The notes beneath the pieces were generated by a model. The model saw only the letters and a list, made by a program, of their open reading frames with translations. It was not told where the DNA came from and did no database searches. From positions 1-64,000 of the forward strand of contig JARGNI010000016.1 in NCBI GenBank assembly GCA_029213195.1: a stretch of DNA of 64,000 nt. The letters run 5' to 3'. The stretch comes from Verrucomicrobiales bacterium. GTDB lineage: Bacteria; Verrucomicrobiota; Verrucomicrobiia; Verrucomicrobiales; DEV007. Position numbers and translations under genes: made by a program. Below are positions 1 to 64,000 of this stretch, one piece after another (within the stretch, counting starts at the first letter, position 1; every line of letters starts with the position of its first letter).

Positions 1-137
1 CTCAAGCCTTCTCTCAGCTTTTCGGCTCGGGTGTCATTTATTTTGGCTCAATTCGATCTCAGCCACGAAATGAGTTTGCTCTTTTCCCGGAAGGGATCGG
101 TATGGCAGGCTTGCTCCATCCCAATCGCTGTTTTTCG

Positions 138-707
138 ATGATCCGATTTTTCCTCACTCTATTCGCTTTGTCAGGGGCGGCCATTTCGGCCCACGCTCAG
201 TTTTCTCCCGCAGCCGGGTTTTTCAAGCTTTCCTACCGAGTGGCCGGTGTACACCCGGAAACTCAGATTCCCTACCAAGGGTTCTGCCGGATCGAGAAAG
301 ATGGGGAAGGAGGGCACATCATGACTCGAATCATTGATGGGAAAACCGATGTCGCCATTTTTGTAGTCGAAGAGGGAAAGGATCACGAAGGAAATCCCGA
401 GATGCGAATCATCGCCACTCTTGTCGATGGGGAGGATGCCTACGAGATTTTTTATTCGTTTCAGAATTCAACCGACAATCATCCTCTCCTGACAGGAGAT
501 ATCCGAAAGGTGGGAGGGAGAAAATCCTACGCCAAGGGCTTCGAGATGCTGCGTCCCATCACAGCGACGCACGACCTGCATGCCAGCTTGGAAGAGGAGT
601 TGTTGAAAGTAGAAACGGGCGTTCTCCCTCGGGAGAAAGGTGACCCGGAACGGCTCCTTCGATTACTGAAGATTATTCCGAAAAAGAATGCATCGGGACA
701 GGAGTAG
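138..707 (+). CDS. Secreted protein of unknown function
   Basis: I do not recognise a family. The chosen ATG starts a protein of 189 residues with a clear Sec signal peptide: positive residue at position 3, a hydrophobic stretch at about 4-15, and an AHA-Q cleavage site near residue 21. An in-frame ATG 36 bases upstream would place a poorly signal-like stretch ahead of it, so the internal start is preferred. The mature part is a soluble, mixed-charge domain ending in a basic tail. The next secreted gene follows 28 bases downstream on the same strand, suggesting a two-gene unit. Function is open. Confidence 0.6.
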   Translation: MIRFFLTLFALSGAAISAHAQFSPAAGFFKLSYRVAGVHPETQIPYQGFCRIEKDGEGGHIMTRIIDGKTDVAIFVVEEGKDHEGNPEMRIIATLVDGEDAYEIFYSFQNSTDNHPLLTGDIRKVGGRKSYAKGFEMLRPITATHDLHASLEEELLKVETGVLPREKGDPERLLRLLKIIPKKNASGQE

Positions 708-735
708 GTTCGTCATCGTATCCATCCAAACTATC

Positions 736-1200
736 ATGAAACCGCAGAACTCAGTCACTATTGTCGCTCTAGCCATCACGTTCCTTTTCTTCGGAGATGT
801 CGGACAGGGAGAGGAGAAAGAAGCCATCCAATCACAGGGCGGATATCGAGCCGAGTTTGTTCCTCTGGAAGGCGAAGGAGAAGGAAAGACGCTGATTCTG
901 AAAGGGAAGCTGCTGGTCGCGGAGATCCCGAACTCCAAGCCGGTATCCTTCAGCCCCAAGACAGATGTTCTCCTCTTGGCGGAGCACGCTCCCGATGACG
1001 ATCTCCAGCATTTCCTGCTCGATTTGGGAAAAGGGGAGGTCAAGAAGGAAGGAAATCGCCTCGACTACGTTTTTGGAGGTCGGTATGTCAAAGAAGCCCA
1101 ATGGTCCGAGGACGGCAAGACGATCACTCTGCTTTACTACGAGGGCCTCGCGTCGCAGGCAGAAAAGAAATTCTCCGTCGAGAAACTGTTGAAACGCTAG
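736..1200 (+). CDS. Secreted protein of unknown function
   Basis: A protein of 154 residues that I cannot assign to a family. It begins with M-K-P-Q and a hydrophobic signal segment (about residues 8-22), followed by a charged exported domain rich in Glu, Lys and Gly. A longer in-frame start at 688 would overlap the preceding gene and hide the signal peptide, so ATG at 736 is favoured. It probably shares a transcript with the gene just upstream. Its stop codon overlaps the end of the convergent histidine kinase gene by four bases. Confidence 0.6.
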   Translation: MKPQNSVTIVALAITFLFFGDVGQGEEKEAIQSQGGYRAEFVPLEGEGEGKTLILKGKLLVAEIPNSKPVSFSPKTDVLLLAEHAPDDDLQHFLLDLGKGEVKKEGNRLDYVFGGRYVKEAQWSEDGKTITLLYYEGLASQAEKKFSVEKLLKR

Positions 1201-2603
1201 TCGGTTTCAGCGGCTCCCGCAGGTGCCAGGGTGATGGTCAGGCGCGACTTCTCGAGGCTGGCGCACAGATGGAGCCCCGATACCTTGGCGCAGGCCTGGG
1301 CGAGTGAGAGGCCCAGGCCTACGTGACCGGAATCGGTTCTCGCAGCATCGGATCGCCAGTAGCGATCGAAGAGTTGTTCCAGGTCCGCGGGTTCGAGATC
1401 CGGCGCGGTATTGGTGATGACGAAGCTTCCGTTTTGCTGAGCGATTTCGAGAAGGGCACCCTCTGGGGCATACTCGACCGCATTGGAAAAGAGATTGTTG
1501 AGGATGGGGGACAGAAGATCGGGGTCGGCTTCGAAACGAGGGGATGTTTCCGGAAAATCAAATTCGACTCGAAGGCCTTTTTCTTCTGCCTTGCGATGGA
1601 AGAAATTCCAGCATTTCCGGGCAGCCTCCTCAAGAGAGAGGGATTGAATCTCCGGTTTTAGTTCACCGGATTCGCAACGTGTCAGGGTGAGGAGGGTTTC
1701 GATCGTCGATTCCAACTGATGGCAGACGGCGAGGGTCTCTCGGTGGGTTGGTTCCCCGGCCTGGTCTTCCCATTTCAGCGCCACTTCGTTCATCATGCGA
1801 AGTTCTGCAACCGGAGTGCGGAGTTCGTGAGCAAGATCCGAGTTGAATCGCCGCTCGCGGTCAAAGCTGGTTTCGAGGCGTTCGATGAGATGGTTGAGTT
1901 GAGCGTAGACCGGCTCCAGTTCGGCGGGGACGTTCTCGGTGTTCAGTCGTGCGTCGAGAGAATGGGCATCGAGCTCTTTGGTATGCTGGGCAAGTTCGGC
2001 GAGTGGTTTCAGTCCGATCGCGACTCCGAAGCGGACGAGAAAAAGTCCCATGACTCCAAGCGCGACCCCGACAATGGCAATACCGGTGAGAACGGATCGC
2101 AGTGTCTCGCGAACTGGAGCAGTGTCGAGCCCGAGAAGCGTGACTGTGCTATTTCCCCGCCTCCCTTTGCCTTTTCCTCCTCCCGTCACGGATCGGAAAC
2201 GCATTGTGCGAATTTCCTTTCCACTCTCGAGAATCACCGTCTCAAAAACGGGCGTCGAGTCGATCGTTTCACCGGGGAAGGGGAACTTTTCTTTTCCCAT
2301 GCTGATTGATTTCCCCTGCGACTCCCCCTTGGAATCCCAGATTTGGTAGAAGGCATCTCCATCCTCCGCATCGTATTCGGGAATGCGGTCCTGGAGGCGT
2401 CGGGCCCCGGCGCGATTGTCCTGGCTCTCTTCACTTCCTCTTGCCGCGAATCGGACAAGTCGGGCATGGAGGGCCAGTTCTGCATCAAGAGATTTGATGA
2501 GTCCATGATGCACTGCGACATAGATCCCGACTCCCGCGACGAGCCAGAGGATGGCAAGGCCGGAGAGGAGGGAAAGGGTGAGTCCGCGACGAATAGATTT
2601 CAT
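1197..2603 (-). CDS. Two-component sensor histidine kinase
   Basis: Inner-membrane sensor kinase of 468 residues. A transmembrane segment at about 8-31 and another at 171-191 enclose a periplasmic sensor domain of some 140 residues containing a Gly-Lys-rich stretch. A HAMP linker follows, then a HisKA domain with the phospho-accepting His259 in the sequence LAHELRTP, and a HATPase domain with an N box (NNLFSNAVEYA) and a G box (GHVGLGLSLAQ). It lies six bases after the response regulator on the same strand, so the two form one operon. The signal sensed cannot be read from the sequence. Confidence 0.93.
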   Translation of the reverse strand: MKSIRRGLTLSLLSGLAILWLVAGVGIYVAVHHGLIKSLDAELALHARLVRFAARGSEESQDNRAGARRLQDRIPEYDAEDGDAFYQIWDSKGESQGKSISMGKEKFPFPGETIDSTPVFETVILESGKEIRTMRFRSVTGGGKGKGRRGNSTVTLLGLDTAPVRETLRSVLTGIAIVGVALGVMGLFLVRFGVAIGLKPLAELAQHTKELDAHSLDARLNTENVPAELEPVYAQLNHLIERLETSFDRERRFNSDLAHELRTPVAELRMMNEVALKWEDQAGEPTHRETLAVCHQLESTIETLLTLTRCESGELKPEIQSLSLEEAARKCWNFFHRKAEEKGLRVEFDFPETSPRFEADPDLLSPILNNLFSNAVEYAPEGALLEIAQQNGSFVITNTAPDLEPADLEQLFDRYWRSDAARTDSGHVGLGLSLAQACAKVSGLHLCASLEKSRLTITLAPAGAAETD

Positions 2604-2609
2604 GTTTTG

Positions 2610-3287
2610 TCAGGACTTCTCTTCAAGAACATAGCCTTGTCCGCGGCGGGTGTGGATGAGGGGAGAGGAGTGCTTCTCGGTCGCGATTTTCTTTCGAAGC
2701 GAATAAATTGCGGTGTCGACGACATTGCTCATCGGCGAGACCATGTCATCGTAGATGTGCTCTTCGATCTGGGTTCGGGACACGACTTGCCCGGTTCGGA
2801 GCATGAGGTATTCGAGCAAAGCAAATTCGCGAGCCGGAAGATCGATCGCGATGCCGGATCGGCTCACCGTCTTGGCGGCGGAGTCGAGTTTCAGATCGGC
2901 GACCTGGATGTCGTTGCTGGCCTTGTGATAGGAGCGACGACAGAGGACCTCGACTCGGGCGAGGAGTTCCTCGAGAGCGAATGGCTTGACGAGGTAGTCG
3001 TCGGCTCCCGTTCGCAATCCCTCGACGCGTTCATCGATCCCGTCCTTGGCAGTAAGAAACATCACTGGGGTTTCATCGCCGCCTGCCCGCAGCTTCTGGA
3101 GGAGGCTCAAGCCATCGAGCGAGGGAAGCATGATGTCGAGGATGGCAGCGTCGTAGTCGTGGTCCTGCGCCATCCAGAGTCCTTCTTCTCCGTCACCGGT
3201 AGCGTCGACCTTGTAGCCCGATCGACGCAGCGCGAGAGCAACGGTGTCGCGGAGGCGAACGGAGTCTTCGACGAGGAGGAGGCGCAT
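2610..3287 (-). CDS. OmpR/PhoB-family response regulator
   Basis: DNA-binding response regulator of 225 residues, the cognate partner of the adjacent kinase. The receiver domain (about 1-115) shows the acidic cluster E7-D8, phospho-acceptor D51 in LDIMLP, the conserved Thr-Ala-Lys at 79-81, and the DDYLVKPF segment. The C-terminal half is a winged-helix output domain with the RTQIEEHIYDD and TRRGQGYVL motifs of the family. A long inverted repeat precedes the gene and may act either as terminator of the upstream gene or as operator. Confidence 0.94.
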   Translation of the reverse strand: MRLLLVEDSVRLRDTVALALRRSGYKVDATGDGEEGLWMAQDHDYDAAILDIMLPSLDGLSLLQKLRAGGDETPVMFLTAKDGIDERVEGLRTGADDYLVKPFALEELLARVEVLCRRSYHKASNDIQVADLKLDSAAKTVSRSGIAIDLPAREFALLEYLMLRTGQVVSRTQIEEHIYDDMVSPMSNVVDTAIYSLRKKIATEKHSSPLIHTRRGQGYVLEEKS

Positions 3288-3300
3288 GGAGAAAAGCAGA

Positions 3301-3341
3301 GATCCAACAGGGTTTGGTCAAGGACCGTACCCTGTTGGATC
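3301..3341 (-). terminator. Long near-perfect hairpin between EF-hand gene and response regulator
   Basis: Arms at 3301-3313 and 3329-3341 pair perfectly over 13 bp. An inner stem (3316-3319 with 3323-3326) closes an AAG loop, with only one mismatch between the two stems. It lies after the stop of the EF-hand gene and ahead of the regulator start, both on the minus strand. The U-run after it is weak (CTCTGCTTTTC), so it may instead or also be a regulatory palindrome carrying CAACAGGGT/ACCCTGTTG half-sites. Confidence 0.5.
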
Positions 3342-3370
3342 CGAAAGATCAAAAGTTGGGTGTCGGGAAA

Positions 3371-3817
3371 TCAGGAATCCTCTTTGTCTTCAGCGGCTCC
3401 CTTGCCTCCCTTTCCGCCTTTACCTCCCTTTCCACCTTTGCGACCGGCTTTGTCTCCGCCCTTGCCGCCTTTTCCACCTTTGCGACCGGCTTTGTCTCCG
3501 CCTTTTCCACCGCTGCCAAAGGTCTTGGCGAATTCCTTACCGCTGATCGCTCCGTCGCTGTTGAGATCCTTTTCCGCAAAAGCTGCCCCGACTTCTTTCG
3601 GGGAGGCTTCCTTGAACTTCTTGGAAGCGCCCAGCTCCTTGGCGGTGATCTTGCCGTCGTTGTCGGCGTCGATCGCTTTGAAAATGGAGGCGGCATCTTT
3701 ACTGCCTCCGCCTTTGCCACCCTCCTTATCGCCTCCTCCTGGCTTGGCCTCTACGGAGAGGAGGGCGAAGGATGCGGTGATGATGGTTGCGATTGTGAGA
3801 AGAGATTTTGTTTTCAT
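3371..3817 (-). CDS. Secreted EF-hand protein with Gly-Lys-rich tail
   Basis: Exported protein of 148 residues. A signal peptide covers about residues 1-24 (M-K-T-K-S-L-L start, hydrophobic core, VEAKP). Two EF-hand loops follow, DADNDGKITAKE and DLNSDGAISGKE, both with Asp at 1, 3 and 5 and Glu at 12, so Ca2+ binding is expected. The last third is a low-complexity tail of repeated G-G-K-G units with interspersed R. The start at 3817 is preferred over an upstream in-frame codon because it places the signal peptide at the N-terminus. A very similar EF-hand plus GGKG arrangement ends the neighbouring hydrolase, suggesting shared origin or function. Confidence 0.82.
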   Translation of the reverse strand: MKTKSLLTIATIITASFALLSVEAKPGGGDKEGGKGGGSKDAASIFKAIDADNDGKITAKELGASKKFKEASPKEVGAAFAEKDLNSDGAISGKEFAKTFGSGGKGGDKAGRKGGKGGKGGDKAGRKGGKGGKGGKGGKGAAEDKEDS

Positions 3818-3871
3818 AGTGATATGGGTTTGAGTTTTGTTTGGATCGAATCCGCAGGACGTATCGACCCG

Positions 3872-3890
3872 GTTAGATGATGTGAAGATG
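3872..3890 (-). promoter_or_regulatory. Shared upstream motif, copy 1
   Basis: On the minus strand this reads CATCTTCACATCATCTAAC, upstream of the EF-hand gene. A copy with 17 of 19 bases identical lies upstream of the next minus-strand gene (5170-5188). A shorter plus-strand version precedes the cytochrome gene (5327-5340). The role is unknown; a common promoter or operator element is an inference. Confidence 0.35.
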
Positions 3891-3924
3891 ACGAGGTAGA
3901 AACTTTGTTTTCTCAATTTCGGAA

Positions 3925-5148
3925 TCAGCGGGCACGGCCTTTCCCTTTTCCACCACCAGCGGCACCACCGGTGAGCTCCTCGGCCGAGATTTTCCCGTCG
4001 TCGTTCTTGTCCGCGGCTTCGAATGCTTCGCGGACCGTGCGAGCGTCGGCATTGCGATAGCGACGGCCTTTCTTGAACTCGTCTTCATCGAGGGAGCCAT
4101 CCTTGTCGGCATCCAACTGGGTCATGATCTGGTTCATCATACCTCCGCGGCCGCCTTTGCCTCCTTTGCCCCCTCCGGCCTTTCCGCCTTTGCCTCCTTT
4201 TCCGCCGGCTCCGCCTGGTTTCCCTGGACCTGGTTCGGAAGGGACGCCTGCCTTCTCGTCAGCCCAGTCGAGAATCAGTTCGGCGATGAAGGCGTTGTTG
4301 GTGCCCTGCATCATGAGGTGACTGTTTCCATTGACCCCGAGGTCTTCGGGGAGGTCGATGATTTCTCCCGAGCCGCCGTTGGCTTCGAAGAGCGCTGCAG
4401 CCTCGATCGTTGCGGTTTTGCGACCTCCCTGTCTACGGGAGTCGATGTAGTCGGCGTAGACTCCCAGCATGGCGACACCGTTGAGGGTGGGGAAATCATC
4501 TTCCGTGGGCGGGCCGGTCGGTTCGACGAGCACGATTCCTGCGGTCAGCTCGGGATGAGCGAGGGCTGCGGAGACCCCCTGGGGACCTCCTGCGGAGTGG
4601 GCGAGAAGAATGGAAGGGCCGGCTTGTTGAAGCAGGGCGGTATTTGCCGAAGCGAATGAGTTCGAAGCCCCGCTAGTGAGCCACGGGTAGTTCTCTTTGA
4701 AGTCATCGAAATCATCACTGGGGAACTTGCTGTCCGGGTAGGGATTTCCCTCGGAGGTTCCAAAGCCCCATCGCCTCCAGATGTCCTGTCCCCAGGCCTG
4801 GGTCGCGTTGGCATTGGCGGATGGAGCTCCGTCTTCGGGAACTTCGGTGAAACCCTCGACCGAAAACCCGCGAGAGAAATCGAACTTGGGATCGTTGATG
4901 ACGTAAACTTCGTAGCCTGCGTCGGCGAACTGCTGGGCCCATCCAGGACGACCATCCGGAGTGGTCAGGTAGATGTACGAAGAGAGGTTGTGACCCGGGA
5001 TCATGATGACGGGGAACTCGGACGTCGGGTTTGCTGGCTTCACGTGATGGACGAGGGCTTCCTTGAGATAGAAGCTGTCGGTTTCGTGGGCCTGACCGAG
5101 AACTGTGCCGGCGAGAATGAGTAGGGGGAGCAGGATGCGATTTTTCAT
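3925..5148 (-). CDS. Secreted alpha/beta hydrolase with C-terminal EF-hands
   Basis: Exported protein of 407 residues with a signal peptide (about 1-20, LGQAHE). The central domain looks like an alpha/beta hydrolase: a PVIMIPGHN strand-turn near residue 48 and the nucleophile elbow LLAHSAGGPQG, where Ser is the predicted catalytic residue. A Gly-Lys-rich linker follows, then two EF-hands, DADKDGSLDEDE and DKNDDGKISAEE. Substrate is unknown; an esterase or lipase-like role in the periplasm or outside the cell is an inference. It sits directly upstream of the small EF-hand gene on the same strand, and both are preceded by the same 19-base motif. Confidence 0.8.
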   Translation of the reverse strand: MKNRILLPLLILAGTVLGQAHETDSFYLKEALVHHVKPANPTSEFPVIMIPGHNLSSYIYLTTPDGRPGWAQQFADAGYEVYVINDPKFDFSRGFSVEGFTEVPEDGAPSANANATQAWGQDIWRRWGFGTSEGNPYPDSKFPSDDFDDFKENYPWLTSGASNSFASANTALLQQAGPSILLAHSAGGPQGVSAALAHPELTAGIVLVEPTGPPTEDDFPTLNGVAMLGVYADYIDSRRQGGRKTATIEAAALFEANGGSGEIIDLPEDLGVNGNSHLMMQGTNNAFIAELILDWADEKAGVPSEPGPGKPGGAGGKGGKGGKAGGGKGGKGGRGGMMNQIMTQLDADKDGSLDEDEFKKGRRYRNADARTVREAFEAADKNDDGKISAEELTGGAAGGGKGKGRAR

Positions 5149-5169
5149 GATGGGCCGAGGTTAGCTCGT

Positions 5170-5188
5170 GCTAGATGATGGGAAGATG
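5170..5188 (-). promoter_or_regulatory. Shared upstream motif, copy 2
   Basis: On the minus strand this reads CATCTTCCCATCATCTAGC, just upstream of the secreted hydrolase start. It matches the 3872-3890 element at 17 of 19 positions. Between here and the cytochrome gene start the plus strand also has short palindromes (GGAATGG...CCATTCC and CGCTAC...GTAGCG). Function unproven. Confidence 0.35.
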
Positions 5189-5326
5189 ATAGATGGGAAG
5201 AAATTGTCTGGGTGTTTATTACGAGATAAGTCGTGCCGGGTCGGAATGGTGGCCCATTCCGCTACGGGGGAGTAGCGGGATCCGCAAGGATTCCGTCTTC
5301 ACAAATGAAGCTTTCTTCGGTTTCAT

Positions 5327-5340
5327 CATCTTTACATCAT
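5327..5340 (+). promoter_or_regulatory. Shared upstream motif, copy 3
   Basis: CATCTTTACATCAT, 28 bases before the cytochrome gene start, resembles the core of the two minus-strand copies at 3872-3890 and 5170-5188. The orientation relative to the gene is the same in all three cases. Confidence 0.3.
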
Positions 5341-5367
5341 GTTTCCGAAGGATCCTTATCGGCGATC

Positions 5368-7797
5368 ATGAAACTCTCTTTGCACACGGCAGTCCTCTTC
5401 TTTCCCTTCGTTGCGGTGGGACTTGCCCATTCTGAAGAGGCGGAGGGCATCGAGTTCTTCGAGGAGAAGATCCGACCTGTCCTCGTCAAGCACTGCTACG
5501 AGTGCCATTCGGTGGAGGAGGGGAAGTCCAAGGGCGGACTCCGAGTCGACTCGATGCGGGCACTTCGCCAGGGTGGGGACAACGGGCCCTCGGTGGTCCC
5601 TGGTGATCTCGAGGCGAGTCTCTTGATCACCGCAGTGCAGTATCATGATTCAGACTATGAGATGCCACCCGACGGGAAACTGCCCGATGAGGTCATCCGG
5701 GATTTTGAGCGCTGGGTTGCGATGGGAGCTCCTGATCCTCGTGTTCGGGAAACCGCGACTCCGGAAGAAGGAAGCGAGATCGATCTCGAGGCAGGTCGTG
5801 AATTCTGGTCCTACCGCAGCCCAAAAAGGGTGAGTCCACCTGCCATCGAGAATCCGGAACCGAACCTTTCTCCTATTGATCGATTCGTTATCGCAAAGCG
5901 AGATGAAGAAGGGCTCGTCTCCGTCGCCTCGGCTCGTCCCGAGACCCTGGTACGCAGGCTTTACTTTGTTCTTTGTGGACTGCCTCCTTCCGTCGACGAT
6001 GTCATGAAGTGGGCCAAGGCGCTCGGGCCGGATCTGGACCAGGAGGTCCTGGCCGAGTTGATCGATACGCTTCTCGCTTCGCCTCGTTTTGGAGAAAGGT
6101 GGGGGCAGCACTGGCTCGATGTCGCACGCTATGCCGATTCGACGGGCGGAGACTCGAACAATATCTATCCCAACGCCTGGCGATACCGCGACTATGTGAT
6201 CGATGCCTTCAACGAGGACAAACCGTTTGATCGCTTTGTCAGGGAGCAGCTCGCGGGAGATCTGCTTCCCGCTTCTTCGGAAAAGGAGTGGGCAAAGAAC
6301 GTTGTCGCCACCGGGTTTCTTGCCGTGGGGCAGAAGCTCGTGGGTGAGGTTGATGATGAAAAATTTCAATATGAACTCGTCGACGAGCAGATCGACGCGA
6401 CGACGCGTGCTTTCCTGGGAACTACGGCCGCCTGCGCTCGTTGTCATGACCACAAATCGGATCCGATTCCCCAATCGGATTACTATGCGATGGCCGCCAT
6501 CTTTCGGAACTCTCAGACGCATTACGGGTTGCTCGATGCTCAGGCGAGGCAGAGCTCGACCTTGCTCAACCTCACCGGGAAAGGGTTGCCTTCGGGGAGG
6601 CCTGCCTTGTCTCCTGAGGCTTTCGCCCAGCTGGTCGCGGAGCGGGACGAGGCGCGTGCCGCGATGGATGAAGTCCGAAGAATGATCCGGAGCAAGGACG
6701 AAGACGTTTCGCGAGCCAAGCTGAGACGTTCGCGGACCAAGGAAGATCGCACGGCGGCAGCCCTCGAGGCATACGATGAAAATGGGAATCCCCTGACCTG
6801 GGTCATGGGGGTGGAGGATCGGGAGGAGCCGGTCGAGACACACCTGCTGGTTCGGGGCGAGATCGATAAGCCGGGCCCGGTCGTGGAGCCTGGTTTTCTC
6901 CAGGTCATCGGGCGACCTGCGGTAATAGGAGAAAATCACAGTGGGCGTCTCGAACTGGCGGACTGGATTGCTTCCCCTGAAAATCCGTTGACGGCGAGAG
7001 TTCTCGCAAACCGGATCTGGCATTGGCTGTTTGGTCAGGGGCTGGTTCGCACGGTCGACAATTTTGGCGCTTCCGGTGAGCTGCCCAGTCATCCCGGGTT
7101 GCTCGACTATCTCGCGGTCCGAGTCGTCGAGAAAGAGTGGTCGGTGAAGCAGGTGATTCGGGAAATTCTGCTCACGCAAACCTGGCAGCAGGCTTCGACC
7201 TATCATTCGGAAAACTTTGAACGCGATCCTGACAATCGGCTTCTCTGGAGGATGTCGCCACGGCGACTCGAAGGAGAGGCGATTCGTGATGCTTTCCTCA
7301 CTGTGAGCGGAAATCTCGAGGTCGGAAAGCCGAACGTTCCTCTTCTCGATGCCGTGGGTGAGGGGACCGTGGGGCAGAATGTCGTCGAGCCCGAGATTCG
7401 CGCGATCAAGTCCAACCTGAGGAGTGTCTACTTGCCCCGGGTTCGCAATGTTCTCCCTGAGGTTCTCTCCCTGTTTGACGCTCCGGATCCCAGTGGAGTG
7501 ACTGGAGCTCGCGAGACGACGACAGTTCCTTTGCAGGCTCTCTACACCCTGAACAACGCCTTCGCCCGGGAGCAGGCGGCGGCCTTTGCCCTGCAGGTGG
7601 GTGCTCGGCCACGAGGCGAGCAGATCTCCTTTGCCTACCTCAAGGCCTTTGCCCGGTTCCCCAAGGATCGGGAGCAACAGATTGCCCGAACCTTTTTTGG
7701 TCGCTTTGCCTCCCTTGAAGGTGACGAGGTGACCGATGCGCTGACCGCCTACTGCCATGCCTTGCTTTGCTCGGCGGAGTTTCAAGTTCTCGACTAG
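5368..7797 (+). CDS. PSD1-type cytochrome c / DUF1549-DUF1553 protein
   Basis: Exported protein of 809 residues. After a signal peptide (about 1-21) comes a planctomycete-type cytochrome domain with a heme motif C43-Y-E-C-H47. A DUF1549 region with the family motifs GERWGQHWLDVARYADS and CARCHDHKSDPI follows, then a DUF1553 region with LANRIWHWLFGQGLVRT, FGASGELPSHPGLLDYLA and the MSPRRLEGEAIRDA segment. The start was chosen at M-K-L-S-L-H because upstream in-frame codons would bury the signal peptide. The gene lies six bases before its usual DUF1501 partner. Such pairs are abundant in Planctomycetota and Verrucomicrobiota and are often tied to polysaccharide use, but the reaction is unknown. 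Confidence 0.9.
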   Translation: MKLSLHTAVLFFPFVAVGLAHSEEAEGIEFFEEKIRPVLVKHCYECHSVEEGKSKGGLRVDSMRALRQGGDNGPSVVPGDLEASLLITAVQYHDSDYEMPPDGKLPDEVIRDFERWVAMGAPDPRVRETATPEEGSEIDLEAGREFWSYRSPKRVSPPAIENPEPNLSPIDRFVIAKRDEEGLVSVASARPETLVRRLYFVLCGLPPSVDDVMKWAKALGPDLDQEVLAELIDTLLASPRFGERWGQHWLDVARYADSTGGDSNNIYPNAWRYRDYVIDAFNEDKPFDRFVREQLAGDLLPASSEKEWAKNVVATGFLAVGQKLVGEVDDEKFQYELVDEQIDATTRAFLGTTAACARCHDHKSDPIPQSDYYAMAAIFRNSQTHYGLLDAQARQSSTLLNLTGKGLPSGRPALSPEAFAQLVAERDEARAAMDEVRRMIRSKDEDVSRAKLRRSRTKEDRTAAALEAYDENGNPLTWVMGVEDREEPVETHLLVRGEIDKPGPVVEPGFLQVIGRPAVIGENHSGRLELADWIASPENPLTARVLANRIWHWLFGQGLVRTVDNFGASGELPSHPGLLDYLAVRVVEKEWSVKQVIREILLTQTWQQASTYHSENFERDPDNRLLWRMSPRRLEGEAIRDAFLTVSGNLEVGKPNVPLLDAVGEGTVGQNVVEPEIRAIKSNLRSVYLPRVRNVLPEVLSLFDAPDPSGVTGARETTTVPLQALYTLNNAFAREQAAAFALQVGARPRGEQISFAYLKAFARFPKDREQQIARTFFGRFASLEGDEVTDALTAYCHALLCSAEFQVLD

Positions 7798-7803
7798 ACT
7801 GCC

Positions 7804-9231
7804 ATGACTTCCTCACCCTTCTCCTGTTCGCCGTTCCCCTCGGTTTCGCGACGCGATATGTTGCGGACGTCTTCTGCGGGATTTGGTTACCTTGCTTTCC
7901 AGGCGCTCTCCGCGTCCGCTCGCGCCAATGAAAGCGCCCTTGCACCCAAGGCAACACACTTTGCTCCTCGCGCCAGGCGGGTCATCTTTCTCCGTATGCG
8001 AGGAGGTCCTTCCCACCTCGATACCTTCGATTACAAGCCTCGGCTGACGGCGGATGCGGGAAAGAACTCGCGATACGCCGGATCGAGCCTGATGCCTTCG
8101 CTCTGGGATTTTCAACAACACGGGCAGAGTGGGCTCTGGATTTCAGATGCCTTTCCCCATCTCTCGCGTCATGCCGACGATCTCTGCCTTCTCCGTGGGA
8201 TGCATTGCGATCAACCGAATCACGCGCAGGCGTTTCTCCAAATGCACACGGGCAGTTTCCAGTTCGTTCGCCCCTCAATGGGAGCGTGGTCGCTGTATGG
8301 ACTGGGAACGGAGAATGAAAGTCTGCCCGGGTTTGTCTCGATCAATCCTCCGACCTCGGTGGGGGGAACGCAGAACTTCGGAAGTGCCTTTCTCCCGGCC
8401 GCTTTCCAGGGCACTAGGCTTTCGGTCACCGATAGCAGCCAACGCAACCGTCCCGTCGATCGGCGCCGACGGGGAGAAGAGAACAACGAGGGGCTGGATA
8501 ATCTCCGAAACGAATCCCTCACCAAGGCCCAGCAGAGACTCCAGGTCGATCTCATCCATGCGCTGAATCGCGAGAAGCTGAGGAGGGAACAGCATGCGCC
8601 GCTGGTCGAGGGTGCGATCGAAAGCTACGAGCTCGCTTTTCGGATGCAGGATACGGTTCCCGATGTCATGGACTTCGCCAGGGAGTCGGAGGAGGCGCTC
8701 GCTTTGTATGGCATTGGTGAGGAGAATACCGATGGATTTGGGAAGCAGTGCCTGCTCGCTCGGCGTTTTGCGGAGTCGGGTGTTCGCTTTATCGAACTGG
8801 GACATGGGAGCTGGGATCAGCACGCGAATATCGAATCGGCTCTCGGGGAGAACTGCGCTCAGACGGACAAGCCCATCGCCGGCTTGCTCGAGGATCTCAA
8901 GCGGCGGGACATGCTCAAGGACACGCTCGTCATCTGGGGCGGAGAGTTTGGGAGGACGCCTCATTCTCCCGATGCCAATGGACGAGATCACAATCACAAG
9001 GGCTACACGATGTGGATGGCCGGGGGTGGCGTGAAGGGCGGCTACTCCCACGGGGAGACCGACGAGCACGGCTACGAGGCGGTCTCGGGGAAGGTCCATG
9101 TCCACGACTGGCATGCGACGATTCTTCACCTCCTCGGACTGGATCACGAGAGGCTCAGTTACCGTTATGCAGGGCGTGAGATGAAGTTGACGGAGGGGCT
9201 GGGCTCCGTAGTGAAGGAGATCATCACCTGA
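7804..9231 (+). CDS. DUF1501 family Tat-exported protein
   Basis: Protein of 475 residues with a twin-arginine signal (S-R-R-D-M-L-R at about 15-21 followed by a hydrophobic stretch). It has DUF1501 hallmarks: RMRGGPSHLDTFDYKP, MHCDQPNHAQAFLQMHTG, GVRFIELGHGSWDQHANIE, DTLVIWGGEFGRTPHSP and GRDHNHKGYTMWMAGGGVKGG. The fold belongs to the alkaline-phosphatase/sulfatase-like group, but no enzymatic activity is established for the family. It starts six bases after the cytochrome gene and is surely cotranscribed with it. Confidence 0.92.
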   Translation: MTSSPFSCSPFPSVSRRDMLRTSSAGFGYLAFQALSASARANESALAPKATHFAPRARRVIFLRMRGGPSHLDTFDYKPRLTADAGKNSRYAGSSLMPSLWDFQQHGQSGLWISDAFPHLSRHADDLCLLRGMHCDQPNHAQAFLQMHTGSFQFVRPSMGAWSLYGLGTENESLPGFVSINPPTSVGGTQNFGSAFLPAAFQGTRLSVTDSSQRNRPVDRRRRGEENNEGLDNLRNESLTKAQQRLQVDLIHALNREKLRREQHAPLVEGAIESYELAFRMQDTVPDVMDFARESEEALALYGIGEENTDGFGKQCLLARRFAESGVRFIELGHGSWDQHANIESALGENCAQTDKPIAGLLEDLKRRDMLKDTLVIWGGEFGRTPHSPDANGRDHNHKGYTMWMAGGGVKGGYSHGETDEHGYEAVSGKVHVHDWHATILHLLGLDHERLSYRYAGREMKLTEGLGSVVKEIIT

Positions 9232-9314
9232 GCGGGTGGAGCGCCAACAATGGGAAAATCTGAATTGCCCGGTGAGGGATTGATGAATATCGTAGGGCTC
9301 ATCCTCGCCCTGTC

Positions 9315-9845
9315 ATGATCAGAATTCACGCTCTCCTCCTCCTCGTTGTTTCGCCTTTTTCCCTTCATGCTTTCGATCCTGAGGATGATACTTTCGATCC
9401 CGAAGTGAAAACCGTAATCGCCGATGGCTCCACCCGACTGGGAGACCCGTCGCCCTTTTTTCGCGAGGGATACGACGAGCGCGGCTTTACCCATGTCCAG
9501 GCCAGTAAGCCGGAAGGGAGCGATCCCATGGTGCAGGTGAGTTTCCTCAAGATGCCCGACGCCGATGATCCTGCGAAAGCGCTGGGCGGGGCGATGTTTT
9601 TGCCGATTGAGAATGCCAAGGCTTTTGCGACCGAGTTGGCGAAAGGGGCAGCTCTCGAGAAACCTGTCGAGGTCTGGGACACCGAGTGGGCCGGGAAGTG
9701 GACAGTCTCCTATCAGAAAGACAAGGGCGTCGTCCTCGAGCAGGCGATGAATGGACAGGTCGCGCGTTATTTTCTTTCCGCCAATGCGGCGAAGAAGTTG
9801 GCCGGTGCGGTGGAATATTTTGCGGGCGAGGCGGGAAAGGAGTGA
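9315..9845 (+). CDS. Small secreted protein of unknown function
   Basis: Protein of 176 residues with a signal peptide (about 1-18, S-L-H-A-F). I do not recognise a family. The mature domain contains PMVQVSFLKMPDADD and a segment ending GQVARYFLSANAAKKLAGA, which looks like a small globular domain. It follows the DUF1501 gene after 83 bases on the same strand and is convergent with senA, whose stop is only six bases away. Confidence 0.6.
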   Translation: MIRIHALLLLVVSPFSLHAFDPEDDTFDPEVKTVIADGSTRLGDPSPFFREGYDERGFTHVQASKPEGSDPMVQVSFLKMPDADDPAKALGGAMFLPIENAKAFATELAKGAALEKPVEVWDTEWAGKWTVSYQKDKGVVLEQAMNGQVARYFLSANAAKKLAGAVEYFAGEAGKE

Positions 9846-9851
9846 GCCGGC

Positions 9852-11135
9852 TTACTTCTCACAAGTTCGAAACCCGGTGAACATATCATTTCGATCCGGG
9901 AAGATGGCCTGGCGATAGGTATTTCGAATCAGGCTTGCCGAGGTGGCGAGGCTGCCACCGCGAGCGGTCTTGTGGTCACCGAATTGGAGAGTCGACATGT
10001 AGGGATACATATCGACGCAGAAGCCATTGAAAGGGAGATACTGACTCGTCGTCCACTCCCAGGCGGTGCCGATCATCTGGAGACAGCCGAACGGACTCGC
10101 GCTTTCGGGAAAGGCGGTGACCGGTGCGGTGCCGGGGTTGATGCATTCCATCGCGGTCCGGGCGGTCGTACAGGATTCCGCGCCCCAGGGAAATTTCCGC
10201 GCGTCCGGGCCTCGTGCTGCGACTTCCCATTCGAACTCGTTCGGAAGCCGCCTCCCCGCCCAGTGGCAATAGGCTTCGGCTTCCCAGAAGCTGACGTGGA
10301 GCATGGGAGCGTCGGGATCGACGGGGACTTGCTCGTCGAAGCGACGAACAAGCCATTCGCCATCGAGTTTCTCCCAGTATCTCGGGCTGGCTTGCTGGAA
10401 CTGACTTCTCCAGTAGTTGCCGCCGAAGCTCCAGTGATCGGAGTCGGTGTAGCCACCGTCCTCGACGAAGGCGATGAAGTCTTCCTGCGAGACGAGGGTC
10501 CTGGAGATGCGGAAAGCATCGATCTCCTTTTCGAATCCCGGTCGCTCGTTGTCGAAGCTGAAATTTAAGGCGAGGTAGTCTGGCGCCGGGCTAGGGACGC
10601 CGATGAGGTAGGTTCCGGCGGGAATCTCTACATCTACTTTCGCATTCTCGTCCGTCGCGAACTCTGTTTCGCGAGTGTAGGAAGGCTTCGGGTAACCCAG
10701 GGTTTGCCGACACCAGATCAGGGACTCGAGATGCATCTGTTGATGGGCGACGACGTACTGACCGAGATAGGCTTCTTGATCGGTGAGACTGTTCCCGGCA
10801 GAAAGTCGGTCGATCGTTTCTCCGACGACGCGATCGTAGTAGGCGAGGGTTTCCTTCTTTGTGGGGACGACTCCGGGAGTCCAGCGTTCGCGATGAGGAA
10901 TGTCGAAAGAATCCCAGACCGTGTCGAATCCTGGCATGACGGGATCGACTCCATAGAGCGGTCGCAGCAGGAAAAATTCGTAGAAAAAGGCGGAGTGACC
11001 GATTTCCCAGATCGGGGGATTGATCCCTTTCTCGTAGGGGACATCGAGTTGGGCCTCGTCGAGATCGGCGAGGAGATCCATCATCTGGCGATGAGTGTGA
11101 TCGATGCACTGAAGGACTTGTTCCTGGAGGCTCAT
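9852..11135 (-). CDS. senA: Selenoneine synthase SenA (EgtB-like)
   Basis: Protein of 427 residues with the two-domain EgtB/SenA layout. The N-terminal DinB-like domain (about 1-165) has metal-ligand histidines in IGHSAFFYEFF and VAHQQMHLESL. The C-terminal FGE-sulfatase domain has HVSFWEAEAYCHWAGRRLPNEFEWEVAARG and AWEWTTSQYLPF. The family couples hercynine with a sulfur or selenium donor using O2 and Fe(II). The senA rather than egtB call rests on context: the selenosugar synthase gene senB ends 10 bases upstream on the same strand, and selD is divergent beyond it. ATG at 11135 is preferred because AGGAG lies 6-10 bases ahead of it; the upstream in-frame start would run into senB. No egtD (hercynine synthase) is in the window. 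Confidence 0.87.
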   Translation of the reverse strand: MSLQEQVLQCIDHTHRQMMDLLADLDEAQLDVPYEKGINPPIWEIGHSAFFYEFFLLRPLYGVDPVMPGFDTVWDSFDIPHRERWTPGVVPTKKETLAYYDRVVGETIDRLSAGNSLTDQEAYLGQYVVAHQQMHLESLIWCRQTLGYPKPSYTRETEFATDENAKVDVEIPAGTYLIGVPSPAPDYLALNFSFDNERPGFEKEIDAFRISRTLVSQEDFIAFVEDGGYTDSDHWSFGGNYWRSQFQQASPRYWEKLDGEWLVRRFDEQVPVDPDAPMLHVSFWEAEAYCHWAGRRLPNEFEWEVAARGPDARKFPWGAESCTTARTAMECINPGTAPVTAFPESASPFGCLQMIGTAWEWTTSQYLPFNGFCVDMYPYMSTLQFGDHKTARGGSLATSASLIRNTYRQAIFPDRNDMFTGFRTCEK

Positions 11136-11145
11136 CTTTCTCTCC

Positions 11146-12096
11146 TCAATCCTGCATCGCGAGGTCGACCGCGGCAAGCAAGGATGCCTTTTCTCTTTCG
11201 GGATGAAACTGATCCGCGTGTCGCAGAGCTCCGGATCGGAGGTGCTCGTAGAATTCGGGATCGAACTCGCAGTGGGTCATCAGCCTGGCGAGAGCATCCG
11301 CATCGCCTACCGGAAAAAATCCTGGGTAGTCTTCTCCGAGGAGCCCCATCACTCCATCGATCCGGGTCGAGAGCACCGGAGTTCCGTGCGCGATCGCTTC
11401 ACCGACGACCCGGGCTCCGCCTTCGCTGAGAGAAGTGAGAATGAGCAAGCGCGATCCGGCGATCAGTTTTGCAATGTCATACTCGCTGAGTTCTCCGAGC
11501 CAGACATAGCGAGGATTCTCTTTCTCCTCTTTCGCAACGAGTCTCGCGTAGTGCTCTTCGAGGATGCCGCCAGCATGATGGATCTGCATCGCAGAATCTT
11601 TTGGAAGCAGGCGGGATGCCTTTGCCGCGAGCAGGGGATCCTTCACGTTTCGGAGATGGCCTACCACGCAGGCGCTGAAAGGATGATTCGAGAGATCCGG
11701 CTTGGGGGCGAGGCACTCGGCCGCCTGGATCACAGGGACGGCGCGGTCCTGGAGCTCGACGGGGATCTGCTCGACCGCTTTTCGCTGCAGCGTGATGAGG
11801 ACGTCTGATCGCGCCATCGTATCGCGGGCTTCTTCACTGGGCTCGGGATAGATGTCGGTGCCGGTAAGGGCGAGAATGACTTTCCCCGTCGGGTTGGTCT
11901 CTCGGTATCCGAGAACGGCCTCCCGGCTCTTAGCCGCATGCAGAGCGACGAGAAGATCCGCCGATTCTCCCTCGTAGTGACCGATCGAGCGAACCTCATG
12001 ACCGGCGTCGATCAGGATTTTCTCCCATTCGGACGAAGTCTGGCGATTCCCGTTCCGGCGAACGGTGCTGACGGGGCTGTGGAGAAGAATCTTCAT
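11146..12096 (-). CDS. senB: Selenosugar synthase SenB (TIGR04348-type glycosyltransferase)
   Basis: Protein of 316 residues resembling the GT-B glycosyltransferase family found beside SenA. Family marks are the N-terminal segment NGNRQTSSEWEKIL, LLVALHAAKSREAV, VILALTGTDIYPEP, and the donor-site region LTSLSEGGARVVGEAIAHGTPVLSTRIDG. In characterised systems SenB joins selenophosphate to an activated sugar, producing the selenosugar that SenA attaches to hercynine. Its selenophosphate would come from SelD, encoded divergently 87 bases away. It is the first gene of a two-gene operon with senA. The assignment comes from recalled family features, not a database search. Confidence 0.88.
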   Translation of the reverse strand: MKILLHSPVSTVRRNGNRQTSSEWEKILIDAGHEVRSIGHYEGESADLLVALHAAKSREAVLGYRETNPTGKVILALTGTDIYPEPSEEARDTMARSDVLITLQRKAVEQIPVELQDRAVPVIQAAECLAPKPDLSNHPFSACVVGHLRNVKDPLLAAKASRLLPKDSAMQIHHAGGILEEHYARLVAKEEKENPRYVWLGELSEYDIAKLIAGSRLLILTSLSEGGARVVGEAIAHGTPVLSTRIDGVMGLLGEDYPGFFPVGDADALARLMTHCEFDPEFYEHLRSGALRHADQFHPEREKASLLAAVDLAMQD

Positions 12097-12183
12097 GTTC
12101 CGGATTCGTAGGTCATTTCTCGTGGAAAAAATGAAAGCTTCATGAGAGCATACGCGTCGAGATCCGTATCCAGAATACCAGTC
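12097..12183. promoter_or_regulatory. Divergent control region between senB and selD
   Basis: These 87 bases are the only DNA between the starts of the selenoneine pair (leftward) and the selenocysteine/transport operon (rightward). They must hold both promoters unless transcription enters from outside. I cannot identify convincing -35/-10 boxes or an operator by eye, but the arrangement permits coordinated control of both selenium outlets. Confidence 0.5.
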
Positions 12184-13245
12184 ATGTCCGAAGACACCAT
12201 CAAACTTACGTCCCTTTCATCCTGCGCAGGGTGAGCCTCCAAGCTTAGCCAGGAGGCACTCGCGCAAGTTTTGCGTGGGCTCAGTCAGTTCGAAGACCCG
12301 AATCTTCTCGTGGGTGCCAGCACCTCGGATGACGCGGCCGTCTATCGTCTCAGCAATGATCTCGCGATGGTGCAGACCGTGGATTTTTTCACGCCCATCG
12401 TCGACGACCCGTATCTTTACGGAGAAATTGCGGCGACGAATTCACTTTCCGATGTCTACGCGATGGGAGGGAAACCGATCACCGCGATGAACATCGTGGG
12501 AATGCCGGCCGATGTTCTTTCACTCGACGTCATCCGGGAAATCCTCCGAGGAGGGGCCGACAAAGTGAAGGAGGCCAAGTGTGCCCTGGCTGGAGGTCAT
12601 TCGATCAAGAACCCCGAGCCCATCTATGGGCTTTCCGTGACCGGACTGGTCAATCCCAACCGGATGATCACCAACGCGGGAGCGGAACCGGGGGATGTGC
12701 TCGTTCTCACGAAACCCCTCGGAACCGGAATCCTGACCACGGGGATCAAGCGCGGTCTCGCCGAGGGCGCGATCGTGATCGAAGCAATTTCCCTGATGAG
12801 CCGCCTCAACACCCCGGGACAAAGGCTCGCTGAGGAAGGTCTCGTCAAGTGCGCTACGGATGTCACCGGATTTGGATTGCTCGGGCATCTCGTATCCCTT
12901 TGCCGATCCAGCGGCACTCGCGCTGTGATTCATTCCAGTGACATTCCTGCGATTTCTCCGGAGATCCTCCGATTGATCGAGGAGGAAGATTGTGTACCCG
13001 GAGGAACGAAGCAGAATCTCAAGACCGCTGAGGCCGATACCCAGTTTGCGGAGCAGGTTCCCCAGGCGATGAAATATCTCCTCGCCGATGCCCAAACCAG
13101 CGGAGGCCTTCTCTGCTGCGTTCCCGAAGCAAATCTTCCGCGGGTCATGGAGATTTTCGAAGACGAGGATACGCTTTCTCACGCCGTGGTCGGTCACATC
13201 ACCCCGGCAGGGGAAGAAGGGCTGAAACTGGTCTCCGTGGTGTAG
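12184..13245 (+). CDS. selD: Selenophosphate synthetase SelD, itself a selenoprotein (UGA = Sec17)
   Basis: SelD makes selenophosphate from selenide and ATP. The full frame of 353 residues starts at ATG 12184 and contains one in-frame TGA at 12232-12234. Translated through, the N-terminus is MSEDTIKLTSLSSCAG-U17-A-S-K20, aligning with E. coli SelD Cys17 and Lys20, the catalytic pair. Downstream are the expected NLLVGASTSDDAAVY, TVDFFTPIVDDPYLYGEIAATNSLSDVYAMGG, ALAGGHSI, ATDVTGFGLLGHL and ADAQTSGGLL motifs. A conventional call would begin at TTG 12271 and lose the active site. Sec forms of SelD are known in several lineages. It heads an operon with selA, an ABC transporter and selB, and its product would also serve SenB. 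Confidence 0.93.
12235..12279 (+). promoter_or_regulatory. Bacterial SECIS-like element in selD
   Basis: Immediately after the TGA at 12232-12234 there is a 6-bp hairpin (12235-12240 with 12252-12257). A second hairpin pairs 12259-12267 with 12271-12279: nine pairs including two G-U, and a GUU loop at 12268-12270. The second apical loop begins 33 bases after the UGA and starts with G, fitting the known bacterial SECIS pattern of a loop 16-37 bases downstream with a G in its first two positions. SelB would bind here to deliver Sec-tRNA. Confidence 0.75.
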
Positions 13246-13365
13246 AGGAGCGGGCTCAATCCAAGTAGCGGAATCAGCCATGATTCCGACACTCTGCGCC
13301 TCCCCTGGAAATCCCGGTAGTTGCAATTCGGTTTGGCTCTGTCGATAGTTGTCCAAGCTGTCGAC

Positions 13366-14778
13366 ATGAGTTCGAAAACCCCGAATCCTTTCTCCCTCAT
13401 CCCTGCGGTGGACAAAGCCCTCCACTCGCTCCAGCAGCGGGAGGACCTGGCACCTTTGCCGCTCCCTCTCGTGACGGACTTGGTCCGAGAGGCGGTCGAA
13501 TCTCTCCGCGACGAGGTGAAAGAGGGACGAACCGATGTCCCGGAGTTTGATGCCTTTGTCGAAGAAGTCGCGGCCAAGGTCGACTCTCTCTATCGTTCGC
13601 GGATTCATCCCGTCATCAATGGGACCGGGGTCTGCATCCACACCAACCTCGGGCGCTCTCCGCTGAGCCCCAGGGTCGTCGAGGCGCTCACCGGGGTGGG
13701 ACAGTTCTACAACAATATCGAGCTTGATCTCGACTCGGGGGAGCGAGGGAAGCGGGGCGGTTATCTCGAGACCTGTCTTGCGACCCTCATCGGTGCGGAA
13801 TCAGCCACGATCACGAACAATTGTGCGGCTGCCCTCATCCTGATGCTGAAACACCTCGCGAACGGAGAACGCAACGAGGTGATCATTTCCCGAGGGGAGC
13901 TCGTCGAAATCGGTGGCGGCTTTCGGGTTCCCGAGATCATGGAGGCCAGTGGAGCGAAACTGGTCGAGGTCGGGGCGACCAACAAGACCTCCCTCGCAGA
14001 CTACGAAAATGCGATCACGGAAAAGACAGGGATGCTTCTCAAGGTGCATCGTTCAAATTTCTGGATGGATGGATTCACCCACGAGCCCACCACCGAGGAG
14101 CTGGTGGAACTGGGGAAAGCGCACGACCTTCCTGTCGTCGAGGATCTCGGGAGCGGAGCGATGGTGATGACCGATTCACTCGCCCCGATCCCTCACGAAC
14201 CCACTGCGATGGAGGTCCTGCAACGTGGCGTCGACCTCGTCTGTGTCAGTGGGGACAAGCTCCTCGGTGGACCTCAGGCCGGAATCATTGCGGGACGCGC
14301 CGATCTCGTCGCCGGGATCAAGAAGGAACCGTTCTTTCGCGCGTTGCGTTGCGACAAGCTCATTCTCACTGCGATGCAGGAGACCATCGTGGAGTATCTT
14401 GGCACGGAGTCCGGGCAGAAACCGGAGCTGCCTCTCATGAGAATGCTTTCGGCGAGCGTGGAAGGGGATCTTCGTCCAAGGGCCGAAGCAATCATGGCGG
14501 AGCTGAAGGACCTTGAGGAATTGGAGATCGGCACGGTGGAGACCATTGCTCGATGTGGCGGAGGAACGATGCCCAAAGCCGAGATTCCTTCCCTGGCGCT
14601 CGATATCCAGCCGAAGACGATGAGTCTTCCCAAGTTGGCGAAAAAGTTGCGAGAGCGAGAGTTACCTCTCATGGGGTACGTTGCCGAAGACCGGTTTCGG
14701 ATCGATCTGCGAACCGTTTTCCCAGAACAGGATCAGAAACTTTCCGAAAATTTTCTCGCAATTTTCGGTAAGTTTTGA
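13366..14778 (+). CDS. selA: L-seryl-tRNA(Sec) selenium transferase SelA
   Basis: PLP enzyme of 470 residues that converts seryl-tRNA(Sec) to selenocysteyl-tRNA(Sec) with selenophosphate. Motifs include the N-terminal IPAVDKALHS, HPVINGTGVCIHTNLGRSPLS, the cofactor lysine K298 in SGDKLLGGPQAGII (E. coli K295), and the C-terminal CGGGTMPKAEIPS. The start is set at M-S-S-K-T-P; an upstream in-frame alternative adds a short unconvincing extension. It follows selD by 120 bases and precedes the transporter genes on the same strand. Length is normal for the family. Confidence 0.96.
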   Translation: MSSKTPNPFSLIPAVDKALHSLQQREDLAPLPLPLVTDLVREAVESLRDEVKEGRTDVPEFDAFVEEVAAKVDSLYRSRIHPVINGTGVCIHTNLGRSPLSPRVVEALTGVGQFYNNIELDLDSGERGKRGGYLETCLATLIGAESATITNNCAAALILMLKHLANGERNEVIISRGELVEIGGGFRVPEIMEASGAKLVEVGATNKTSLADYENAITEKTGMLLKVHRSNFWMDGFTHEPTTEELVELGKAHDLPVVEDLGSGAMVMTDSLAPIPHEPTAMEVLQRGVDLVCVSGDKLLGGPQAGIIAGRADLVAGIKKEPFFRALRCDKLILTAMQETIVEYLGTESGQKPELPLMRMLSASVEGDLRPRAEAIMAELKDLEELEIGTVETIARCGGGTMPKAEIPSLALDIQPKTMSLPKLAKKLRERELPLMGYVAEDRFRIDLRTVFPEQDQKLSENFLAIFGKF

Positions 14779-14885
14779 AAGGTTTCCGCGTCTTGTCTTC
14801 TGCCGGGATCCAATCCGGATCTCCGGCCGTAGACAACATGGTCAAAAATGATCAAAACCTATCCAGAATCCAAACCATACCCACG

Positions 14886-15818
14886 ATGTTGAAAAGTAAT
14901 CTTTTCCGCGTCGGTCTGGCAGCGGTAACTACTCTGGCCCTTGTCGGCTGCGGTGGTGATCCGTCGTCGGCTGACAATAACAAAACCCCTCCGGAAGCTC
15001 CTTCCGCTACCTTCTACCTTTCGGCGATTCCCGACGAGAAGATCACCGACCAGAAGGTGAAGTTCGACAAGCTCGCGGACTACCTCACGGCTCAACTCGG
15101 AGTCGAAACCGAGTTTGTCTTCTCCAAGGACTACGCCGATTCCGTGACCAAGTTCAAGAATGGAGAAGTCCATCTTGTGTGGTTCGGAGGTCTTTCCGGC
15201 GTCCAGGCTCGCATGGCTGTGCCCGGATCCGAAGCGATTGCCCAAGGCAAAGCTGACCCGAAATACAAGTCTTACATCATTGCGAACAAGGATGCGGGTC
15301 TGGAGCCTGCTGAGGCGTTTCCAGCAGCAATCAAGGACAAGACTTTCACCTTTGGTTCTCCTGGTTCGACTTCCGGTCGTCTCATGCCGACTTTCTTCAT
15401 CATGCAGAACAACGGCGGAGTGCACCCCGACGAGTGGTTCGCGACGAAGCCTGGTTTTCAAATGAGCGGTGGTCATGTAGCCACGGCCAACGCAGTTGCG
15501 GACGGGACCTACGAGACGGGAGCGATCAACTACAAGACCTACGACTCCCTCGTGGAGAGTGATCCCAAGATCGCGGACAACACCGTCAAGATCTGGACGA
15601 CTCCGTTCTATGCCGACTACAATTTCACGATCCATCCGGATGTGAAGAAGGCATTCGGCGATGACTTCATCACCAAGGTGCAAGCCGCATTGGTTGCCGC
15701 GCCCGCTGGCTCGGAGGCCCTCAAGGCGATCAACCGTGAGGCCATCATTCCTGCGAAGAACGAAGACTTCGACGGTATCAAGGACACCGCGATCCAAATG
15801 GGCCTCATCGAAGGCTGA
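14886..15818 (+). CDS. PhnD-like ABC transporter substrate-binding lipoprotein (putative selenium oxyanion uptake)
   Basis: Protein of 310 residues with a lipoprotein signal: M-L-K-S start, hydrophobic segment, lipobox L-V-G-C at about residues 18-21. The mature part matches the phosphonate/phosphite periplasmic binding family: SAIPDEKITDQKVKFDKLADYL, VHLVWFGGLSGVQAR, TFGSPGSTSGRLMPTFF and the ETGAINYKTYDSLV segment. It would capture the substrate outside the inner membrane for the ATPase and permeases downstream. Placement between selA and selB, with no C-P lyase or phosphonatase genes, argues for a selenium compound. A selenate-type branch of this family has been annotated next to sel genes elsewhere. 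Substrate remains inference. Confidence 0.85.
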   Translation: MLKSNLFRVGLAAVTTLALVGCGGDPSSADNNKTPPEAPSATFYLSAIPDEKITDQKVKFDKLADYLTAQLGVETEFVFSKDYADSVTKFKNGEVHLVWFGGLSGVQARMAVPGSEAIAQGKADPKYKSYIIANKDAGLEPAEAFPAAIKDKTFTFGSPGSTSGRLMPTFFIMQNNGGVHPDEWFATKPGFQMSGGHVATANAVADGTYETGAINYKTYDSLVESDPKIADNTVKIWTTPFYADYNFTIHPDVKKAFGDDFITKVQAALVAAPAGSEALKAINREAIIPAKNEDFDGIKDTAIQMGLIEG

Positions 15819-15881
15819 TCTGCATTGTCACGGGCGCCAGGGATGGGAACATGATCCCATCCTCTGCCCGATTTCTCTTCC

Positions 15882-16655
15882 ATGTCGCATTCCATTCAGC
15901 TTGAGAACGCGACATGCCGATTTGGAGACCTCGTCGCTGTCGACGAGGTCTCTTTTTCTATCGAGGCAGGAGAGCGAGTCGCCTTCATTGGCCCCAGTGG
16001 CAGTGGAAAGACGACCCTGATCCGCCTCATCAACAGCATGCGGGTTCCCGACGAGGGAACGGTAACTGTGTTGGGCGAAGGTATCGCCGATTTGAAGGTG
16101 AAGGAGTTGCGAACCCTTCGAGCACGAGTCGCTACGATTCCTCAACACCTCGGACTTGTCGAGAACCTCACGGCAATCCAGAACGTCATCCTCGGTCGAG
16201 GAGGGAAACGAGGAACCTTTCGATCCCTGCGTGATCTCCTTTTCCCCAGTCGGAAAGACCAGGAAACGATTCACGCCCTCCTGGACCGAGTCGGGATCGA
16301 AGACAAACTTTTCACGCGAGTCTCTCAGCTTTCCGGTGGGCAACGTCAGCGCGTCGCGATTGCACGGGCCCTTTTCCAGGAGCCGGATGTGATTCTTGCG
16401 GACGAACCCGTTTCCGCCGTCGATCCCGCCCGGGCACGGGATACTGTGGACTTGCTCTGCTCCCTGTCCGAGGAAGATGGCTACACGCTTTGTGTCAGTC
16501 TCCACCACCTCGAACTGGCCCGGGAGTTTTTCCCCAGGCTGATCGGGTTGCGGTCCGGAAAGGTGGTTCTCGATGGCGCTCCGGAAACCCTGCAGGAGTC
16601 CGAACTCACCGAACTCTACGAGTTGTCGGACGAAGAGATGATGGCCGATGCCTGA
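15882..16655 (+). CDS. PhnC-like ABC transporter ATP-binding protein
   Basis: ATPase of 257 residues. Walker A GPSGSGKTT is at about 37-45, the Q-loop at IPQHLGL, the signature LSGGQRQRVAIARAL near 150, Walker B DVILADEP near 170 and the H-loop at SLHHLEL. The sequence context (GRGGKRGTFRSLRDLLFPSRKD insertion before the signature) resembles PhnC-type ATPases. The gene lies 63 bases after the binding lipoprotein and its end overlaps the first permease by eight bases, so it is translationally coupled. It energises the transporter embedded in the sel operon. Confidence 0.92.
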   Translation: MSHSIQLENATCRFGDLVAVDEVSFSIEAGERVAFIGPSGSGKTTLIRLINSMRVPDEGTVTVLGEGIADLKVKELRTLRARVATIPQHLGLVENLTAIQNVILGRGGKRGTFRSLRDLLFPSRKDQETIHALLDRVGIEDKLFTRVSQLSGGQRQRVAIARALFQEPDVILADEPVSAVDPARARDTVDLLCSLSEEDGYTLCVSLHHLELAREFFPRLIGLRSGKVVLDGAPETLQESELTELYELSDEEMMADA

Positions 16656-17577
16656 CCTCGATCCAGGGAAAGAACGAGCAAGCCTCGAACGAGGAGGCCT
16701 TGCATTGCCCTCGGGCGAGGGACGGTATGGGCGTCGCCGCTGGGTCGTCCTCGGAGTCGGGATTGTCTTCCTGATTTGCGCCTGGAGGCTGGGCCTCACT
16801 CCCGCCGGGCTGATTCCTCCTGACGCGACGCGTTGGGAAAGGGCGGGGGAGTTTTTCAAAGCAGCCCTGGATCCGGCGATGGACTACGAGGACGAGAATG
16901 TCCCCGACGATGCCGATCCCATCTGGATCAAGGGGCTCAAAGGAGTCGGGCTGACCCTGAAGTTCGCCTTCGGGGCGATGAGCATGGCGGTGCCTTTCGC
17001 TCTTCTGCTAGGATTTCTCGGCTCTTCTTCCTGGTGGCCGGAACCCTGTGGCAAGGGATTGAAGGCCGTTTTGCGGACACTTTATCTCTCGTGCCGATTT
17101 CTGATGAGCCTGTTGCGTTCGATCCACGAGTTGATCTGGGCTTTGCTTATCCTATCCGCGATCGGGGTTTCGCCTCTCGCGGGCATGGTGGCGCTCGCCC
17201 TGCCATTCTCAGGAACTCTGGGAAAGGTCTTCTCGGAACTCATCGATGAAGAGGCGCGTGACGCCGCTGCCGCGCTCAAAGCGATCGGGCACCGACCGGT
17301 GCAGACCTTTCTCTGTGGGACTTTGCCCGCTGCCTTGCCGAATCTCATTACCTACAGCTTCTATCGATTCGAATGCGCACTTCGTTCTTCCGCGGTGCTC
17401 GGGTTTGTCGGGATCGAAACGATCGGACTCTACATCGAGCTCTCGCATGAAGAGTTCTACTATCGCGAAGTCTGGACCTATCTCTATCTCCTGCTCGCCC
17501 TCATCGTTCTGGTCGATTTCTGGGGTGCTGGGATCCGCAAACGACTCAACTCAGATGCGGGAGGGTGTCGGGCATGA
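16648..17577 (+). CDS. PhnE-like ABC transporter permease, first copy
   Basis: Membrane protein of 309 residues with about six hydrophobic segments, the first near residues 30-50. The BPD_transp-type coupling region is visible as DEEARDAAAALKAIGHRPVQTFLCGTLPAALPNLITY, followed by FECALRSSAVLGFVG, a pattern typical of PhnE proteins. It overlaps the ATPase gene by eight bases and the second permease by four. Two non-identical permeases in one operon indicate a heterodimeric channel, as seen in some phosphonate-type transporters. Confidence 0.88.
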   Translation: MPDLDPGKERASLERGGLALPSGEGRYGRRRWVVLGVGIVFLICAWRLGLTPAGLIPPDATRWERAGEFFKAALDPAMDYEDENVPDDADPIWIKGLKGVGLTLKFAFGAMSMAVPFALLLGFLGSSSWWPEPCGKGLKAVLRTLYLSCRFLMSLLRSIHELIWALLILSAIGVSPLAGMVALALPFSGTLGKVFSELIDEEARDAAAALKAIGHRPVQTFLCGTLPAALPNLITYSFYRFECALRSSAVLGFVGIETIGLYIELSHEEFYYREVWTYLYLLLALIVLVDFWGAGIRKRLNSDAGGCRA

Positions 17578-18467
17578 ACGATCGGATCGTTGAGCTTCGC
17601 AAACGCCGTTCGAAGAGTCTCTATCTTCGGATCAGCGGACTCCTTGTCCTCCTGGGAATCGCCTGGGCATGGACGACGAGTTCGCCCCTCATGGGACGGC
17701 TCTCGGCAGAACGTCGCTGGACGAACTTTCAGAACTTTGTCCAGGAACTGGTTCCTTCTCCGGTCCGAAGGACTGGCGATTGGAGCGACGCTTTTCCATG
17801 GGCCTGGGATCTCCTCACCGATGAAGGGCTCCAGGCCTTGCTCACGACGCTGGGGATTGCCACGGCCGCGATCATTCTCTCTGGGGTTTTCGTTCTGCCC
17901 ATGCTCACCCTGGCGAGTCGCGAGTTGAGTCGGCGTCGACCTTTTGGGCTTTGGTCAGGGAAATCTTCCCGTGTCATGCAGGCCGTGCGTGTTGTCGTGG
18001 GTCCGGTAACTCGATTTGCGTTCGTGCTCGCGAGGGCGGTGCCGGAATACATCCTCGCTTTTCTCCTCATTTCCCTGCTCGGGCTCCAGGTCTGGCCGCT
18101 CGTCCTCGCCCTTGCGATTCACAATTTTGGAATTCTCGGGCGGCTCTGGGGCGAGGTCGTCGAGAATGCCGAGCCTTCTTCGGCACAGCAGGCCCTGATC
18201 TCCGGTCAGGGGAGAACCGGGGCCTTTGCAACTCGAATTCTCCCAGAGAGCTTCAATCGATTTCTGATCTACTTTCTCTACCGATGGGAGACCTGTGTCA
18301 AAGATGCTACCGTTCTTGGAATGCTGGGATTGCTGACTCTCGGAAAACTCATTGCGCTTTCGAAAGGCTTTTTCTGGGACCAGATGTTTTTCTATGTCCT
18401 CCTCGCGGCCTCCGTGATCGTGATCGGGGACCTCTTTTCGACTTTCCTGCGGCGCCGTTTGCGCTAA
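17574..18467 (+). CDS. PhnE-like ABC transporter permease, second copy
   Basis: Membrane protein of 297 residues. ATG at 17574 overlaps the preceding stop in an ATGA junction. A GTG nine bases earlier is possible but less likely. The first membrane segment is at about 20-35, with further ones beyond residue 90. The coupling region reads WGEVVENAEPSSAQQALISGQGRTGAFATRILPESFNRFLIYFLYRWETCVKDATVLGMLG, equivalent to that of the first permease, although overall similarity appears low. It ends 12 bases before selB, tying the transporter to the selenocysteine machinery. Confidence 0.88.
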   Translation: MNDRIVELRKRRSKSLYLRISGLLVLLGIAWAWTTSSPLMGRLSAERRWTNFQNFVQELVPSPVRRTGDWSDAFPWAWDLLTDEGLQALLTTLGIATAAIILSGVFVLPMLTLASRELSRRRPFGLWSGKSSRVMQAVRVVVGPVTRFAFVLARAVPEYILAFLLISLLGLQVWPLVLALAIHNFGILGRLWGEVVENAEPSSAQQALISGQGRTGAFATRILPESFNRFLIYFLYRWETCVKDATVLGMLGLLTLGKLIALSKGFFWDQMFFYVLLAASVIVIGDLFSTFLRRRLR

Positions 18468-18479
18468 GTAAAGAGCCTC

Positions 18480-20423
18480 ATGTCGTCCCGCCATTACATC
18501 ATCGGAACCGCTGGTCATATCGACCACGGCAAGAGCTCGTTGATTGAAGCGCTGACGGGGACCGATCCGGATCGACTTCCCGAAGAGAAAGCGCGCGGCA
18601 TGACGATCGAGTTGGGGTTTGCCCAGCTCAGTCTCCCGGCGAGCGACGATTCCAGCGATGAACTGGCCCTCGGGGTCGTCGATGTTCCGGGTCATGCCGA
18701 TTTCGTGAAAAACATGGTCGCCGGGGTCGGGGCAATCGATCTCGCTCTTTTCATCGTCGCGGCCGACGACGGGTGGATGCCCCAGACCGAGGAGCATTAC
18801 CAGATTCTCAACTATCTCGGAGTGAAGAACGCCGTTGTCGTTCTCACGAAGGTCGACCTCGTCGACGATCTTGATTTGGTCTTGATGGATCTCGAAGAGA
18901 ACCTGGAGGGAGGGCTCTGGGAGAAAGCCCCGGTGATGCCGGTTTCTTCACACACCGGCGCGGGGATTGAGGAACTTCGGGCGACCATTTCCCAGATGCT
19001 GACCGAATCGGGTCCGGTGCGAAACGTCGGGAAACCTCGGTTGCCCGTGGATCGCGCTTTTTCCCTCAAAGGTGTCGGGACGGTTGTCACGGGAACCCTG
19101 ACCGATGGAGATATCGAAGTCGGGAGCGACTACGCGATCCAACCCGGAGGCGAGATCGCTCATGTTCGAAGTGCCCAATCTCATGGAGCCTCGGTCGAAT
19201 CGGTTCCCCCCGGAACGCGAACCGCGGTCAATCTCACTGGAGTCAGTTTGCGGGAAAGCCGGGGAGTAGCACGCGATGGAATCGCACGGGGAGATGTCCT
19301 CGTTCCGCAGGGATTTGGAGATGCCTCTCTCGTCATCGATGTTCGGATTTCGAAATCCAATCGAGAGATCCGGGGGATGAAGCAATCGAAGAAGGCGATC
19401 CGGACCGGACGAGAGGTCATGTTTCACCACGGCAGTTCGGGAGTGCCGGCGAGAATTCATTTTCTCGGGCAGCGTTCTCTTTCACCCGGCGAGACTGTGC
19501 TCGCCGAGCTTCGTTTCTCCGAGCCTGTGTATGTATTTGTCGGGGACGGTTTCGTGATTCGCGACGCTTCGCTGGGGCTGACCCTGGGAGGTGGAATCGT
19601 TCTCGACGAGAATGCCAATCGAAGGGCCTTCCGAAAGCCGTTCCAGGCGGCCTTTCTCGAAGCCCGGGCAGAGAATCCGCACGAGCTATCCGTATTGGTG
19701 AAATCGCAGTTGATCCGGGACCGGGTTGCCTTTCTCCCGGATCTGCTCAAGAGATCCGGTTTCTCAGAGCAGGGCATCCGGGAAGAAGCGGAGAAGCTCG
19801 TCGCCGAGGGGGAGTTGGAGCAGAACGGCGACTGGGTCTTTCTCGCTGAATGGTGGCGGAAGATTCGGACGATTGCCGGAGACAAAGTCCGAAAGATTCA
19901 CCAGGATCATCCCGAGCAATTGGGCCTGCCTTTGCGCGACCTTCGAGCGATGATGGAGCCCGAGCTGCCTTCGCCCAAATTCTTCGACATGGTCCTCGAA
20001 GGTCTCCTCGCCGGTGAGTTCGCAAAAGCGGGTCCCAACATCCGACAGCAGGACCACATTCCGCAGCTCCCTCCCGAGTTGAAAAGTTCCGGAGACCTCG
20101 TTCGCAAGCGCTTGGCTTCGGATTTGATCAGTCCTCCCAACAAGGGCGAGACGGCGACCAATGCGAACGAGGAGAAGGCGCTTCGTTTTCTCGTCCACAC
20201 CGGAGAGGTCATCGATCTCGATCCCAAGACCGTGATCTCGCGGGATGGATTCGAAAAGATTCTCTCAGAGATCGTCGGCTACCTGGAGGAGCATGGAAAA
20301 GCAACCGCCAGCGACCTGCGCCAGCACACGGGAACGGTTCGACGAATCCTGATGCCATTGCTCGAGCTTCTCGATGAGCGAGGTGTGACGGTTCGAGAGG
20401 GTGACGACCGACGTCTGAAGTAG
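18480..20423 (+). CDS. selB: Selenocysteine-specific elongation factor SelB
   Basis: Translation GTPase of 647 residues that delivers Sec-tRNA(Sec) to UGA codons bearing a SECIS. The GTP-binding domain shows G1 [12 protein letters not shown], the MTIELGFAQ effector region, [12 protein letters not shown] (G3) and LTKVDLVD (G4). Domain II follows with [19 protein letters not shown]. The C-terminal third holds the winged-helix repeats that bind SECIS RNA, ending with the [27 protein letters not shown] module. It is last in the sel/transporter operon. Its presence supports reading the two in-frame UGA codons in this window as Sec. Confidence 0.96.
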
Positions 20424-20425
20424 CA

Positions 20426-20445
20426 GCTTCTGGCCGGGAAGAAGC
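20426..20445 (+). terminator. Weak hairpin after selB
   Basis: GCTTCT (20426-20431) pairs with AGAAGC (20440-20445) across an 8-base loop, just past the selB stop, followed by a moderately T-rich stretch. It may end the selenium operon before the next gene at 20492, but the stem is short. Confidence 0.3.
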
Positions 20446-20491
20446 GAGATTCTGCTTTTCTCTCGGGATCTCGTTCGATTTACTGGCAGGA

Positions 20492-21295
20492 ATGCCAGTT
20501 GCTCGTCTCTTTTGCTATTTCGTGCTCCTGGTCCTCGTGTCCGGTATCGTTGGCTGTGGGAAATCCAGGAAAGAGCGAGAGCGAAAGGATTTGGAATCCC
20601 GAGTAGTAGCTCAGGAGCTTCAGCGGAAGAATCAGATCGAAGGTCGAGCGGGATTCGAGAAGGCGAACCAGGCAGACGTTGTCGTTGAATATTTCGAGAT
20701 CCCCGCGGTCATGGGGGGACAGCTTCAAAATTCCGAGACTTTCAACCCTGATGCAGATGGGTTTCGACGAGAGGTGCAGCTGCTGGCAAAATCAGGCCAA
20801 GCCAAGCTGCGCGAATTGATGGTCGCTCAGGTCAAAAGGGGCGTCGAGGCTCGATCGGTCTCGTTGCAGGAAGGTTTTGTCCCGGTCGTTGATTCGATCG
20901 ATCCGGAACCGGAAGGGCCAGCCTCCGAGTCGACGGAGGAAGGCGATTCAAGGGAAGAAGGGGAGATTGCCGCTCAGACTGAGCAGGAGAAGAAGCGTGT
21001 GAAGTTTCAAGAAGAAGAGCATCGCTCGTTTCTCCAAGTGAAGTGGACCGACGATGCGAGTCACTTGCCGGGTGAGATCTCTCTCGACATGGCTTCTGTT
21101 CTTGCCATCCCATTCCCGGCGGGGCATGAGGGCGAAAAATACTCACTATTTCATCGCATCGAAACCAACTCCCGTGTCACACTCCGGAACGGTCGCTATG
21201 CGGTGATGGGCGGGGGACGACTTCCCTCGGAAATTGCGAATTCCGAATACGAGGGTTCCATGATTGTCATTTTCCTGAGAGTAGACCGGTTTTGA
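20492..21295 (+). CDS. Lipoprotein related to downstream secretin-like paralogues
   Basis: Protein of 267 residues with a lipoprotein signal (hydrophobic segment about 6-19, lipobox V-G-C). The mid region is charged and disordered-looking, with an acidic Glu/Ser stretch and EEGEIAAQTEQEKKRVKF. The C-terminal part, NSRVTLRNGRYAVMGGG to MIVIFLRVDRF, matches in layout the last 60 residues of the next three genes, where it resembles the end of a secretin domain. It is probably the membrane-anchored member of the set. No known function. The next gene begins at the base after its stop. Confidence 0.7.
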   Translation: MPVARLFCYFVLLVLVSGIVGCGKSRKERERKDLESRVVAQELQRKNQIEGRAGFEKANQADVVVEYFEIPAVMGGQLQNSETFNPDADGFRREVQLLAKSGQAKLRELMVAQVKRGVEARSVSLQEGFVPVVDSIDPEPEGPASESTEEGDSREEGEIAAQTEQEKKRVKFQEEEHRSFLQVKWTDDASHLPGEISLDMASVLAIPFPAGHEGEKYSLFHRIETNSRVTLRNGRYAVMGGGRLPSEIANSEYEGSMIVIFLRVDRF

Positions 21296-22279
21296 ATGAT
21301 GAGGAAAACGGTCTGCTCGAAGGGTGTCTTTCTACTCGTCCTCGTTAGCCTTGGGCTTACCTGGGCAGGTGGCGGAGATCTCTTCGTCGAGACTTACCAG
21401 ATCCCGAAGGAGCGATTCCCGAGCGAGGCTCTCGAAGAGCGATCAATCCACGAACTTCTCGAGGTTTCTGGAATGGAATTCGGTGAGGGGGCGTCAGCAT
21501 CCGCTGATCTTGAGGAGAGAACCATCACCTTGATCAATACCGAGGAGCAACTGACCCTTTTCGAAAGCTGGCTGCAGGGAGCGGAGACCAAGGGGCCGGG
21601 AGCGATCCATCTCATTGCGGAATGGATCGAGGTCGAGGCTTCCCTCTATCACGACTGGATGTTCGAAAATCGGATCACGAAGGATGGGACACCTCTGCGG
21701 AGGCAGGCCCAGGAGTGGGTTCGGGACGAAAGTGCGACCATCGTGGAGACGGTGGTCTTGCAGAGCCGGACCCGAGTCGAATCGCGGTCGGAGTCGTTTT
21801 CCTTTCTGATCTATCCCTCCGAGGGCGATCCTCCGGAGATTCCTTCGAAAGTTGATTTGTCCGGAGCGGATAGCAAGGCACCGATGACGGGAGGCATCAG
21901 CGCGGCTTTTGAGTGCCGAAATGTGGGCACCAATCTCTACACCGTGACGGCACTGGCGAGCGACAATGAAACGATCGATGTCAACCTGAACGCGTATCTC
22001 GTCGAGGAGAATGGCCGGACCGAGTGGCCTCCTCACGACGGGCATCCGCTGGTGGTGATTTCGAATCCGAAGTTTTACACCATGGGGGCCCTTACCCAGG
22101 TCACGGGGCGCCATGGCCGCTACAGTTTTGTAGGGACGATGAAACCGCGCAAAGCCGCGAGGGAAGATCGAAAAAATCCTCTCGTCTTGATGTTTGTGCG
22201 AGGGGATGTGGTGAAGTCCCTGCCCAAAAATCGGGTGAAGTATGTCCCGGGGAATCAAACAGAAGGAGATGCAGAATGA
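21296..22279 (+). CDS. Secreted secretin-like paralogue 1
   Basis: Protein of 327 residues with a signal peptide (about 1-25). An N-terminal segment (residues 45-105) has the pattern of a secretin N domain: ERSIHELLEVSGMEFGEGASA then TITLINTEEQLTLFESWL. The shared block SLYHDWMFENRITKDGTPLR follows, then AFECRNVGTNLYTVTALASDNETIDVNLNAYLV and QVTGRHGRYSFVGTMKP, which resemble the G-x-x-L-x-V-x-P and T-x-V-x-x-x-D-G-x-x-x-x-G-G pieces of a secretin core. It is too short for an outer-membrane pore. It begins at the base after the upstream stop and overlaps the next gene by four bases. Confidence 0.72.
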   Translation: MMRKTVCSKGVFLLVLVSLGLTWAGGGDLFVETYQIPKERFPSEALEERSIHELLEVSGMEFGEGASASADLEERTITLINTEEQLTLFESWLQGAETKGPGAIHLIAEWIEVEASLYHDWMFENRITKDGTPLRRQAQEWVRDESATIVETVVLQSRTRVESRSESFSFLIYPSEGDPPEIPSKVDLSGADSKAPMTGGISAAFECRNVGTNLYTVTALASDNETIDVNLNAYLVEENGRTEWPPHDGHPLVVISNPKFYTMGALTQVTGRHGRYSFVGTMKPRKAAREDRKNPLVLMFVRGDVVKSLPKNRVKYVPGNQTEGDAE

Positions 22280-23265
22280 AACGTGGACTCGCCATCGCTT
22301 TGATTCTCACGTCGGTCGTCGTTTCTTCGTCCCGGATAGGCCGGGCCGAGGAACAGGTGGAGACGCGATCGTATTCGTTTCCAAGAATCGTTCTTGTCGA
22401 TGATACGGCGGGGAACCCGGAGAAAAAGAAGCTCCACCCGATCACTCGTATCCGGAACCTCTTTGCGGAAAAGGGGGTCGAGATCAAGGAGGAAGACGTC
22501 GTCGAATTCGACTTTCGAAACGAGGTTCTGTCGGTCACGGCCGATGTCAAACGGCTCGAACAGTTGGAGGAGGAGTTGCCGCATTTTCACGAATTGGCGG
22601 CTCGGCAGCAACTCCACATCATCCTGGAGTTTATTGAGGTAGAGGCTTCGCTCTATCACGATTGGATGTTCGAAAATCGCATCACGGGAGACGGTCGTCC
22701 ACTTCGCGAGAAAGCCCAAGCGTGGGTCAAAGCGGACCAGGCAAGCGTAATTGAAACCGTCGTCCTCACTGCGCGATCCGGACAGCGGGCAAAGTCGGAA
22801 TCCATCAGCGAGGTCATCTATCCCACGGAGCCCGGAGTTCCAGAGATTCCCACTAAGATTTCGTTAGAGGGACCGAATACGAAAGCACCGGAACTTCCTG
22901 CAACTTCCTCTGCCTTCGAGACACGCAATGCCGGTTCGACCCTCGAAGTCGACCCTGTTCTCGGCCCCGATCAGAAAACGGTGGATGTGAACCTGTCTCC
23001 CGAAATGGTTCGTTTGAATGGAGTGATCGATTGGCCCCCCGAGAATGAGCTACCGTTCTTTACCGTATCGATGCCTCGGTTCTACACGATGAAGATCACG
23101 ACCCAGGTGACCCTGCGTCACAACGGGTATGCTTTCCTTGGAACCACCACTCCGTTGCGTGCTTCCGTCGAGGGGCGCCGTCCGATCGTCCTAATGTTTG
23201 TCCGTGCCGATGTTGCCGTGCCGACTTCCTTTTCACTTCAACCTTCCGATTCCGAAAATGAGTAA
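22276..23265 (+). CDS. Secreted secretin-like paralogue 2
   Basis: Protein of 329 residues with a signal peptide (about 1-25, GRAEE). It shares with its neighbours the SLYHDWMFENRIT block, the TARSGQRAKSES segment, AFETRNAGSTLEVDPVLGPDQKTVDVNLSPEMV and QVTLRHNGYAFLGTTTPL. The start ATG at 22276 overlaps the previous stop in an ATGA junction; a much longer upstream frame is rejected because the signal peptide begins here. Sequence similarity to paralogues 1 and 3 indicates tandem duplication. Function unknown; a periplasmic or outer-membrane assembly is inferred. Confidence 0.74.
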   Translation: MKRGLAIALILTSVVVSSSRIGRAEEQVETRSYSFPRIVLVDDTAGNPEKKKLHPITRIRNLFAEKGVEIKEEDVVEFDFRNEVLSVTADVKRLEQLEEELPHFHELAARQQLHIILEFIEVEASLYHDWMFENRITGDGRPLREKAQAWVKADQASVIETVVLTARSGQRAKSESISEVIYPTEPGVPEIPTKISLEGPNTKAPELPATSSAFETRNAGSTLEVDPVLGPDQKTVDVNLSPEMVRLNGVIDWPPENELPFFTVSMPRFYTMKITTQVTLRHNGYAFLGTTTPLRASVEGRRPIVLMFVRADVAVPTSFSLQPSDSENE

Positions 23266-24385
23266 ATGCCACATTGTATCGATTCTCTTTCTCGTCCTGT
23301 TTGCCGGTATGGTGACAGGGCAGGAGTCCAAGGGGCAGAACGAGAAAAAGCCGGAGGAGGCACCCGTGGTGACCGAAGGGAAGCCTGTTCCTGCGAAGCC
23401 TGTTCCGGCTGAGCCTGTTCCGGCTGAGCCTTCCAAGACACGGGTTCTTGTCACGAGGACCTATCAGGTTCCCAGCGATTTGCCCAATCAGTTGAAGGCC
23501 GTGAAAGTGCAAGCCAAGCCGACGGACTCTTATGCCGATCCCTTTGCGGCTCCGGAAGTGGGGGCTGTACCGCTGCGGGTCGAGGAATCTGTCGAAGAAG
23601 TATTGAAGGCACTGGGGGTCTTTTTCACGGAAGGAACCAAGGCCGAGTTCAGAGAGACAGAGGCACGGCTTATTGTGACCAACACGGCCGAACAACTTTC
23701 CCGGGTGGAAGAGATCCTGGAAGAGGTGCGGAGCCGGGGATCCAAGGTCATTCACATCTATGTCGAGTATATCGAAGTCGATCACACCGAGTTTAGTGAC
23801 TGGCTTTTTTCCAATGTGCTTGATTCCGACGGGACGGAGCTTCGAAATGAAGTGCAAAAATGGATACGCGAAGGGCGGGCCGAGATTATCGAGTCTGCCA
23901 CCGTGGCGGCTCGGTCAGGGCAGCGCGCCAAGACTGAGTCCATCGACGAATACATTTACCCGACTGAGTACGATCCGCCGGAAATTCCGACGGAAGTCAC
24001 TCTCAAGGATGGGGCCGAGGCACCGGTCTCTGCGGTGACGCCCACCGCGTTCGAGACGCGGAATGTGGGAGTGACCGTGGAAGTCGATCCGGTGATCGGG
24101 GCAGACGATCGGACCCTCGATATCAATATCGCACCCGAGATTGTAAAGCTGGAAGAGATCCGGCATTGGCACCACCAGGCGACGGACCCCAAGTTCAAGA
24201 CGCACATGCCCACCTTCTACACGATGAAGCTGACCACCCAGGTTACGGCAACCGACGGTCGCTATGCCTTTCTCGGTACGACGCGTCCTCTCAAAGCTGC
24301 GGATCCGAAGCGCAAGAACCCGATCGTGCTGCAGTTCGTGCGAGGGGATGTCGGTTCGATCCTCGATTGGGGAGAGGAAAAGTAG
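23258..24385 (+). CDS. Secreted secretin-like paralogue 3
   Basis: Protein of 375 residues with a signal peptide (about 1-20, G-M-V-T-G-Q). A Lys/Glu/Pro-rich spacer contains PVPAKPVPAEPVPAEP repeats. The domain order is as in the other paralogues: an N-domain-like region VEESVEEVLKALGV...LIVTNTAEQLSRVEEIL, the AARSGQRAKTESIDEYIYPTE block, and secretin-like FETRNVGVTVEVDPVIGADDRTLDINIAPEIV ending QVTATDGRYAFLGTTRPL. It overlaps paralogue 2 by eight bases. This member shows the clearest secretin resemblance. The real pore-forming secretin, if any, is not in the window. Confidence 0.75.
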   Translation: MSKCHIVSILFLVLFAGMVTGQESKGQNEKKPEEAPVVTEGKPVPAKPVPAEPVPAEPSKTRVLVTRTYQVPSDLPNQLKAVKVQAKPTDSYADPFAAPEVGAVPLRVEESVEEVLKALGVFFTEGTKAEFRETEARLIVTNTAEQLSRVEEILEEVRSRGSKVIHIYVEYIEVDHTEFSDWLFSNVLDSDGTELRNEVQKWIREGRAEIIESATVAARSGQRAKTESIDEYIYPTEYDPPEIPTEVTLKDGAEAPVSAVTPTAFETRNVGVTVEVDPVIGADDRTLDINIAPEIVKLEEIRHWHHQATDPKFKTHMPTFYTMKLTTQVTATDGRYAFLGTTRPLKAADPKRKNPIVLQFVRGDVGSILDWGEEK

Positions 24386-24415
24386 GAAAGGAGACGGCGT
24401 GGATCAACGCGGTCT

Positions 24416-25708
24416 TCAGACCTCCCAGCCCTCGCGATACGCATCGCGGGACCAGAGCTTTTCACCTTCGGGATTGTTGACAAGCTTCCCGGTTTTCGGG
24501 TCCACGGCGACAGCGCCATCGGTTCGGTAGGCGATGTTTCCGAGGTGACACAGCATCGCGCTGATCTGTCCCTGCTCGATGGATTGATTCAAAGCTTCCC
24601 CCTTGCGAATTGCGTTGGCGAAATTGGTGAAGTGAGGAACATCGCTCGGAGGATCCGTGTTCTTCGCAATCTCCTTTCCGTCATTGTCGTAGACGGAGTA
24701 GTTGGCGCTGTGAAGATCCATCTTTCCCTTGCTGCCATAGACGACGACGAATCGGTTGTCTTCGGGTTTGCGACGATGGCAGGAGCTGGACTCCCATTGG
24801 ATGCCCACGTCTCCGTAGTCGAAGGTTGCGGTCGCAGTGTCGGGTGTTTCCTGGTCGTCATCGTAGTGATAGCGCCCTCCGTTGCAGGTGATCCGGGTCG
24901 GATAGTCGACTCCCATGGCCCAGCGTGCGATGTCGAGAGAGTGGACCCCGTTGTTGGCGAGTTCGCCTCCTCCGTAGAGCCAGTGCCAGTGCCAGTTGTA
25001 GTGAACGAGATTGTCCTTGTAGGGATGGTCGGGGACAGGGCCCTGCCACATTGCCCAATCCAGCTCGGCAGGCGGATCGACGAGTTTTCCAGTCCCGATG
25101 GAGGGGCGAGCGTTCGCATACCAGCAACGGGCATAACGAAGATCTCCGATGATTCCTTCACGAAGTTTTTGCACGGCTTCGATGAGGGCGGGATAGGAGC
25201 GGCGCTGCGTTCCCATCTGGACCTGGCGTCTCGTTTCTTTGGCCACTTCGACGATACGCATCGCTTCATGGGCATTGTGGCTCCCGGGTTTCTCGACATA
25301 GACATGCTTTCCCGCCTCACAGGCCGCAATCGCTGCCGGGGTGTGCCAGAAGTTGGGGGCAGCAATGGAAATAGCGTCGATGTCAGGGTCGTCGAGAATG
25401 CGGCGAAAATCAGTCACCTTCTCCGGCATCTTCTCCTGTTTGTCTTTGAGCTGATTGGCCCCGCCGATGAGCCGCTTTTCATCGACATCACAAACGTAGG
25501 CGATTTCCGTATTGGGAACATCGAGGTAGGCCTTGATGTGCCCTTTTCCTCGGCTCAGCCCCATTACACCGACCCGCAAGCGGGAGTTCGCTCCCTTGGC
25601 CTGCCCCAGCAGCAGATTGGGAGCCGCTGCGGTTGCCGCACCAGCACCAGCGGCGAGTAAAGAGGAACTACGGAGAAAATTTCGACGAGACGGGGGAGTT
25701 TCCTTCAT
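24416..25708 (-). CDS. Gfo/Idh/MocA family oxidoreductase, Tat-exported
   Basis: Protein of 430 residues with a twin-arginine leader (P-S-R-R-N-F-L-R-S at about 6-14, then an Ala/Gly-rich hydrophobic stretch). The Rossmann NAD(P)-binding domain begins with LRVGVMGLSRGKGHIKAYLDV. The family motif EKPGSHNAHEAMRIVEVAKE is present, followed by the VQMGTQRRSYPA segment. Members of this exported branch are common in Planctomycetota and Verrucomicrobiota and act on sugars or sugar-like compounds, but the substrate here is unknown. The start is placed at the Tat leader; a longer in-frame extension upstream has no coding character. The gene converges on paralogue 3. Confidence 0.88.
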   Translation of the reverse strand: MKETPPSRRNFLRSSSLLAAGAGAATAAAPNLLLGQAKGANSRLRVGVMGLSRGKGHIKAYLDVPNTEIAYVCDVDEKRLIGGANQLKDKQEKMPEKVTDFRRILDDPDIDAISIAAPNFWHTPAAIAACEAGKHVYVEKPGSHNAHEAMRIVEVAKETRRQVQMGTQRRSYPALIEAVQKLREGIIGDLRYARCWYANARPSIGTGKLVDPPAELDWAMWQGPVPDHPYKDNLVHYNWHWHWLYGGGELANNGVHSLDIARWAMGVDYPTRITCNGGRYHYDDDQETPDTATATFDYGDVGIQWESSSCHRRKPEDNRFVVVYGSKGKMDLHSANYSVYDNDGKEIAKNTDPPSDVPHFTNFANAIRKGEALNQSIEQGQISAMLCHLGNIAYRTDGAVAVDPKTGKLVNNPEGEKLWSRDAYREGWEV

Positions 25709-25827
25709 GCAGATCAGTTTTGGAAAAGCCGTTCCGCAAGACAATGCGATTTCGGGCGCATCTGCGGAATCGAAATCTCCCGGGGCAGAGAATTCCCAGA
25801 GAGCCGCCCAAGGACTGCGCCGGTCTT

Positions 25828-27507
25828 TCACCGCGACGTACGTTCCTTCTCCACCAGTTCGTGGAGGAGCAGGTTTCGTCTGTGGGACAGGACTAGGAGA
25901 AAGATGGCAAGCAGGGCATGACTGCAAATCCAGATTCCGAATGCATTTCTGACGTGACTGTAGTTTGCATAGTCGGGTCCACCGAGCATGGTGGTCGGAA
26001 AGTTGAAGAAGGCTCCGAAGGCAGAAAGGCTGGCCAGGTAAATGCCGCCGACCGGCTGCTCGGCGAGGAAAAGAATACCCGCGGCAAGGAGAGGGACAAT
26101 CCAGGCGAACAGCATGGCCAACCACAGAACCCCCTTGCCGAAGAGCTGCAGGGTGGTTCCGAAACAAATGGCTGCGAGAATGCAGATGGAGCACATCACC
26201 AGGCTTGCGTAGCCGGGGAGCGATCGGTCAGGAAAAAAATCGGTCTGAAAAAGCGAATGGGTAAACCAGTACCAGGCCAGTCCTCCGAGCAACCCGATCC
26301 AGAGGGTATGCCACAACCCCGTCTGGGCATCGGCTCCGAATCGTGGACTCCTCTGGCCCTTCTTGTATGCCCTGCGAAGCCCTCTCAGGAAGCCATCGCG
26401 CGTCGGGGTGATGATTTGGATGAGGATGCAGGCGATGATGAATGTGATGATGCCACACGCCGCGGTGATGCCCAAAGCTTCCGAGGGAGTCGCCTGGAGA
26501 CCGGACGGGCGCATGTAGCGTTGGCCGAACTGAGTATTCATCGATGGAAAGATCTGGCCTGAATCCATCAAGGGGAGGGAAGTTCCAAGGAAGAGAACAA
26601 GAATCCCGGAAAAGACAATCAGGGTGAAATTCTTACTCAGGAGGTGCAGGGTCTCTCCCTTCCAGCGACGATACAGAATCAGGGCAAAGGTGAAGATGAG
26701 GAAGCCCTGAACGGCAAGGCCAAAAACGAAAGTCGGAATTTCGAACTGGAAGAAATCGACCGCCTGGAAATTCTCATACCGAGCCAGCAGCTCCGGAGAT
26801 TGATCGTTCTCTAGGGCCAGTCCGGAGCCGTGAAGAATGACAACCGGCCACACTGTCGTGTAAAAGAAGAAGGTATATCCTGACCGGGCCAGAATACCGG
26901 GTAGGACAAAGTTGATGCCAAACACCAATCCCATCGAGAGAACTCCCGCGAGAAGTCTTCGCTTCAATAGGGTTCCGGCCAGCAAGCCGGTCAGGTGGTA
27001 GAGGATGACCGAGACGAAAAAAGTCACGTAGATTTCGAAAACGGCGATGAAAGGAATCTTTCCGACTACGATGCAGAAGATCGCGAAGGGGACGGTGATG
27101 AGGAAGAGCAGGTAGGCCCGAATGGGAGGGCCGAACAAGTATCCGAGTAGCTTTGCCATCGGAGACATTGGCGTGAGGCGCTGGTATTCGACCATCTTCT
27201 CGTCGGCTTCCCTGACATAGGCAAGAGTAGTGGCGCCGGTGCCGAGCAGCATCAGCAAGAAGCCTTGGATCAAAAGGATGGCTCGGAAGGCCCAACGCGC
27301 TGCCTGGACATTGTCCTGTTGACCCAGGTTGCGTGAGCCCACGTAGATGGCAAGGAAGGTGAATGTCACAAAGACCAGCACGGTCACTGCCCAGATCGAG
27401 GTCGAGACAGGGCGAAGCTGGGACCTGGTGTAGCGCCGAAAGATCGGGTTCTCGAAAGGATTCGAGGCCAGGGACGAGGGACGCGCTTTCGGTTCTTCTT
27501 CACTCAT
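25828..27507 (-). CDS. ABC transporter permease (ABC-2-like)
   Basis: Integral membrane protein of 559 residues with around twelve hydrophobic segments, the first near residues 35-55 (SIWAVTVLVFVTFTFLAIYVG). The segment VREADEKMVEYQRLTPMSPMAKLLGYLFGPPIRAY resembles membrane subunits of ABC-2 type exporters. Its start overlaps the end of the ATP-binding gene by eight bases, so the two are coupled. Direction and cargo are unknown; such pairs usually export or handle membrane components. Confidence 0.78.
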   Translation of the reverse strand: MSEEEPKARPSSLASNPFENPIFRRYTRSQLRPVSTSIWAVTVLVFVTFTFLAIYVGSRNLGQQDNVQAARWAFRAILLIQGFLLMLLGTGATTLAYVREADEKMVEYQRLTPMSPMAKLLGYLFGPPIRAYLLFLITVPFAIFCIVVGKIPFIAVFEIYVTFFVSVILYHLTGLLAGTLLKRRLLAGVLSMGLVFGINFVLPGILARSGYTFFFYTTVWPVVILHGSGLALENDQSPELLARYENFQAVDFFQFEIPTFVFGLAVQGFLIFTFALILYRRWKGETLHLLSKNFTLIVFSGILVLFLGTSLPLMDSGQIFPSMNTQFGQRYMRPSGLQATPSEALGITAACGIITFIIACILIQIITPTRDGFLRGLRRAYKKGQRSPRFGADAQTGLWHTLWIGLLGGLAWYWFTHSLFQTDFFPDRSLPGYASLVMCSICILAAICFGTTLQLFGKGVLWLAMLFAWIVPLLAAGILFLAEQPVGGIYLASLSAFGAFFNFPTTMLGGPDYANYSHVRNAFGIWICSHALLAIFLLVLSHRRNLLLHELVEKERTSR

Positions 27508-28435
27508 CGTGATGGTGGTCCGCTTCAGAGAGTTCAAGGAAAATGTCTTCAATCGTGGAGTGTCGCTCCTCGAAGGATCGGATTCTGCATCCGGATTCGA
27601 CGAGTTCTCGGATCAGGTCCGCCTGGTCCTCCGGATTGCCTTCAAAGTCGAATTCCACGAGGTCGCTCGTTTGATCTTTCACGATGAGGTTGGAGACTCG
27701 ATCCGACTTCTTGAGGAGTGCTTCGGTTTTCTCGGTCGACCCGATGATGCGAAGCTCGATCTGGCGATGGGGGCGGCTCATCTGCGAGACGACATCCGCA
27801 ACCGGGCCGGAAGCCACCAATTCGCCTTTCTTCATCAGGCCCACCGAGGTGCACATATCCGCGAGCTCGGACAGGATATGAGAACTGATGATCACCGTCC
27901 TGCCGTCGTCCGCGATCTTTCGGAGTGATTTTCGGAGTCCCGATCTTGCGACGGGGTCCAAGCCGCTGGCCGGTTCGTCGAGGATCATGACCTGCGGTTT
28001 GTGAAGGAGCGACTTTGCGAGGACGAGACGCTGCATCATGCCTCGTGACAGGGTCCTGCAGAAGGCCTTTCGTTTTTCGACGAGATTGACTGCTTCGAGG
28101 CATTCCGTGATGCGGTCTCGCTTCTCCACTCCCTGCAATCCGTATGCCGCAGCGAACATCTCAAGAAACTCTCCGCACTTCAGATCACTGGGCACAGGCG
28201 CAAGATCGGGCATGTAGGCGAGACGGTGCCTCACTTCTTCGGGATGAAGCAAGGCATCGATGCCACAGAGTTCGACTTCTCCGTAGGTGGGCTCCATCAG
28301 CGTCGCGAGAATCTTGAAGGTGCTGGTCTTGCCTGCGCCATTGGGCCCGACCAGGCCATAGACCTCGCCACGAGGGACCTCGAGGTTCAAGTCTCGAACG
28401 GCGTTGGTTTCTCCGTAGTCGACCCGGAGATCCAC
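27500..28435 (-). CDS. ABC transporter ATP-binding protein
   Basis: ATPase of about 311 residues of the ABC-2/CcmA-like type. Walker A GPNGAGKTS, a Q-loop-like region at RLAYMPDL, a degenerate signature LSRGMMQRLVLAKSLL, Walker B VMILDEPASGLDP and H-loop IISSHILSELADM are present. A C-terminal domain of about 80 residues follows. The start is uncertain: the frame is open upstream without a good ATG, so GTG at 28435 is given but up to 30 further residues are possible. It is cotranscribed with the downstream membrane subunit. Confidence 0.86.
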   Translation of the reverse strand: MDLRVDYGETNAVRDLNLEVPRGEVYGLVGPNGAGKTSTFKILATLMEPTYGEVELCGIDALLHPEEVRHRLAYMPDLAPVPSDLKCGEFLEMFAAAYGLQGVEKRDRITECLEAVNLVEKRKAFCRTLSRGMMQRLVLAKSLLHKPQVMILDEPASGLDPVARSGLRKSLRKIADDGRTVIISSHILSELADMCTSVGLMKKGELVASGPVADVVSQMSRPHRQIELRIIGSTEKTEALLKKSDRVSNLIVKDQTSDLVEFDFEGNPEDQADLIRELVESGCRIRSFEERHSTIEDIFLELSEADHHHDE

Positions 28436-28570
28436 GGTGCGAATCGCGAGGGAACGGTCGGAATCGACTTCTGTATTTGAGGCACTGATCTGAGGAGGGT
28501 AGCGAAAATCTCGATCGTGTCGGTACCAAAATCTGGAATCCTGGGGCGTAGTCGGAGAAAAGGGGCGAAA

Positions 28571-31500
28571 TCAGGAACCGGCGTCCGATTCTCCGAAACC
28601 TCCGCCGCCGGGAGTCTCGATGAGAAGGCGATCTCCCTTGACCACCGCCTGGGAATGGATTCCCGGCAGAGATCTTCCGTTGAGCGATTGGCTGCCTGTG
28701 CTTCCGTCGTCGCCGCCTTTCAATCCAAACGGGGTTTCGATACGGTGTTGGGTCAGGAGGGAGATCTGGAGAGGATGGAGGAACTCGATTTCGCGGACGA
28801 CGCCATCGCCTCCCCTCCATTTTCCTTTGCCTCCGGATCCCTCCCGGATCGCGAAGCGATGGAGGCGGATGGGGTAGCGATGCTCCATGATCTCGGGATC
28901 TGTGATCGCTGTATTGGTCATGTGAGTGTGAATCCCGGATGTGCCCTCGTAGCCCTCTCCGGCACCGGACCCGCCCGCGATGGTTTCGTAGTACCCAAAA
29001 GTCTCATCGCCAAAGAGGAAGTTGTTCATTGTACCCTGCGAGCAGGACTGAATTTCGAGGGCTCGGATCAGGGTGTCGACGAGACGTTGGCTGGTCTCGA
29101 CATTGCCACCGACAACGGCAGGGCAGTCACCGGCGCCCTCGAGAAATTCCGGATTGAGAAAGCAGCGAGGCAACGAAATGCGGACGGAGCTCAGCATCCC
29201 TTCGTTCAGGGGAACCGAAGTCTGGGTCCAGAGTCGGAGGACATAGAGAATCGCACTCTGGACGATGGCCGGGGTGGCATGGAGGTTGGCCGGATGAGAA
29301 GTGGTCGTTCCGGCAAAATCGAGGGAAAGAATCCCCGCGGAGTTCTCGATGGAGACGTGGATCTCGGTTCCATCGTCGAGCCGCTCGACCGCCTTTCCGG
29401 AAGCGAAGCCGCTGTGTTGCAGGTGTTCGGTCAGGGCTTCCTCGCTGAGAGTCTTGAGCCACTTCATTTCGGAAAGGATCTTTTCTTCTCCATGCTGAGA
29501 AAGAAGCTCCGTAAACAACTCGGTCCCTCGTCGATTCGAGGCCAGTTGAGCATGGAGGTCGGCGAGATTGTCGCGAAGGTTCCGGGTGGGAAAGGGGGCG
29601 TTCGAAAGCCGGGCTCCGACTTCGTCAAAGCACGACTCGCCAGCCCGGATCAGGTGGGAAGGGGAGAGGACGACACCTTCTTCCTCGAGGCTCTTCGCAT
29701 GGGGTGGCATCGATCCAGGAGTGAGCCCGCCAATCTCAGCGTGGTGGGCGCGGTTGGCCACGAAGGCGACGGGAGCGTCCCTGTTGGCTCCAAAAATGGG
29801 GGTGATCAGGGTCACGTCGGGAAGATGGGATCCTCCGACACCGGGGTGATTCGTGACAATGGTATCTCCGGGGGAAAAGCTGACCTTCTCCGAAACCATT
29901 CGGACACAGAGACCAAGCGCCCCGAGATGAACGGGAATGTGGGGAGCGCTGGTGATGAGATACCCCTCGCCATCGAGAAGAGCGCAGGAGAAGTCGGCGC
30001 GCTCCTTGACGTTGGTGGAGACGGCCGAGCGTTGAAGAAGCGTTCCCATCTCCTCCACGAGATTGTCGAAGCGATGGCGAAACAACTCATGTTCCACCTG
30101 GGCAGGGCGGGACGCCTCGGAAGTCGCTTGTTCTTCTGAGTTCGATTGCAGGAGGAGGGCTCCGTTCTCCTGTGGGACCGCGATCCAGTTCGAGGGGAGA
30201 AAGAGAGTGCTGAAGGGATCCTGGATCACGACGGGTCCGGCGATTGCCATTTTCGGATCGAGGGTTTCTCGATCGAGAAAGGGATCCTGTGGCGGCGAAA
30301 CAACCGGGTTGGGTTCACGACCTGACCCTGTCGACTGACACGGTCGAGGAGCTTTTCGGCCGGTGCCGGCGATGGCTCGGTAGGAGACGACTTCGATGGA
30401 GCGATCTGCAGGAGGAGGGTAGCCGAAGGTCTCTTCGTATTGCCTGCGAAAATGGAGAGGCAGTTCGTCCCCTTGGTGAACGTCGACCGACAGCGTTGCA
30501 TCCTGACCTGAGAGCCGCATCTCGGCGAGGCGTCGGGTGATGGTGCCTTCGGCTCCGATTTCCTGGAGCAATGTCAGGGATCGGCGTTCGACTTCCTCGA
30601 GAACGTTCGCGAGTTGTGGATCGTCGGTGGAGCAATCGACTTGTCTTTCGGAAAAGCGTTCGAGGCTGGCCTGGTCCAGCCCATAGGCGCTCAGGAGGCC
30701 GGCCTCGGCGGGAATGATGATCTCGGAAATGCCGAGACGATCGGCTATCTGGCATGCGTGAAGCGGCCCGGCTCCTCCGAAGGCGAGGAGGGTGTAGGCG
30801 GACGGGTCAGCACCGTCTTCTACCGAAATCGTTCGGATCGCGTCGGCCATCTGCTCGACTGCGATTTCGACCAGTCCGTGGAGAAAGTCGAAGTTCACGG
30901 TTTCGGAGTCCAAACCCGCTTCCGCCTGGAGTTCTCGAGCGGCGCTCTCCGCGGCGCGTCTGTTGTGCTCCGAGATCGGGATTCCGAAATTGTCCGGGTC
31001 GATTCGGCCGAGGAGAAGATTGACGTCGGTCAGGGTCAGCGGGCCGCCTCGGCCATAGCAGGCGGGTCCTGGTGATGCTCCCGCCGACTCAGGGCCGACC
31101 TGGAGCGTGCCGTTCGACCAGTGACAGATCGAACCTCCACCGGCGGCCACGGTTTCAATCTTCAGGGCGGGGGAGAGAAGTCGGGCGTCGCCAACGATTT
31201 GCTCGAATCGATACTGGAATCCGTGATCGTAGCGGGCGACATCCGTACTCGTTCCTCCCATATCGAAAGTGAGGATGCGCTCGCGGTTCAATTCCGCGGC
31301 GACGGCGGCGGCTCCGGAGACTCCGCCGGCAGGTCCGGAGAGCAGCGAATCTTTGGGGGCGTAGGATTCCTGAGTTTCGAGTCCCCCGGCAGAGGTCATC
31401 GTGAGCAGAGAGCTCTCGTCGCCGATGCGGGATCGGACATGATCCAAGAAAGACTGCATCACCGGATGAAGGTAGGCATTGGCGACGGCGGTTTCTGCTC

Positions 31501-32302
31501 TTGGCAGGATCTTGATGAGCGGAGCGAGCTCGGCGCTGGTCGAGACGTGGGTGAACCCAAGGTCGAGAAGGCATTCGCGAAGTTGTTCTTCGTGAGCGGG
31601 ATTCCGATAGCTGTGGAGAAGTCCGATCGCAGCCACGGTGACCCCGGAGGCCAGGCAGGCGATGGCTTGCTCTTTCAAATCCTCGTCGAGCACCAGGGGG
31701 GTGAGGATCTTTCCCTCAGCATCGAGTCGCTCGGTCACCTCCACGACCGATTCGTAGAGAGAGGGCGGTCGCTGATGTTCGAGCGCAAAAAGATCGGGAC
31801 GGCGTTGGTCGCGGATCGTGAGAAGATCGCGGAAACCGTGGGTCGTGAAAAAGGCGAGCCGAGCGCCTTTTCGTTCCAGGAGGGCGTTGGTGCCCCGGGT
31901 CGTCGCGAGCCGGAAATCGAGGAGAGGGAATTCCTCGTCGAGAGCCGTGCCGGTGAGGAGACGGGCTCCGAGCACAGGTGCCTCTTCCCTCGTGAAGAGA
32001 TCGACCGAATCGGCCTCTGGAATGGGACGTGAGAGCATCACCCGGCCGGTGGCCGCCTCGAAGGAAAGCACAAGGGCGGTCTCTCCCCCTGACTCGATCT
32101 TGTAGCCGGTGAAAAAGGAATCGCCGACTTCCCAGCTCGGGGGGATCGTGAGCTGGGCCGAGGTGTCGGAAATCCAGCGAGGAGCGGCGACACGGAGACG
32201 ACCCGACGAGAGGACTTTGACCAATCGGGGAGATGCGGATCCATCGGCGAGCCCCCAGCAATCGGTAAAGGTCCCGCCGGTATCGACGCGAATAGAATAC
32301 AT
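28571..32302 (-). CDS. 5-oxoprolinase-type hydantoinase (fused HyuA-HyuB)
   Basis: Large protein of 1243 residues combining both hydantoinase/oxoprolinase subunits. The N-terminal HyuA-like half begins RVDTGGTFTDCWG and contains TTRGTNALLERKG, LLSGPAGGVSGA, FDMGGTSTDVARYD and LAFGGAGPLHA. The C-terminal HyuB half begins near residue 740 with FRHRFDNLVEEMGTLLQRSAVS and has FSPGDTIVTNHPGVGGSHLPDVTLITP, AGGSGAGEGYEGTSGIHTHMTNT and TPGGGGFGE. The family cleaves 5-oxoproline or hydantoins with ATP. Full length matches eukaryote-like fused 5-oxoprolinases, so an intact cytoplasmic enzyme is expected. The exact substrate is inferred. Confidence 0.92.
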   Translation of the reverse strand: MYSIRVDTGGTFTDCWGLADGSASPRLVKVLSSGRLRVAAPRWISDTSAQLTIPPSWEVGDSFFTGYKIESGGETALVLSFEAATGRVMLSRPIPEADSVDLFTREEAPVLGARLLTGTALDEEFPLLDFRLATTRGTNALLERKGARLAFFTTHGFRDLLTIRDQRRPDLFALEHQRPPSLYESVVEVTERLDAEGKILTPLVLDEDLKEQAIACLASGVTVAAIGLLHSYRNPAHEEQLRECLLDLGFTHVSTSAELAPLIKILPRAETAVANAYLHPVMQSFLDHVRSRIGDESSLLTMTSAGGLETQESYAPKDSLLSGPAGGVSGAAAVAAELNRERILTFDMGGTSTDVARYDHGFQYRFEQIVGDARLLSPALKIETVAAGGGSICHWSNGTLQVGPESAGASPGPACYGRGGPLTLTDVNLLLGRIDPDNFGIPISEHNRRAAESAARELQAEAGLDSETVNFDFLHGLVEIAVEQMADAIRTISVEDGADPSAYTLLAFGGAGPLHACQIADRLGISEIIIPAEAGLLSAYGLDQASLERFSERQVDCSTDDPQLANVLEEVERRSLTLLQEIGAEGTITRRLAEMRLSGQDATLSVDVHQGDELPLHFRRQYEETFGYPPPADRSIEVVSYRAIAGTGRKAPRPCQSTGSGREPNPVVSPPQDPFLDRETLDPKMAIAGPVVIQDPFSTLFLPSNWIAVPQENGALLLQSNSEEQATSEASRPAQVEHELFRHRFDNLVEEMGTLLQRSAVSTNVKERADFSCALLDGEGYLITSAPHIPVHLGALGLCVRMVSEKVSFSPGDTIVTNHPGVGGSHLPDVTLITPIFGANRDAPVAFVANRAHHAEIGGLTPGSMPPHAKSLEEEGVVLSPSHLIRAGESCFDEVGARLSNAPFPTRNLRDNLADLHAQLASNRRGTELFTELLSQHGEEKILSEMKWLKTLSEEALTEHLQHSGFASGKAVERLDDGTEIHVSIENSAGILSLDFAGTTTSHPANLHATPAIVQSAILYVLRLWTQTSVPLNEGMLSSVRISLPRCFLNPEFLEGAGDCPAVVGGNVETSQRLVDTLIRALEIQSCSQGTMNNFLFGDETFGYYETIAGGSGAGEGYEGTSGIHTHMTNTAITDPEIMEHRYPIRLHRFAIREGSGGKGKWRGGDGVVREIEFLHPLQISLLTQHRIETPFGLKGGDDGSTGSQSLNGRSLPGIHSQAVVKGDRLLIETPGGGGFGESDAGS

Positions 32303-32374
32303 CGCAGGAGGTTGAACTCCGTGAGGCGCGTCGTCAAACGAGTTTGGCGGGATGGGGCGGCTGTGATCCGTAGA

Positions 32375-34210
32375 TCAGGAGCCCTTCTTCTTGTCCTTGG
32401 TCGGATCGTAGAAGATGCGGATGTCCGCCTCGGTCGTGCCGAGGATCTCCTGAGCTCTCTTCAGCGCGTTGCGAGTCGAGAGATTCGGATTCTTCGGATT
32501 GTTGAGAAAGATGTTTTCGCGACCGATCAAGCGAACCGATCCAGCATTCTTGAGGACTCGGTAGACATCCTTGGTCGCACCGCTGATGATGACATTGCGT
32601 TCCTTTGCGTTGAGGAAATTGACCAGTTCCTCGAGGGCGACCACGCTTGTGGCATCGAGGTGACGGGCATTTTTCAGCCGCAGGATGATGACCTTGAGGT
32701 CGGGATCGAGGGACGTCTTCTGGATTTGGGTCCGAAAGAGCTCCGAAGCCCCAAAGAAGAGATCGCCTTCGACATGGACGATGGAAATCGCAGGCATGGG
32801 GCGGGCTCGTTTTTCTCCCGCTTCCCGAAGCTCGCCCTGCTCCGAGAACTCGTATTCGGTGAGGTAGGGGCGGCTGGCGGCCCGGAGGTAGAGCATGATC
32901 GAGATTCCGACGCCGAGGAAGATGGCGACGTTGAGAGGCATGACCAACGCGGCAACAAAGGTAGTGATGAGAACCGCCGCATCCGAGGAGGTGGCGTAGA
33001 GGGAGATGCGAATGTGATGACGATTGATGACGGAGGCGGCGATACACATCACGAGCATGGCAAGCGCGGACTTGGGAACGTGGACCATGAAGTCGCCGAG
33101 AAGGAGCAGGCCGACGACACAGAGAAGGCCACTGATGATGCTGGAGAGTCGCGAGACGGCTCCGCTCGAGAAGTTCAGGGCCGAGCGGGTCAGGGAACCG
33201 GAGGCAGGCATACCCCCGGTGACCGAGGCGGCGAGGTTGGCGACCCCGACACTGAGCATGTCCTGATTGACATCGGGTCGATCCCCAACCCGGCTGGCGA
33301 GGGTCTTCGACATCACGGAATTCTCGAGGGCGGCGAGAAAGGCGATGGAGAAGGCCAGTCCGATGAGGCGCGAAACATCGGTAAAAAAGCCACGAGGGCT
33401 GATCTCCGGGAGTTTCGGTTTCAGATCCGACACGGAAAAGGCTTCGAAGGTCGCGACCTCCCAGCCGGAGAAACGATGGAGAAAGTAGTAGGCCGTCGAG
33501 ATCAGGATCAGGGTGATCGCAAAAACGGGGAGCTTGGGGAGTTTCTTCTGAAGAACAAACCAGATGAGAAAGGTCGCGACTCCCAGCGTGGCAGGTTGCC
33601 ACTGGGTTTCGTCCAGTTCTCCCGTTGTTCTCTGGAGGATGGTGAAGAATGTCTTGGGGCCATCCGAGGTTGTTTCGGGAAGCTCGATGCCAAGGACATG
33701 TCGGACCTGGTTTGCGATGATGAGGACAGCGGCCCCCGTGATGTACCCGACGACGACCGATCGGCTCACATACTGGACGAGTTCGGCGACGCGAAAGAGC
33801 GCTCCGATCGTGAGAAGGATTCCGACGAAGAGCACCAGCATCGGGAGATAGAACAAGCGGTCCGACATCGAGAAGGCCGCGAAACTGGAGAACAGCATGA
33901 ACGCCGTCGCGTTCGTCGGACCAAGGATCGTGTGCCGGGAGCCGGAGAAAATGGGGGCTACGAGGGTGGCGATCGCACCTGAAATGATCCCATACTGGAT
34001 GGGAAGATCTGCGATGACCGCATAGGCCATCCCCTGGGGGAAGGCGAGAAGCGCGACATTCAGTCCGGCCGTCGAATCCGCGCGGAGGCTGGACGCATTG
34101 TAGCCTCGAAACCCTTTCCGGATCGGGAAGAGGTCGATGGAATTGCCGGCGACGAATTCACCGACGCGACTTCCCAGTCTTCTCCACCACCAACGGACCT
34201 TTCTATTCAT
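32375..34210 (-). CDS. SulP/SLC26 family anion transporter with STAS domain
   Basis: Inner-membrane transporter of 611 residues. The N-terminal half has ten or more hydrophobic segments and the family segments LNVALLAFPQGMAYAVIADLPIQYGI, FSGSRHTILGPTNATAFM and VGVANLAASVTGGMPASGSLTRSALNFSSGAVSRLSSI. The C-terminal STAS domain (about 475-590) includes LKVIILRLKNARHLDATSVVALEELVNFL. Substrates of the family include sulfate, bicarbonate and other anions; selenate cannot be excluded but nothing specific supports it. It lies 72 bases upstream of the oxoprolinase gene on the same strand. Confidence 0.92.
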   Translation of the reverse strand: MNRKVRWWWRRLGSRVGEFVAGNSIDLFPIRKGFRGYNASSLRADSTAGLNVALLAFPQGMAYAVIADLPIQYGIISGAIATLVAPIFSGSRHTILGPTNATAFMLFSSFAAFSMSDRLFYLPMLVLFVGILLTIGALFRVAELVQYVSRSVVVGYITGAAVLIIANQVRHVLGIELPETTSDGPKTFFTILQRTTGELDETQWQPATLGVATFLIWFVLQKKLPKLPVFAITLILISTAYYFLHRFSGWEVATFEAFSVSDLKPKLPEISPRGFFTDVSRLIGLAFSIAFLAALENSVMSKTLASRVGDRPDVNQDMLSVGVANLAASVTGGMPASGSLTRSALNFSSGAVSRLSSIISGLLCVVGLLLLGDFMVHVPKSALAMLVMCIAASVINRHHIRISLYATSSDAAVLITTFVAALVMPLNVAIFLGVGISIMLYLRAASRPYLTEYEFSEQGELREAGEKRARPMPAISIVHVEGDLFFGASELFRTQIQKTSLDPDLKVIILRLKNARHLDATSVVALEELVNFLNAKERNVIISGATKDVYRVLKNAGSVRLIGRENIFLNNPKNPNLSTRNALKRAQEILGTTEADIRIFYDPTKDKKKGS

Positions 34211-34267
34211 ACAAGCTAGAGATAGCGTTTACTATCGCGATCGGATCTAGCAAGTCGAATCTCGAAT

Positions 34268-37200
34268 CTATTCCTCTCCGGAATGGTCTTTTTCGTGGCT
34301 CCTCGTGATCCACTTGAGGTTGAAGCGATTGCTGAAATCTTCCAGCATGAGGTAAAGACAGGGAATCAGGATGAGGGTAATCAGGGTCGCAAAGAGAATT
34401 CCATAGCTGAGCGATACTGCCATGGGGATGAGAAATCGAGCCTGCACATCCGTTTCGAGAAGCATCGGGGTGAGGCCCGCGAAGGTGGTCAGCGAGGTCA
34501 GGATGATGGGGCGAAAACGTGCCGCACCAGCTTCCCAGGCCGCTTCGTGAATGGAGAGCCCGGCTTTGACGTGACGATTGACGTAGTCGACGAGGACGAG
34601 GCTGTCGTTCACCACGACTCCGGCGAGGGCGACGATGCCACACATGCTCATGATGCTGAAATTGAAGCCGAGAAGGAGGTGTCCCACGATGGCTCCCACG
34701 AGCCCGAAGGGGATGACGCTCATCACGATCATGGGCTGGACATAGGAACGCAGCGGGATCGCCATAAGGACATACATCCCGAGAAGAGCGAGGAGGGCCT
34801 TCTGTCCCATCTCGGTCATCGATTGCTTCTGATCCTTTTGTTCGCCTTCGAAACTGTAGCGAACCCCGGGATATTTTTCCTGGATCCTCACGAGGGCTCC
34901 TTTCTCGATTTCAGGAAGAGGCGGTTTCCCAGCCTTCTCCCGAAACCAATTGATCACATTGCGCCTCCAAAGTTGCCCCGTGTTTTCGGCCCTGGCACCA
35001 GCCGTGAGCGAGCGAACGATCTCCGTGGCATTGGCACCGAGAGCCTTGTCGACATCGGCGGTGATCCGAATCGCTCGTTGCTGGTCCGTGCGCTGGATCG
35101 TGGCGTTGGAGCGACCAAATTCAGCGCTGGCGACTTCGGAGAAGGGGACTTCCGATCCGTCGGGAAGCCGAATCTTCATGTTCTCGAGGTCGGCAAGAGA
35201 GGTGCGTTCGTCGCGGGGATACCGGACAAAGACTTTCACCTCATCCTTCCCTCTCTGGAGGCGCTGGATCTCATCTCCATAAAATCCCTGGCGAACCTGT
35301 CGGGCAACGTCCTCGAGACGCAGCCCAAGGGATTTGCCCGAGGGGAGAAGGTCGAGTTTGAGTTCCCGTTTTCCTTCGATGTCGGAGTCCGAAAGATCGA
35401 TCAGACCGGTGAAAGCGCGAAGGGCTGCCTTGGCTTCGTCGGTCGCGGCGCGGAGTTGCTCGAAGTCGTCGCCGACCATCTCGAGATCGATCGCGTTGCC
35501 TCCCGAGGCGGACTCGGCGGCGAAGATGAGCTCCACGGTTCCCGGAACCGGGCCGACGAGCTCGCGCCACTTGGAGACAATATCCTCCCCGGTGTATTTC
35601 CTTTCGATGGAAGGGACCAGTTCGAGGGTGACCTCTCCGATATTGGTGCCCTTGGGTTGGCCTCCGGATCCCTCCATCCCCTGGAGGAGCGGTTGCGTCC
35701 CGACGCTGGCGAGCTTGTGACGGATCAGGGGATCTCCCCCGAGTTCCTCTTCGAGAACAGAGGCCTTCGATTCGATGAGTCGGATGACTTCCTCGGTTCG
35801 CTCGAAAGAAACTCCCTGGGCCATTTTCACCTTGGCATTGACCACATCGGTTTCGACTTCGGGAAAGAAGACAAACTTGATCCAGCCGGAAGCGATCGTC
35901 CCGACGGTGATGATGAGGAGAGCGACAAAGCCGGCGAGAACGACATACCGAAACTCCAGGGCTTTCTTCAAAACAGGGCGATAAAAACGATCCACGAACT
36001 TTTCGAGGCCGCGGGCAAAGATGTGCTGAAAGCGGAGAATGGGGCCAGGTTCGCCTTGTTCACTCGCGGATTTGAGTAGGGCAAGGTGAGAGGGCAGGAT
36101 CAGCTTGGATTGGAAGAGAGAGAAAATCAGCGTGGGGATCACGATGAGAGGAATGTTAGGCCAGATTTTTCCGCTCACTCCACTAAGTCCCAGCATGGGG
36201 GTGAAGGCCATCGCGGTGGTGATGACGCCAAAGGTGACGACGATGCCGACTTCCCGTGTGCCCCGGGGGGCCGCGAGTCGAGGATGTTCGCCTTTTCTCA
36301 TGCGGCTGTAGACGCTTTCTCCGACAACAATGGCGTCATCGACGACGATTCCGAGGACGAGGATGAAAGCGAAAAGCGAGATCATGTTGATCGAGATGCC
36401 GGTGTAGGGCATCAGGGTAATCGCTCCTGCAAAGGAGACGGGAATTCCGATCGAAACGAGAAGTGCGAGGCTGGGGCGCAGGAAAAGCGTGAGGACAAGG
36501 GCGACGAGGAGAAGCCCGAAAATTCCGTTCTTGGCGAGAAGTTTGAGACGACCGGAGAGATAGACGGAATCGTCCTTCCAGATCGCGAGGGTGACGCCTT
36601 CGGGAACCAGTGACGAAGCCTCCTCGTCGATGAATTTCTTCACCGTATCCGCGATCTTGATGGTGTCCTCATTTCCGATCCGGAAGACATTGATGAGAAT
36701 CGCCGGGGTGTTGTCGAACTGGGCATCGATCCGGTCTTCTTCGAAGCCGTCTCGGATCTGGGCAATCTCAGCGAGGACGACGGTGGATCCATCCGGACGG
36801 GTGATGACGGGAATGTCGCGAAAGTCTTCCTGGTTGTAACGACGTCTTTCGGTTCGCAGGAGAACCTCGCCGGCCCGGGTTCGGACCGAGCCTCCCGGGA
36901 GGTCGAGAGACGCCTTTCGAACGGCCATGGCAACACTGTCGAAGCTGATTCCATATTGGCGTAGTGTTTCCTCGGAAACCTCGATGGAGATTTCGTAGTC
37001 GCGGGCTCCGGCGATGACGGCCTGGGTGATACTGGACGAACCGCCGTTGTAGGTGAGTAGACCTGTCCGAACCTTCTCGGCGATGGCTCTCAGAGTGGCC
37101 TCATCGGTTTCCGCCGAAACCGCGATGCTGAGCACCTGGGCCTTGATGAGGAGTTCTTCGAGCAGGGGTTCTTCGGCTTCTTCCGCGATATTCTGGATCG

Positions 37201-37564
37201 CGTCGACTCGGGTCTTCACATCGTCCATGACGTTGCGGACTTCGAATCCGTTGGCGACTTCCACCGTCACTACACCGATGTTCTGATTCGCGACCGATTT
37301 CATCCGATCGATGCCCTCGATATCCTGGATCGCTTCCTCGATAGGGATGATGATCCCTTTTTCCACTTCATCCGGAGTGGCGTTGGGATACGCGACGGAA
37401 ACGTTGACGGAGTTGATCGAAGTCTCCGGAAAGATCTCTTTTTTGATCGTGGGCCACGTGCCCACGCCCAGCACGACGATGACCACCATCAGGAAGTTTG
37501 CCGCGACATGGTTGCGACTGAACCAATAGATGATTCCCGATTCTTTATGGAGGTCTTCGCTCAC
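34268..37564 (-). CDS. RND family efflux transporter, inner-membrane pump
   Basis: Proton-driven pump of 1098 residues in the AcrB/HAE1-like class. The N-terminal helix is near 15-35 (NHVAANFLMVVIVVLGVGTW), followed by porter domain sequence, then helix bundles near 340-480 with LGIVVDDAIVVGESVYSRMRKGEHPRLAA and near 930-1080 with GVVVNDSLVLVDYVN. A GTG start overlaps the stop of the membrane fusion protein gene by four bases. It is the last gene of a tripartite efflux operon; cargo is unknown, but the TetR-like first gene suggests inducible drug or toxin export. Confidence 0.93.
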   Translation of the reverse strand: MSEDLHKESGIIYWFSRNHVAANFLMVVIVVLGVGTWPTIKKEIFPETSINSVNVSVAYPNATPDEVEKGIIIPIEEAIQDIEGIDRMKSVANQNIGVVTVEVANGFEVRNVMDDVKTRVDAIQNIAEEAEEPLLEELLIKAQVLSIAVSAETDEATLRAIAEKVRTGLLTYNGGSSSITQAVIAGARDYEISIEVSEETLRQYGISFDSVAMAVRKASLDLPGGSVRTRAGEVLLRTERRRYNQEDFRDIPVITRPDGSTVVLAEIAQIRDGFEEDRIDAQFDNTPAILINVFRIGNEDTIKIADTVKKFIDEEASSLVPEGVTLAIWKDDSVYLSGRLKLLAKNGIFGLLLVALVLTLFLRPSLALLVSIGIPVSFAGAITLMPYTGISINMISLFAFILVLGIVVDDAIVVGESVYSRMRKGEHPRLAAPRGTREVGIVVTFGVITTAMAFTPMLGLSGVSGKIWPNIPLIVIPTLIFSLFQSKLILPSHLALLKSASEQGEPGPILRFQHIFARGLEKFVDRFYRPVLKKALEFRYVVLAGFVALLIITVGTIASGWIKFVFFPEVETDVVNAKVKMAQGVSFERTEEVIRLIESKASVLEEELGGDPLIRHKLASVGTQPLLQGMEGSGGQPKGTNIGEVTLELVPSIERKYTGEDIVSKWRELVGPVPGTVELIFAAESASGGNAIDLEMVGDDFEQLRAATDEAKAALRAFTGLIDLSDSDIEGKRELKLDLLPSGKSLGLRLEDVARQVRQGFYGDEIQRLQRGKDEVKVFVRYPRDERTSLADLENMKIRLPDGSEVPFSEVASAEFGRSNATIQRTDQQRAIRITADVDKALGANATEIVRSLTAGARAENTGQLWRRNVINWFREKAGKPPLPEIEKGALVRIQEKYPGVRYSFEGEQKDQKQSMTEMGQKALLALLGMYVLMAIPLRSYVQPMIVMSVIPFGLVGAIVGHLLLGFNFSIMSMCGIVALAGVVVNDSLVLVDYVNRHVKAGLSIHEAAWEAGAARFRPIILTSLTTFAGLTPMLLETDVQARFLIPMAVSLSYGILFATLITLILIPCLYLMLEDFSNRFNLKWITRSHEKDHSGEE

Positions 37565-38784
37565 GGCTCGGTGCTGGCTGCAGTGTTGGGAGAAACTTCC
37601 TCTTCGTCTTCACGAAGGGGGGAGGGTACGAGATCCGGTTCTACTTGCATGCCACGAACGAGATCCGGCATCTCGGTCAGGCTGACTCGATCCTCTTCAT
37701 TGAAGCTGCTCGCGTCTACGTAGACGGCATCTCCCTCGCGTCGGATCACGGTGACATCACGAAACTGGATCTTGTTGTCGGGATCGACGACGACCACGGT
37801 GTCGAGATCACGGAAGGCCTGGAAGGGGATGGCGGCCAGGTTTCTCTGGCTGCGACCTGCGATGGCCGCTTTGACGAAGAGGCCGGGTCGGAGTTCGACG
37901 CCTTCCTCTTCGCTGGAGTCTTCCACCTCGACGACGATGAAAAGAGATCGGGTTGCGCGATCGATTTCGCCCTCGCTACGAATGATCTTCGCCTCCCAGG
38001 TGCGGGTCTTGCCCCCTGCCGTAGCCGAGATCTGGACTTTGCCGGTGGGTGCTCCGTTTTCGGTTGTTTCCAAAAACCGTGACTCGTCGATCGAGAGCGG
38101 GAGCCGAACCTCGTAGGGGGCGGTGGCATAGATCTCGGCAACGGGAGATCCCGGGGTGAGGTAGTTGCCGACTTCGGTCATGGTCGAGGCGACGATGGCT
38201 TCGTAGGGGGGGCGAATCTTGGTGCGGGCGAGGTCGGCTTCCGCCTGCGCAAGAGCGGCTTGGGCGGAGTCGCGACGGGCTCTGGCGCTCTTCAGTTGAG
38301 GGAGCCTTTGCACGAGGGCCGGGGGATCGCCGCTCCGGCCGAGTTTTTTCCAATCCGATTTCGCCTGCTCGGCGCGTGCTTCCTCGGTCGCGAGGGCGGA
38401 CTCGGCGTCGGCGAGGGCGGACTTCGCCTGCTCGATCGCGGCGAGGTAGTTGGTGGGATCGATTTCGACGAGAGGTTGGATGTCGGTGGCTTCGGGGAGC
38501 CCTTTGCCAACGAGCATTCCAGCTTCGAAGTTTTCCGAGACCCGGAGGACCCGTCCAGCGACTTCGGCCGCGATGCGGCTTCGCTTGTCGGGCTCGATGA
38601 TTCCCTGCGAAGGAATCGTGAAGGCATGCGAGGCGGGTGAGATCGCCATCACTTTCATGACGGGAATGTTCTCGGCGTTGTCCTTTTTCTCTGCTTCAGG
38701 ACGTGTGATCCAGAGCAGGGCGGTGACTCCGACTCCGGCGAGGAGGATACCGAGTCCGAGAAGTATTTTGAGAAATCGTTTCAT
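37561..38784 (-). CDS. RND efflux periplasmic adaptor (membrane fusion protein)
   Basis: Protein of 407 residues with an N-terminal membrane anchor (about 5-27). The HlyD/AcrA-like layout is visible: SQGIIEPDKRSRIAAEVAGRVLRVSENFEAGMLV (lipoyl half-motif), an alpha-helical hairpin rich in Ala, Glu and Gln (about 115-195), RTKIRPPYEAIVASTMTEVGNYLTPGSPV (second lipoyl half), then beta-barrel and membrane-proximal domains. It bridges the inner pump to the outer-membrane channel. Start and stop each overlap the neighbouring genes by four bases, so the three genes are translated as a coupled unit. Confidence 0.93.
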   Translation of the reverse strand: MKRFLKILLGLGILLAGVGVTALLWITRPEAEKKDNAENIPVMKVMAISPASHAFTIPSQGIIEPDKRSRIAAEVAGRVLRVSENFEAGMLVGKGLPEATDIQPLVEIDPTNYLAAIEQAKSALADAESALATEEARAEQAKSDWKKLGRSGDPPALVQRLPQLKSARARRDSAQAALAQAEADLARTKIRPPYEAIVASTMTEVGNYLTPGSPVAEIYATAPYEVRLPLSIDESRFLETTENGAPTGKVQISATAGGKTRTWEAKIIRSEGEIDRATRSLFIVVEVEDSSEEEGVELRPGLFVKAAIAGRSQRNLAAIPFQAFRDLDTVVVVDPDNKIQFRDVTVIRREGDAVYVDASSFNEEDRVSLTEMPDLVRGMQVEPDLVPSPLREDEEEVSPNTAASTEP

Positions 38785-40949
38785 GTCGAGGGCGCGGTTT
38801 CCGGATCCGCTTGTTTGGCAGTGGGGCAGGGGAAAGGCTTGAAGCTGCCTCCCAATGCGAGGTAGAGATCGACTCGGTTCTGGAGGCGGAGTCGGCGAAC
38901 GGCGAGGAGTTGCGACTGATTTGTAAACTGGCGGCGCTGGGCACTGAGAACGGTGAGGATGTCTCCTGTGCCTTTCGAAAACTCTTCCCGAGAACGAGTG
39001 TAGGCGGACTCGGTGAGTCGGACTGCCTTGATGAGGGCGCCGACTCGCTGGTTGTAGAATTCTTCGGCGGCAAGGGCGTTCTCGACTTCTCCGAAAGCGG
39101 TCAGGGCGAGTTGTTCGAACTCGGCGACCGCGAGTTCCAATTCCGCGTCTCGTCGAGAGACATTGGCCCGCAATCGGCCTCCCTGGAGAATGGGCTGGGC
39201 CAGGTTTCCAGCGATGCTCCAGACACTGAAGGTGCCGTCGAGAAGTTGGCTGATATCGTCACTCGCGGTCCCGAAGCTACTCGTCAATCCGATGCTGGGG
39301 AGCAGCGCTCGCTTTGCTTCGAAGATGCGCTCGTCGGCCGCGGCGAGCCGTCTTTCGGAGGCGGTCAGGTCAGGGCGTCGATCGAGAAGTGTAGCGGGAA
39401 GGTCGGCTGGAATGGTACCTGGGTAGGACGGGAGGCGGGCTTTCTTTCCCGCCTGCCCAGCCGGGTATTGTCCCGCGAGGATCTCCAGCTGTCGGGAGGT
39501 CCTCTGGGCGACCTCCAGTTGGGATTGGAGGTTGTCTCGCGCCAACTCGATATCAGCCTTGGCGAGAAGAAGTTCGGAGGCGAAGTTCCGTCCGTTCTCT
39601 TCCACGCCGGCTTCAAAGCGTTCTTCGAGGAGTGCTTCGGTTTCGGAGAAGGTCCGAATCGTAGACTGGGTCAAGGCAACCTGCTCTTTGGCCTCGGCCA
39701 TGGCGAACCAGGCTTTCGCGGCCTGCCCGGCGATGGAGAGTTCTGCGGTGGCACGATCGTATTGGGAAGCCTCGAGGTCGGCCACGGAGGCTTTCCGAGC
39801 GGCGCGAATTTTCCCCCAGAGGTCGATTTCCCAGCTCATGTTGAGAGAAAGGCCGAACTGGTTGATCCGGTTTGAGAGGACCCCTCCGCCTCCGGCACCA
39901 GGAATCGGGAGTCCGATGAAGTTCTGCAGACTCCGTTGTGAGGAGAAGTCGCCCGAGATCTGGGGATAGAGGTCGGCGCCGACGATGCGGGCATTGGCCT
40001 GCGCGATCTTGATGCGAGCTTCCGCCGCCTTGAGATCCTTGTTTCTTTCGACGACGGCTTCGACAAAGGATGCGAGGGATTCACTCTGGAAGGATTCCAC
40101 CCAGTGAAAATCCGGGCAGCTCGTTGGACGGTAGGTGTCGCCCGCGATCCAGTGGGGAGGAGTCGAGACCGAGGCGTGGTGAGATGCGTTCTCCGGGGAA
40201 AGCGATTTGCAGGAGGGGAGCAGGAAGAGGGCAGCGAGACCGGCAATGATGGGTGCGGGTTTCCTGCCTGGTTTCTTCGCCTCGGAGTTTTTCGACAAGG
40301 TCTTTTCTCCCCCCCGAAGTCCGGCCGCAGTGAACTCGATCAACCGAGAGAGGATTTCTTCCGGATCCGGAGCTCCGATGCGACCATCCGAGAACATCGC
40401 AACTCGATCTCCGTGCGTGAGTGCATAGATCATCGTGCCTACCGAGAAGTGCATTCGCCAGAAGAGGTCGGCTTCGTCGACATGGGGAAGCGATTCCTTC
40501 ACCGCGCCCATGAAGCGGGCGATCATCTCCCGAAACAGGGAGATGAGGGTTTCAGAGAAATTCTGGGTGGGTTCGGCGAGACATCGTCCGGCGAGTTTCA
40601 AATAGACCGAGGACTGGTGCGACGAGGCCTGGATTTGCCCGACGACGGGGCGGTGGAGACATTCGAGAATGTCTTCGATGGGGATGGGGTCTTCTCCGTA
40701 GCGTTCCTCGACTTCTTCAAGGAGGCGGAGTCGTTCTCGATTGATGGGCGAGATCACCCTCGTGAGCACTTCGGTGATGAGCGCCTCCTTCGAGCCGAAA
40801 TGATAGTTCACCGCTGCCGTGTTCACCCCGGCTTCGCGAGTGATCCGGCGCAGGGATACATCACGGAATCCATGATCTGAAAACAGCGATTCCGCCGTAT
40901 CCAGTATCTGGAGCTTGGTCTTCTTCTCTTGAGAATCTTTCCCCGACAT
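38781..40949 (-). CDS. TetR-type regulator joined in frame to a NodT-like outer-membrane efflux lipoprotein
   Basis: One open frame of 722 residues. Residues 1-217 are a complete TetR-family regulator: helix-turn-helix ITREAGVNTAAVNYHFGSKEALI at about 36-58 and a CecR/DUF1956-like ligand domain. Without a stop codon the frame continues into a lipoprotein signal (K-K-P-G-R-K, hydrophobic segment, lipobox L-P-S-C at about 245) and an outer-membrane efflux protein with NodT hallmarks such as MSWEIDLWGKIRAARKAS and LLDRRPDLTASERRL. An in-frame TTG at 40298, preceded by a GGGGGAG ribosome-binding-like site eight bases away, could start the lipoprotein separately. A true fusion is the alternative, but it would have to place a DNA-binding domain ahead of a secretion signal. 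Confidence 0.85.
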   Translation of the reverse strand: MSGKDSQEKKTKLQILDTAESLFSDHGFRDVSLRRITREAGVNTAAVNYHFGSKEALITEVLTRVISPINRERLRLLEEVEERYGEDPIPIEDILECLHRPVVGQIQASSHQSSVYLKLAGRCLAEPTQNFSETLISLFREMIARFMGAVKESLPHVDEADLFWRMHFSVGTMIYALTHGDRVAMFSDGRIGAPDPEEILSRLIEFTAAGLRGGEKTLSKNSEAKKPGRKPAPIIAGLAALFLLPSCKSLSPENASHHASVSTPPHWIAGDTYRPTSCPDFHWVESFQSESLASFVEAVVERNKDLKAAEARIKIAQANARIVGADLYPQISGDFSSQRSLQNFIGLPIPGAGGGGVLSNRINQFGLSLNMSWEIDLWGKIRAARKASVADLEASQYDRATAELSIAGQAAKAWFAMAEAKEQVALTQSTIRTFSETEALLEERFEAGVEENGRNFASELLLAKADIELARDNLQSQLEVAQRTSRQLEILAGQYPAGQAGKKARLPSYPGTIPADLPATLLDRRPDLTASERRLAAADERIFEAKRALLPSIGLTSSFGTASDDISQLLDGTFSVWSIAGNLAQPILQGGRLRANVSRRDAELELAVAEFEQLALTAFGEVENALAAEEFYNQRVGALIKAVRLTESAYTRSREEFSKGTGDILTVLSAQRRQFTNQSQLLAVRRLRLQNRVDLYLALGGSFKPFPCPTAKQADPETAPST

Positions 40950-41087
40950 GGCCTGCTTCTATGTTCGTGTTACGAACAAACGTTTCAAACAGTTGTTTGA
41001 AATTGGCAAGCAAAATCTTGAGAGGTCGAGTTCTCAAGCGGACCCAGGACGAGTCGGCAGGGCGAGAGGTAGAGGGGATTTGGCCCG

Positions 41088-42005
41088 CTACGGTCGGACC
41101 GTCTCGGTCTTGGGAGGCTCGATATTCATGATCCGGTCGTGGATCTTGAGGATCTCCTTCGACTTGGCGAAGAACTGCGTCACCGATTCCGCGCTGGTTT
41201 CGTTCGAGTCGATGACGGATTCCAATTCGGCCAGGTATTGATTGATATCGAGGGAAACGGAAGACATCTGCCGCTGGGCGTTGGAGTAAGCCTTGTCGAC
41301 CGCGACGGTCGCCTCCTCGAGGGCGGTGCGTTTGCCTTGGGATTCGAAAAACTCGGCGCGTTCCTGCTGGAACTTCCGGTTCTGAAAAATCCGGTAGGCG
41401 AGTGGCTTGGTCTCCGTGGGGTCATCAGTTTCGTCCGGGAGAAGAGCCAACTGTTGACTGAAATAACGATTCAACTCGCGGAACTCGTTGAGAGGCTTCT
41501 TGTATTGCTCGTGGAGAAAGACCAGGCCATTGACGACGTTGGTAAGGCGATCGGCCTCGGCTTGATCGATTTCCTGGCCATCGCGAAGACGAGTTTCGAT
41601 GTCGCCGATGTAGGAGAGCGTCGACTTGCTGTCGTAAACAATCTCGTTCATCTGCGCGTAGGTGCGCTCGAGTTGGTCTTTCTGCCGCTCCTTGAGATTC
41701 TCGATCTGGGCCGCCCACTCTTCCCGCATACGATCCGTTTCCGCCTGCTTGTCTGCGAGCAGGGAGGAAAGCTCCGCATTCTTATTCTCCAGGGAACTGA
41801 TCTGCTGGGTGACCGTATCCATCTGCCGGCTGAGCGCGAGCGTTTTCGCGGATTCCTTGCTCCAGAGTTGGCCAAAATAGTAGGCGCCCCCGCCCGCGAC
41901 GACGAGAAGCAGGAGGAGGATGATGATCACAATAGTCTTGCCGGGGCTCGACTTGCCATAGCCATATTCTTCCAAGGCCTTATCGGGATCGTATTCTTCA
42001 CTCAT
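41088..42005 (-). CDS. Membrane-anchored coiled-coil protein
   Basis: Protein of 305 residues that I cannot name. A short acidic cytoplasmic N-terminus (MSEEYDPDKALEEYGYG) precedes a single transmembrane helix at about 24-46. A long predicted coiled coil (about 50-130, rich in Glu, Gln, Lys, Leu heptads) and a helical domain follow to the C-terminus. The layout suggests a periplasmic scaffold or adaptor. It is divergent from the TPR-AAA gene, with about 190 bases between the two starts. Confidence 0.7.
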   Translation of the reverse strand: MSEEYDPDKALEEYGYGKSSPGKTIVIIILLLLLVVAGGGAYYFGQLWSKESAKTLALSRQMDTVTQQISSLENKNAELSSLLADKQAETDRMREEWAAQIENLKERQKDQLERTYAQMNEIVYDSKSTLSYIGDIETRLRDGQEIDQAEADRLTNVVNGLVFLHEQYKKPLNEFRELNRYFSQQLALLPDETDDPTETKPLAYRIFQNRKFQQERAEFFESQGKRTALEEATVAVDKAYSNAQRQMSSVSLDINQYLAELESVIDSNETSAESVTQFFAKSKEILKIHDRIMNIEPPKTETVRP

Positions 42006-42195
42006 TGGGTACTACAGTAGATTGGATTTGCGAGATTTCCACGTAAGTGGAGAAAATTGCCGCACCAGGGATACGGAGACCTCGTCGGTTTTCTTTCATT
42101 TCGAGCAGGTCGCGAGTGGACCCGGTAGATTTTCGATCCACGCTTGCGTCGAGAGGCGAGATCGCTTTTGATACGGACGTAGAGTTGATTGATCT

Positions 42196-43596
42196 ATGGC
42201 CGATATTTCCTCCCTCAAAGAAGCGCTGTCGGCGTCCCCTGACAATCTCCCGCTTCTTCTCCTGCTCGGGCAGGCCTATCTCGAGGACTTGCAGCTCTCC
42301 GAGGCTAAAGAGACTTTCGAACGAGCACTTTCTCTTCATCCAGGGAATCCGGTGGCTAGAACCCAGATTGCGCAGATCCTCGATCTCGAGGGGAAGTCTT
42401 CCGAGGCGATCCTGCGGCTCGACCAACTCGCTGTGGATCATCCCGAGTTTGCTCCCGCCTGGATTCTGAGATCCAAGTTTGCCCTCAATGAAGGGGAAGC
42501 TTCCGTAGCGCGAGACTGCTATGAACGCGCCATTTCCATCGATGCCACGCTCGCCGATCCAGAGCTCCTCAAGCGCATTCGCGAGGCGGGGGGAGGCAGT
42601 CGCGGACGAGGGAGGACTGCTGCCAGTCATCTCTCCCAGGAAGCCGTGAACGATGATGGCTATGGCTCGGATTTCGAAGACGATGATTTTGAGAGCGATC
42701 CATTCGAGGAGGTGACGGATGGGCTCGAGTTCGAGGAAAACTCCGAGATCGACTTCGATCACGCTGGGGGGATGGAATCGGTGAAGGAGGATATCCGGAT
42801 GAAAATTCTCTACCCGATGGAGAATCCGGAACTCTTCGAAGCCTACGGGAAAAAGGCCGGTGGTGGCGTGCTGCTCTATGGTCCTCCGGGATGCGGGAAA
42901 ACGCTGATCAGTCGAGCCACTGCAGGAGAGATCGATGCAAAGTTTCTCAACGTCGGTTTGCACCAGATTCTCGATATGTGGATCGGAAAGTCCGAGGAGA
43001 AACTCCACGAGATTTTTGAGATGGCGCGCAAGAATGCTCCTTCTGTTCTCTTTTTTGATGAGGTGGACGCACTTGCGGCCGACCGAAAAGACATGCGGAG
43101 TTCTGCGGGGCGAACCTTGATCAACCAGTTTCTCTCCGAGCTCGATCGCGATTCGGCAAAGAACGATGGGGTTCTTGTTCTCGGTGCCACCAACGCTCCC
43201 TGGCATCTCGATTCCGCTTTCCTGCGCCCCGGGCGATTCGACCGGTTGGTCTTTGTTCCTCCACCGGACCTGGAGGCACGGGCCGAGATCATTCGCATCG
43301 TAGCCGACGGGAAACCGATTGGCGGATTGGATCCCCTCGCGTTGGCGAAACGTCTCGAAGGGTTTTCAGGGGCCGACATCAAGGCCATCTTCGACCAGGC
43401 TATCGAGGCTTCGTTGGGGAAAGCGATGAAAACCGGAAAGATCGTGCCGATCACCCAGAAACAACTCCTGAAATCTGCCAAGGGAGTGCAGCCGAGCACG
43501 AAGAAGTGGTTCGAGAGCGCGAGGAACTATGCCCTCTACGCGAATCAGAGTGGCTTCTATGACCCCATCCTGAAATATCTCGGGATCGAGAAGTAG
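42196..43596 (+). CDS. AAA+ ATPase with N-terminal TPR domain
   Basis: Protein of 466 residues. Residues 1-125 form TPR-like helical repeats (SSLKEALSASPDNLPLLLLLGQAYLEDLQ onward). An acidic, disordered linker (about 150-190) leads into a Cdc48/FtsH-type AAA module: Walker A GPPGCGKT at 229-236, Walker B VLFFDEVDA at 284-292, sensor-1 VLVLGATNAP and arginine-finger region FLRPGRFDRLVFVPPP. No protease or metal site follows, so a remodelling ATPase is expected. The next gene, another TPR protein, starts 28 bases later on the same strand, suggesting they work together. Confidence 0.88.
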   Translation: MADISSLKEALSASPDNLPLLLLLGQAYLEDLQLSEAKETFERALSLHPGNPVARTQIAQILDLEGKSSEAILRLDQLAVDHPEFAPAWILRSKFALNEGEASVARDCYERAISIDATLADPELLKRIREAGGGSRGRGRTAASHLSQEAVNDDGYGSDFEDDDFESDPFEEVTDGLEFEENSEIDFDHAGGMESVKEDIRMKILYPMENPELFEAYGKKAGGGVLLYGPPGCGKTLISRATAGEIDAKFLNVGLHQILDMWIGKSEEKLHEIFEMARKNAPSVLFFDEVDALAADRKDMRSSAGRTLINQFLSELDRDSAKNDGVLVLGATNAPWHLDSAFLRPGRFDRLVFVPPPDLEARAEIIRIVADGKPIGGLDPLALAKRLEGFSGADIKAIFDQAIEASLGKAMKTGKIVPITQKQLLKSAKGVQPSTKKWFESARNYALYANQSGFYDPILKYLGIEK

Positions 43597-43624
43597 CGGG
43601 GTTCGAGGAGCCGTTTCCTGAGGG

Positions 43625-44902
43625 ATGAGTGAATTGGCACACGGTTTGTTGCTGCAAGAGCAGGGGAGATTGGAAGAGGCCGAGGCCTGTTTCCAGCAAG
43701 TCCTGATGCAGGAGCCGGAAAACGATTTCGTCTACGGTCGTCTCGCTCTCTGCCAGCTCAACCAGGAAGGGAAGAAGAAGGCGTCCCTGAGATCGGTCGA
43801 AGAGGCGATTCGAATCCGACCCGATGGAAGTTTTTACCATGCCCTCAAATCCCTGGTCCTCGCCGATCTGTGCAAAGGAAAAGAAAGCCTGGTGTCCGCC
43901 GATACCGCCCTTGCCCTGGCACCAGAAGACGGATTTGTCCTCGCGGCGAAGGCGAATGCGTTCTGTTCGCTCCAGCGGTGGGCAGAGGGAGAAGAATGGA
44001 GTCGCAAGGCACTCACGGCGGATGGCGAACACCCCATGGCGACAAACCTGCTGGCTCACTGCCTGCGGATGCAGGGCAAGGGGGAAGAGAACCGGGAAGC
44101 CGTCGGGCGTCTTCTCGCGGCCGATCCGGAAAGCATCCTGGCCCATGTCAACGCTGGATGGAGTGCATTGCAACACGGGGAGCAGGAACAGGCGGAATCC
44201 CACTTTCGCGAAGCACTACGGATCGACCCGGAGCTGGACATGGCTCGCGAGGGTTTGATCGAGTCCTTCCGAGCGCGGTCCATCTTTTATCGAGCCTACC
44301 TCTCGTATGTTTTTTTTCTCCAGCGATTCACCCAGGGGCGAAAATGGATGATCCTGATTGGGATCATCGTGATCTACCAAGTGAGCTGGCGCTTGCTGGA
44401 GCGAGTCCACCCCATGGCCGCGGTCGGGGTCGGGCTTCTCTTTCTCACCCTGGTGATGTGGATCTGGCTCGCTCCGGGGGTGGGGAATTTCCTGATCCTG
44501 ATGGATCGTTCCGCCCGTCTCGCGCTGCGGCCAAGAGAAAAAGGGCAGGGGATCGCCGTAGGAGGAGCGGTGGTAGTGGGGCTTGTCCTCGTAACCGTCG
44601 GGGTCTTCGCCGAGATCCTCCCTGCGATTTTCTCGGGCGGCTGCCTGATCGCTTCCGCCGTTCCTGCGTCGCTTTCCTGGGGGAACGAGTCGAGAGCGGG
44701 TCGACGAGTCTTTGGCAGCATCACTGGGGTGCTCTATGGCCTCGCGGTGATTCTTCCCCTGCTCCTGATGGGGCAGAAAGTGACAAGCGAGGATGACTTG
44801 CCTCCGTTGGTTGCTCCGATTTCCCTCTTTGGTCTGCTTCTCGTAGTGGCTTCTACCTGGCTGGGGAATCTGCAATCGCTGCGAACTCCTACCGAAGAGT
44901 GA
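43625..44902 (+). CDS. TPR-repeat membrane protein
   Basis: Protein of 425 residues with tetratricopeptide-like repeats over about residues 1-215 (for example LAHGLLLQEQGRLEEAEACFQQVLMQEPEN and NAGWSALQHGEQEQAESHFREALRIDPE). Five or six hydrophobic helices follow between about 240 and 420. Family unknown. It appears to form an operon with the TPR-AAA ATPase upstream, implying a membrane-linked complex. Nothing in the sequence indicates a substrate. Confidence 0.78.
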   Translation: MSELAHGLLLQEQGRLEEAEACFQQVLMQEPENDFVYGRLALCQLNQEGKKKASLRSVEEAIRIRPDGSFYHALKSLVLADLCKGKESLVSADTALALAPEDGFVLAAKANAFCSLQRWAEGEEWSRKALTADGEHPMATNLLAHCLRMQGKGEENREAVGRLLAADPESILAHVNAGWSALQHGEQEQAESHFREALRIDPELDMAREGLIESFRARSIFYRAYLSYVFFLQRFTQGRKWMILIGIIVIYQVSWRLLERVHPMAAVGVGLLFLTLVMWIWLAPGVGNFLILMDRSARLALRPREKGQGIAVGGAVVVGLVLVTVGVFAEILPAIFSGGCLIASAVPASLSWGNESRAGRRVFGSITGVLYGLAVILPLLLMGQKVTSEDDLPPLVAPISLFGLLLVVASTWLGNLQSLRTPTEE

Positions 44903-44955
44903 GTGAGAGAAGGGGAGATTTCGATTCGCAAGAATCGAGAAATGAGGGCACAAAA

Positions 44956-44978
44956 AACGGCGAGGGTTGCTCGCCGTT
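44956..44978 (-). terminator. Rho-independent terminator of rplS
   Basis: AACGGCGAG at 44956-44964 pairs with CTCGCCGTT at 44970-44978 around a 5-base loop. On the minus strand the hairpin is followed directly by a run of T (the A-run at 44952-44957). It lies 26 bases past the rplS stop. The other strand has no T-run, so it acts mainly leftward. Confidence 0.85.
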
Positions 44979-45004
44979 CTTCAAAAGTCGGGAGGGAATT
45001 TCCC

Positions 45005-45352
45005 TTACTTGGCGCGCTCCTTGAGGTTGGTCGCTGCCTTACCGACACGGTTGCGGAGGTAATTGAGCTTGGCCCGGCGCACCTTGCCGCGTTTGAGGAC
45101 TTCCACTTTGGCGACCTTGGGGGAGTGAACCTGGAAAACACGCTCAACCCCTTCGCCGTTGGAGATCTTGCGAACCGTGAAGGCCGCATTGATACCACCA
45201 CCGCGGCGTCCGATGACAATTCCCTTGAAGATCTGGATACGCTCTTTACCACCCTCCACAACGCGAGAGTGCACATTGACGGTATCTCCCTGAGAGAACT
45301 CGGGAACGTCTTCTTTCATTTGCTCGCGCTCGATTTTATCAATCACGTTCAT
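45005..45352 (-). CDS. rplS: 50S ribosomal protein L19
   Basis: Protein of 115 residues, typical length for L19. Recognisable segments are [57 protein letters not shown] and [16 protein letters not shown]. It sits at the 30S-50S interface in the ribosome. The gene stands alone, without rpsP-rimM-trmD, between a TPR membrane protein and tRNA-Asp, and is followed by a strong terminator. The 200 bases upstream contain its promoter, which I cannot place by eye. Confidence 0.98.
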
Positions 45353-45552
45353 GGAATCAAAAGGTAGGGTAAAAATGGCTGAATCGCCGCTTCCGTAGGG
45401 CCGTCCTTGGAAGGGCGGGAACCTTTACCTAGAATATCGTGGAAAGCAACGGATTTCCCGAATATTTTTTGTTGCGCGTTCTGAATTTCGCGCCTAGAAT
45501 CCCGCTCCCTAACCAAAGGGGGGAGTGACTCTGACATTCCCACCTATACCGT

Positions 45553-45644
<92 letters not shown>

Positions 45645-45655
45645 GGCTCCACGGG

Positions 45656-45709
45656 TCTCCACCAAAGGTTGGGGACTGTTCTATTTTTAACCGCACTCCG
45701 CGATGACTC
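45656..45709 (+). repeat. Imperfect direct repeat, copy A
   Basis: This 54-base non-coding stretch aligns without gaps to 47603-47656 at 40 of 54 positions, by hand count. Identical blocks include GCACTC, GCGAT and CCAAAG. The two copies flank the sulfatase gene in the same orientation. Origin unknown. Confidence 0.5.
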
Positions 45710-45842
45710 TCAAGCGGTAGTTGTTGAGGGATAGCCGATGAATCCCAAGCGGTGCAAAAACTCAAGATCTGACTATCGCCCCCTTTGCTATGGGGATTTT
45801 CAGTAAGTAAATTCGCTGTTTTCTCCTCGGAATCCGGAACAC

Positions 45843-47276
45843 TCACCGATAGTCTTCCCCATTGAGGCTCCGCGTCACCTCGCGAAGCCAGTCTTCCAAT
45901 TCCAGTCTCATCGCGGCCACGCGAGCGGGGAAAGCTTTGGCGAGATCGTGCTTTTCCGCGGGATCCGCGTTGAGGTCGTAGAGTTCCCAACTCACTCTTC
46001 CAACCACCTGCATTTCTCTTCGGTGCAATTTCCACGTTCCGGAAATCCAAGCCGAATGGCCGGGGAAGGCATCGAGCGGCCTCTCTTTTCGCGGCAGTCG
46101 CTCGACCCGCTTCGTCACCCGGTCGACTTTGCTGTCACTCCAATCCTGATTGGTCGGAAGTAGTCTGCTGATGATCTTTCCAGGCTCGTCAAACTTTCCG
46201 GGAACATGGGCGTTCCAGAAACCGATCGAAGTCGGCCGTTCCTGCATCTTTCTGTCCATGGCAGGAATGAGGCTAATCCCATCGAGAGGGGGCAACCCTT
46301 CCAGCGAAACGCCAGCCGCTTCGAGCACCGTTGGGAAAATATCCACCGTGCTGGCCCGTACCTGGGACGAAAATGGGACCGGAATACGTCTCGGCCACTC
46401 GATGAATGCAGGAACCCGAATTCCACCCTCGTAGACACTATGCTTTCCTCCACGATAGCCTCCCGTGCTCCCTACCTTTCGAAGTGCACCGTTGTCGCTC
46501 GTGAACCAGAGAAGCGTGTTTTCCCGCAGCCCAAGATCGGAAATCCCCTCGCGAAGCTGACCAAACGCTCGATCGATCCCCGTCACCTCTCCGAGAAAAT
46601 CTCTTACATTGCGGGGTTGATCCTGGTAGAGCGCTGCATCTTCCTCGCTTGCTCGATGAGGATAGTGAGGTGAACCAAACCACACCACTGCGAGAAAGGG
46701 AGCCTCTCCCCTGGAGGCTTCCCGAATCCATTCGAGGGCCGACTCCACTGCGACCTGGCTTCCCTCACCAATCAGTTTTATGTCCATCCCTTCGTCACTG
46801 AGCGTCGGGTTGTTGTCATAGAAATTTTTCGCACTGACCCAGCGATCGAATCCGTTCTTTCCCGGACTCACCGGGCTGTCGACCCGGACCGACCCCAGGT
46901 GCCACTTCCCGAAATGTCCTGTCATGTATCCCTCCTCACGAAGGACCTCCGCGAGGGTCAGTTCCTGAGGCCGAATCGCATGCCCCCAACTGAAGACTCC
47001 CATCCGATTCGGATGACGACCTGTAAGAACGCTGGCCCGAGTCGGCGAGCAGGAGGGAGCCGCCGCGTAGAAGGAATCGAGCCGAAGCCCGGCAGCAGCC
47101 GCGGCATCGAGGTTGGGAGTCTGGAGTAAGGGATGTCCGTTGTATCCAATGTCCCCCCAACCCTGGTCGTCCGACATCACGAGAATCACGTTCGGACGAG
47201 CCGGGGTATCGGCGGCTGCAAGGAAAAGTCCCGGGAAGAACCCAAGACACAAACAGAGGGAAAGCGGCGTTCTCAC
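45843..47276 (-). CDS. Secreted sulfatase
   Basis: Sulfatase-family enzyme of about 477 residues that hydrolyses sulfate esters, probably on polysaccharides. The N-terminal metal-binding motif is NVILVMSDDQGWGDIGYNGHP. The catalytic signature is C-S-P-T-R-A-S-V-L-T-G-R, in which Cys must be converted to formylglycine by a separate maturase not in this window. FTSDNGALRKVG supplies later metal ligands. A signal-like hydrophobic stretch (LSLCLCLGFFPGLFLAAA) starts right after GTG 47276, which I take as the start. The frame stays open to a TTG further upstream, so the N-terminus is uncertain. It lies inside the segment bounded by tRNA-Asp repeats and is flanked by imperfect repeats. Confidence 0.87.
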   Translation of the reverse strand: MRTPLSLCLCLGFFPGLFLAAADTPARPNVILVMSDDQGWGDIGYNGHPLLQTPNLDAAAAAGLRLDSFYAAAPSCSPTRASVLTGRHPNRMGVFSWGHAIRPQELTLAEVLREEGYMTGHFGKWHLGSVRVDSPVSPGKNGFDRWVSAKNFYDNNPTLSDEGMDIKLIGEGSQVAVESALEWIREASRGEAPFLAVVWFGSPHYPHRASEEDAALYQDQPRNVRDFLGEVTGIDRAFGQLREGISDLGLRENTLLWFTSDNGALRKVGSTGGYRGGKHSVYEGGIRVPAFIEWPRRIPVPFSSQVRASTVDIFPTVLEAAGVSLEGLPPLDGISLIPAMDRKMQERPTSIGFWNAHVPGKFDEPGKIISRLLPTNQDWSDSKVDRVTKRVERLPRKERPLDAFPGHSAWISGTWKLHRREMQVVGRVSWELYDLNADPAEKHDLAKAFPARVAAMRLELEDWLREVTRSLNGEDYR

Positions 47277-47823
47277 GCGAAATTTCGAAGAATTGAGAAG
47301 AATGGGAATGAGTGAACTGAAGCCGAAATTATGATGCCTTCCACGATTGAGATCAAGCGCACAGGAGGGATCGCGAGAAATGAGTGAGAGGCGCAAAATG
47401 CTGCATGAGAAGCTGTGATCCGATCATCCGCACTACTCCAAACGCTCCCTCCTTCTTCGAGCCGAGCGGTTGTGAGACAGGCAGCCCCAATGGGGTGGCG
47501 GCGCAGTCGGAATCAATTCAGCCAGAGGAGTTCGGAAATTCGAAGAGATGCCTACACCTTTGTCTCGAAGCTGGCGCCATTGATTCTCTCTGAACCCCTG
47601 GGGCTCCGCCAAAGCTTGAGGATCTTTGTATTCTTGATTGCACTCAGCGATCACTCGCGGCGGTTGTTCTCGAAGTTGTTGAAGCTGCAGGCTCACCCCT
47701 AATCGATTTCATCTTCACATGAGCCAGGACTGAAATCCCAGGATGTTCTCCTTTTTGGAATTCGGTCCATGGGGAAACTAAAAATTCAGAGCGAAAAGTT
47801 CCGCATTGATGGCATTCTTCGGG
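47277..47823. other. Non-coding gap between sulfatase and aguB
   Basis: About 550 bases with no convincing gene: the open frames are short and lack ribosome-binding sites or recognisable domains. It contains copy B of the imperfect repeat (47603-47656) and presumably the aguB promoter and the sulfatase promoter. Nothing else is visible. Confidence 0.6.
47603..47656 (+). repeat. Imperfect direct repeat, copy B
   Basis: Partner of 45656-45709, ungapped over 54 bases with 14 mismatches. Both copies continue into loosely similar sequence (GCGGT-GTT, then GTTGTTGA). It lies downstream of the sulfatase start, so the pair brackets that single gene. Confidence 0.5.
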
Positions 47824-48726
47824 ATGTCCAAAGTCTTTCACGTAGCCGCCGTCCAGATGCGGTGCTCGGCCGATCGCGAATCCAATTTGGAAAACGCGGA
47901 ACGTCTTGTCCGCGCAGCCGCAGCTGATGGCGCGCAGATCGTGTGCCTCCCCGAAATCTTCACCGGTCAATACTTCTGTCAGAGTGAATCCGTTGAGGGG
48001 TTTCGCCTCGCCGAAACGATTCCGGGTCCCTCGACGGAACGAATGCAGTCACTTGCGAGGGAACTGGAGACCGTGCTTGTCGTTCCACTGTTTGAGAAGC
48101 GGAGTGAAGGGGTCTATCACAACTCCGCCGCCATTATCGATGCTGATGGCTCGCTCCTGGGCGTTTACCGGAAAATGCATATACCCGACGATCCCGGCTA
48201 CTACGAGAAATACTACTTCACCCCGGGTGACCTCGGATTTCGCTCGTGGACGACCCACTTCGGCAGGATCGGGGTCTGCATATGCTGGGACCAATGGTTT
48301 CCCGAGGCGGCGCGTCTCACCGCGATGTCCGGGGCGCACGTTCTCTTTTATCCCACCGCGATTGGCTGGCATCCGGGAACGGATCCCGAACTCGCCCGAG
48401 CCCAGCACGAAGCCTGGCAGATCTCGATGCGAGCCCACTCGGTGGCGAATGGATGTTACGTCGTTGCGGCGAACCGGGGGGGACACGAGAAGCCGGCGGG
48501 CGGAAATGGGATCGATTTTTGGGGTCGAAGCTTCATCAGTGATCCTCATGGAAGACTGGCAGCGGAGATCGAAGGTGATAGGGAAGGCTACATCATTCAG
48601 CAGGTGGATCCGTCAGTCGTCGATCACCAGCGAGTCGAATGGCCCTTTTTTCGAGATCGCCGGATCGACGCCTACGAGGGCCTCACGAAGCGCTTTCTCG
48701 ATGCGGAAGATGCTCCTGGAGGATAG
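47824..48726 (+). CDS. aguB: N-carbamoylputrescine amidase
   Basis: Nitrilase-superfamily enzyme of 300 residues that converts N-carbamoylputrescine to putrescine, CO2 and ammonia. The catalytic triad is visible: Glu in CLPEIFTGQYFCQ, Lys in YRKMHIPDDPGYYEKYYFTPGD, and Cys in GVCICWDQWFPEAARL. The GYYEKYYFTPGD stretch is characteristic of AguB. ATG at 47824 is chosen; two earlier in-frame starts would add five or six residues. The gene precedes aguA by 18 bases, so both later steps from agmatine to putrescine are in one operon. Confidence 0.93.
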   Translation: MSKVFHVAAVQMRCSADRESNLENAERLVRAAAADGAQIVCLPEIFTGQYFCQSESVEGFRLAETIPGPSTERMQSLARELETVLVVPLFEKRSEGVYHNSAAIIDADGSLLGVYRKMHIPDDPGYYEKYYFTPGDLGFRSWTTHFGRIGVCICWDQWFPEAARLTAMSGAHVLFYPTAIGWHPGTDPELARAQHEAWQISMRAHSVANGCYVVAANRGGHEKPAGGNGIDFWGRSFISDPHGRLAAEIEGDREGYIIQQVDPSVVDHQRVEWPFFRDRRIDAYEGLTKRFLDAEDAPGG

Positions 48727-48744
48727 GGATGGACCGATTCAGCG

Positions 48745-49791
48745 ATGCTCATGCCCAACACTGGTGATTCGAGTTCCCGGGCCCTTCGCCGCATGCCGGC
48801 AGAATGGGAGCCGCAGGAAGCGATGTGGCTGAGTCTGCCTCATCGAAAGGGACTTTCTTATCCCGGTGCGCACTGGGATCGCGTCTATCCCGAGTATCTT
48901 GCCTTCCTGCATGCTCTGGCCGAGTCGGGGGCGGTCTATCTGAATGTTTCTTCTGAAGCGGAAGAGGAGAGAATCCGGCGGGACATCGCAGAGTCACTCC
49001 AGGATCAGGTTCGCTGCTTTCCGATTCCTACGGACGAACCCTGGTGCCGGGACCACGGGGCGACGTTCGTGTTGGAGGATGATAAGGAGATGCTCGCGAT
49101 CGACTGGGACTACAACGCATGGGGCGGGAAGTATGAGCCTTACGAGAAGGATGCGGCGGCGGCTCGCACGATGGCAGAGAGCAGGGGAATCCCCTGCGAA
49201 CGACCCGGGATTGTCCTGGAGGGGGGAGCGCTTGAAACCAATGGGTCAGGGCATCTCCTGACCACGGCGAGTTGTCTCCTTGATCCCAACCGAAATCTAG
49301 GTCGTTCCCGCGAAGAAATCGAGATCGTGCTGACACGCTGCCTGGGGGTTGACACAATTTCCTGGTTGGAAGGTTCGATTCCCGGAGACGATACCGAAGG
49401 TCATATCGATACACTCGCCAGATTCGTTTCGCCCGAAGTGATCGTCTCCGCTGTTTCCCCGCAGGAACTAGTTGGCGGGGAGTCGGTCCTCGACGGTGTC
49501 GAGATTCTTCCGCTACCGACTCCAGCTCCGCTTTCCTGGAAAGGGAATCCGCTCCCGGCCAGCTACGCCAATTTCGTGATCGCGAACCGGTCCGTTATTG
49601 TTCCCGCCTACGGCGGGGACTCCGACGACCGGGCTCGAGCAATGCTTCAGGAGCATTTCCCGGATCGCGAAGTCCGTCTGCTGTCTTCCCGGGAGCTGAT
49701 CTTCGGTCTGGGCAGTTTTCACTGCCTGACCCAGCAACTACCAGCCGAGCAGGTAGGCAAAGATGAGGGGCGCGACGATAGTGGCGTCTGA
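48745..49791 (+). CDS. aguA: Agmatine deiminase
   Basis: Enzyme of about 348 residues of the agmatine deiminase family, converting agmatine to N-carbamoylputrescine. Marks are MPAEWEPQEAMWLSLP, PWCRDHGATFVL, DWDYNAWGGKY, LEGGALETNGSGHLLTTASCLL, EGHIDTLARFV and the catalytic Cys region LGSFHCLTQQLP. The start could also be at 48793 (M-P-A-E-W). Past the usual family end the frame continues 15-17 residues and overlaps the convergent deoxyhypusine-synthase-like gene by 54 bases. It is cotranscribed with aguB. Confidence 0.93.
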   Translation: MLMPNTGDSSSRALRRMPAEWEPQEAMWLSLPHRKGLSYPGAHWDRVYPEYLAFLHALAESGAVYLNVSSEAEEERIRRDIAESLQDQVRCFPIPTDEPWCRDHGATFVLEDDKEMLAIDWDYNAWGGKYEPYEKDAAAARTMAESRGIPCERPGIVLEGGALETNGSGHLLTTASCLLDPNRNLGRSREEIEIVLTRCLGVDTISWLEGSIPGDDTEGHIDTLARFVSPEVIVSAVSPQELVGGESVLDGVEILPLPTPAPLSWKGNPLPASYANFVIANRSVIVPAYGGDSDDRARAMLQEHFPDREVRLLSSRELIFGLGSFHCLTQQLPAEQVGKDEGRDDSGV

Positions 49792-50712
49792 TTCGATCAC
49801 GAACTTGGGCGTCTCGACACCGAGCTTGCCCCACGTGATCTTTTCATTGGGAACTGCTCCGGAGTAGGAACCGTAGCTGGTCGTCGAGTCGCTGATCTGT
49901 GCGAAGTATCCCCAAAGCGGGACCTCGGTCATCTCGAGATCCTGGTGGAGCATGGGCACGACGCAGATGGGGAAATCTCCGGCGATACCGCCTCCGATCT
50001 GGAAAAAGCCAACTGACGATTTGGGGGCGGCTTCCCGATACCAGTCGGCCAGCGAGGTCATATACTCGATCCCGCTTCGGACAGTGTGAACATTCTTCAC
50101 TTTGCCTTCGAGGCAACGTGCGGCGTAGATATTCCCGAGGGTGCTGTCCTCCCATCCCGGGACAAAAATGGGCAGGTCCCGTTCCGCCGCTGCCAGCATC
50201 CAGCTGTTCGCGGGATCGATCTGGTAGTGGGCCTCCAGTTCTCCGGATTTCAGGGCGCGATAGAGGAACTCGTGGGGAAAGAAACGCGCACCGGTTTCAT
50301 CTGCCTTTCTCCATTCCTGCAGAACAGCCCGCTCCATGCGTCGCATCGCCTCTTCCTCCGGGATACAGGTGTCGGTGACCCGGTTGAGGTGACGGTCCAG
50401 CAGGGACTGCTCATCCTGTGGAGTGAGATCCCGGTACTGGGGGATTCTCTCGTAGTGATCGTGAGCGACGAGGTTGAAGAGATCCTCCTCGAGATTAGCC
50501 CCGGTGCAGCAGATCGCATGCACCTTTTCCTGCCGAATCATTTCGGCGAGAGATCGCCCCAGTTCGGCAGTACTCATCGCGCCCGCCAGGGTCATCAGCA
50601 TGCTGCCTCCGTCTTGAAGGTGGGTCTCGTAGCCGCGTGCCGCGTCGACCAGGGAGGCTGCGTTGAAATGGAGGAAGTGGTTCTCGAGAAAATCGCGAAT
50701 CGGAGAGCTCAT
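49738..50712 (-). CDS. Deoxyhypusine-synthase-like enzyme (probable homospermidine-type synthase)
   Basis: Protein of 324 residues of the deoxyhypusine synthase family. Family regions include GSMLMTLAGAMSTAELGRSLAEMIR, AICCTGANLEEDLFNLV, FVPGWEDSTLGN, FFQIGGGIAGDFPICVVPML and the active-site segment PNEKITWGKLG, whose second lysine corresponds to the catalytic Lys of eukaryotic DHS. Bacteria lack eIF5A, so the bacterial homologues are thought to act on free polyamines, for example making homospermidine from putrescine. Its neighbours here all make putrescine, which supports that reading. It begins 14 bases after speA on the same strand. Confidence 0.88.
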   Translation of the reverse strand: MSSPIRDFLENHFLHFNAASLVDAARGYETHLQDGGSMLMTLAGAMSTAELGRSLAEMIRQEKVHAICCTGANLEEDLFNLVAHDHYERIPQYRDLTPQDEQSLLDRHLNRVTDTCIPEEEAMRRMERAVLQEWRKADETGARFFPHEFLYRALKSGELEAHYQIDPANSWMLAAAERDLPIFVPGWEDSTLGNIYAARCLEGKVKNVHTVRSGIEYMTSLADWYREAAPKSSVGFFQIGGGIAGDFPICVVPMLHQDLEMTEVPLWGYFAQISDSTTSYGSYSGAVPNEKITWGKLGVETPKFVIESDATIVAPLIFAYLLGW

Positions 50713-50726
50713 GGGGCGTCGACGGT

Positions 50727-52655
50727 TCAGGACCAGTGGTCGAAATAGGTGGAATCGTTCATGGCGCGACGGTAGTTCTCGACGAATTGCTGCGCCACCG
50801 GATTCGAAATTTTTCCCTCCACGACTCTTTCCGCGATGAGAGTTTCCATCCGCTCGACAAGTCTCTCCGGATCATATTCGACAGACCGGAGAATGTCCTC
50901 GATTCGGTCGGCAAGAACCTTTCGGGATAGTGCCAGTTCTCCATCGACGAAATCGACGCTGACGGCGTGGGTATCTCCGAACAGATTGTGCATGTCGCTG
51001 AGGGTCTCCTGGTAGGCTCCGACCATGAAAACCCCGATAAGGTATTCTTCATCCGGGCGGATCTTGTGGACGGGTAGACGCTTTGCCTTTTCGTTTCCCA
51101 GTGAGAGATCGAGCTTTCCGTCACAGTCACAGGTCAAGTCCGCCACCACTGCGGTCCGGGTCGGTTCTTCGAGATGGCGATGCAGCGGCATGACCGGGAA
51201 CTGTTGGTGAATCGCCCAGTTGTCGGGCAGTGACTGGAAGACGCTGAAGTTCCCGTAGTAGATGTCCGCCATCTTGTCTTCGATTTCGCTCAGTTCGCCG
51301 GGAATGGATTCGAGAAGCAGCGATCGCTCTCGAATCCGAGTCACCAGATGCCAGAAGAGTTGATCGGCCACGGCACGCTCCCGGAGGCTCACCGCTCCGA
51401 GGGCGAAGGAACTGCGGATCTCCTCCCGCCGAAAGGTGGCCTCGTGGTAGAGAGGAAGCAGGGACTCGCCGTCCTCCATCGAATCGATCAAGTCATTCAG
51501 AGCGGAAATATTCTCATCCCAGCCTTCCTCGATTGCGACACGGGGGCGCTCGGGAAGCTCTGGGGTGTTCACGTCTAGAACGTCCAGTGCAAGGATCGAG
51601 TAGTGAGCTGCGATCGCTCGACCAGACTCGGTCATGAGGATGGGAGGATCGACTTCGGCCTCGTCGGTAACGCGTTTTACGATGTCGACGATCGCGTGGC
51701 AGTACTCGTCGATTTCGTAATTCCGTGAGTGAGACTCCGAACTCCGGGTCCCGTCATAGTCGACGGCAAGCCCGCCTCCGAGATTGAGAATTCCCATGGG
51801 AGCTCCTTCTGCGATGAGCCCCGTGTAAACGTGCACGGCTTCGGATACGGACTCTCGAATTGACTGGATATCCGGGAGCTGAGATCCCTGGTGAAAGTGG
51901 AGACATTTCAGGCAGTCGAGACGGCCGGACGCTCGGAGCGCCTCAACGGTCTCGAAAACCTGGGCGACATTGAGACCGAAGAGGCTCTGCTCTCCGCTCG
52001 ACTCTACCCAGTATCCCTTGCCAACGGTGGAGAGCCGCACTCGAATCCCGAACTCCGGATCGACCCCAAGTTTTTCGGATTCCTCCAGGATCAGGTTGAG
52101 CTCACGGGGCCTCTCGATGATCGGAACAATGCGATGCCCGGCGACCGCTGCCTGGAGCGCCAGGCGAATGAATGCTCGATCCTTGTATCCGTTGCAGATC
52201 AGGTAGGCCTCTGAATTGTTCAGATAGGGCAGTGCCGCGACGAGTTCCGCCTTGCTTCCCACTTCGAATCCATAGTGATACGGCCTCCCGAACGTCGCGA
52301 TATCCCGGATCACCTGGTGTTGCTGGTTCACCTTGACCGGAAACACTCCGCGATAGTGATTGCCGTAGTCGAGGTCTTCAATCGCCGATTGGAACGATTC
52401 GTTCAGGAGACGGATCCGTTGGCTCAGGATCTGCGGAAAGCGAAGCAGCACGGGTGGATTGATGCCCTCTCGGTGGGCCAGCTCGAGGACCTTGACGAGG
52501 CTTGCCTCTACCTCAGTGCCATCGTCGTTCCAGTATACGGAAACTTCCCCCTGCTCATTGATCCGAAACAGCCCTTTTCCCCACCGATCAATCCCATAGA
52601 CCCGATTTGCGTCTTTCAGGCTCCAGTTTGAGGAGAGGGAGTGAGGGGGCTTCAT
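50727..52655 (-). CDS. speA: Biosynthetic arginine decarboxylase
   Basis: PLP enzyme of 642 residues, typical SpeA length, converting arginine to agmatine. Recognisable are the N-terminal ANRVYGIDRWGKGLFRINEQG, the PLP-lysine region GVFPVKVNQQHQVI, EVGSKAELVAAL, CNGYKDRAFI, HFHQGSQLPDIQSI, NLGGGLAVDYDGT and the C-terminal ADLTCDCDGKLDLS and GAYQETLSDMHNLFGD. The start at M-K-P-P is preferred over an in-frame M twelve residues earlier. It forms an operon with the DHS-like gene and supplies agmatine to AguA and AguB encoded convergently next door. Confidence 0.96.
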   Translation of the reverse strand: MKPPHSLSSNWSLKDANRVYGIDRWGKGLFRINEQGEVSVYWNDDGTEVEASLVKVLELAHREGINPPVLLRFPQILSQRIRLLNESFQSAIEDLDYGNHYRGVFPVKVNQQHQVIRDIATFGRPYHYGFEVGSKAELVAALPYLNNSEAYLICNGYKDRAFIRLALQAAVAGHRIVPIIERPRELNLILEESEKLGVDPEFGIRVRLSTVGKGYWVESSGEQSLFGLNVAQVFETVEALRASGRLDCLKCLHFHQGSQLPDIQSIRESVSEAVHVYTGLIAEGAPMGILNLGGGLAVDYDGTRSSESHSRNYEIDEYCHAIVDIVKRVTDEAEVDPPILMTESGRAIAAHYSILALDVLDVNTPELPERPRVAIEEGWDENISALNDLIDSMEDGESLLPLYHEATFRREEIRSSFALGAVSLRERAVADQLFWHLVTRIRERSLLLESIPGELSEIEDKMADIYYGNFSVFQSLPDNWAIHQQFPVMPLHRHLEEPTRTAVVADLTCDCDGKLDLSLGNEKAKRLPVHKIRPDEEYLIGVFMVGAYQETLSDMHNLFGDTHAVSVDFVDGELALSRKVLADRIEDILRSVEYDPERLVERMETLIAERVVEGKISNPVAQQFVENYRRAMNDSTYFDHWS

Positions 52656-53286
52656 TGACGTAGAAATGATGCTTCGCTGTTTTTCTGGCATCGCTTCTTT
52701 GCACTCTGAAAATAAAGAATACCAGTAAAAATGGCACCCGGATCAAACTTCCGATGACTGACTTCCAGGGATTTGCTTTTTGATGTTGGATTCGCTCCAC
52801 CCTATTGTTGCCTTCGGCAGTCTATCTGCACTTCGCCACGGTTCGACTCGGGAGCTCCGTCAATGCCTGATTGGGCTGCGGAAATCTGGTCTATCTTGAA
52901 TGATAGCGGGGGGGCACTCGATCCGGGGGCGCAAGGCGCGAGATTGGAACGAATAGCAATTTCGTTAAAACTGTCGGATTCTCACAGTGATCCGCTACCG
53001 GGATGACTTTCGGCATGCTGCTCCGGTCTTCCCTGGAGTGAGGGTTCCGAAGCTGTCGAGTTACAATCCTCTCCTCGCTTCAGGTCCAGAGGCTGAAACT
53101 CTCCGGTCGACCCGGAGCCCTCGCTCGTGGTTATCAGATTCAACAGCGTCGCCATCTGCATAAGTCAAAAGCTTGCTCGTTTCTGGAAAACTGTACTCAC
53201 GGCAAGTGTACACAATCGAGTTCTATGCGGGCCTATGAGGCCCTGAAAAACGGGCAAAACGCCCATTTTAACGACATACCGCAACA
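52656..53286. other. Non-coding stretch between speA and the right repeat
   Basis: About 630 bases without a supportable gene. Two hairpins lie near its right end: 53229-53243 (GGGCCT/AGGCCC) and 53252-53264 (GGGC/GCCC), the latter followed by ATTTT on the plus strand. I looked for remnants of an integrase or insertion sequence and could not recognise one. The speA promoter must be in the left part. Confidence 0.55.
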
Positions 53287-53346
53287 CTGTCACGCCGGAG
53301 GTCGCGGGTTCGAGTCCCGTCCGCTCCGCCACTCCTTTCGAGTGGC
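53287..53346 (+). repeat. 60-bp direct repeat, right copy (partial tRNA-Asp)
   Basis: Exact copy of 45585-45644: the 3' 45 bases of tRNA-Asp starting in the anticodon loop, plus the following hairpin. There is no 5' half here, so it is not a functional tRNA. It marks the right border of the 7.7-kb segment containing the sulfatase and the polyamine genes. Confidence 0.85.
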
Positions 53347-53377
53347 AACTCTGGGATCCTCTCCATGAGATGGACGA

Positions 53378-54538
53378 TCATCCCGCCACGTCGATGCCCT
53401 TGGGGTCAGTCGGGTAGTTCCATTCATCGAACGCAAACTGCCATCGATCACGGATCGCAGATACTTGTTCCGAAGAGATCTGGTGAGTGTTTTTCTGGTA
53501 ATCTCGATGGGCTTCGAGGTAGGAATGAACTCTTTCGAGCGCGGTTTCCTGTCCCGGCAGATTGAACTGCTGGTAGGCCCGTCCAATCTCCTCGAGGGGA
53601 TTGGAGGTGAGGTCTTCGAATCGAATCTCGACGAGATTTTCCGGAGGGATTGATTCGCGATCGGTGAGATAGGCTGACATGAGTTGCTCGTAGAACTCGA
53701 GGACGTGATCATCGATGTCGAAATCACGAAAGTCGTGCCAGGAAAAGGCGGGAAGGGCTCCGAGATACCGTCGCGCCGAGGAAGTGAAAACCTTGAAGGG
53801 ATTGCGAACGATGTGTATGAACTTCGCGTTGGGGAAATGCTGAAGCAGGAAGGGGATTCGACCCGTCGAGGCGGGATTCTTGAGCAGGAGTTGTTTTCCC
53901 TCGTGATAGTAGTCCAATTTCCGGAGGAGGAGCAGGTAGGCCAGGGTGAATTCCCCCATGGCTTCCTTTGACAGGCCGTCGAAAAAAACTGACTCCGCAA
54001 AATGACGTTTTGCTTCCCGGGGAAAATAGTAGGTCTTGAACTCCGAGATGGGGTTGAGGTTGGCCATGGCGAGGTCATCCTCCTGGGGCGTGTCGAGACC
54101 GATGGAGACATTGTCGAATCCCCTTGTCTTCGGCAGGCTTTGCTTCATGACAAAACGGCCGATTGCGACCTTCTTCCCCAGCATGTTCAGTGGCATGTTG
54201 GCCTGGTAGAAGCTGAGCCAGCCAAACTGGGGATCCTGGCTGAGGAGGTTGTGCAAGTGCGTGGTGCCGCTCCGCCAGTGTCCGAGAATGAAGACGGGAT
54301 CCTTGGCCAGGGTTCGTTCCTCAATTGCTTTCTTCCATCGCCATTCCTCGTAGTGGGTGAAGGGTCTTCGAGCCAGGATGCTGGCTCGGCAGGCCGCGCG
54401 CATCGACTTGGTCCTCTCGCTGAAAGGAGTGTTCTCCTCGCAATGGCGACGAAAAGTGTCGAGATCGCATCCGCCCAGAGGATGAAGAGTTGGTGCGGGT
54501 TGATCTGCGGCTTCGTGGAGCGTGGGGAGAGAAGGCAT
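53378..54538 (-). CDS. Sulfotransferase
   Basis: Cytoplasmic sulfotransferase-family protein of 386 residues (Sulfotransfer_3 type). The 5'-phosphosulfate-binding loop is FILGHWRSGTTHLHNLLSQDP and the 3'-phosphate-binding region is AKFIHIVRNPFKVFTSSARRYLG, so PAPS is the expected sulfate donor. The start at M-P-S-L-P-T is chosen because the upstream in-frame sequence overlaps the glycosyltransferase gene and is not protein-like. It follows that gene by 32 bases on the same strand, which suggests that the pair makes a sulfated glycolipid or glycan; this is inference. Confidence 0.88.
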   Translation of the reverse strand: MPSLPTLHEAADQPAPTLHPLGGCDLDTFRRHCEENTPFSERTKSMRAACRASILARRPFTHYEEWRWKKAIEERTLAKDPVFILGHWRSGTTHLHNLLSQDPQFGWLSFYQANMPLNMLGKKVAIGRFVMKQSLPKTRGFDNVSIGLDTPQEDDLAMANLNPISEFKTYYFPREAKRHFAESVFFDGLSKEAMGEFTLAYLLLLRKLDYYHEGKQLLLKNPASTGRIPFLLQHFPNAKFIHIVRNPFKVFTSSARRYLGALPAFSWHDFRDFDIDDHVLEFYEQLMSAYLTDRESIPPENLVEIRFEDLTSNPLEEIGRAYQQFNLPGQETALERVHSYLEAHRDYQKNTHQISSEQVSAIRDRWQFAFDEWNYPTDPKGIDVAG

Positions 54539-54570
54539 TCCTGGAGAGAAGGGGGGATGGCAGGTTCGAT

Positions 54571-55827
54571 TCAGTCCTCCCGGGAGAGGACCGTGGTCGC
54601 TCCGCCGGCCTGAACTCGGTAGCGGATTCCGGCCCAGGTGATCTCGTTTCGGAAAAGAACGCCGATCACGAAGATCAATTGGATAGCCATCCAGAAGGGG
54701 GTCGCGAGATGTTCGATCCAGGCAGTGCGGTCGAGTGATTTCAGGGTCTCGGGAGCGTCCTTGAAGAGGTGACGATAGATCTTCCGCCGGTAGATGGCAC
54801 GCACCTGGTCGGAAAGCGTGACGGTGGCCAGGGGGATCCAGCCGGCCGGGGTATCCCAGAGGGTGATGGCCAGGATCGAGGTGATGAACCCTGCGAGGTA
54901 GAAGCCGGTGACCTCGTAAGCGCTCAGGTAGAGTTTGATCGAGTAGAATTTCACCATGAAATACTGGCGCATTCCAAATTCGAAAAGCGTATTCCACGAG
55001 AATTGGATCGGGCTGGGCACGATGAGAGAGCGGACAAAGCCCACTTTGCGCCCGGAGCCTTTCACGAGGCTGTTGAGCTTGAGGTCATCGCTGAGGACTC
55101 GCGAGAAATTTCGAGGGACCTCCAGTTCTTCGAAAGCAGATCGGCGCAGGGCCATCATGCCACCCCAGAGGGTGTTGAGGTAGACATGCCCTCCCATGCT
55201 CGCGCAGGAGGCATTGATGACGCTGGCAAAGAGGGTAGCTGGATGAGAGTCCTTCGGGATGAGCCAGCGATAGGTGCTCATCGCGTCGAAGTGTCCAAGG
55301 TTGATGGGGGCAACGAGACCAGAGAGAGTGTTGGGCCGACAGACCAGGTCGGCATCCGAAAAGGCGACGATTCCGTCGGAATCGGTCAGGCGAGACATTG
55401 CGGCCAGTTGGTTGTGAACTTTCTGGCCACAATCCTCGCTGGGACCTGCATTGATCAGGAGGATGCTGCGAGGACCGGTGTCGATGGCGGAGTGCCACTC
55501 TTCTTTCCCCGTCTCCAGCTGCAGTCGATCCCTGATCCAGCGATACCCCTCATCCTGATCACTTTCGAAAGTGAAAATGAGACGATAGTGCGGGTAGTCC
55601 TGGGTGAGAAGGGACTCGAAGAACGGAGTAGTCAGGTCTGGATCGATCCCTTTCATTGAGATTATCCAGCAGACTGATGCCTGATCGGCTTCGAGATCCG
55701 AGCTCAGCCAGCGCTGATCCTGGTTCCTACGGAATCGGGCGTAGAGAATCGCGTTGGCCATCGCGAGCAGTGATCCTGCCATCCAGATGATCCAGATCAG
55801 CCAAAGCAGCCAAAGCAGCCAGTTCAT
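54571..55827 (-). CDS. Family 21-like glycosyltransferase (ceramide glucosyltransferase-like)
   Basis: Membrane glycosyltransferase of 418 residues. An N-terminal membrane segment (MNWLLWLLWLIWIIWMAGSLL) is followed by a GT-A domain with DQASVCWIISMKGIDPDL, an IVAFSDADLVCRP metal-site motif, RVLSDDLKLNSLV, and a QFSWNTLFEFGMRQYF region like the Q-x-x-R-W zone of GT21 enzymes. Two or three C-terminal hydrophobic segments follow. Homologues transfer a sugar to a lipid. ATG at 55827 starts the first membrane helix; upstream in-frame sequence is rejected. It likely works with the downstream sulfotransferase. Confidence 0.82.
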   Translation of the reverse strand: MNWLLWLLWLIWIIWMAGSLLAMANAILYARFRRNQDQRWLSSDLEADQASVCWIISMKGIDPDLTTPFFESLLTQDYPHYRLIFTFESDQDEGYRWIRDRLQLETGKEEWHSAIDTGPRSILLINAGPSEDCGQKVHNQLAAMSRLTDSDGIVAFSDADLVCRPNTLSGLVAPINLGHFDAMSTYRWLIPKDSHPATLFASVINASCASMGGHVYLNTLWGGMMALRRSAFEELEVPRNFSRVLSDDLKLNSLVKGSGRKVGFVRSLIVPSPIQFSWNTLFEFGMRQYFMVKFYSIKLYLSAYEVTGFYLAGFITSILAITLWDTPAGWIPLATVTLSDQVRAIYRRKIYRHLFKDAPETLKSLDRTAWIEHLATPFWMAIQLIFVIGVLFRNEITWAGIRYRVQAGGATTVLSRED

Positions 55828-55925
55828 GAGTGGAATAGAAATACGCTGGCCATCTCGATTACTGCAAGTTGCGATTTCCTGGCCATGGAGAGATAGGCGC
55901 TTACACAATCCTTGGAGGTATCGCA

Positions 55926-56093
55926 ATGAATTTGTTCTTTGAAACCAAGCAGGATCGGCAGGTTCTTTGGATCGGGCTTCGAAATTTCGGAGGGGAGCGC
56001 TCGTGTAGAAATTATTTCGAAAGCGCTCGCTCTTCCTGGCCGCCGACCAATCGTGGGGCGCATTCCACATCTAGGCGAGATTGCGATTTCTGA
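55926..56093 (+). CDS. Possible small protein in an otherwise non-coding gap
   Basis: Between the glycosyltransferase start and the beta-barrel gene lie about 420 bases without a recognised gene. The only candidate is a 55-codon frame starting at 55926, preceded by GGAGG seven bases away. The peptide (M-N-L-F-F-E-T-K-Q-D...) matches nothing I know and has an arginine/serine-rich end. It may be chance. Confidence 0.2.
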   Translation: MNLFFETKQDRQVLWIGLRNFGGERSCRNYFESARSSWPPTNRGAHSTSRRDCDF

Positions 56094-56249
56094 ATCCATC
56101 GACGTCTTCCCGCCCGTAGGCAACTCAAGCGCTGGACTCCTCAATCTGTTTTTCAGCCCCCGCTTAGGGACCCAGCTCACCTCGAAACTGGCTATTGGGT
56201 TGGACTTTTCAGCCTCTCAATGCAAGTATCTTTAAAATCTCCAAATCCG

Positions 56250-57056
56250 ATGGTCCACTTCCGCACTCTTTTCGCCCTGGTTTTCTCTTTCGGCGTGTTC
56301 TTGTCCGCAACGGCTGGCGCCGGTGATTACTTTCCGGCGAAGGGGGCTGTAGTGGAAACTGCTGTGATCGATGATGGTTTTGAGTTTGATTTCAAGTTCA
56401 ACGGCTGGCTTGCCCAACTGAACACAAATGTTTCGAATACAAGGATTGGATACGAAGACAACATTTTTATCGGGCTGGGGGATATCCTCGGAAATCTGGA
56501 CTGGATGCTCCCGGTTGGCGCCGACCTTCGCAAGGGGCGGGTTGGTTTCCTTCCCGATATCGTGGCCATGAAACTTTCGGGGGCTTCCCCTACTCCTCGG
56601 AGACTTTTTGCGCGGATGGATGCCAGTCTCAAGCTGCTGACTGCGAACCTGCCGTTCTACTACCGGGTCGTCGATGATGAAGATCTACAACTCGATCTTC
56701 TCGCCGGGGCTCGATTTCTCTGGGTTGAGAGTGATGTGACCGTTTCTGGAGGGGCTCTCGGAAGCGTCATTGGTCCTGCCGGAGCGCAGGGAAATATTCA
56801 GTCGTGGAATGCGATTGCCGGGATCCGAGCTCAACAGCAGATCAACGACAAGATTTTTACCTCCATCTATGCCGATATGGGAACCGGGGAAGCCGATCTG
56901 ACGTGGCAGGTTCAGGCTGACATCGGGATTCGCATGAAGGAAAACATGATCATGAGTGTCGGATACCGATATCTCACTTTTGATCTGTCTCGGAGGGCAA
57001 CCAACGTCGGATTGACTTCGAGCGGTCCGATCATTGTCACGACCTGGGAGTTTTAG
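56250..57056 (+). CDS. Outer-membrane beta-barrel-like protein
   Basis: Exported protein of 268 residues. A signal peptide (about 1-22, F-L-S-A-T-A-G-A) precedes alternating hydrophobic/polar strands such as EFDFKFNGWLAQLNTNV, LDLLAGARFLWVESDVTVS and KENMIMSVGYRYLTFDLS, ending in an aromatic residue (T-W-E-F). These traits fit a small outer-membrane barrel of the OmpW/lipid A deacylase-like size class. A start 30 bases earlier is possible but the signal peptide fits better here. Function unknown; it precedes a lipoprotein hydrolase on the same strand. Confidence 0.7.
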   Translation: MVHFRTLFALVFSFGVFLSATAGAGDYFPAKGAVVETAVIDDGFEFDFKFNGWLAQLNTNVSNTRIGYEDNIFIGLGDILGNLDWMLPVGADLRKGRVGFLPDIVAMKLSGASPTPRRLFARMDASLKLLTANLPFYYRVVDDEDLQLDLLAGARFLWVESDVTVSGGALGSVIGPAGAQGNIQSWNAIAGIRAQQQINDKIFTSIYADMGTGEADLTWQVQADIGIRMKENMIMSVGYRYLTFDLSRRATNVGLTSSGPIIVTTWEF

Positions 57057-57173
57057 GGGCGTCTCCTCTCGGTTTGCATCCGCCGCGCGCAGGCTGAGAG
57101 AATCATTTTTTGATTGTTCGGGCCGGTTTCTCTTCCTAGCGTACGGGGAACTTTTGACGAAGGAGATTCTGGA

Positions 57174-58943
57174 GTGAAGGCGGACCATTCTATTTCCCTG
57201 GACGAGCGAGGCTGCGGGCGATTGCCGATCTGGTTTGTGTTGGCCATCTTCCTGCTATTCCAGGCCTGCACGACGGTGCGAGTGCGGGAGTTGCCCTTGA
57301 AAGTGACGGCACGGGGTATTGAGTCCTCCCGCTTGCTCCTGTCGCAGGTTTCTCAGTCGGATGATGAATTGGGAACGTTTGCCGATAGCAGCCAGGAGTT
57401 GCTCAGGCGGGCCAAGATGCTGGAATTGGCTGGGAAATCGAGGGAGGCTGCCGGTTGTTACCTGAGTACCGCACTCGATTCTCGGATGCTGCTCCAGTCT
57501 CCCAAGATCGAGGATCCTGCGAGGGACACGTTGCTTGAGATTCACAATCACTCCCTTTCGAGATTTGCCGAGCTCTGGGTGGCGGATCCGGCCAGAGCCT
57601 CGGGTGAGCCGTTTCGGTTTTCCATGGAGGAGGAAGAATTTGAAGTCGCCGTAGCGAAGACTTCTGACTACCCGGCACTCTATTTCGACCGAGCGGTGGC
57701 TGCGGAATCGCTGAAGGGGAAGGGCGTGGAGGAGCGCCGACGAGAAGGATATGGGGCTGCCATGGTGGGGATCCGTGAGCAAACCGAGGATCGGGCGGAG
57801 GAGTTGGCGTTTTTCTCAACCAAGGGCTTGCATGTCCCAATCTCGCTGGTGATCGAGGAACCGAGAATTTCCGGGAAGACCACCGTGGTTCCGATCTCGA
57901 TCAAGAACCCCCTGTTGACCAAGAGTGTCGTGCTCGGAGGCGAGAGTGTGCCCCTGGCGGCCGACTACTCGGGATTCATGGAAATGCTCCTCGCGGGACG
58001 CAATGACCTTTTCTGGGGATTGAAAGGTTTCTTCGAGGCCGACGAGAGAATTGAGAATTCGGGGATCTATCTGCTGGAGCCTTTCGATCCGGATCGTATC
58101 CCTGTGGTTCTGACCCACGGGCTGGTTTCGGTCCCGATCATCTGGCGGGACCTCATCCCCGAGCTGATGTCGGAACCGGAGATTGCGGAGCGTTATCAGT
58201 TCCTGGTCTTCACGTATCCAAGTTCCTACATTCTTCCTGAATCGGCGTTGCTCTTTCGGGAAGAGCTGGCTGCTCTTCGAGAGAAATACGATCCTGCGGG
58301 GCGCACCCCGCTGTCGACGAATATGGTGGCGATGGGGCACAGTATGGGGGGCATGCTGACTCATTTGCTCATCGCAGAAATGGGCGGTCTCTTGTGGCAG
58401 GAGGTGAGTGATTTGCCCCTGGAGCAGACGAATCTCTCTCCGGAGGACAAAGCGACGGCATTGGATCTGGCCTTCTTTGATCCCGACCCTGCGGTGCGGC
58501 GAGCGGTCTACATGTCGACGCCCCACGGAGGCGCGAGCGCTGCGGATCTGAATCTTGCCAATGCCCTGTCGCGCTTGGCTTCGCTACCGGGCGATGTTGT
58601 TCAATTCACTGCGGATTTGGCGAGCCTCTCCGGCCTGCAGGAATCGAGTATCAACTATGGAAAGAAGATGACCAGCGTGCAGTCGTTGAGTCCAGAGTCT
58701 CCGATTGTCCGAGCGATGAGCAAGGCTCCTTACAAGAATGGAGTCGTCTATCACTCCATCATCGGCGATCGAGGAAAAGGGGATACTCCTGACAGTTCGG
58801 ACGGGATTGTCGAATATTGGAGTTCGCATCAGCCTGGGGCGGCATCGGAAATCATCGTGCCGACGGGGCACTCCTCCTACACCCACCCGAACGCCGTAGC
58901 CGAGATCAAGCGAATCCTCCGAGAGCACGTGGGGTTGCGCTGA
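57174..58943 (+). CDS. Lipoprotein alpha/beta hydrolase
   Basis: Protein of 589 residues anchored by a lipoprotein signal: hydrophobic segment about 19-32 and lipobox F-Q-A-C. GTG at 57174 is preferred over an upstream in-frame start because AAGGAG lies eight bases before it. The N-terminal 300 residues have no recognised family. The C-terminal part is an alpha/beta hydrolase: VVLTHGLVSVPIIWRDLIPEL (oxyanion region), MGHSMGGMLTHLLIAEMG (Ser nucleophile), DSSDGIVEYWSSH and TGHSSYTHP, whose His probably completes the triad. A lipase or esterase-type role at the cell envelope is inferred. Confidence 0.82.
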   Translation: MKADHSISLDERGCGRLPIWFVLAIFLLFQACTTVRVRELPLKVTARGIESSRLLLSQVSQSDDELGTFADSSQELLRRAKMLELAGKSREAAGCYLSTALDSRMLLQSPKIEDPARDTLLEIHNHSLSRFAELWVADPARASGEPFRFSMEEEEFEVAVAKTSDYPALYFDRAVAAESLKGKGVEERRREGYGAAMVGIREQTEDRAEELAFFSTKGLHVPISLVIEEPRISGKTTVVPISIKNPLLTKSVVLGGESVPLAADYSGFMEMLLAGRNDLFWGLKGFFEADERIENSGIYLLEPFDPDRIPVVLTHGLVSVPIIWRDLIPELMSEPEIAERYQFLVFTYPSSYILPESALLFREELAALREKYDPAGRTPLSTNMVAMGHSMGGMLTHLLIAEMGGLLWQEVSDLPLEQTNLSPEDKATALDLAFFDPDPAVRRAVYMSTPHGGASAADLNLANALSRLASLPGDVVQFTADLASLSGLQESSINYGKKMTSVQSLSPESPIVRAMSKAPYKNGVVYHSIIGDRGKGDTPDSSDGIVEYWSSHQPGAASEIIVPTGHSSYTHPNAVAEIKRILREHVGLR

Positions 58944-59072
58944 TTTTACCCTATCGTCAGGATCCGAAACACAGTGAACAACTCGGATCAAAATTTTACG
59001 AAATTGGCACTTTTTCAATCTTGAGAAATCTGCCAAGGTCCGCGCGTATCTACCCCTCCAATCAATCCTCTC

Positions 59073-60812
59073 ATGGCTGTTTTCTTATCAATCCTACAGA
59101 TTCTCGGAAGTCTTGGCGTGTTCCTCTACGGGATGAAAGTCATGAGCGAGGGTATCCAGCGTGGTGCTGGAGATCGCATGCGCAAGGTGATGGAGACGAT
59201 GACGCACAATCGTTTCACGGCCGTCCTCACGGGGGCGTTTACGACGGGATTGCTGCAGTCCTCCTCAGCCACCACGGTGATGGTGGTCAGTTTCGTCAAT
59301 GCGGGGCTCCTGACCCTGGTGGAGTCGATCGGAATCATCATGGGAGCGAACCTGGGAACGACCCTGACTGCTTGGATCATTGCGCTAGTGGGTAAGTTCT
59401 CTATTGCCAAGATTGCCATTCCCATCATCGGAGTAGGTCTGCCCTTCTTTTTTGTCGGGAAAGATCGCTGGAGAAGTTTCGGGGAGTCTCTGATTGGTTT
59501 TGGGCTCCTCTTCTTCGGGCTGGGGTTGCTGAAGAACAGTGTTCCGGATGTGAAGGGCATGCTGGGATCGACCGATGCCGAGGTCGTTGCGCAGGCGGAG
59601 GCGGTGCTTGGTTTCGTGAAAGGGCTCAGCGGTTACGGGTATGGTTCGCTGCTGATTTTTCTCCTCATCGGCATCGTTTTGACGTTGGTCGTGCAGTCCT
59701 CGTCTGCGGCGATGGCGATCACCGTGACCCTGGCGATCAACGGATGGATCGGGTTTCATGAATCGGCGGCGATTGTCCTCGGTGAGAATATCGGAACAAC
59801 CGTGACGGCCTGGCTGGCTTCGCTCGGGGCCAACGTCGGGGCGCGCAGGGCGGCGCGAGCCCACTTCCTGTTCAACGTGCTCGGCGTGGCCTGGATGCTG
59901 ATTGCGTTTTACCCCTTCACCGGCTTTGTCGAGTGGTTGGCGGCGCAGCTTCCGGAGTCGCTGCGGACCGATCGGATTGCGACCGATATGGGATTCACCC
60001 TCGCGATTTTCCATTCTCTCTTCAATCTTCTGAACATCTGCATCCTTGTCGGATTTGTGCCTCTCATCGCGAAACTCGTGACGAGGTGGGTCCAGGAACC
60101 TCCGCCATCTCCCCGACGGCGATTGAAATTTATCTCCCAGAGCCGTCTCGATGTGGGAGAACTCAACATGCCGGAAGCCGAGGAAGCGATCCGGGAGCTC
60201 AGTGGGTTGACCCTTGAAATGTTCGATGGATGCATGCGGGTCTTTGACAATCCGAATCATGATCTATCGAGTGAGGTGGAGCGTCTCAAGCAACTGGAGG
60301 ACGACGCGGATGTCCTCACTCACGACATCACCGAATACCTGGTCCAGACAACGGCCGCGGAAATCAGCGTCGAAAATGCCCAGGTGGTGGGAAGTCTTCT
60401 CCGGAACGTGGCGGAACTGGAAGAGATTTCGGACTCGATCTATCGTCTCATTCGCATGGCCGAGAGGCGTTACCAGAAGGGCTACGCTCTCGGCGAGGAG
60501 GCTTCGGCGGGGCTTCGCAGTCTTTCGGAAGCTACGAGGGAGTCCATTCTCTACTACGACCAGAATCTACTCAGCCCGCTGGGGCAGGCTCAACTCGAGG
60601 AGATTCAGGAAATCGAGGAACGGACCGATGTGCTTCGCAAGGAGCACAATCGACAGGCGATGGAACGAATCAAGTCGGGCAGTGATGTTCCGGCGGAAAT
60701 GCTCATCATCGATATGTCGAACCACCTCGAGAGCATCGCGAATCACGCGCGGAATGTGGTGGAGCAGGCTCACCTCGGGCAATCCGGGAACGATCCCGAG
60801 GTCACGGAGTAA
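59073..60812 (+). CDS. Na/Pi cotransporter family protein with PhoU-like domain
   Basis: Inner-membrane protein of 579 residues. The membrane half contains the two inverted QSSS repeats of the family, GLLQSSSATTVMVVSFVNAG and VVQSSSAAMAITVTLAING, each followed by a GANLGTTLTA or GENIGTTVTA turn. The C-terminal part (about 370-575) is a PhoU-like helical domain, with SVENAQVVGSLLRNVAELEEISDSI and a final DMSNHLESIANHARNVVEQ segment. It probably takes up phosphate with sodium. It is a single gene between the lipoprotein hydrolase and a terminator. Confidence 0.92.
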   Translation: MAVFLSILQILGSLGVFLYGMKVMSEGIQRGAGDRMRKVMETMTHNRFTAVLTGAFTTGLLQSSSATTVMVVSFVNAGLLTLVESIGIIMGANLGTTLTAWIIALVGKFSIAKIAIPIIGVGLPFFFVGKDRWRSFGESLIGFGLLFFGLGLLKNSVPDVKGMLGSTDAEVVAQAEAVLGFVKGLSGYGYGSLLIFLLIGIVLTLVVQSSSAAMAITVTLAINGWIGFHESAAIVLGENIGTTVTAWLASLGANVGARRAARAHFLFNVLGVAWMLIAFYPFTGFVEWLAAQLPESLRTDRIATDMGFTLAIFHSLFNLLNICILVGFVPLIAKLVTRWVQEPPPSPRRRLKFISQSRLDVGELNMPEAEEAIRELSGLTLEMFDGCMRVFDNPNHDLSSEVERLKQLEDDADVLTHDITEYLVQTTAAEISVENAQVVGSLLRNVAELEEISDSIYRLIRMAERRYQKGYALGEEASAGLRSLSEATRESILYYDQNLLSPLGQAQLEEIQEIEERTDVLRKEHNRQAMERIKSGSDVPAEMLIIDMSNHLESIANHARNVVEQAHLGQSGNDPEVTE

Positions 60813-60879
60813 GCCTCATTCTCGCTCGCGAATCTTTCGCGTCGACAGGGTCGATGGAAACGAAACGGGGCAAAAAAAT

Positions 60880-60906
60880 GAGCGACCTGCATTTCACAGG
60901 TCGCTC
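60880..60906 (-). terminator. Terminator of the thioredoxin-like selenoprotein gene
   Basis: A 10-bp perfect stem (60880-60889 with 60897-60906, GAGCGACCTG/CAGGTCGCTC) with a 7-base loop. On the minus strand it is followed by a run of seven T (A-run at 60872-60878). It lies 30 bases past the selenoprotein stop. On the plus strand it may also help end the Na/Pi cotransporter transcript. Confidence 0.85.
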
Positions 60907-60936
60907 GAGTTTCTTGGTTTCGCTTGCGAAAACGGG

Positions 60937-61638
60937 CTACTCCGATGCCGAGCCCATCTCGGCCAGTTTGCTGAAAATGGCGGAGGAGCCGTTGGCAATT
61001 TCCTTCCCGTCCTTGTCTCTCAGCGAGTAATGAGGAACCGAGTTGCGGGTCCGGTAGTCGGAAAGGTCACTGCGAGGAACATCCTTGGGCAGAACGGTCA
61101 ACCAGGGGAATCCATGAGCCGCAGCCCAAGTTTCCGCGGCATCTTCGTCTCGATCCTGCGAAATGTGGATCATGGTGACCTTCGGGTTCTTCGCAATCAC
61201 TTCATTGTATTTCTCCACCAACTGTGGAGCAGAAGCGCGACAAGGGGGTCACCACGAAGCGGAGTAGTAGAACAGGTAGAATTCCGGAGTCTTCTCCAAC
61301 TCGGCTCGGCGATAGCGTTTTCCATCGAGGCGCTGCAGCTTGGCCTTGGCGACCTTCTTTCCTACTTCCGACTCGGTATCGGGGCCTGCCGAGGCAGATG
61401 GGGAAGAGGTGTTGTTCCAGTTTTTGAGCCACGTCTGATCATCGCTCGAAAGCTTGTCGATCGGGAAGGTAAGAAGCCTGCCGTCCTGGGTGACGACCGA
61501 AACCGTCCCCTTGGTGGCATCGAAGGTCCGGGCAGTACCTTCAAAGGTTTTGGTTCCATCGGCGCTGGTCCACGTCCGTTGCTCCGCAGATACTGAGACA
61601 AAGGCAAGAAGAACAGCTGCGCATATTGCTGTTTTCAT
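60937..61638 (-). CDS. Secreted thioredoxin-like selenoprotein, active site U-P-P-C
   Basis: The frame is open from ATG 61638 to TAG at 60937 apart from one TGA at 61249-61251. Read as selenocysteine (residue 130), the protein has 233 residues. It has a signal peptide (about 1-18), an SHD1-like domain (RTWTSADGTKTFEGTARTFD...LTFPIDKLSSDDQTWLKNW, about 20-72), a linker, then a thioredoxin-like domain with EFYLFYYSASW-U-P-P-C-R and the cis-Pro region NSVPHYSLRDKDGKEI. The UGA falls exactly where thioredoxins have the first Cys of CxxC, and coding character continues unchanged beyond it. A SECIS-like hairpin follows the codon. Role inferred: disulfide or peroxide redox chemistry outside the cytoplasm. 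Confidence 0.9.
61213..61229 (-). promoter_or_regulatory. Bacterial SECIS-like hairpin in the thioredoxin-like gene
   Basis: In the minus-strand transcript CUCCAC pairs with GUGGAG (6 bp) around the loop AGUUG. The loop begins 25 bases after the UGA and has G at its second position, within the spacing and loop rule known for bacterial SECIS elements. Confidence 0.75.
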
Positions 61639-61746
61639 ACATCAAGGAATAACAGATGACGGATGAAATGTCGCGGAATAATTCGAAATCGAACTCGCGC
61701 GAAGACTGGGGAAAAAACCCGGAAAAGTCCGCTGTGGATCGAGCAT

Positions 61747-61778
61747 ACCCTGTTGACTGGACCGATGAACCCTGTTGA
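61747..61778 (+). repeat. ACCCTGTTGA direct repeats ahead of pyrF
   Basis: Two identical 10-base copies (61747-61756 and 61769-61778), 22 bases apart, lie just before the pyrF start. The 22-base spacing is close to two helical turns, as in operator pairs. The same ACCCTGTTG word forms the inverted repeat upstream of the response regulator at 3301-3341. Function unproven. Confidence 0.35.
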
Positions 61779-61788
61779 GTGAAGAGAA

Positions 61789-62580
61789 ATGGCAGCGACT
61801 TATTCCGAAACCCTCCAGAATCGCATTTCGACGACAGGCAGCGCCCTTTGTGTCGGGCTCGATCCCAGGCCGGATCGACACGATTCCCTGGGCGAGATCG
61901 AGGCATTCTGTGAAAAGGTGATCGAGGAGACGGCCGAGTATGCTGCCGTTTTCAAACCGAATATCGCGTATTTCGAGGCTCTCGGCGTCGCGGGCTACGA
62001 GATGGTGGAGCGCCTCATTGGAAAGATGAAGGGCACGGGAGTGCCCATCGTTCTCGATGCAAAACGAGGCGATATCGGGACAACACAGGAGCACTACGCC
62101 AAGGGCTACTTCGAAGGCTGGGATGTCGATGCCGTCACTTTGAGCCCCTACATGGGTTTTGATTCGGTCGAGCCATTCCTCCAGTATCCCGGCAAGGGAG
62201 TGTATCTTCTCGGAGTCACCTCGAACGCTGGCGCCGCGGATCTCGAGACCCACGATCTCGCCGATGGACGAAAGGTTTTCGAACTCGTAGGGGATATGAC
62301 TCGACGAGATGAGGAGACGCCCGCCGGAAAAGGCAGCATCGGATTGGTCCTCGGATTGACCAATGCCTCGAGCGAAGTTCTTGCAAGAATGCCCGACGTC
62401 CCGCTCCTCATTCCCGGCCTGGGGGCGCAGGGTGGGGATCTCGACGCTTTGCGAGGAGCTGGTCGAACGGCACCTTCCGTCATCAATGTTTCCCGTGGTA
62501 TCCTCTATGCCGGGGATGAGCTTTCCTTTTCAGAACTAGCCAAGAATTATGCAGACAGAATTGCCAACGTCATCGGATGA
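61789..62580 (+). CDS. pyrF: Orotidine 5'-phosphate decarboxylase (type 2)
   Basis: Enzyme of 263 residues catalysing the last step of UMP synthesis. The N-terminal SALCVGLDPRPDRH and the catalytic D90-A-K92-R-G-D95 motif in VLDAKRGDIGTTQEHYA are clear, with FKPNIAYFEALG upstream and LIPGLGAQGGDLDALRGAG as the phosphate-binding region. The length and motifs fit the longer subfamily. It overlaps pyrE by 32 bases, so the two consecutive enzymes are translated together. Confidence 0.96.
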   Translation: MAATYSETLQNRISTTGSALCVGLDPRPDRHDSLGEIEAFCEKVIEETAEYAAVFKPNIAYFEALGVAGYEMVERLIGKMKGTGVPIVLDAKRGDIGTTQEHYAKGYFEGWDVDAVTLSPYMGFDSVEPFLQYPGKGVYLLGVTSNAGAADLETHDLADGRKVFELVGDMTRRDEETPAGKGSIGLVLGLTNASSEVLARMPDVPLLIPGLGAQGGDLDALRGAGRTAPSVINVSRGILYAGDELSFSELAKNYADRIANVIG

Positions 62581-63151
62581 GACCATCGAACTCCTCAAGG
62601 GATACGGAGCGGTCGAGCAGGGCCACTTCATTCTCGCGAGTGGAAAGCACTCCAACTTCTACGTCAAGAAAGGGAAGCTCGTGCAGCACCCCTGGGAGTT
62701 GCAGAAAATGATCGAGCAGCGGGTCGAGGCGATGCAGGCTCTCGGACCGATCGATGTCGTCCTCAGTCCCGCCATGGGCGGGGTCCCCGTAGGCCAGCAG
62801 GTGGGGCTGGCGGTGCATGCTCGGACCATCTACGCCGAGCGGAATGCGGAGACGAACGAACTGGAGCTGAAGCGCGGATTCGAGATCAAACCGGGTGAGA
62901 GACTGCTTCTCGTCGAAGATGTCATCACGACCGGAGGCACTCTGCTTGAGCTGACCGACTTCATCGCCTCCCAGGGGGGCGAGGTCGCCGGAGTCTTCGT
63001 GGTTGTGAATCGATCCGGAAAGGACAAGGTGGGAGACTTCCCGGTAGTTTCGTGTATGGAAATCCAGTTTCCAGTTTACGAAGCCGACGAGGTTCCCGAA
63101 TGGCTCGCCGAGATCCCGGCGGTTCGACCCGGGACGAAAAAGGTGGAGTGA
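62549..63151 (+). CDS. pyrE: Orotate phosphoribosyltransferase
   Basis: Enzyme of 200 residues that makes OMP from orotate and PRPP, feeding PyrF. The N-terminal GAVEQGHFILASGKHSNFYVKKGKL and the PRPP motif LLLVEDVITTGGTLLELTDFI are present, with the flexible-loop Lys/Arg region at about 95-110. The start ATG lies within the end of pyrF; no later ATG would keep the conserved N-terminus. It converges on dcd, with 12 bases between the stops. Confidence 0.96.
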   Translation: MQTELPTSSDETIELLKGYGAVEQGHFILASGKHSNFYVKKGKLVQHPWELQKMIEQRVEAMQALGPIDVVLSPAMGGVPVGQQVGLAVHARTIYAERNAETNELELKRGFEIKPGERLLLVEDVITTGGTLLELTDFIASQGGEVAGVFVVVNRSGKDKVGDFPVVSCMEIQFPVYEADEVPEWLAEIPAVRPGTKKVE

Positions 63152-63163
63152 GGTCGAAGGAGA

Positions 63164-63700
63164 CTAAAACTTGTTCTTCCACATCATCGACTCGACTGGG
63201 AGCGGAGTCCGGTCATTGTATTTGGCCGACTGCTTGGTGCTGTAGGGGGTCAGGATTTCTCCCTCGACGAGAAAGTAGATGAGCTGCCCCACCGGCATCC
63301 CTTCGTAGACTCGGACCGGCTGCTTCACTGAAATCTCCAGTGTCCAGTAGTTGCAGAAGCCGACGTCGCCTTTGCCCGCGGTGGCGTGGATGTCGATCCC
63401 AAGCCTCCCGACACTGGATTTGCCTTCGAGAAAAGGAACGGCAGCGTGGCTCTCGGTGTACTCGATGGTCGATCCGAGGTAGTTGATCTGGGGTTCGAGG
63501 ACGAAGCCTTCCTCGGGGATCTCGAAATGCTCGATCTCGTTGTGCTTCTTCGCGTCGAGAACTCGGTTGCTGTAGGTGGCGAGGTGCTTGCTGAGATGGA
63601 CGTCGTAGCTGTTGGTCCCGAGACATTCCCGATCGTAAGGCTCGATGACGATCTCACCACGTTTCATCGCTGCGAGGATCTCGGAATCAGACAGTATCAT
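63164..63700 (-). CDS. dcd: dCTP deaminase
   Basis: Enzyme of 178 residues deaminating dCTP to dUTP, or a bifunctional deaminase/dUTPase. Family segments are MILSDSEILAAM, CLGTNSYDVHLS, LGSTIEYTESHAAVPFLEGKSSVGRLGI and the catalytic-Glu region WTLEISVKQPVRVYEGMPVGQLIYF. The start at M-I-L-S-D is the family norm; an upstream in-frame start adds 12 non-conserved residues. Pyrimidine genes pyrF and pyrE are its convergent neighbours, and cmk is divergent on the other side, so this end of the window is nucleotide metabolism. Confidence 0.95.
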   Translation of the reverse strand: MILSDSEILAAMKRGEIVIEPYDRECLGTNSYDVHLSKHLATYSNRVLDAKKHNEIEHFEIPEEGFVLEPQINYLGSTIEYTESHAAVPFLEGKSSVGRLGIDIHATAGKGDVGFCNYWTLEISVKQPVRVYEGMPVGQLIYFLVEGEILTPYSTKQSAKYNDRTPLPVESMMWKNKF

Positions 63701-63846
63701 AAGGGCACGGATACGGATGGCCTTGGTTGGGAGCAAGAGCTTTTTTGATTCAGTTGAAACCTGGGGGCGGAATTTGGGTCGAATTCGGAGAGATCGTGAC
63801 GAAATCCGTTGCGACGGGGGAGGGGACAGGGCACGATGCTCCGCAA

Positions 63847-64000
63847 ATGAGCGAATCTCCTGCCTACATCGTTGCCATTGATGGCCCCGCTGCCTCGGGG
63901 AAAAGTACTGTGGCGAGACGTATAGCGGCCGAGTTGGGGATCGTTTTCGTGAGCTCAGGCGGGATGTATCGCGCCTTCACCTGGCGAGTCCTCGAGGAAG
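63847..64000 (+). CDS. cmk: Cytidylate kinase (partial, cut by window end)
   Basis: Only the first 51 residues are present. [24 protein letters not shown] is the P-loop region of CMP kinase and [17 protein letters not shown] matches the following family segment (usually D-T-G-A-M-Y-R). A GTG 51 bases upstream in the same frame (63796), preceded by GGAG, could be the true start. The gene continues beyond the window. Confidence 0.9.

What the first reader, a model, noticed from the sequence alone, without database searches (positions are those of the whole stretch)
14886..18467. PhnDCEE-like transporter buried between selA and selB: candidate selenium importer
Seen: a lipoprotein of the phosphonate-binding family, a PhnC-type ATPase and two different PhnE-type permeases, with eight- and four-base overlaps, followed 12 bases later by selB. 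No phosphonate catabolic genes are present. Known: this family binds tetrahedral oxyanions and phosphonates, and one branch near sel genes has been annotated as putative selenate transport. Inference: import of a selenium oxyanion or organoselenium compound specifically for this locus.
Basis: partly seen in the sequence, partly recalled or inferred. Interest (0 to 1): 0.75.

Follow-up and report, generated by a model that had tools for sequence, protein, structure and literature searches.

The report
Likely selenite importer among selenium genes
A four-gene uptake pump sits between selenium-protein genes in a verrucomicrobial bacterium; its relatives occur almost only in bacteria that use selenium, so it is probably the dedicated selenium importer (most likely of selenite) that has not yet been shown experimentally in any bacterium.

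Summary
A lipoprotein substrate-binding protein (SBP), a PhnC-type ATPase and two PhnE-type permeases lie between selA and selB, inside a selenium island (senA-senB / selD-selA-[transporter]-selB; selD has an in-frame TGA). The SBP passes NCBIfam TIGR04553, "putative selenate ABC transporter substrate-binding protein", and fails the PhnD equivalog, so the family is annotated but untested. New here: (1) across 74 genomes of the window's family, SBP presence predicts selD: 42 both, 2 SBP only (both genomes at most 62% complete), 9 selD only, 21 neither. This also holds outside the window's genus, where most copies examined are not next to sel genes. (2) Homologues lie beside mnmH/selD in Sphaerotilus and another verrucomicrobial class, and beside fdn-selA-selB in Paracoccus. 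(3) The host has a separate ptx-like phosphite operon. (4) The closest solved structures, picocyanobacterial PhnD1, belong to the same clade; PhnD1 binds phosphite, which those cells cannot use, and no paper read reports testing selenium. Every PhnD1 ligand contact is conserved. The conserved Asp needs a protonated ligand, which favours selenite over selenate (inference). Specificity is unproven; a phosphite/phosphate importer is the main rival.

The parts
9852..11135 (-). senA-like gene (selenoneine synthase/EgtB family)
   Evidence: NCBIfam SenA NF041186 400.5 bits, just under its cut-off of 420; EgtB 267.8, cut-off 360
11146..12096 (-). senB, selenosugar synthase
   Evidence: TIGR04348 309.8 bits over cut-off 300
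12184..13245 (+). selD with in-frame TGA at the catalytic position (SSCAG[TGA]ASKL)
   Evidence: TIGR00476 379.6 bits with 1 TGA read through
13366..14778 (+). selA
   Evidence: TIGR00474 521 bits
14886..15818 (+). lipoprotein substrate-binding protein (TIGR04553 / PhnD1 clade)
   Evidence: TIGR04553 259.3 bits over cut-off 250; PhnD TIGR03431 114.7, cut-off 261; tree; fold nearest to PhnD1 5LQ8/7S6G, Z 28.8
15882..16655 (+). ABC ATPase, PhnC-type (Walker A GPSGSGKTT, LSGGQ, LADEP)
   Evidence: PF00005; TIGR02315 245 bits
16648..17577 (+). PhnE-type permease 1, 5 hydrophobic segments
   Evidence: TIGR01097 164.8 bits, PF00528
17574..18467 (+). PhnE-type permease 2, 6 hydrophobic segments
   Evidence: TIGR01097 112.9 bits, PF00528
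18480..20423 (+). selB
   Evidence: TIGR00475 301.5 bits over cut-off

Best explanation
This is an SBP-dependent ABC importer that supplies selenium to the adjacent selenophosphate, selenocysteine and selenoneine genes. The most likely ligand is selenite, as HSeO3-. The lipoprotein would trap the trigonal trioxyanion between its two lobes with Tyr83, Ser161-Thr162-Ser163, His197 and Asp244, closed by the capping Tyr245. The two permeases and the ATPase would then import it; the cell reduces it to selenide, and SelD makes selenophosphate for SelA and SenB. Shown here: the genes, the family, the co-occurrence, the pocket residues and the fold. Inferred: selenium as substrate (about 0.75), selenite rather than selenate (about 0.6 overall), and the reduction step.
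For: TIGR04553 over cut-off. Gene order selD-selA-SBP-ATP-PER-PER-selB conserved. Co-occurrence with selD in the family: Fisher p 1.7e-9, and 26 with both against 0 exceptions in genomes at least 90% complete. Outside the window's genus: genome level p 3e-4, genus level p 6e-4. Independent contexts: mnmH-ATP-PER-SBP-selD in Sphaerotilus, selD/mnmH/SBP in G086, fdn-selA-selB in P. marcusii. Unlinked copies in Aeromonas and Rhodobacter records that hold selD. The sub-cut-off PhnD-like paralogues in the first selD check (G096, G189, G023, G223) lie in genomes without selD, one in a C-P lyase operon. The host has its own ptx-like operon. PhnD1 belongs to TIGR04553, and picocyanobacteria carry SelD fusions and ybbB (PMC1273633).
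Against: No binding or uptake data with selenium. The nearest characterised relatives bind phosphite at 0.05-4 uM and phosphate at 7-180 uM (PMC5700983, PMC10284923), and all their contacts are kept. Many selD genomes lack the transporter (39 of 41 in the Eisenbacteria set), so it is not required for selenium use. Genomes are related, so Fisher p-values overstate the evidence. No tRNA-Sec was found in the host draft.
Confidence: 0.68

Rival explanations
1. It is a phosphite or low-affinity phosphate importer, like the published reading of picocyanobacterial PhnD1, that happens to lie in the selenium island.
For: PhnD1 relatives bind phosphite best and their contact residues are conserved here (PMC5700983, PMC10284923).
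Against: The host already has a ptx-like operon: PtxB-clade SBP, 2-hydroxyacid dehydrogenase and LysR regulator. Presence tracks selD even when unlinked. Independent mnmH/selD and selA/selB neighbours. PhnD1 hosts cannot use phosphite (PMC10284923).
Confidence: 0.15
2. It imports selenate, as the NCBIfam name says.
For: Family name TIGR04553; Haft and Self 2008 suggested selenate transport for a phosphate-transporter subunit near an orphan selD (PMC2276186).
Against: The conserved Asp244 is an H-bond acceptor in PhnD1 and implies a protonated ligand (PMC5700983); selenate is a bare dianion at neutral pH. Hypothetical equivalog only.
Confidence: 0.12
3. It is a true phosphonate (C-P) importer.
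For: PhnCDE-type architecture.
Against: Fails the PhnD equivalog cut-off (114.7 vs 261); the capping Tyr that blocks bulky phosphonates in PhnD1 is kept; no C-P lyase genes in the window; the true C-P lyase SBP (G223) is in another clade.
Confidence: 0.03

Closest known systems
TIGR04553 'putative selenate ABC transporter' SBP (NCBIfam hypothetical equivalog)
   Same: Over the curated cut-off; with ATPase and permease genes; selenium-gene company
   Different: Never tested as far as the searches here show; the window form has two separate permeases where Rhodobacterales, Sphaerotilus and Aeromonas have one fused permease; pocket suggests selenite rather than selenate
Picocyanobacterial PhnD1 (5LQ5, 5LQ8, 7S6G)
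   Same: Same clade (100/99), nearest solved fold (Z 28.8), all ligand contacts kept
   Different: Tyr127 in place of PhnD1 Phe90; PhnD1 genes sit beside tesA, not sel genes; published as a phosphite-binding, possible phosphate importer
PtxB phosphite binding proteins (Pseudomonas, Trichodesmium)
   Same: Fold, STS-His motif, capping Tyr, Tyr at the 127 position
   Different: Gln-Tyr in place of Asp-Tyr at the cap; separate clade; linked to ptxD-type dehydrogenase

Membership tests
TIGR04553 putative selenate ABC transporter SBP | Score over curated cut-off of 250 bits | tested here: met
   259.3 bits, 260 over the whole ORF
TIGR04553 putative selenate ABC transporter SBP | Found in selenium-using genomes | tested here: met
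   42 of 44 positive genomes in the family have selD; the other two are 54% and 62% complete
TIGR04553 putative selenate ABC transporter SBP | Binds a selenium oxyanion | not testable with these tools
   needs a binding assay
PhnD phosphonate SBP (TIGR03431 equivalog) | Score over curated cut-off of 261.1 bits | tested here: not met
   114.7 bits
PhnD phosphonate SBP (TIGR03431 equivalog) | Linked to C-P lyase genes | tested here: not met
   no phnI, phnJ or phnM in the window
PtxB phosphite SBP | Groups with PtxB and lies beside a PtxD-type dehydrogenase | tested here: not met
   separate clade; no such dehydrogenase in the window; the host's C79 paralogue meets both
PhnD1 clade | Asp-Tyr cap, STS motif, His and Tyr ligand contacts | tested here: met
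   residue table

The most novel reading that the evidence does not exclude
The whole TIGR04553/PhnD1 clade, including the PhnDCE transporter carried by all Prochlorococcus and marine Synechococcus strains and now read as a phosphite/phosphate importer, is the missing selenite-specific importer of bacteria. Phosphite binding by PhnD1 would be mimicry of pyramidal, singly protonated selenite.
Probability: 0.4. Interest if true: 0.85.

Novelty: new member of a known kind. Interest (0 to 1): 0.66.

Why it matters
Reviews of 2022 and 2026 state that no specific high-affinity selenium transporter has been identified in prokaryotes (PMC9312934, PMC13188914). This locus links the annotated but untested family to selenium use by genome-wide co-occurrence, and shows that its best-studied members are the PhnD1 proteins whose role is an open puzzle. 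One binding assay on already purified PhnD1 would test both.

Tried and rejected
tRNA-Sec in the host: Rfam RF01852 gave only ordinary tRNAs and a relative's tRNA-Sec gave no convincing match; inconclusive in a 95% complete draft, since relatives L018, L019, L023, L027 and L032 carry it near the island. SECIS: a hairpin follows the selD TGA but its energy is not unusual (z -1.66). Eisenbacteria co-occurrence test: uninformative because 41 of 47 genomes have selD. Literature searches found no test of selenium on this family; the library is open-access only. Organoselenium cargo rejected on pocket size (inference from PhnD1).

Full report
Observation. The window is G000:C21:1-64000 of a verrucomicrobial draft genome (95% complete; its nearest homologues are in Verrucomicrobiales). 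The SBP has a lipobox (LVGC). Upstream lie selD (12184-13245, with an in-frame TGA at the catalytic position) and selA (13366-14778); on the other strand lie senB, over its cut-off, and a SenA-like gene just under its cut-off. The finding did not mention these last two; they make the island serve selenoneine as well as selenocysteine.

Family. The SBP scores 259.3 bits on NCBIfam TIGR04553, 'putative selenate ABC transporter substrate-binding protein' (cut-off 250), and only 114.7 on the PhnD equivalog (cut-off 261). So the family is already named in databases, as a hypothetical equivalog.

Conservation of the locus. In 24 loci from GTDB genomes, most of the Verrucomicrobiales ones show selD-selA-SBP-ATPase-permease-permease-selB wherever flanks allow, with senB present in some and absent in others. 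Outside this group the same transporter appears as mnmH-ATPase-permease-SBP-selD in Sphaerotilus, beside selD and mnmH in G086, a genome of another class, and divergent from fdnG...selA-selB in Paracoccus marcusii. Other Rhodobacterales plasmid copies and the Aeromonas copy have no selenium neighbour, but the Aeromonas and Rhodobacter CZR27 records do hold selD elsewhere; the rest could not be checked.

Co-occurrence. In 74 genomes of the window's family, 44 have the SBP (40 over cut-off, 4 near or split) and 51 have selD: 42 both, 2 SBP only (54% and 62% complete), 9 selD only, 21 neither; Fisher p 1.7e-9; in genomes at least 90% complete 26, 0, 2, 15. Because linked genes are lost together, I repeated the count outside the window's genus, where nine of ten copies examined are not next to the selenium genes searched for (one of the ten is from Eisenbacteria): genomes 19, 2, 7, 13 (p 3e-4); genera 10, 1, 0, 6 (p 6e-4). 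In a 240-genome phylum sample the 3 SBP-positive genomes all fall among the 19 with selD, while genomes with sub-cut-off PhnD-like proteins show no significant link to selD. These p-values ignore relatedness. The relation is one-way: most selD genomes lack the transporter.

Relation to phosphite proteins. The nearest solved structures are picocyanobacterial PhnD1 (7S6G, 5LQ5, 5LQ8) by sequence and fold (Z 28.6-28.8; model pLDDT 83.8). PhnD1 itself scores 325 and 295 bits on TIGR04553. In a tree of 29 SBPs the TIGR04553 proteins and PhnD1 form one clade (100/99), apart from PtxB (100/99) and PhnD. PhnD1 binds phosphite at 0.05-4 uM, but its hosts cannot use phosphite unless they have a second system, its gene is not P-regulated in some strains, and its role is called unknown (PMC5700983, PMC10284923). 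The word selenium does not occur in the main text of either paper. PhnD1 is present in all picocyanobacteria (PMC8786288), and Prochlorococcus and Synechococcus carry a SelD fusion and ybbB (PMC1273633).

Pocket. All PhnD1 contacts are present in the window protein: Tyr83, Ser161-Thr162-Ser163, His197, Asp244, capping Tyr245 and its partner Asp50. The Asp-Tyr pair is shared by all TIGR04553 proteins tested; PtxB has Gln-Tyr. In PhnD1 this Asp accepts a hydrogen bond from a protonated ligand oxygen (PMC5700983). From general chemistry (own knowledge), selenite is substantially HSeO3- near pH 8 and pyramidal like phosphite, while selenate is a bare dianion. This is why I favour selenite; it is inference, not a test.

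Internal control. The host's closest paralogue (C79:181208-181945) lies with an ATPase, a permease, a D-2-hydroxyacid dehydrogenase and a LysR regulator and groups with PtxB: a ptx-like phosphite operon. A second phosphite importer inside the sel operon would be redundant.

Verdict. The transporter type is already named in databases but unproven; the link to PhnD1 and the unlinked co-occurrence are the additions made here.

Noticed in passing
window 9852-12096 (-): senA-like and senB genes divergent from selD: a selenoneine pathway next to the selenocysteine genes; present in some related loci and absent in others.
   Followed up: partly
window 12184-12285: selD carries an in-frame TGA at the catalytic position, as in most relatives; a hairpin follows it but is not unusually stable.
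   Followed up: partly
G000:C79:179000-183000 (L079 6463-10922): ptxABCDE-like operon (ATPase, PtxB-clade SBP, permease, 2-hydroxyacid dehydrogenase, LysR) in the host genome.
   Followed up: partly
L033 9302-14412 and L024 971-7000: Loci with SBP and ATPase but no permease genes adjacent: lost, moved or an assembly problem.
   Followed up: no
L018 2469, L019 3724, L023 3748, L027 7291, L032 3045: tRNA-Sec genes close to the selenium island in relatives; none found in the host draft.
   Followed up: partly
window 20492-24385: Four consecutive ORFs after selB, the last three with shared motifs (e.g. SLYHDWMFENRIT), possibly tandem duplicates.
   Followed up: no

Follow-up and report, generated by a model that had tools for sequence, protein, structure and literature searches.

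A long reading frame with one internal TGA

Does an in-frame TGA on the minus strand of this 64,000-nucleotide stretch of Verrucomicrobiales DNA (all of it referred to here as the window) separate two broken gene halves, or does it specify an amino acid within one protein? An earlier note, made from the sequence alone, had described two collinear frames of the same phase split only by the TGA at 61249–61251. These do form a single frame of 233 codons that runs from 61638 to 60937, with that TGA as its sole interruption and a TAG terminator at 60937–60939. The residues around the codon read S-A-S-W-U-P-P-C-R, placing the TGA where the first Cys of a W-C-P-P-C motif would be. Very likely, the apparent pair of gene halves is one gene, its product being an exported redox protein with selenocysteine (Sec) specified by the UGA. 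As interpreted here, its main features are the following:

60937–61638, minus strand: complete selenoprotein gene, 233 codons plus TAG, encoding a signal peptide, an SHD1 domain, a linker, and a Sec-thioredoxin domain
61585–61638, minus strand: putative N-terminal signal peptide, residues 1–18 (MKTAICAAVLLAFVSVSA), an export signal predicted from sequence
61249–61251, minus strand: in-frame TGA (UGA), codon 130, first position of U-P-P-C, read as selenocysteine
61240–61242, minus strand: resolving Cys133 of U-x-x-C, invariant across the family
61033–61035, minus strand: Pro202 in V-P-H-Y, nearly invariant across the family

Pro202 occupies what we take to be the cis-proline position of the thioredoxin fold. 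The protein begins with M-K-T-A-I-C and has a hydrophobic N-terminal segment, and residues 1–16 are of low pLDDT in an AlphaFold2 (AF2) model. In two family members (L028 and L029), a lipobox-like LASC replaces the signal peptide. The source assembly comprises 5.9 Mb in 115 contigs and is 95% complete. The neighborhood of the gene holds no clue to a substrate, because the flanking pyrF, pyrE, and Na/Pi transporter genes were not matched within about 1.5 kb of it in 24 relatives.

Homologs with selenocysteine or cysteine

Translation table 11 treats TGA as an ordinary terminator, and an ORF finder divides the gene at this point. Read in that way, the locus would yield a secreted SHD1 protein of 129 residues, leaving the thioredoxin half as either a decaying remnant or a separate gene starting at TTG 61221. 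Homologs speak directly to this alternative. They occur in 61 of 115 related genomes, and 23 of those 61 genomes bear the TGA. In every Sec-form homolog read out (from 21 of the 23 TGA genomes, together with L046 and those of G332, G335, and G473), the TGA is the U of a U-x-x-C site and the thioredoxin half follows in frame. These sites are UPPC, UGPC, UAPC, and USPC, with U-A-S-C, U-R-E-C, U-G-A-C, and U-P-A-C in the divergent homologs. The Cys-form homologs, carried by genomes of the same genus and by g19 genomes of family f2, among others, have C-P-P-C or C-G-P-C at the site, and their reading frames continue through it. The homolog search that had been proposed as a check thus turned up both Cys and UGA at the critical codon, with protein continuing beyond it in either case.

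The part of the protein beyond the TGA is under purifying selection, as judged from pairwise dN/dS values of about 0.05–0.17 where calculable, similar to those of the portion before the TGA. Moreover, the family alignment shows Cys133 to be invariant and Pro202 to be nearly so in this downstream part. These alignments support codon 130 as a sense position. A stop codon followed by a decayed downstream half is ruled out by the homologs and by selection, and we consider the ordinary-stop reading, in any of its versions, to be extremely improbable. Sequencing error at the TGA is also excluded, because the same codon recurs in more than 20 independent genomes. In short, three outcomes that would have spoken against the earlier proposal (homologs ending at the stop, an error at the TGA, and loss of coding signal past it) were each sought and did not materialize.

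Homologs from one genus and from several families of a single order share the TGA at precisely this codon. In an even, phylum-wide draw of 388 genomes, the family is widespread in its Cys form, and the TGA form (E ≤ 1e-25) was recovered only within that same order. On a tree, six Sec/Cys changes are needed, five of which are forced by well-supported branches.

The Sec-form gene is tandemly duplicated at G015:C270:121-1771 and at G075:C1:3395232-3396386, and the second G075 copy is without the SHD1 domain. On the Cys side, the homologs at G343:C79:11336-12001 and G096:C6:124791-125504 (family f2, genus g19) each contain one in-frame TAG and are probably decayed.

A hairpin downstream of the UGA

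A hairpin of the bacterial SECIS type follows the UGA:

61213–61229, minus strand: bacterial SECIS hairpin, 6-bp stem CUCCAC/GUGGAG, with the loop AGUUG at 61223–61219

The earlier note had placed the start of a 6-bp hairpin with an AGUUG loop 25 bases after the TGA. The hairpin itself and the figure of 25 nt hold for the loop; the stem begins sooner, at 19 nt from the UGA. Published criteria for bacterial SECIS elements specify a loop of 3–9 nt, a stem of 4–16 bp, a G in the first two loop positions, a spacing of 16–37 nt, and a minimum free energy (MFE) of −7.5 kcal/mol or lower (PMC13188914). With a 5-nt loop, a 6-bp stem, a G at loop position 2 followed by U, a spacing of 25 nt, and an MFE of −9.1 kcal/mol, the hairpin falls within all four published bSECIS criteria (PMC13188914). 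Rfam returned no match to the hairpin itself. As for folding stability, the 44-nt context is not unusual (z −0.34), and the 21-nt element is (z −3.2).

Covariation provides a further line of evidence. Across 29 Sec-form sequences, 94% of stem cells pair (slid stems pair at 32–64%), and four of the six pairs are altered on both sides, by changes from C-G to U-A, U-A to G-C, C-G to G-C, and A-U to G-C. Seven double-change cells were observed, versus 0.9 in shuffles. To see if the hairpin could follow from the peptide sequence by itself, a null model was made by redrawing codons synonymously. The 24 Sec rows averaged 5.71 pairs against an expected 3.52 ± 0.19, and 17 of them had full stems, against at most 4 across 2000 synonymous draws; the corresponding figures for 26 Cys rows were 3.04 pairs versus 2.68 expected. 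The loop begins with AG in 24 of 24 Sec rows and is not kept in the Cys rows, and by these measures the hairpin is largely decayed in the Cys homologs. A combined search for TGA-x-x-Cys followed by the hairpin at fixed spacing gave 29 matches in the 115 genomes and 0 in the reversed control. Taken from alignments, these patterns support the hairpin as a selected RNA element. They also bear on the separate gene postulated under the ordinary-stop reading, whose TTG at 61221 sits inside the SECIS loop; a protein started there would begin after the U-x-x-C site.

Where the SECIS would lie, two Cys-form genes (L031 in G106 and L032 in G085) retain all 6 bp of the stem (CUCCGC-AUCUU/G-GCGGAG) but no longer the loop G. 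It is possible that these stems are fossil SECIS elements left by a Sec-to-Cys change.

Genes for selenocysteine decoding

The earlier note's statement that the Sec decoding genes are present in the window was borne out, with selD, selA, and selB all found on the plus strand:

12184–13245, plus strand: selD, selenophosphate synthetase, start codon inferred; itself a selenoprotein, with TGA at 12232–12234
13321–14778, plus strand: selA, L-seryl-tRNA(Sec) selenium transferase (TIGR00474, 521 bits, cut-off 267.9)
14775–15818, plus strand: substrate-binding protein of a putative selenium (selenate) ABC transporter (TIGR04553, 259.3 bits, cut-off 250)
16648–17577 and 17565–18467, plus strand: genes for two PhnE-like ABC permeases, assigned to that putative transporter (TIGR01097, below cut-off)
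18480–20423, plus strand: selB, Sec-specific elongation factor (TIGR00475, 301.5 bits, cut-off 242)

The in-frame TGA of selD falls at the active site of the enzyme, in S-S-C-A-G-U-A-S-K-L, and the ORF list puts the selD start too late, at TTG 12271. The location of the putative selenate-type transporter (14775–18467, plus strand) between selA and selB suggests that the Sec gene cluster includes a system for selenium uptake.

Among the relatives, SelA occurs in 22 of the 23 TGA genomes versus 35 of the 92 others (Fisher p = 2.4e-7, uncorrected for relatedness). The one TGA genome without SelA, G039, has SelB. Conversely, SelB was absent above cut-off from two Sec-form genomes, G036 and G046, both of which have SelA and tRNA-Sec.

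Many relatives, same-genus genomes included, have a tRNA-Sec of 90–95 nt. In the window's own 95% complete assembly, none was found by the Rfam model, by BLAST with a relative's tRNA, or by a model built from relatives; the candidates that did arise were Ser, Leu, Gly, Lys, or Trp tRNAs or a chance match. An assembly without a detected tRNA-Sec would be expected if the gene belonged to a true Sec family but had ceased to be decoded in this genome through loss of that tRNA. However, the genome has intact selA, selB, and selD genes and maintains both a Trx7/PDZ selenoprotein gene and a UGA-containing paralog, and the assembly is fragmented, making such a loss highly improbable. The missing tRNA is instead read as a probable assembly gap, because of the intact sel genes and the several UGA genes that remain, the curated Trx7/PDZ selenoprotein among them.

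Could the UGA be translated as some other residue, through a change of code to Trp or Gly or through general suppression? An open frame by itself does not reveal the identity of the inserted residue, and beyond that nothing was found in favor of the idea. The replaced residue is the catalytic Cys, homologs carry Cys there, the SECIS hairpin is selected and covarying, and SelA, SelB, and SelD are present. In addition, genes of the window, including selA and selB, are open under table 11 with TGA as a stop. The chance of a non-Sec residue is accordingly next to negligible, and selenocysteine is the preferred reading of codon 130.

Protein architecture

Two domains follow the putative signal peptide:

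61408–61584, minus strand: SHD1 (SLA1 homology domain 1), residues 19–77
60946–61377, minus strand: thioredoxin-fold domain (Thioredoxin_8/tryparedoxin-nucleoredoxin, ResA/TlpA-like), residues ~88–231

The N-terminal assignment draws on both sequence and fold. The window protein scores 19.9 bits with Pfam SHD1 (PF03983), short of the gathering score of 23.7, and an SHD1 match at E ≤ 0.01 is found in 13 of 32 family members. When the domain was predicted alone, its best PDB match was the Sla1 SHD1 structure 2hbp (Z 9.0 over 58 residues; next best, 5.3). Membership of the second domain in the thioredoxin fold (Thioredoxin_8/AhpC-TSA clan) is indicated by a Pfam score above cut-off, the predicted fold, the CxxC site, and the cis-Pro. 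In the AF2 model built from the family alignment (mean pLDDT 89), the closest structural alignments of this domain were to a filarial thioredoxin and to tryparedoxins (Z 13–15), followed by StoA and ResA (Z 11–12). The fusion of an SHD1-like domain to a Sec-thioredoxin fold, as originally surmised, is matched by predictions of both folds.

A proposed function

Considering all of the above, the protein is taken, with a probability of roughly 95%, to be a thiol-disulfide oxidoreductase that is exported and whose attacking residue, the first of U-P-P-C, is selenocysteine. SelB, with GTP and Sec-tRNA(Sec), would bind the hairpin so that Sec is inserted, and the protein would then leave the cytoplasm through the Sec pathway. 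On the periplasmic side, Sec130 could attack substrate disulfides or, alternatively, selenenylsulfide- or peroxide-type substrates, and Cys133 would resolve the mixed bond much as in tryparedoxin or ResA. Re-reduction could come from a DsbD/CcdA-like electron carrier in the membrane. SHD1 may act as a module for protein binding or for positioning. Where a species lacks Sec decoding, the Cys version would presumably do the same job.

Relatives and known selenoproteins

Thioredoxin-like selenoproteins with a U-x-x-C site are an established kind, from the first set of such proteins (PMC1088965) to a 2026 inventory (PMC13188914). Those described as Sec thioredoxins, thiol-disulfide isomerase-like proteins, or redoxin-family proteins share with the present family the thioredoxin fold with U-x-x-C, the in-frame UGA, the bacterial SECIS, and widespread Cys homologs. 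The inventory entries are named by redox domain alone, unlike the SHD1-thioredoxin fusion, and the words SHD1 and Verrucomicrobi- are absent from the inventory's text (PMC13188914). One of its entries, a "Redoxin family protein" selenoprotein (PF08534, UxxC), could overlap with the family described here, the two having been compared by description only. The family reached no NCBIfam 2026 model above cut-off, and neither SHD1 combined with thioredoxin nor bacterial SHD1, its function included, turned up in the literature searched.

Other known proteins resemble one part or another. The closest solved structures are Thioredoxin_8 proteins of the tryparedoxin and nucleoredoxin-like kind (4fyu and tryparedoxins, Z 13–15), but these are eukaryotic, have Cys in place of Sec in those tested, and show no aligned SHD1 domain. 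ResA, StoA, and TlpA (DsbE-like) are exported, reductive thioredoxin-fold proteins with sequence similarity, yet they have a Cys site and no SHD1 domain, and the window protein scores 23.5–27 bits against ResA, DsbE, and StoA NCBIfam cut-offs of 123–210. As for Sla1 SHD1 (PF03983), the fold is the same as that of the N-terminal domain (Z 9.0 to 2hbp) and the sequence match is weak but repeated in the family; the domain differs here in its predicted export and in its fusion with a thioredoxin domain.

The same genome encodes two further Sec thioredoxin-like proteins. One is a putatively exported paralog without SHD1 (L002, G000:C79:122905-123312, minus strand), with the site S-A-S-W-U-G-G-C and a hairpin of the same loop on a compensated stem, CUGCAC-AGUUG-GUGCAG. 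Together with its sister genes in G035, G039, G051, G058, and G064 (U-G-A-C or U-G-F-C), it appears to constitute a second unnamed Sec thioredoxin-like family. The other (L123, G000:C55, ~1501) is the Trx7/PDZ selenoprotein, scoring 339 bits with NF041199 (cut-off 300); its F-R-U-E-S-U stretch, a U-x-x-U form, contains two in-frame TGAs. It is also an exported Sec thioredoxin-like protein but differs from the SHD1-thioredoxin family in domain order and in its partner domain, PDZ. Finally, a Sec thioredoxin-like protein of another genome (L121, G079:C34, ~44335-44371) has the reversed order, a U-G-P-C thioredoxin followed by a C-terminal SHD1-like segment, with the same SECIS loop.

A fair label for the SHD1-thioredoxin fusion is a new family within the known class of Sec thioredoxin-like proteins, subject to the possible overlap with the Redoxin entry. 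There is a good chance that it represents a previously unnamed Verrucomicrobiales selenoprotein family with at least five Sec/Cys switches, whose SECIS cassette, UGA-x-x-Cys followed at fixed spacing by CUCCACAGUUGGUGGAG, is nearly invariant and common to the SHD1-less sister family and the reversed-order Trx-SHD1 protein. The RNA element may in turn have fixed the local peptide A-P-Q-L-V-E.

Implications

Gene finders cut genes of this kind at the UGA, and the thioredoxin half would therefore go unannotated across Verrucomicrobiales MAGs. The family also offers a natural series of close Sec/Cys pairs in one exported enzyme, with same-genus pairs and a Cys clade in g19 of family f2, so that what Sec buys over Cys is testable on matched enzymes. 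More broadly, selenium use is thereby linked to envelope biology in a phylum hardly mentioned in the selenoprotein surveys searched.
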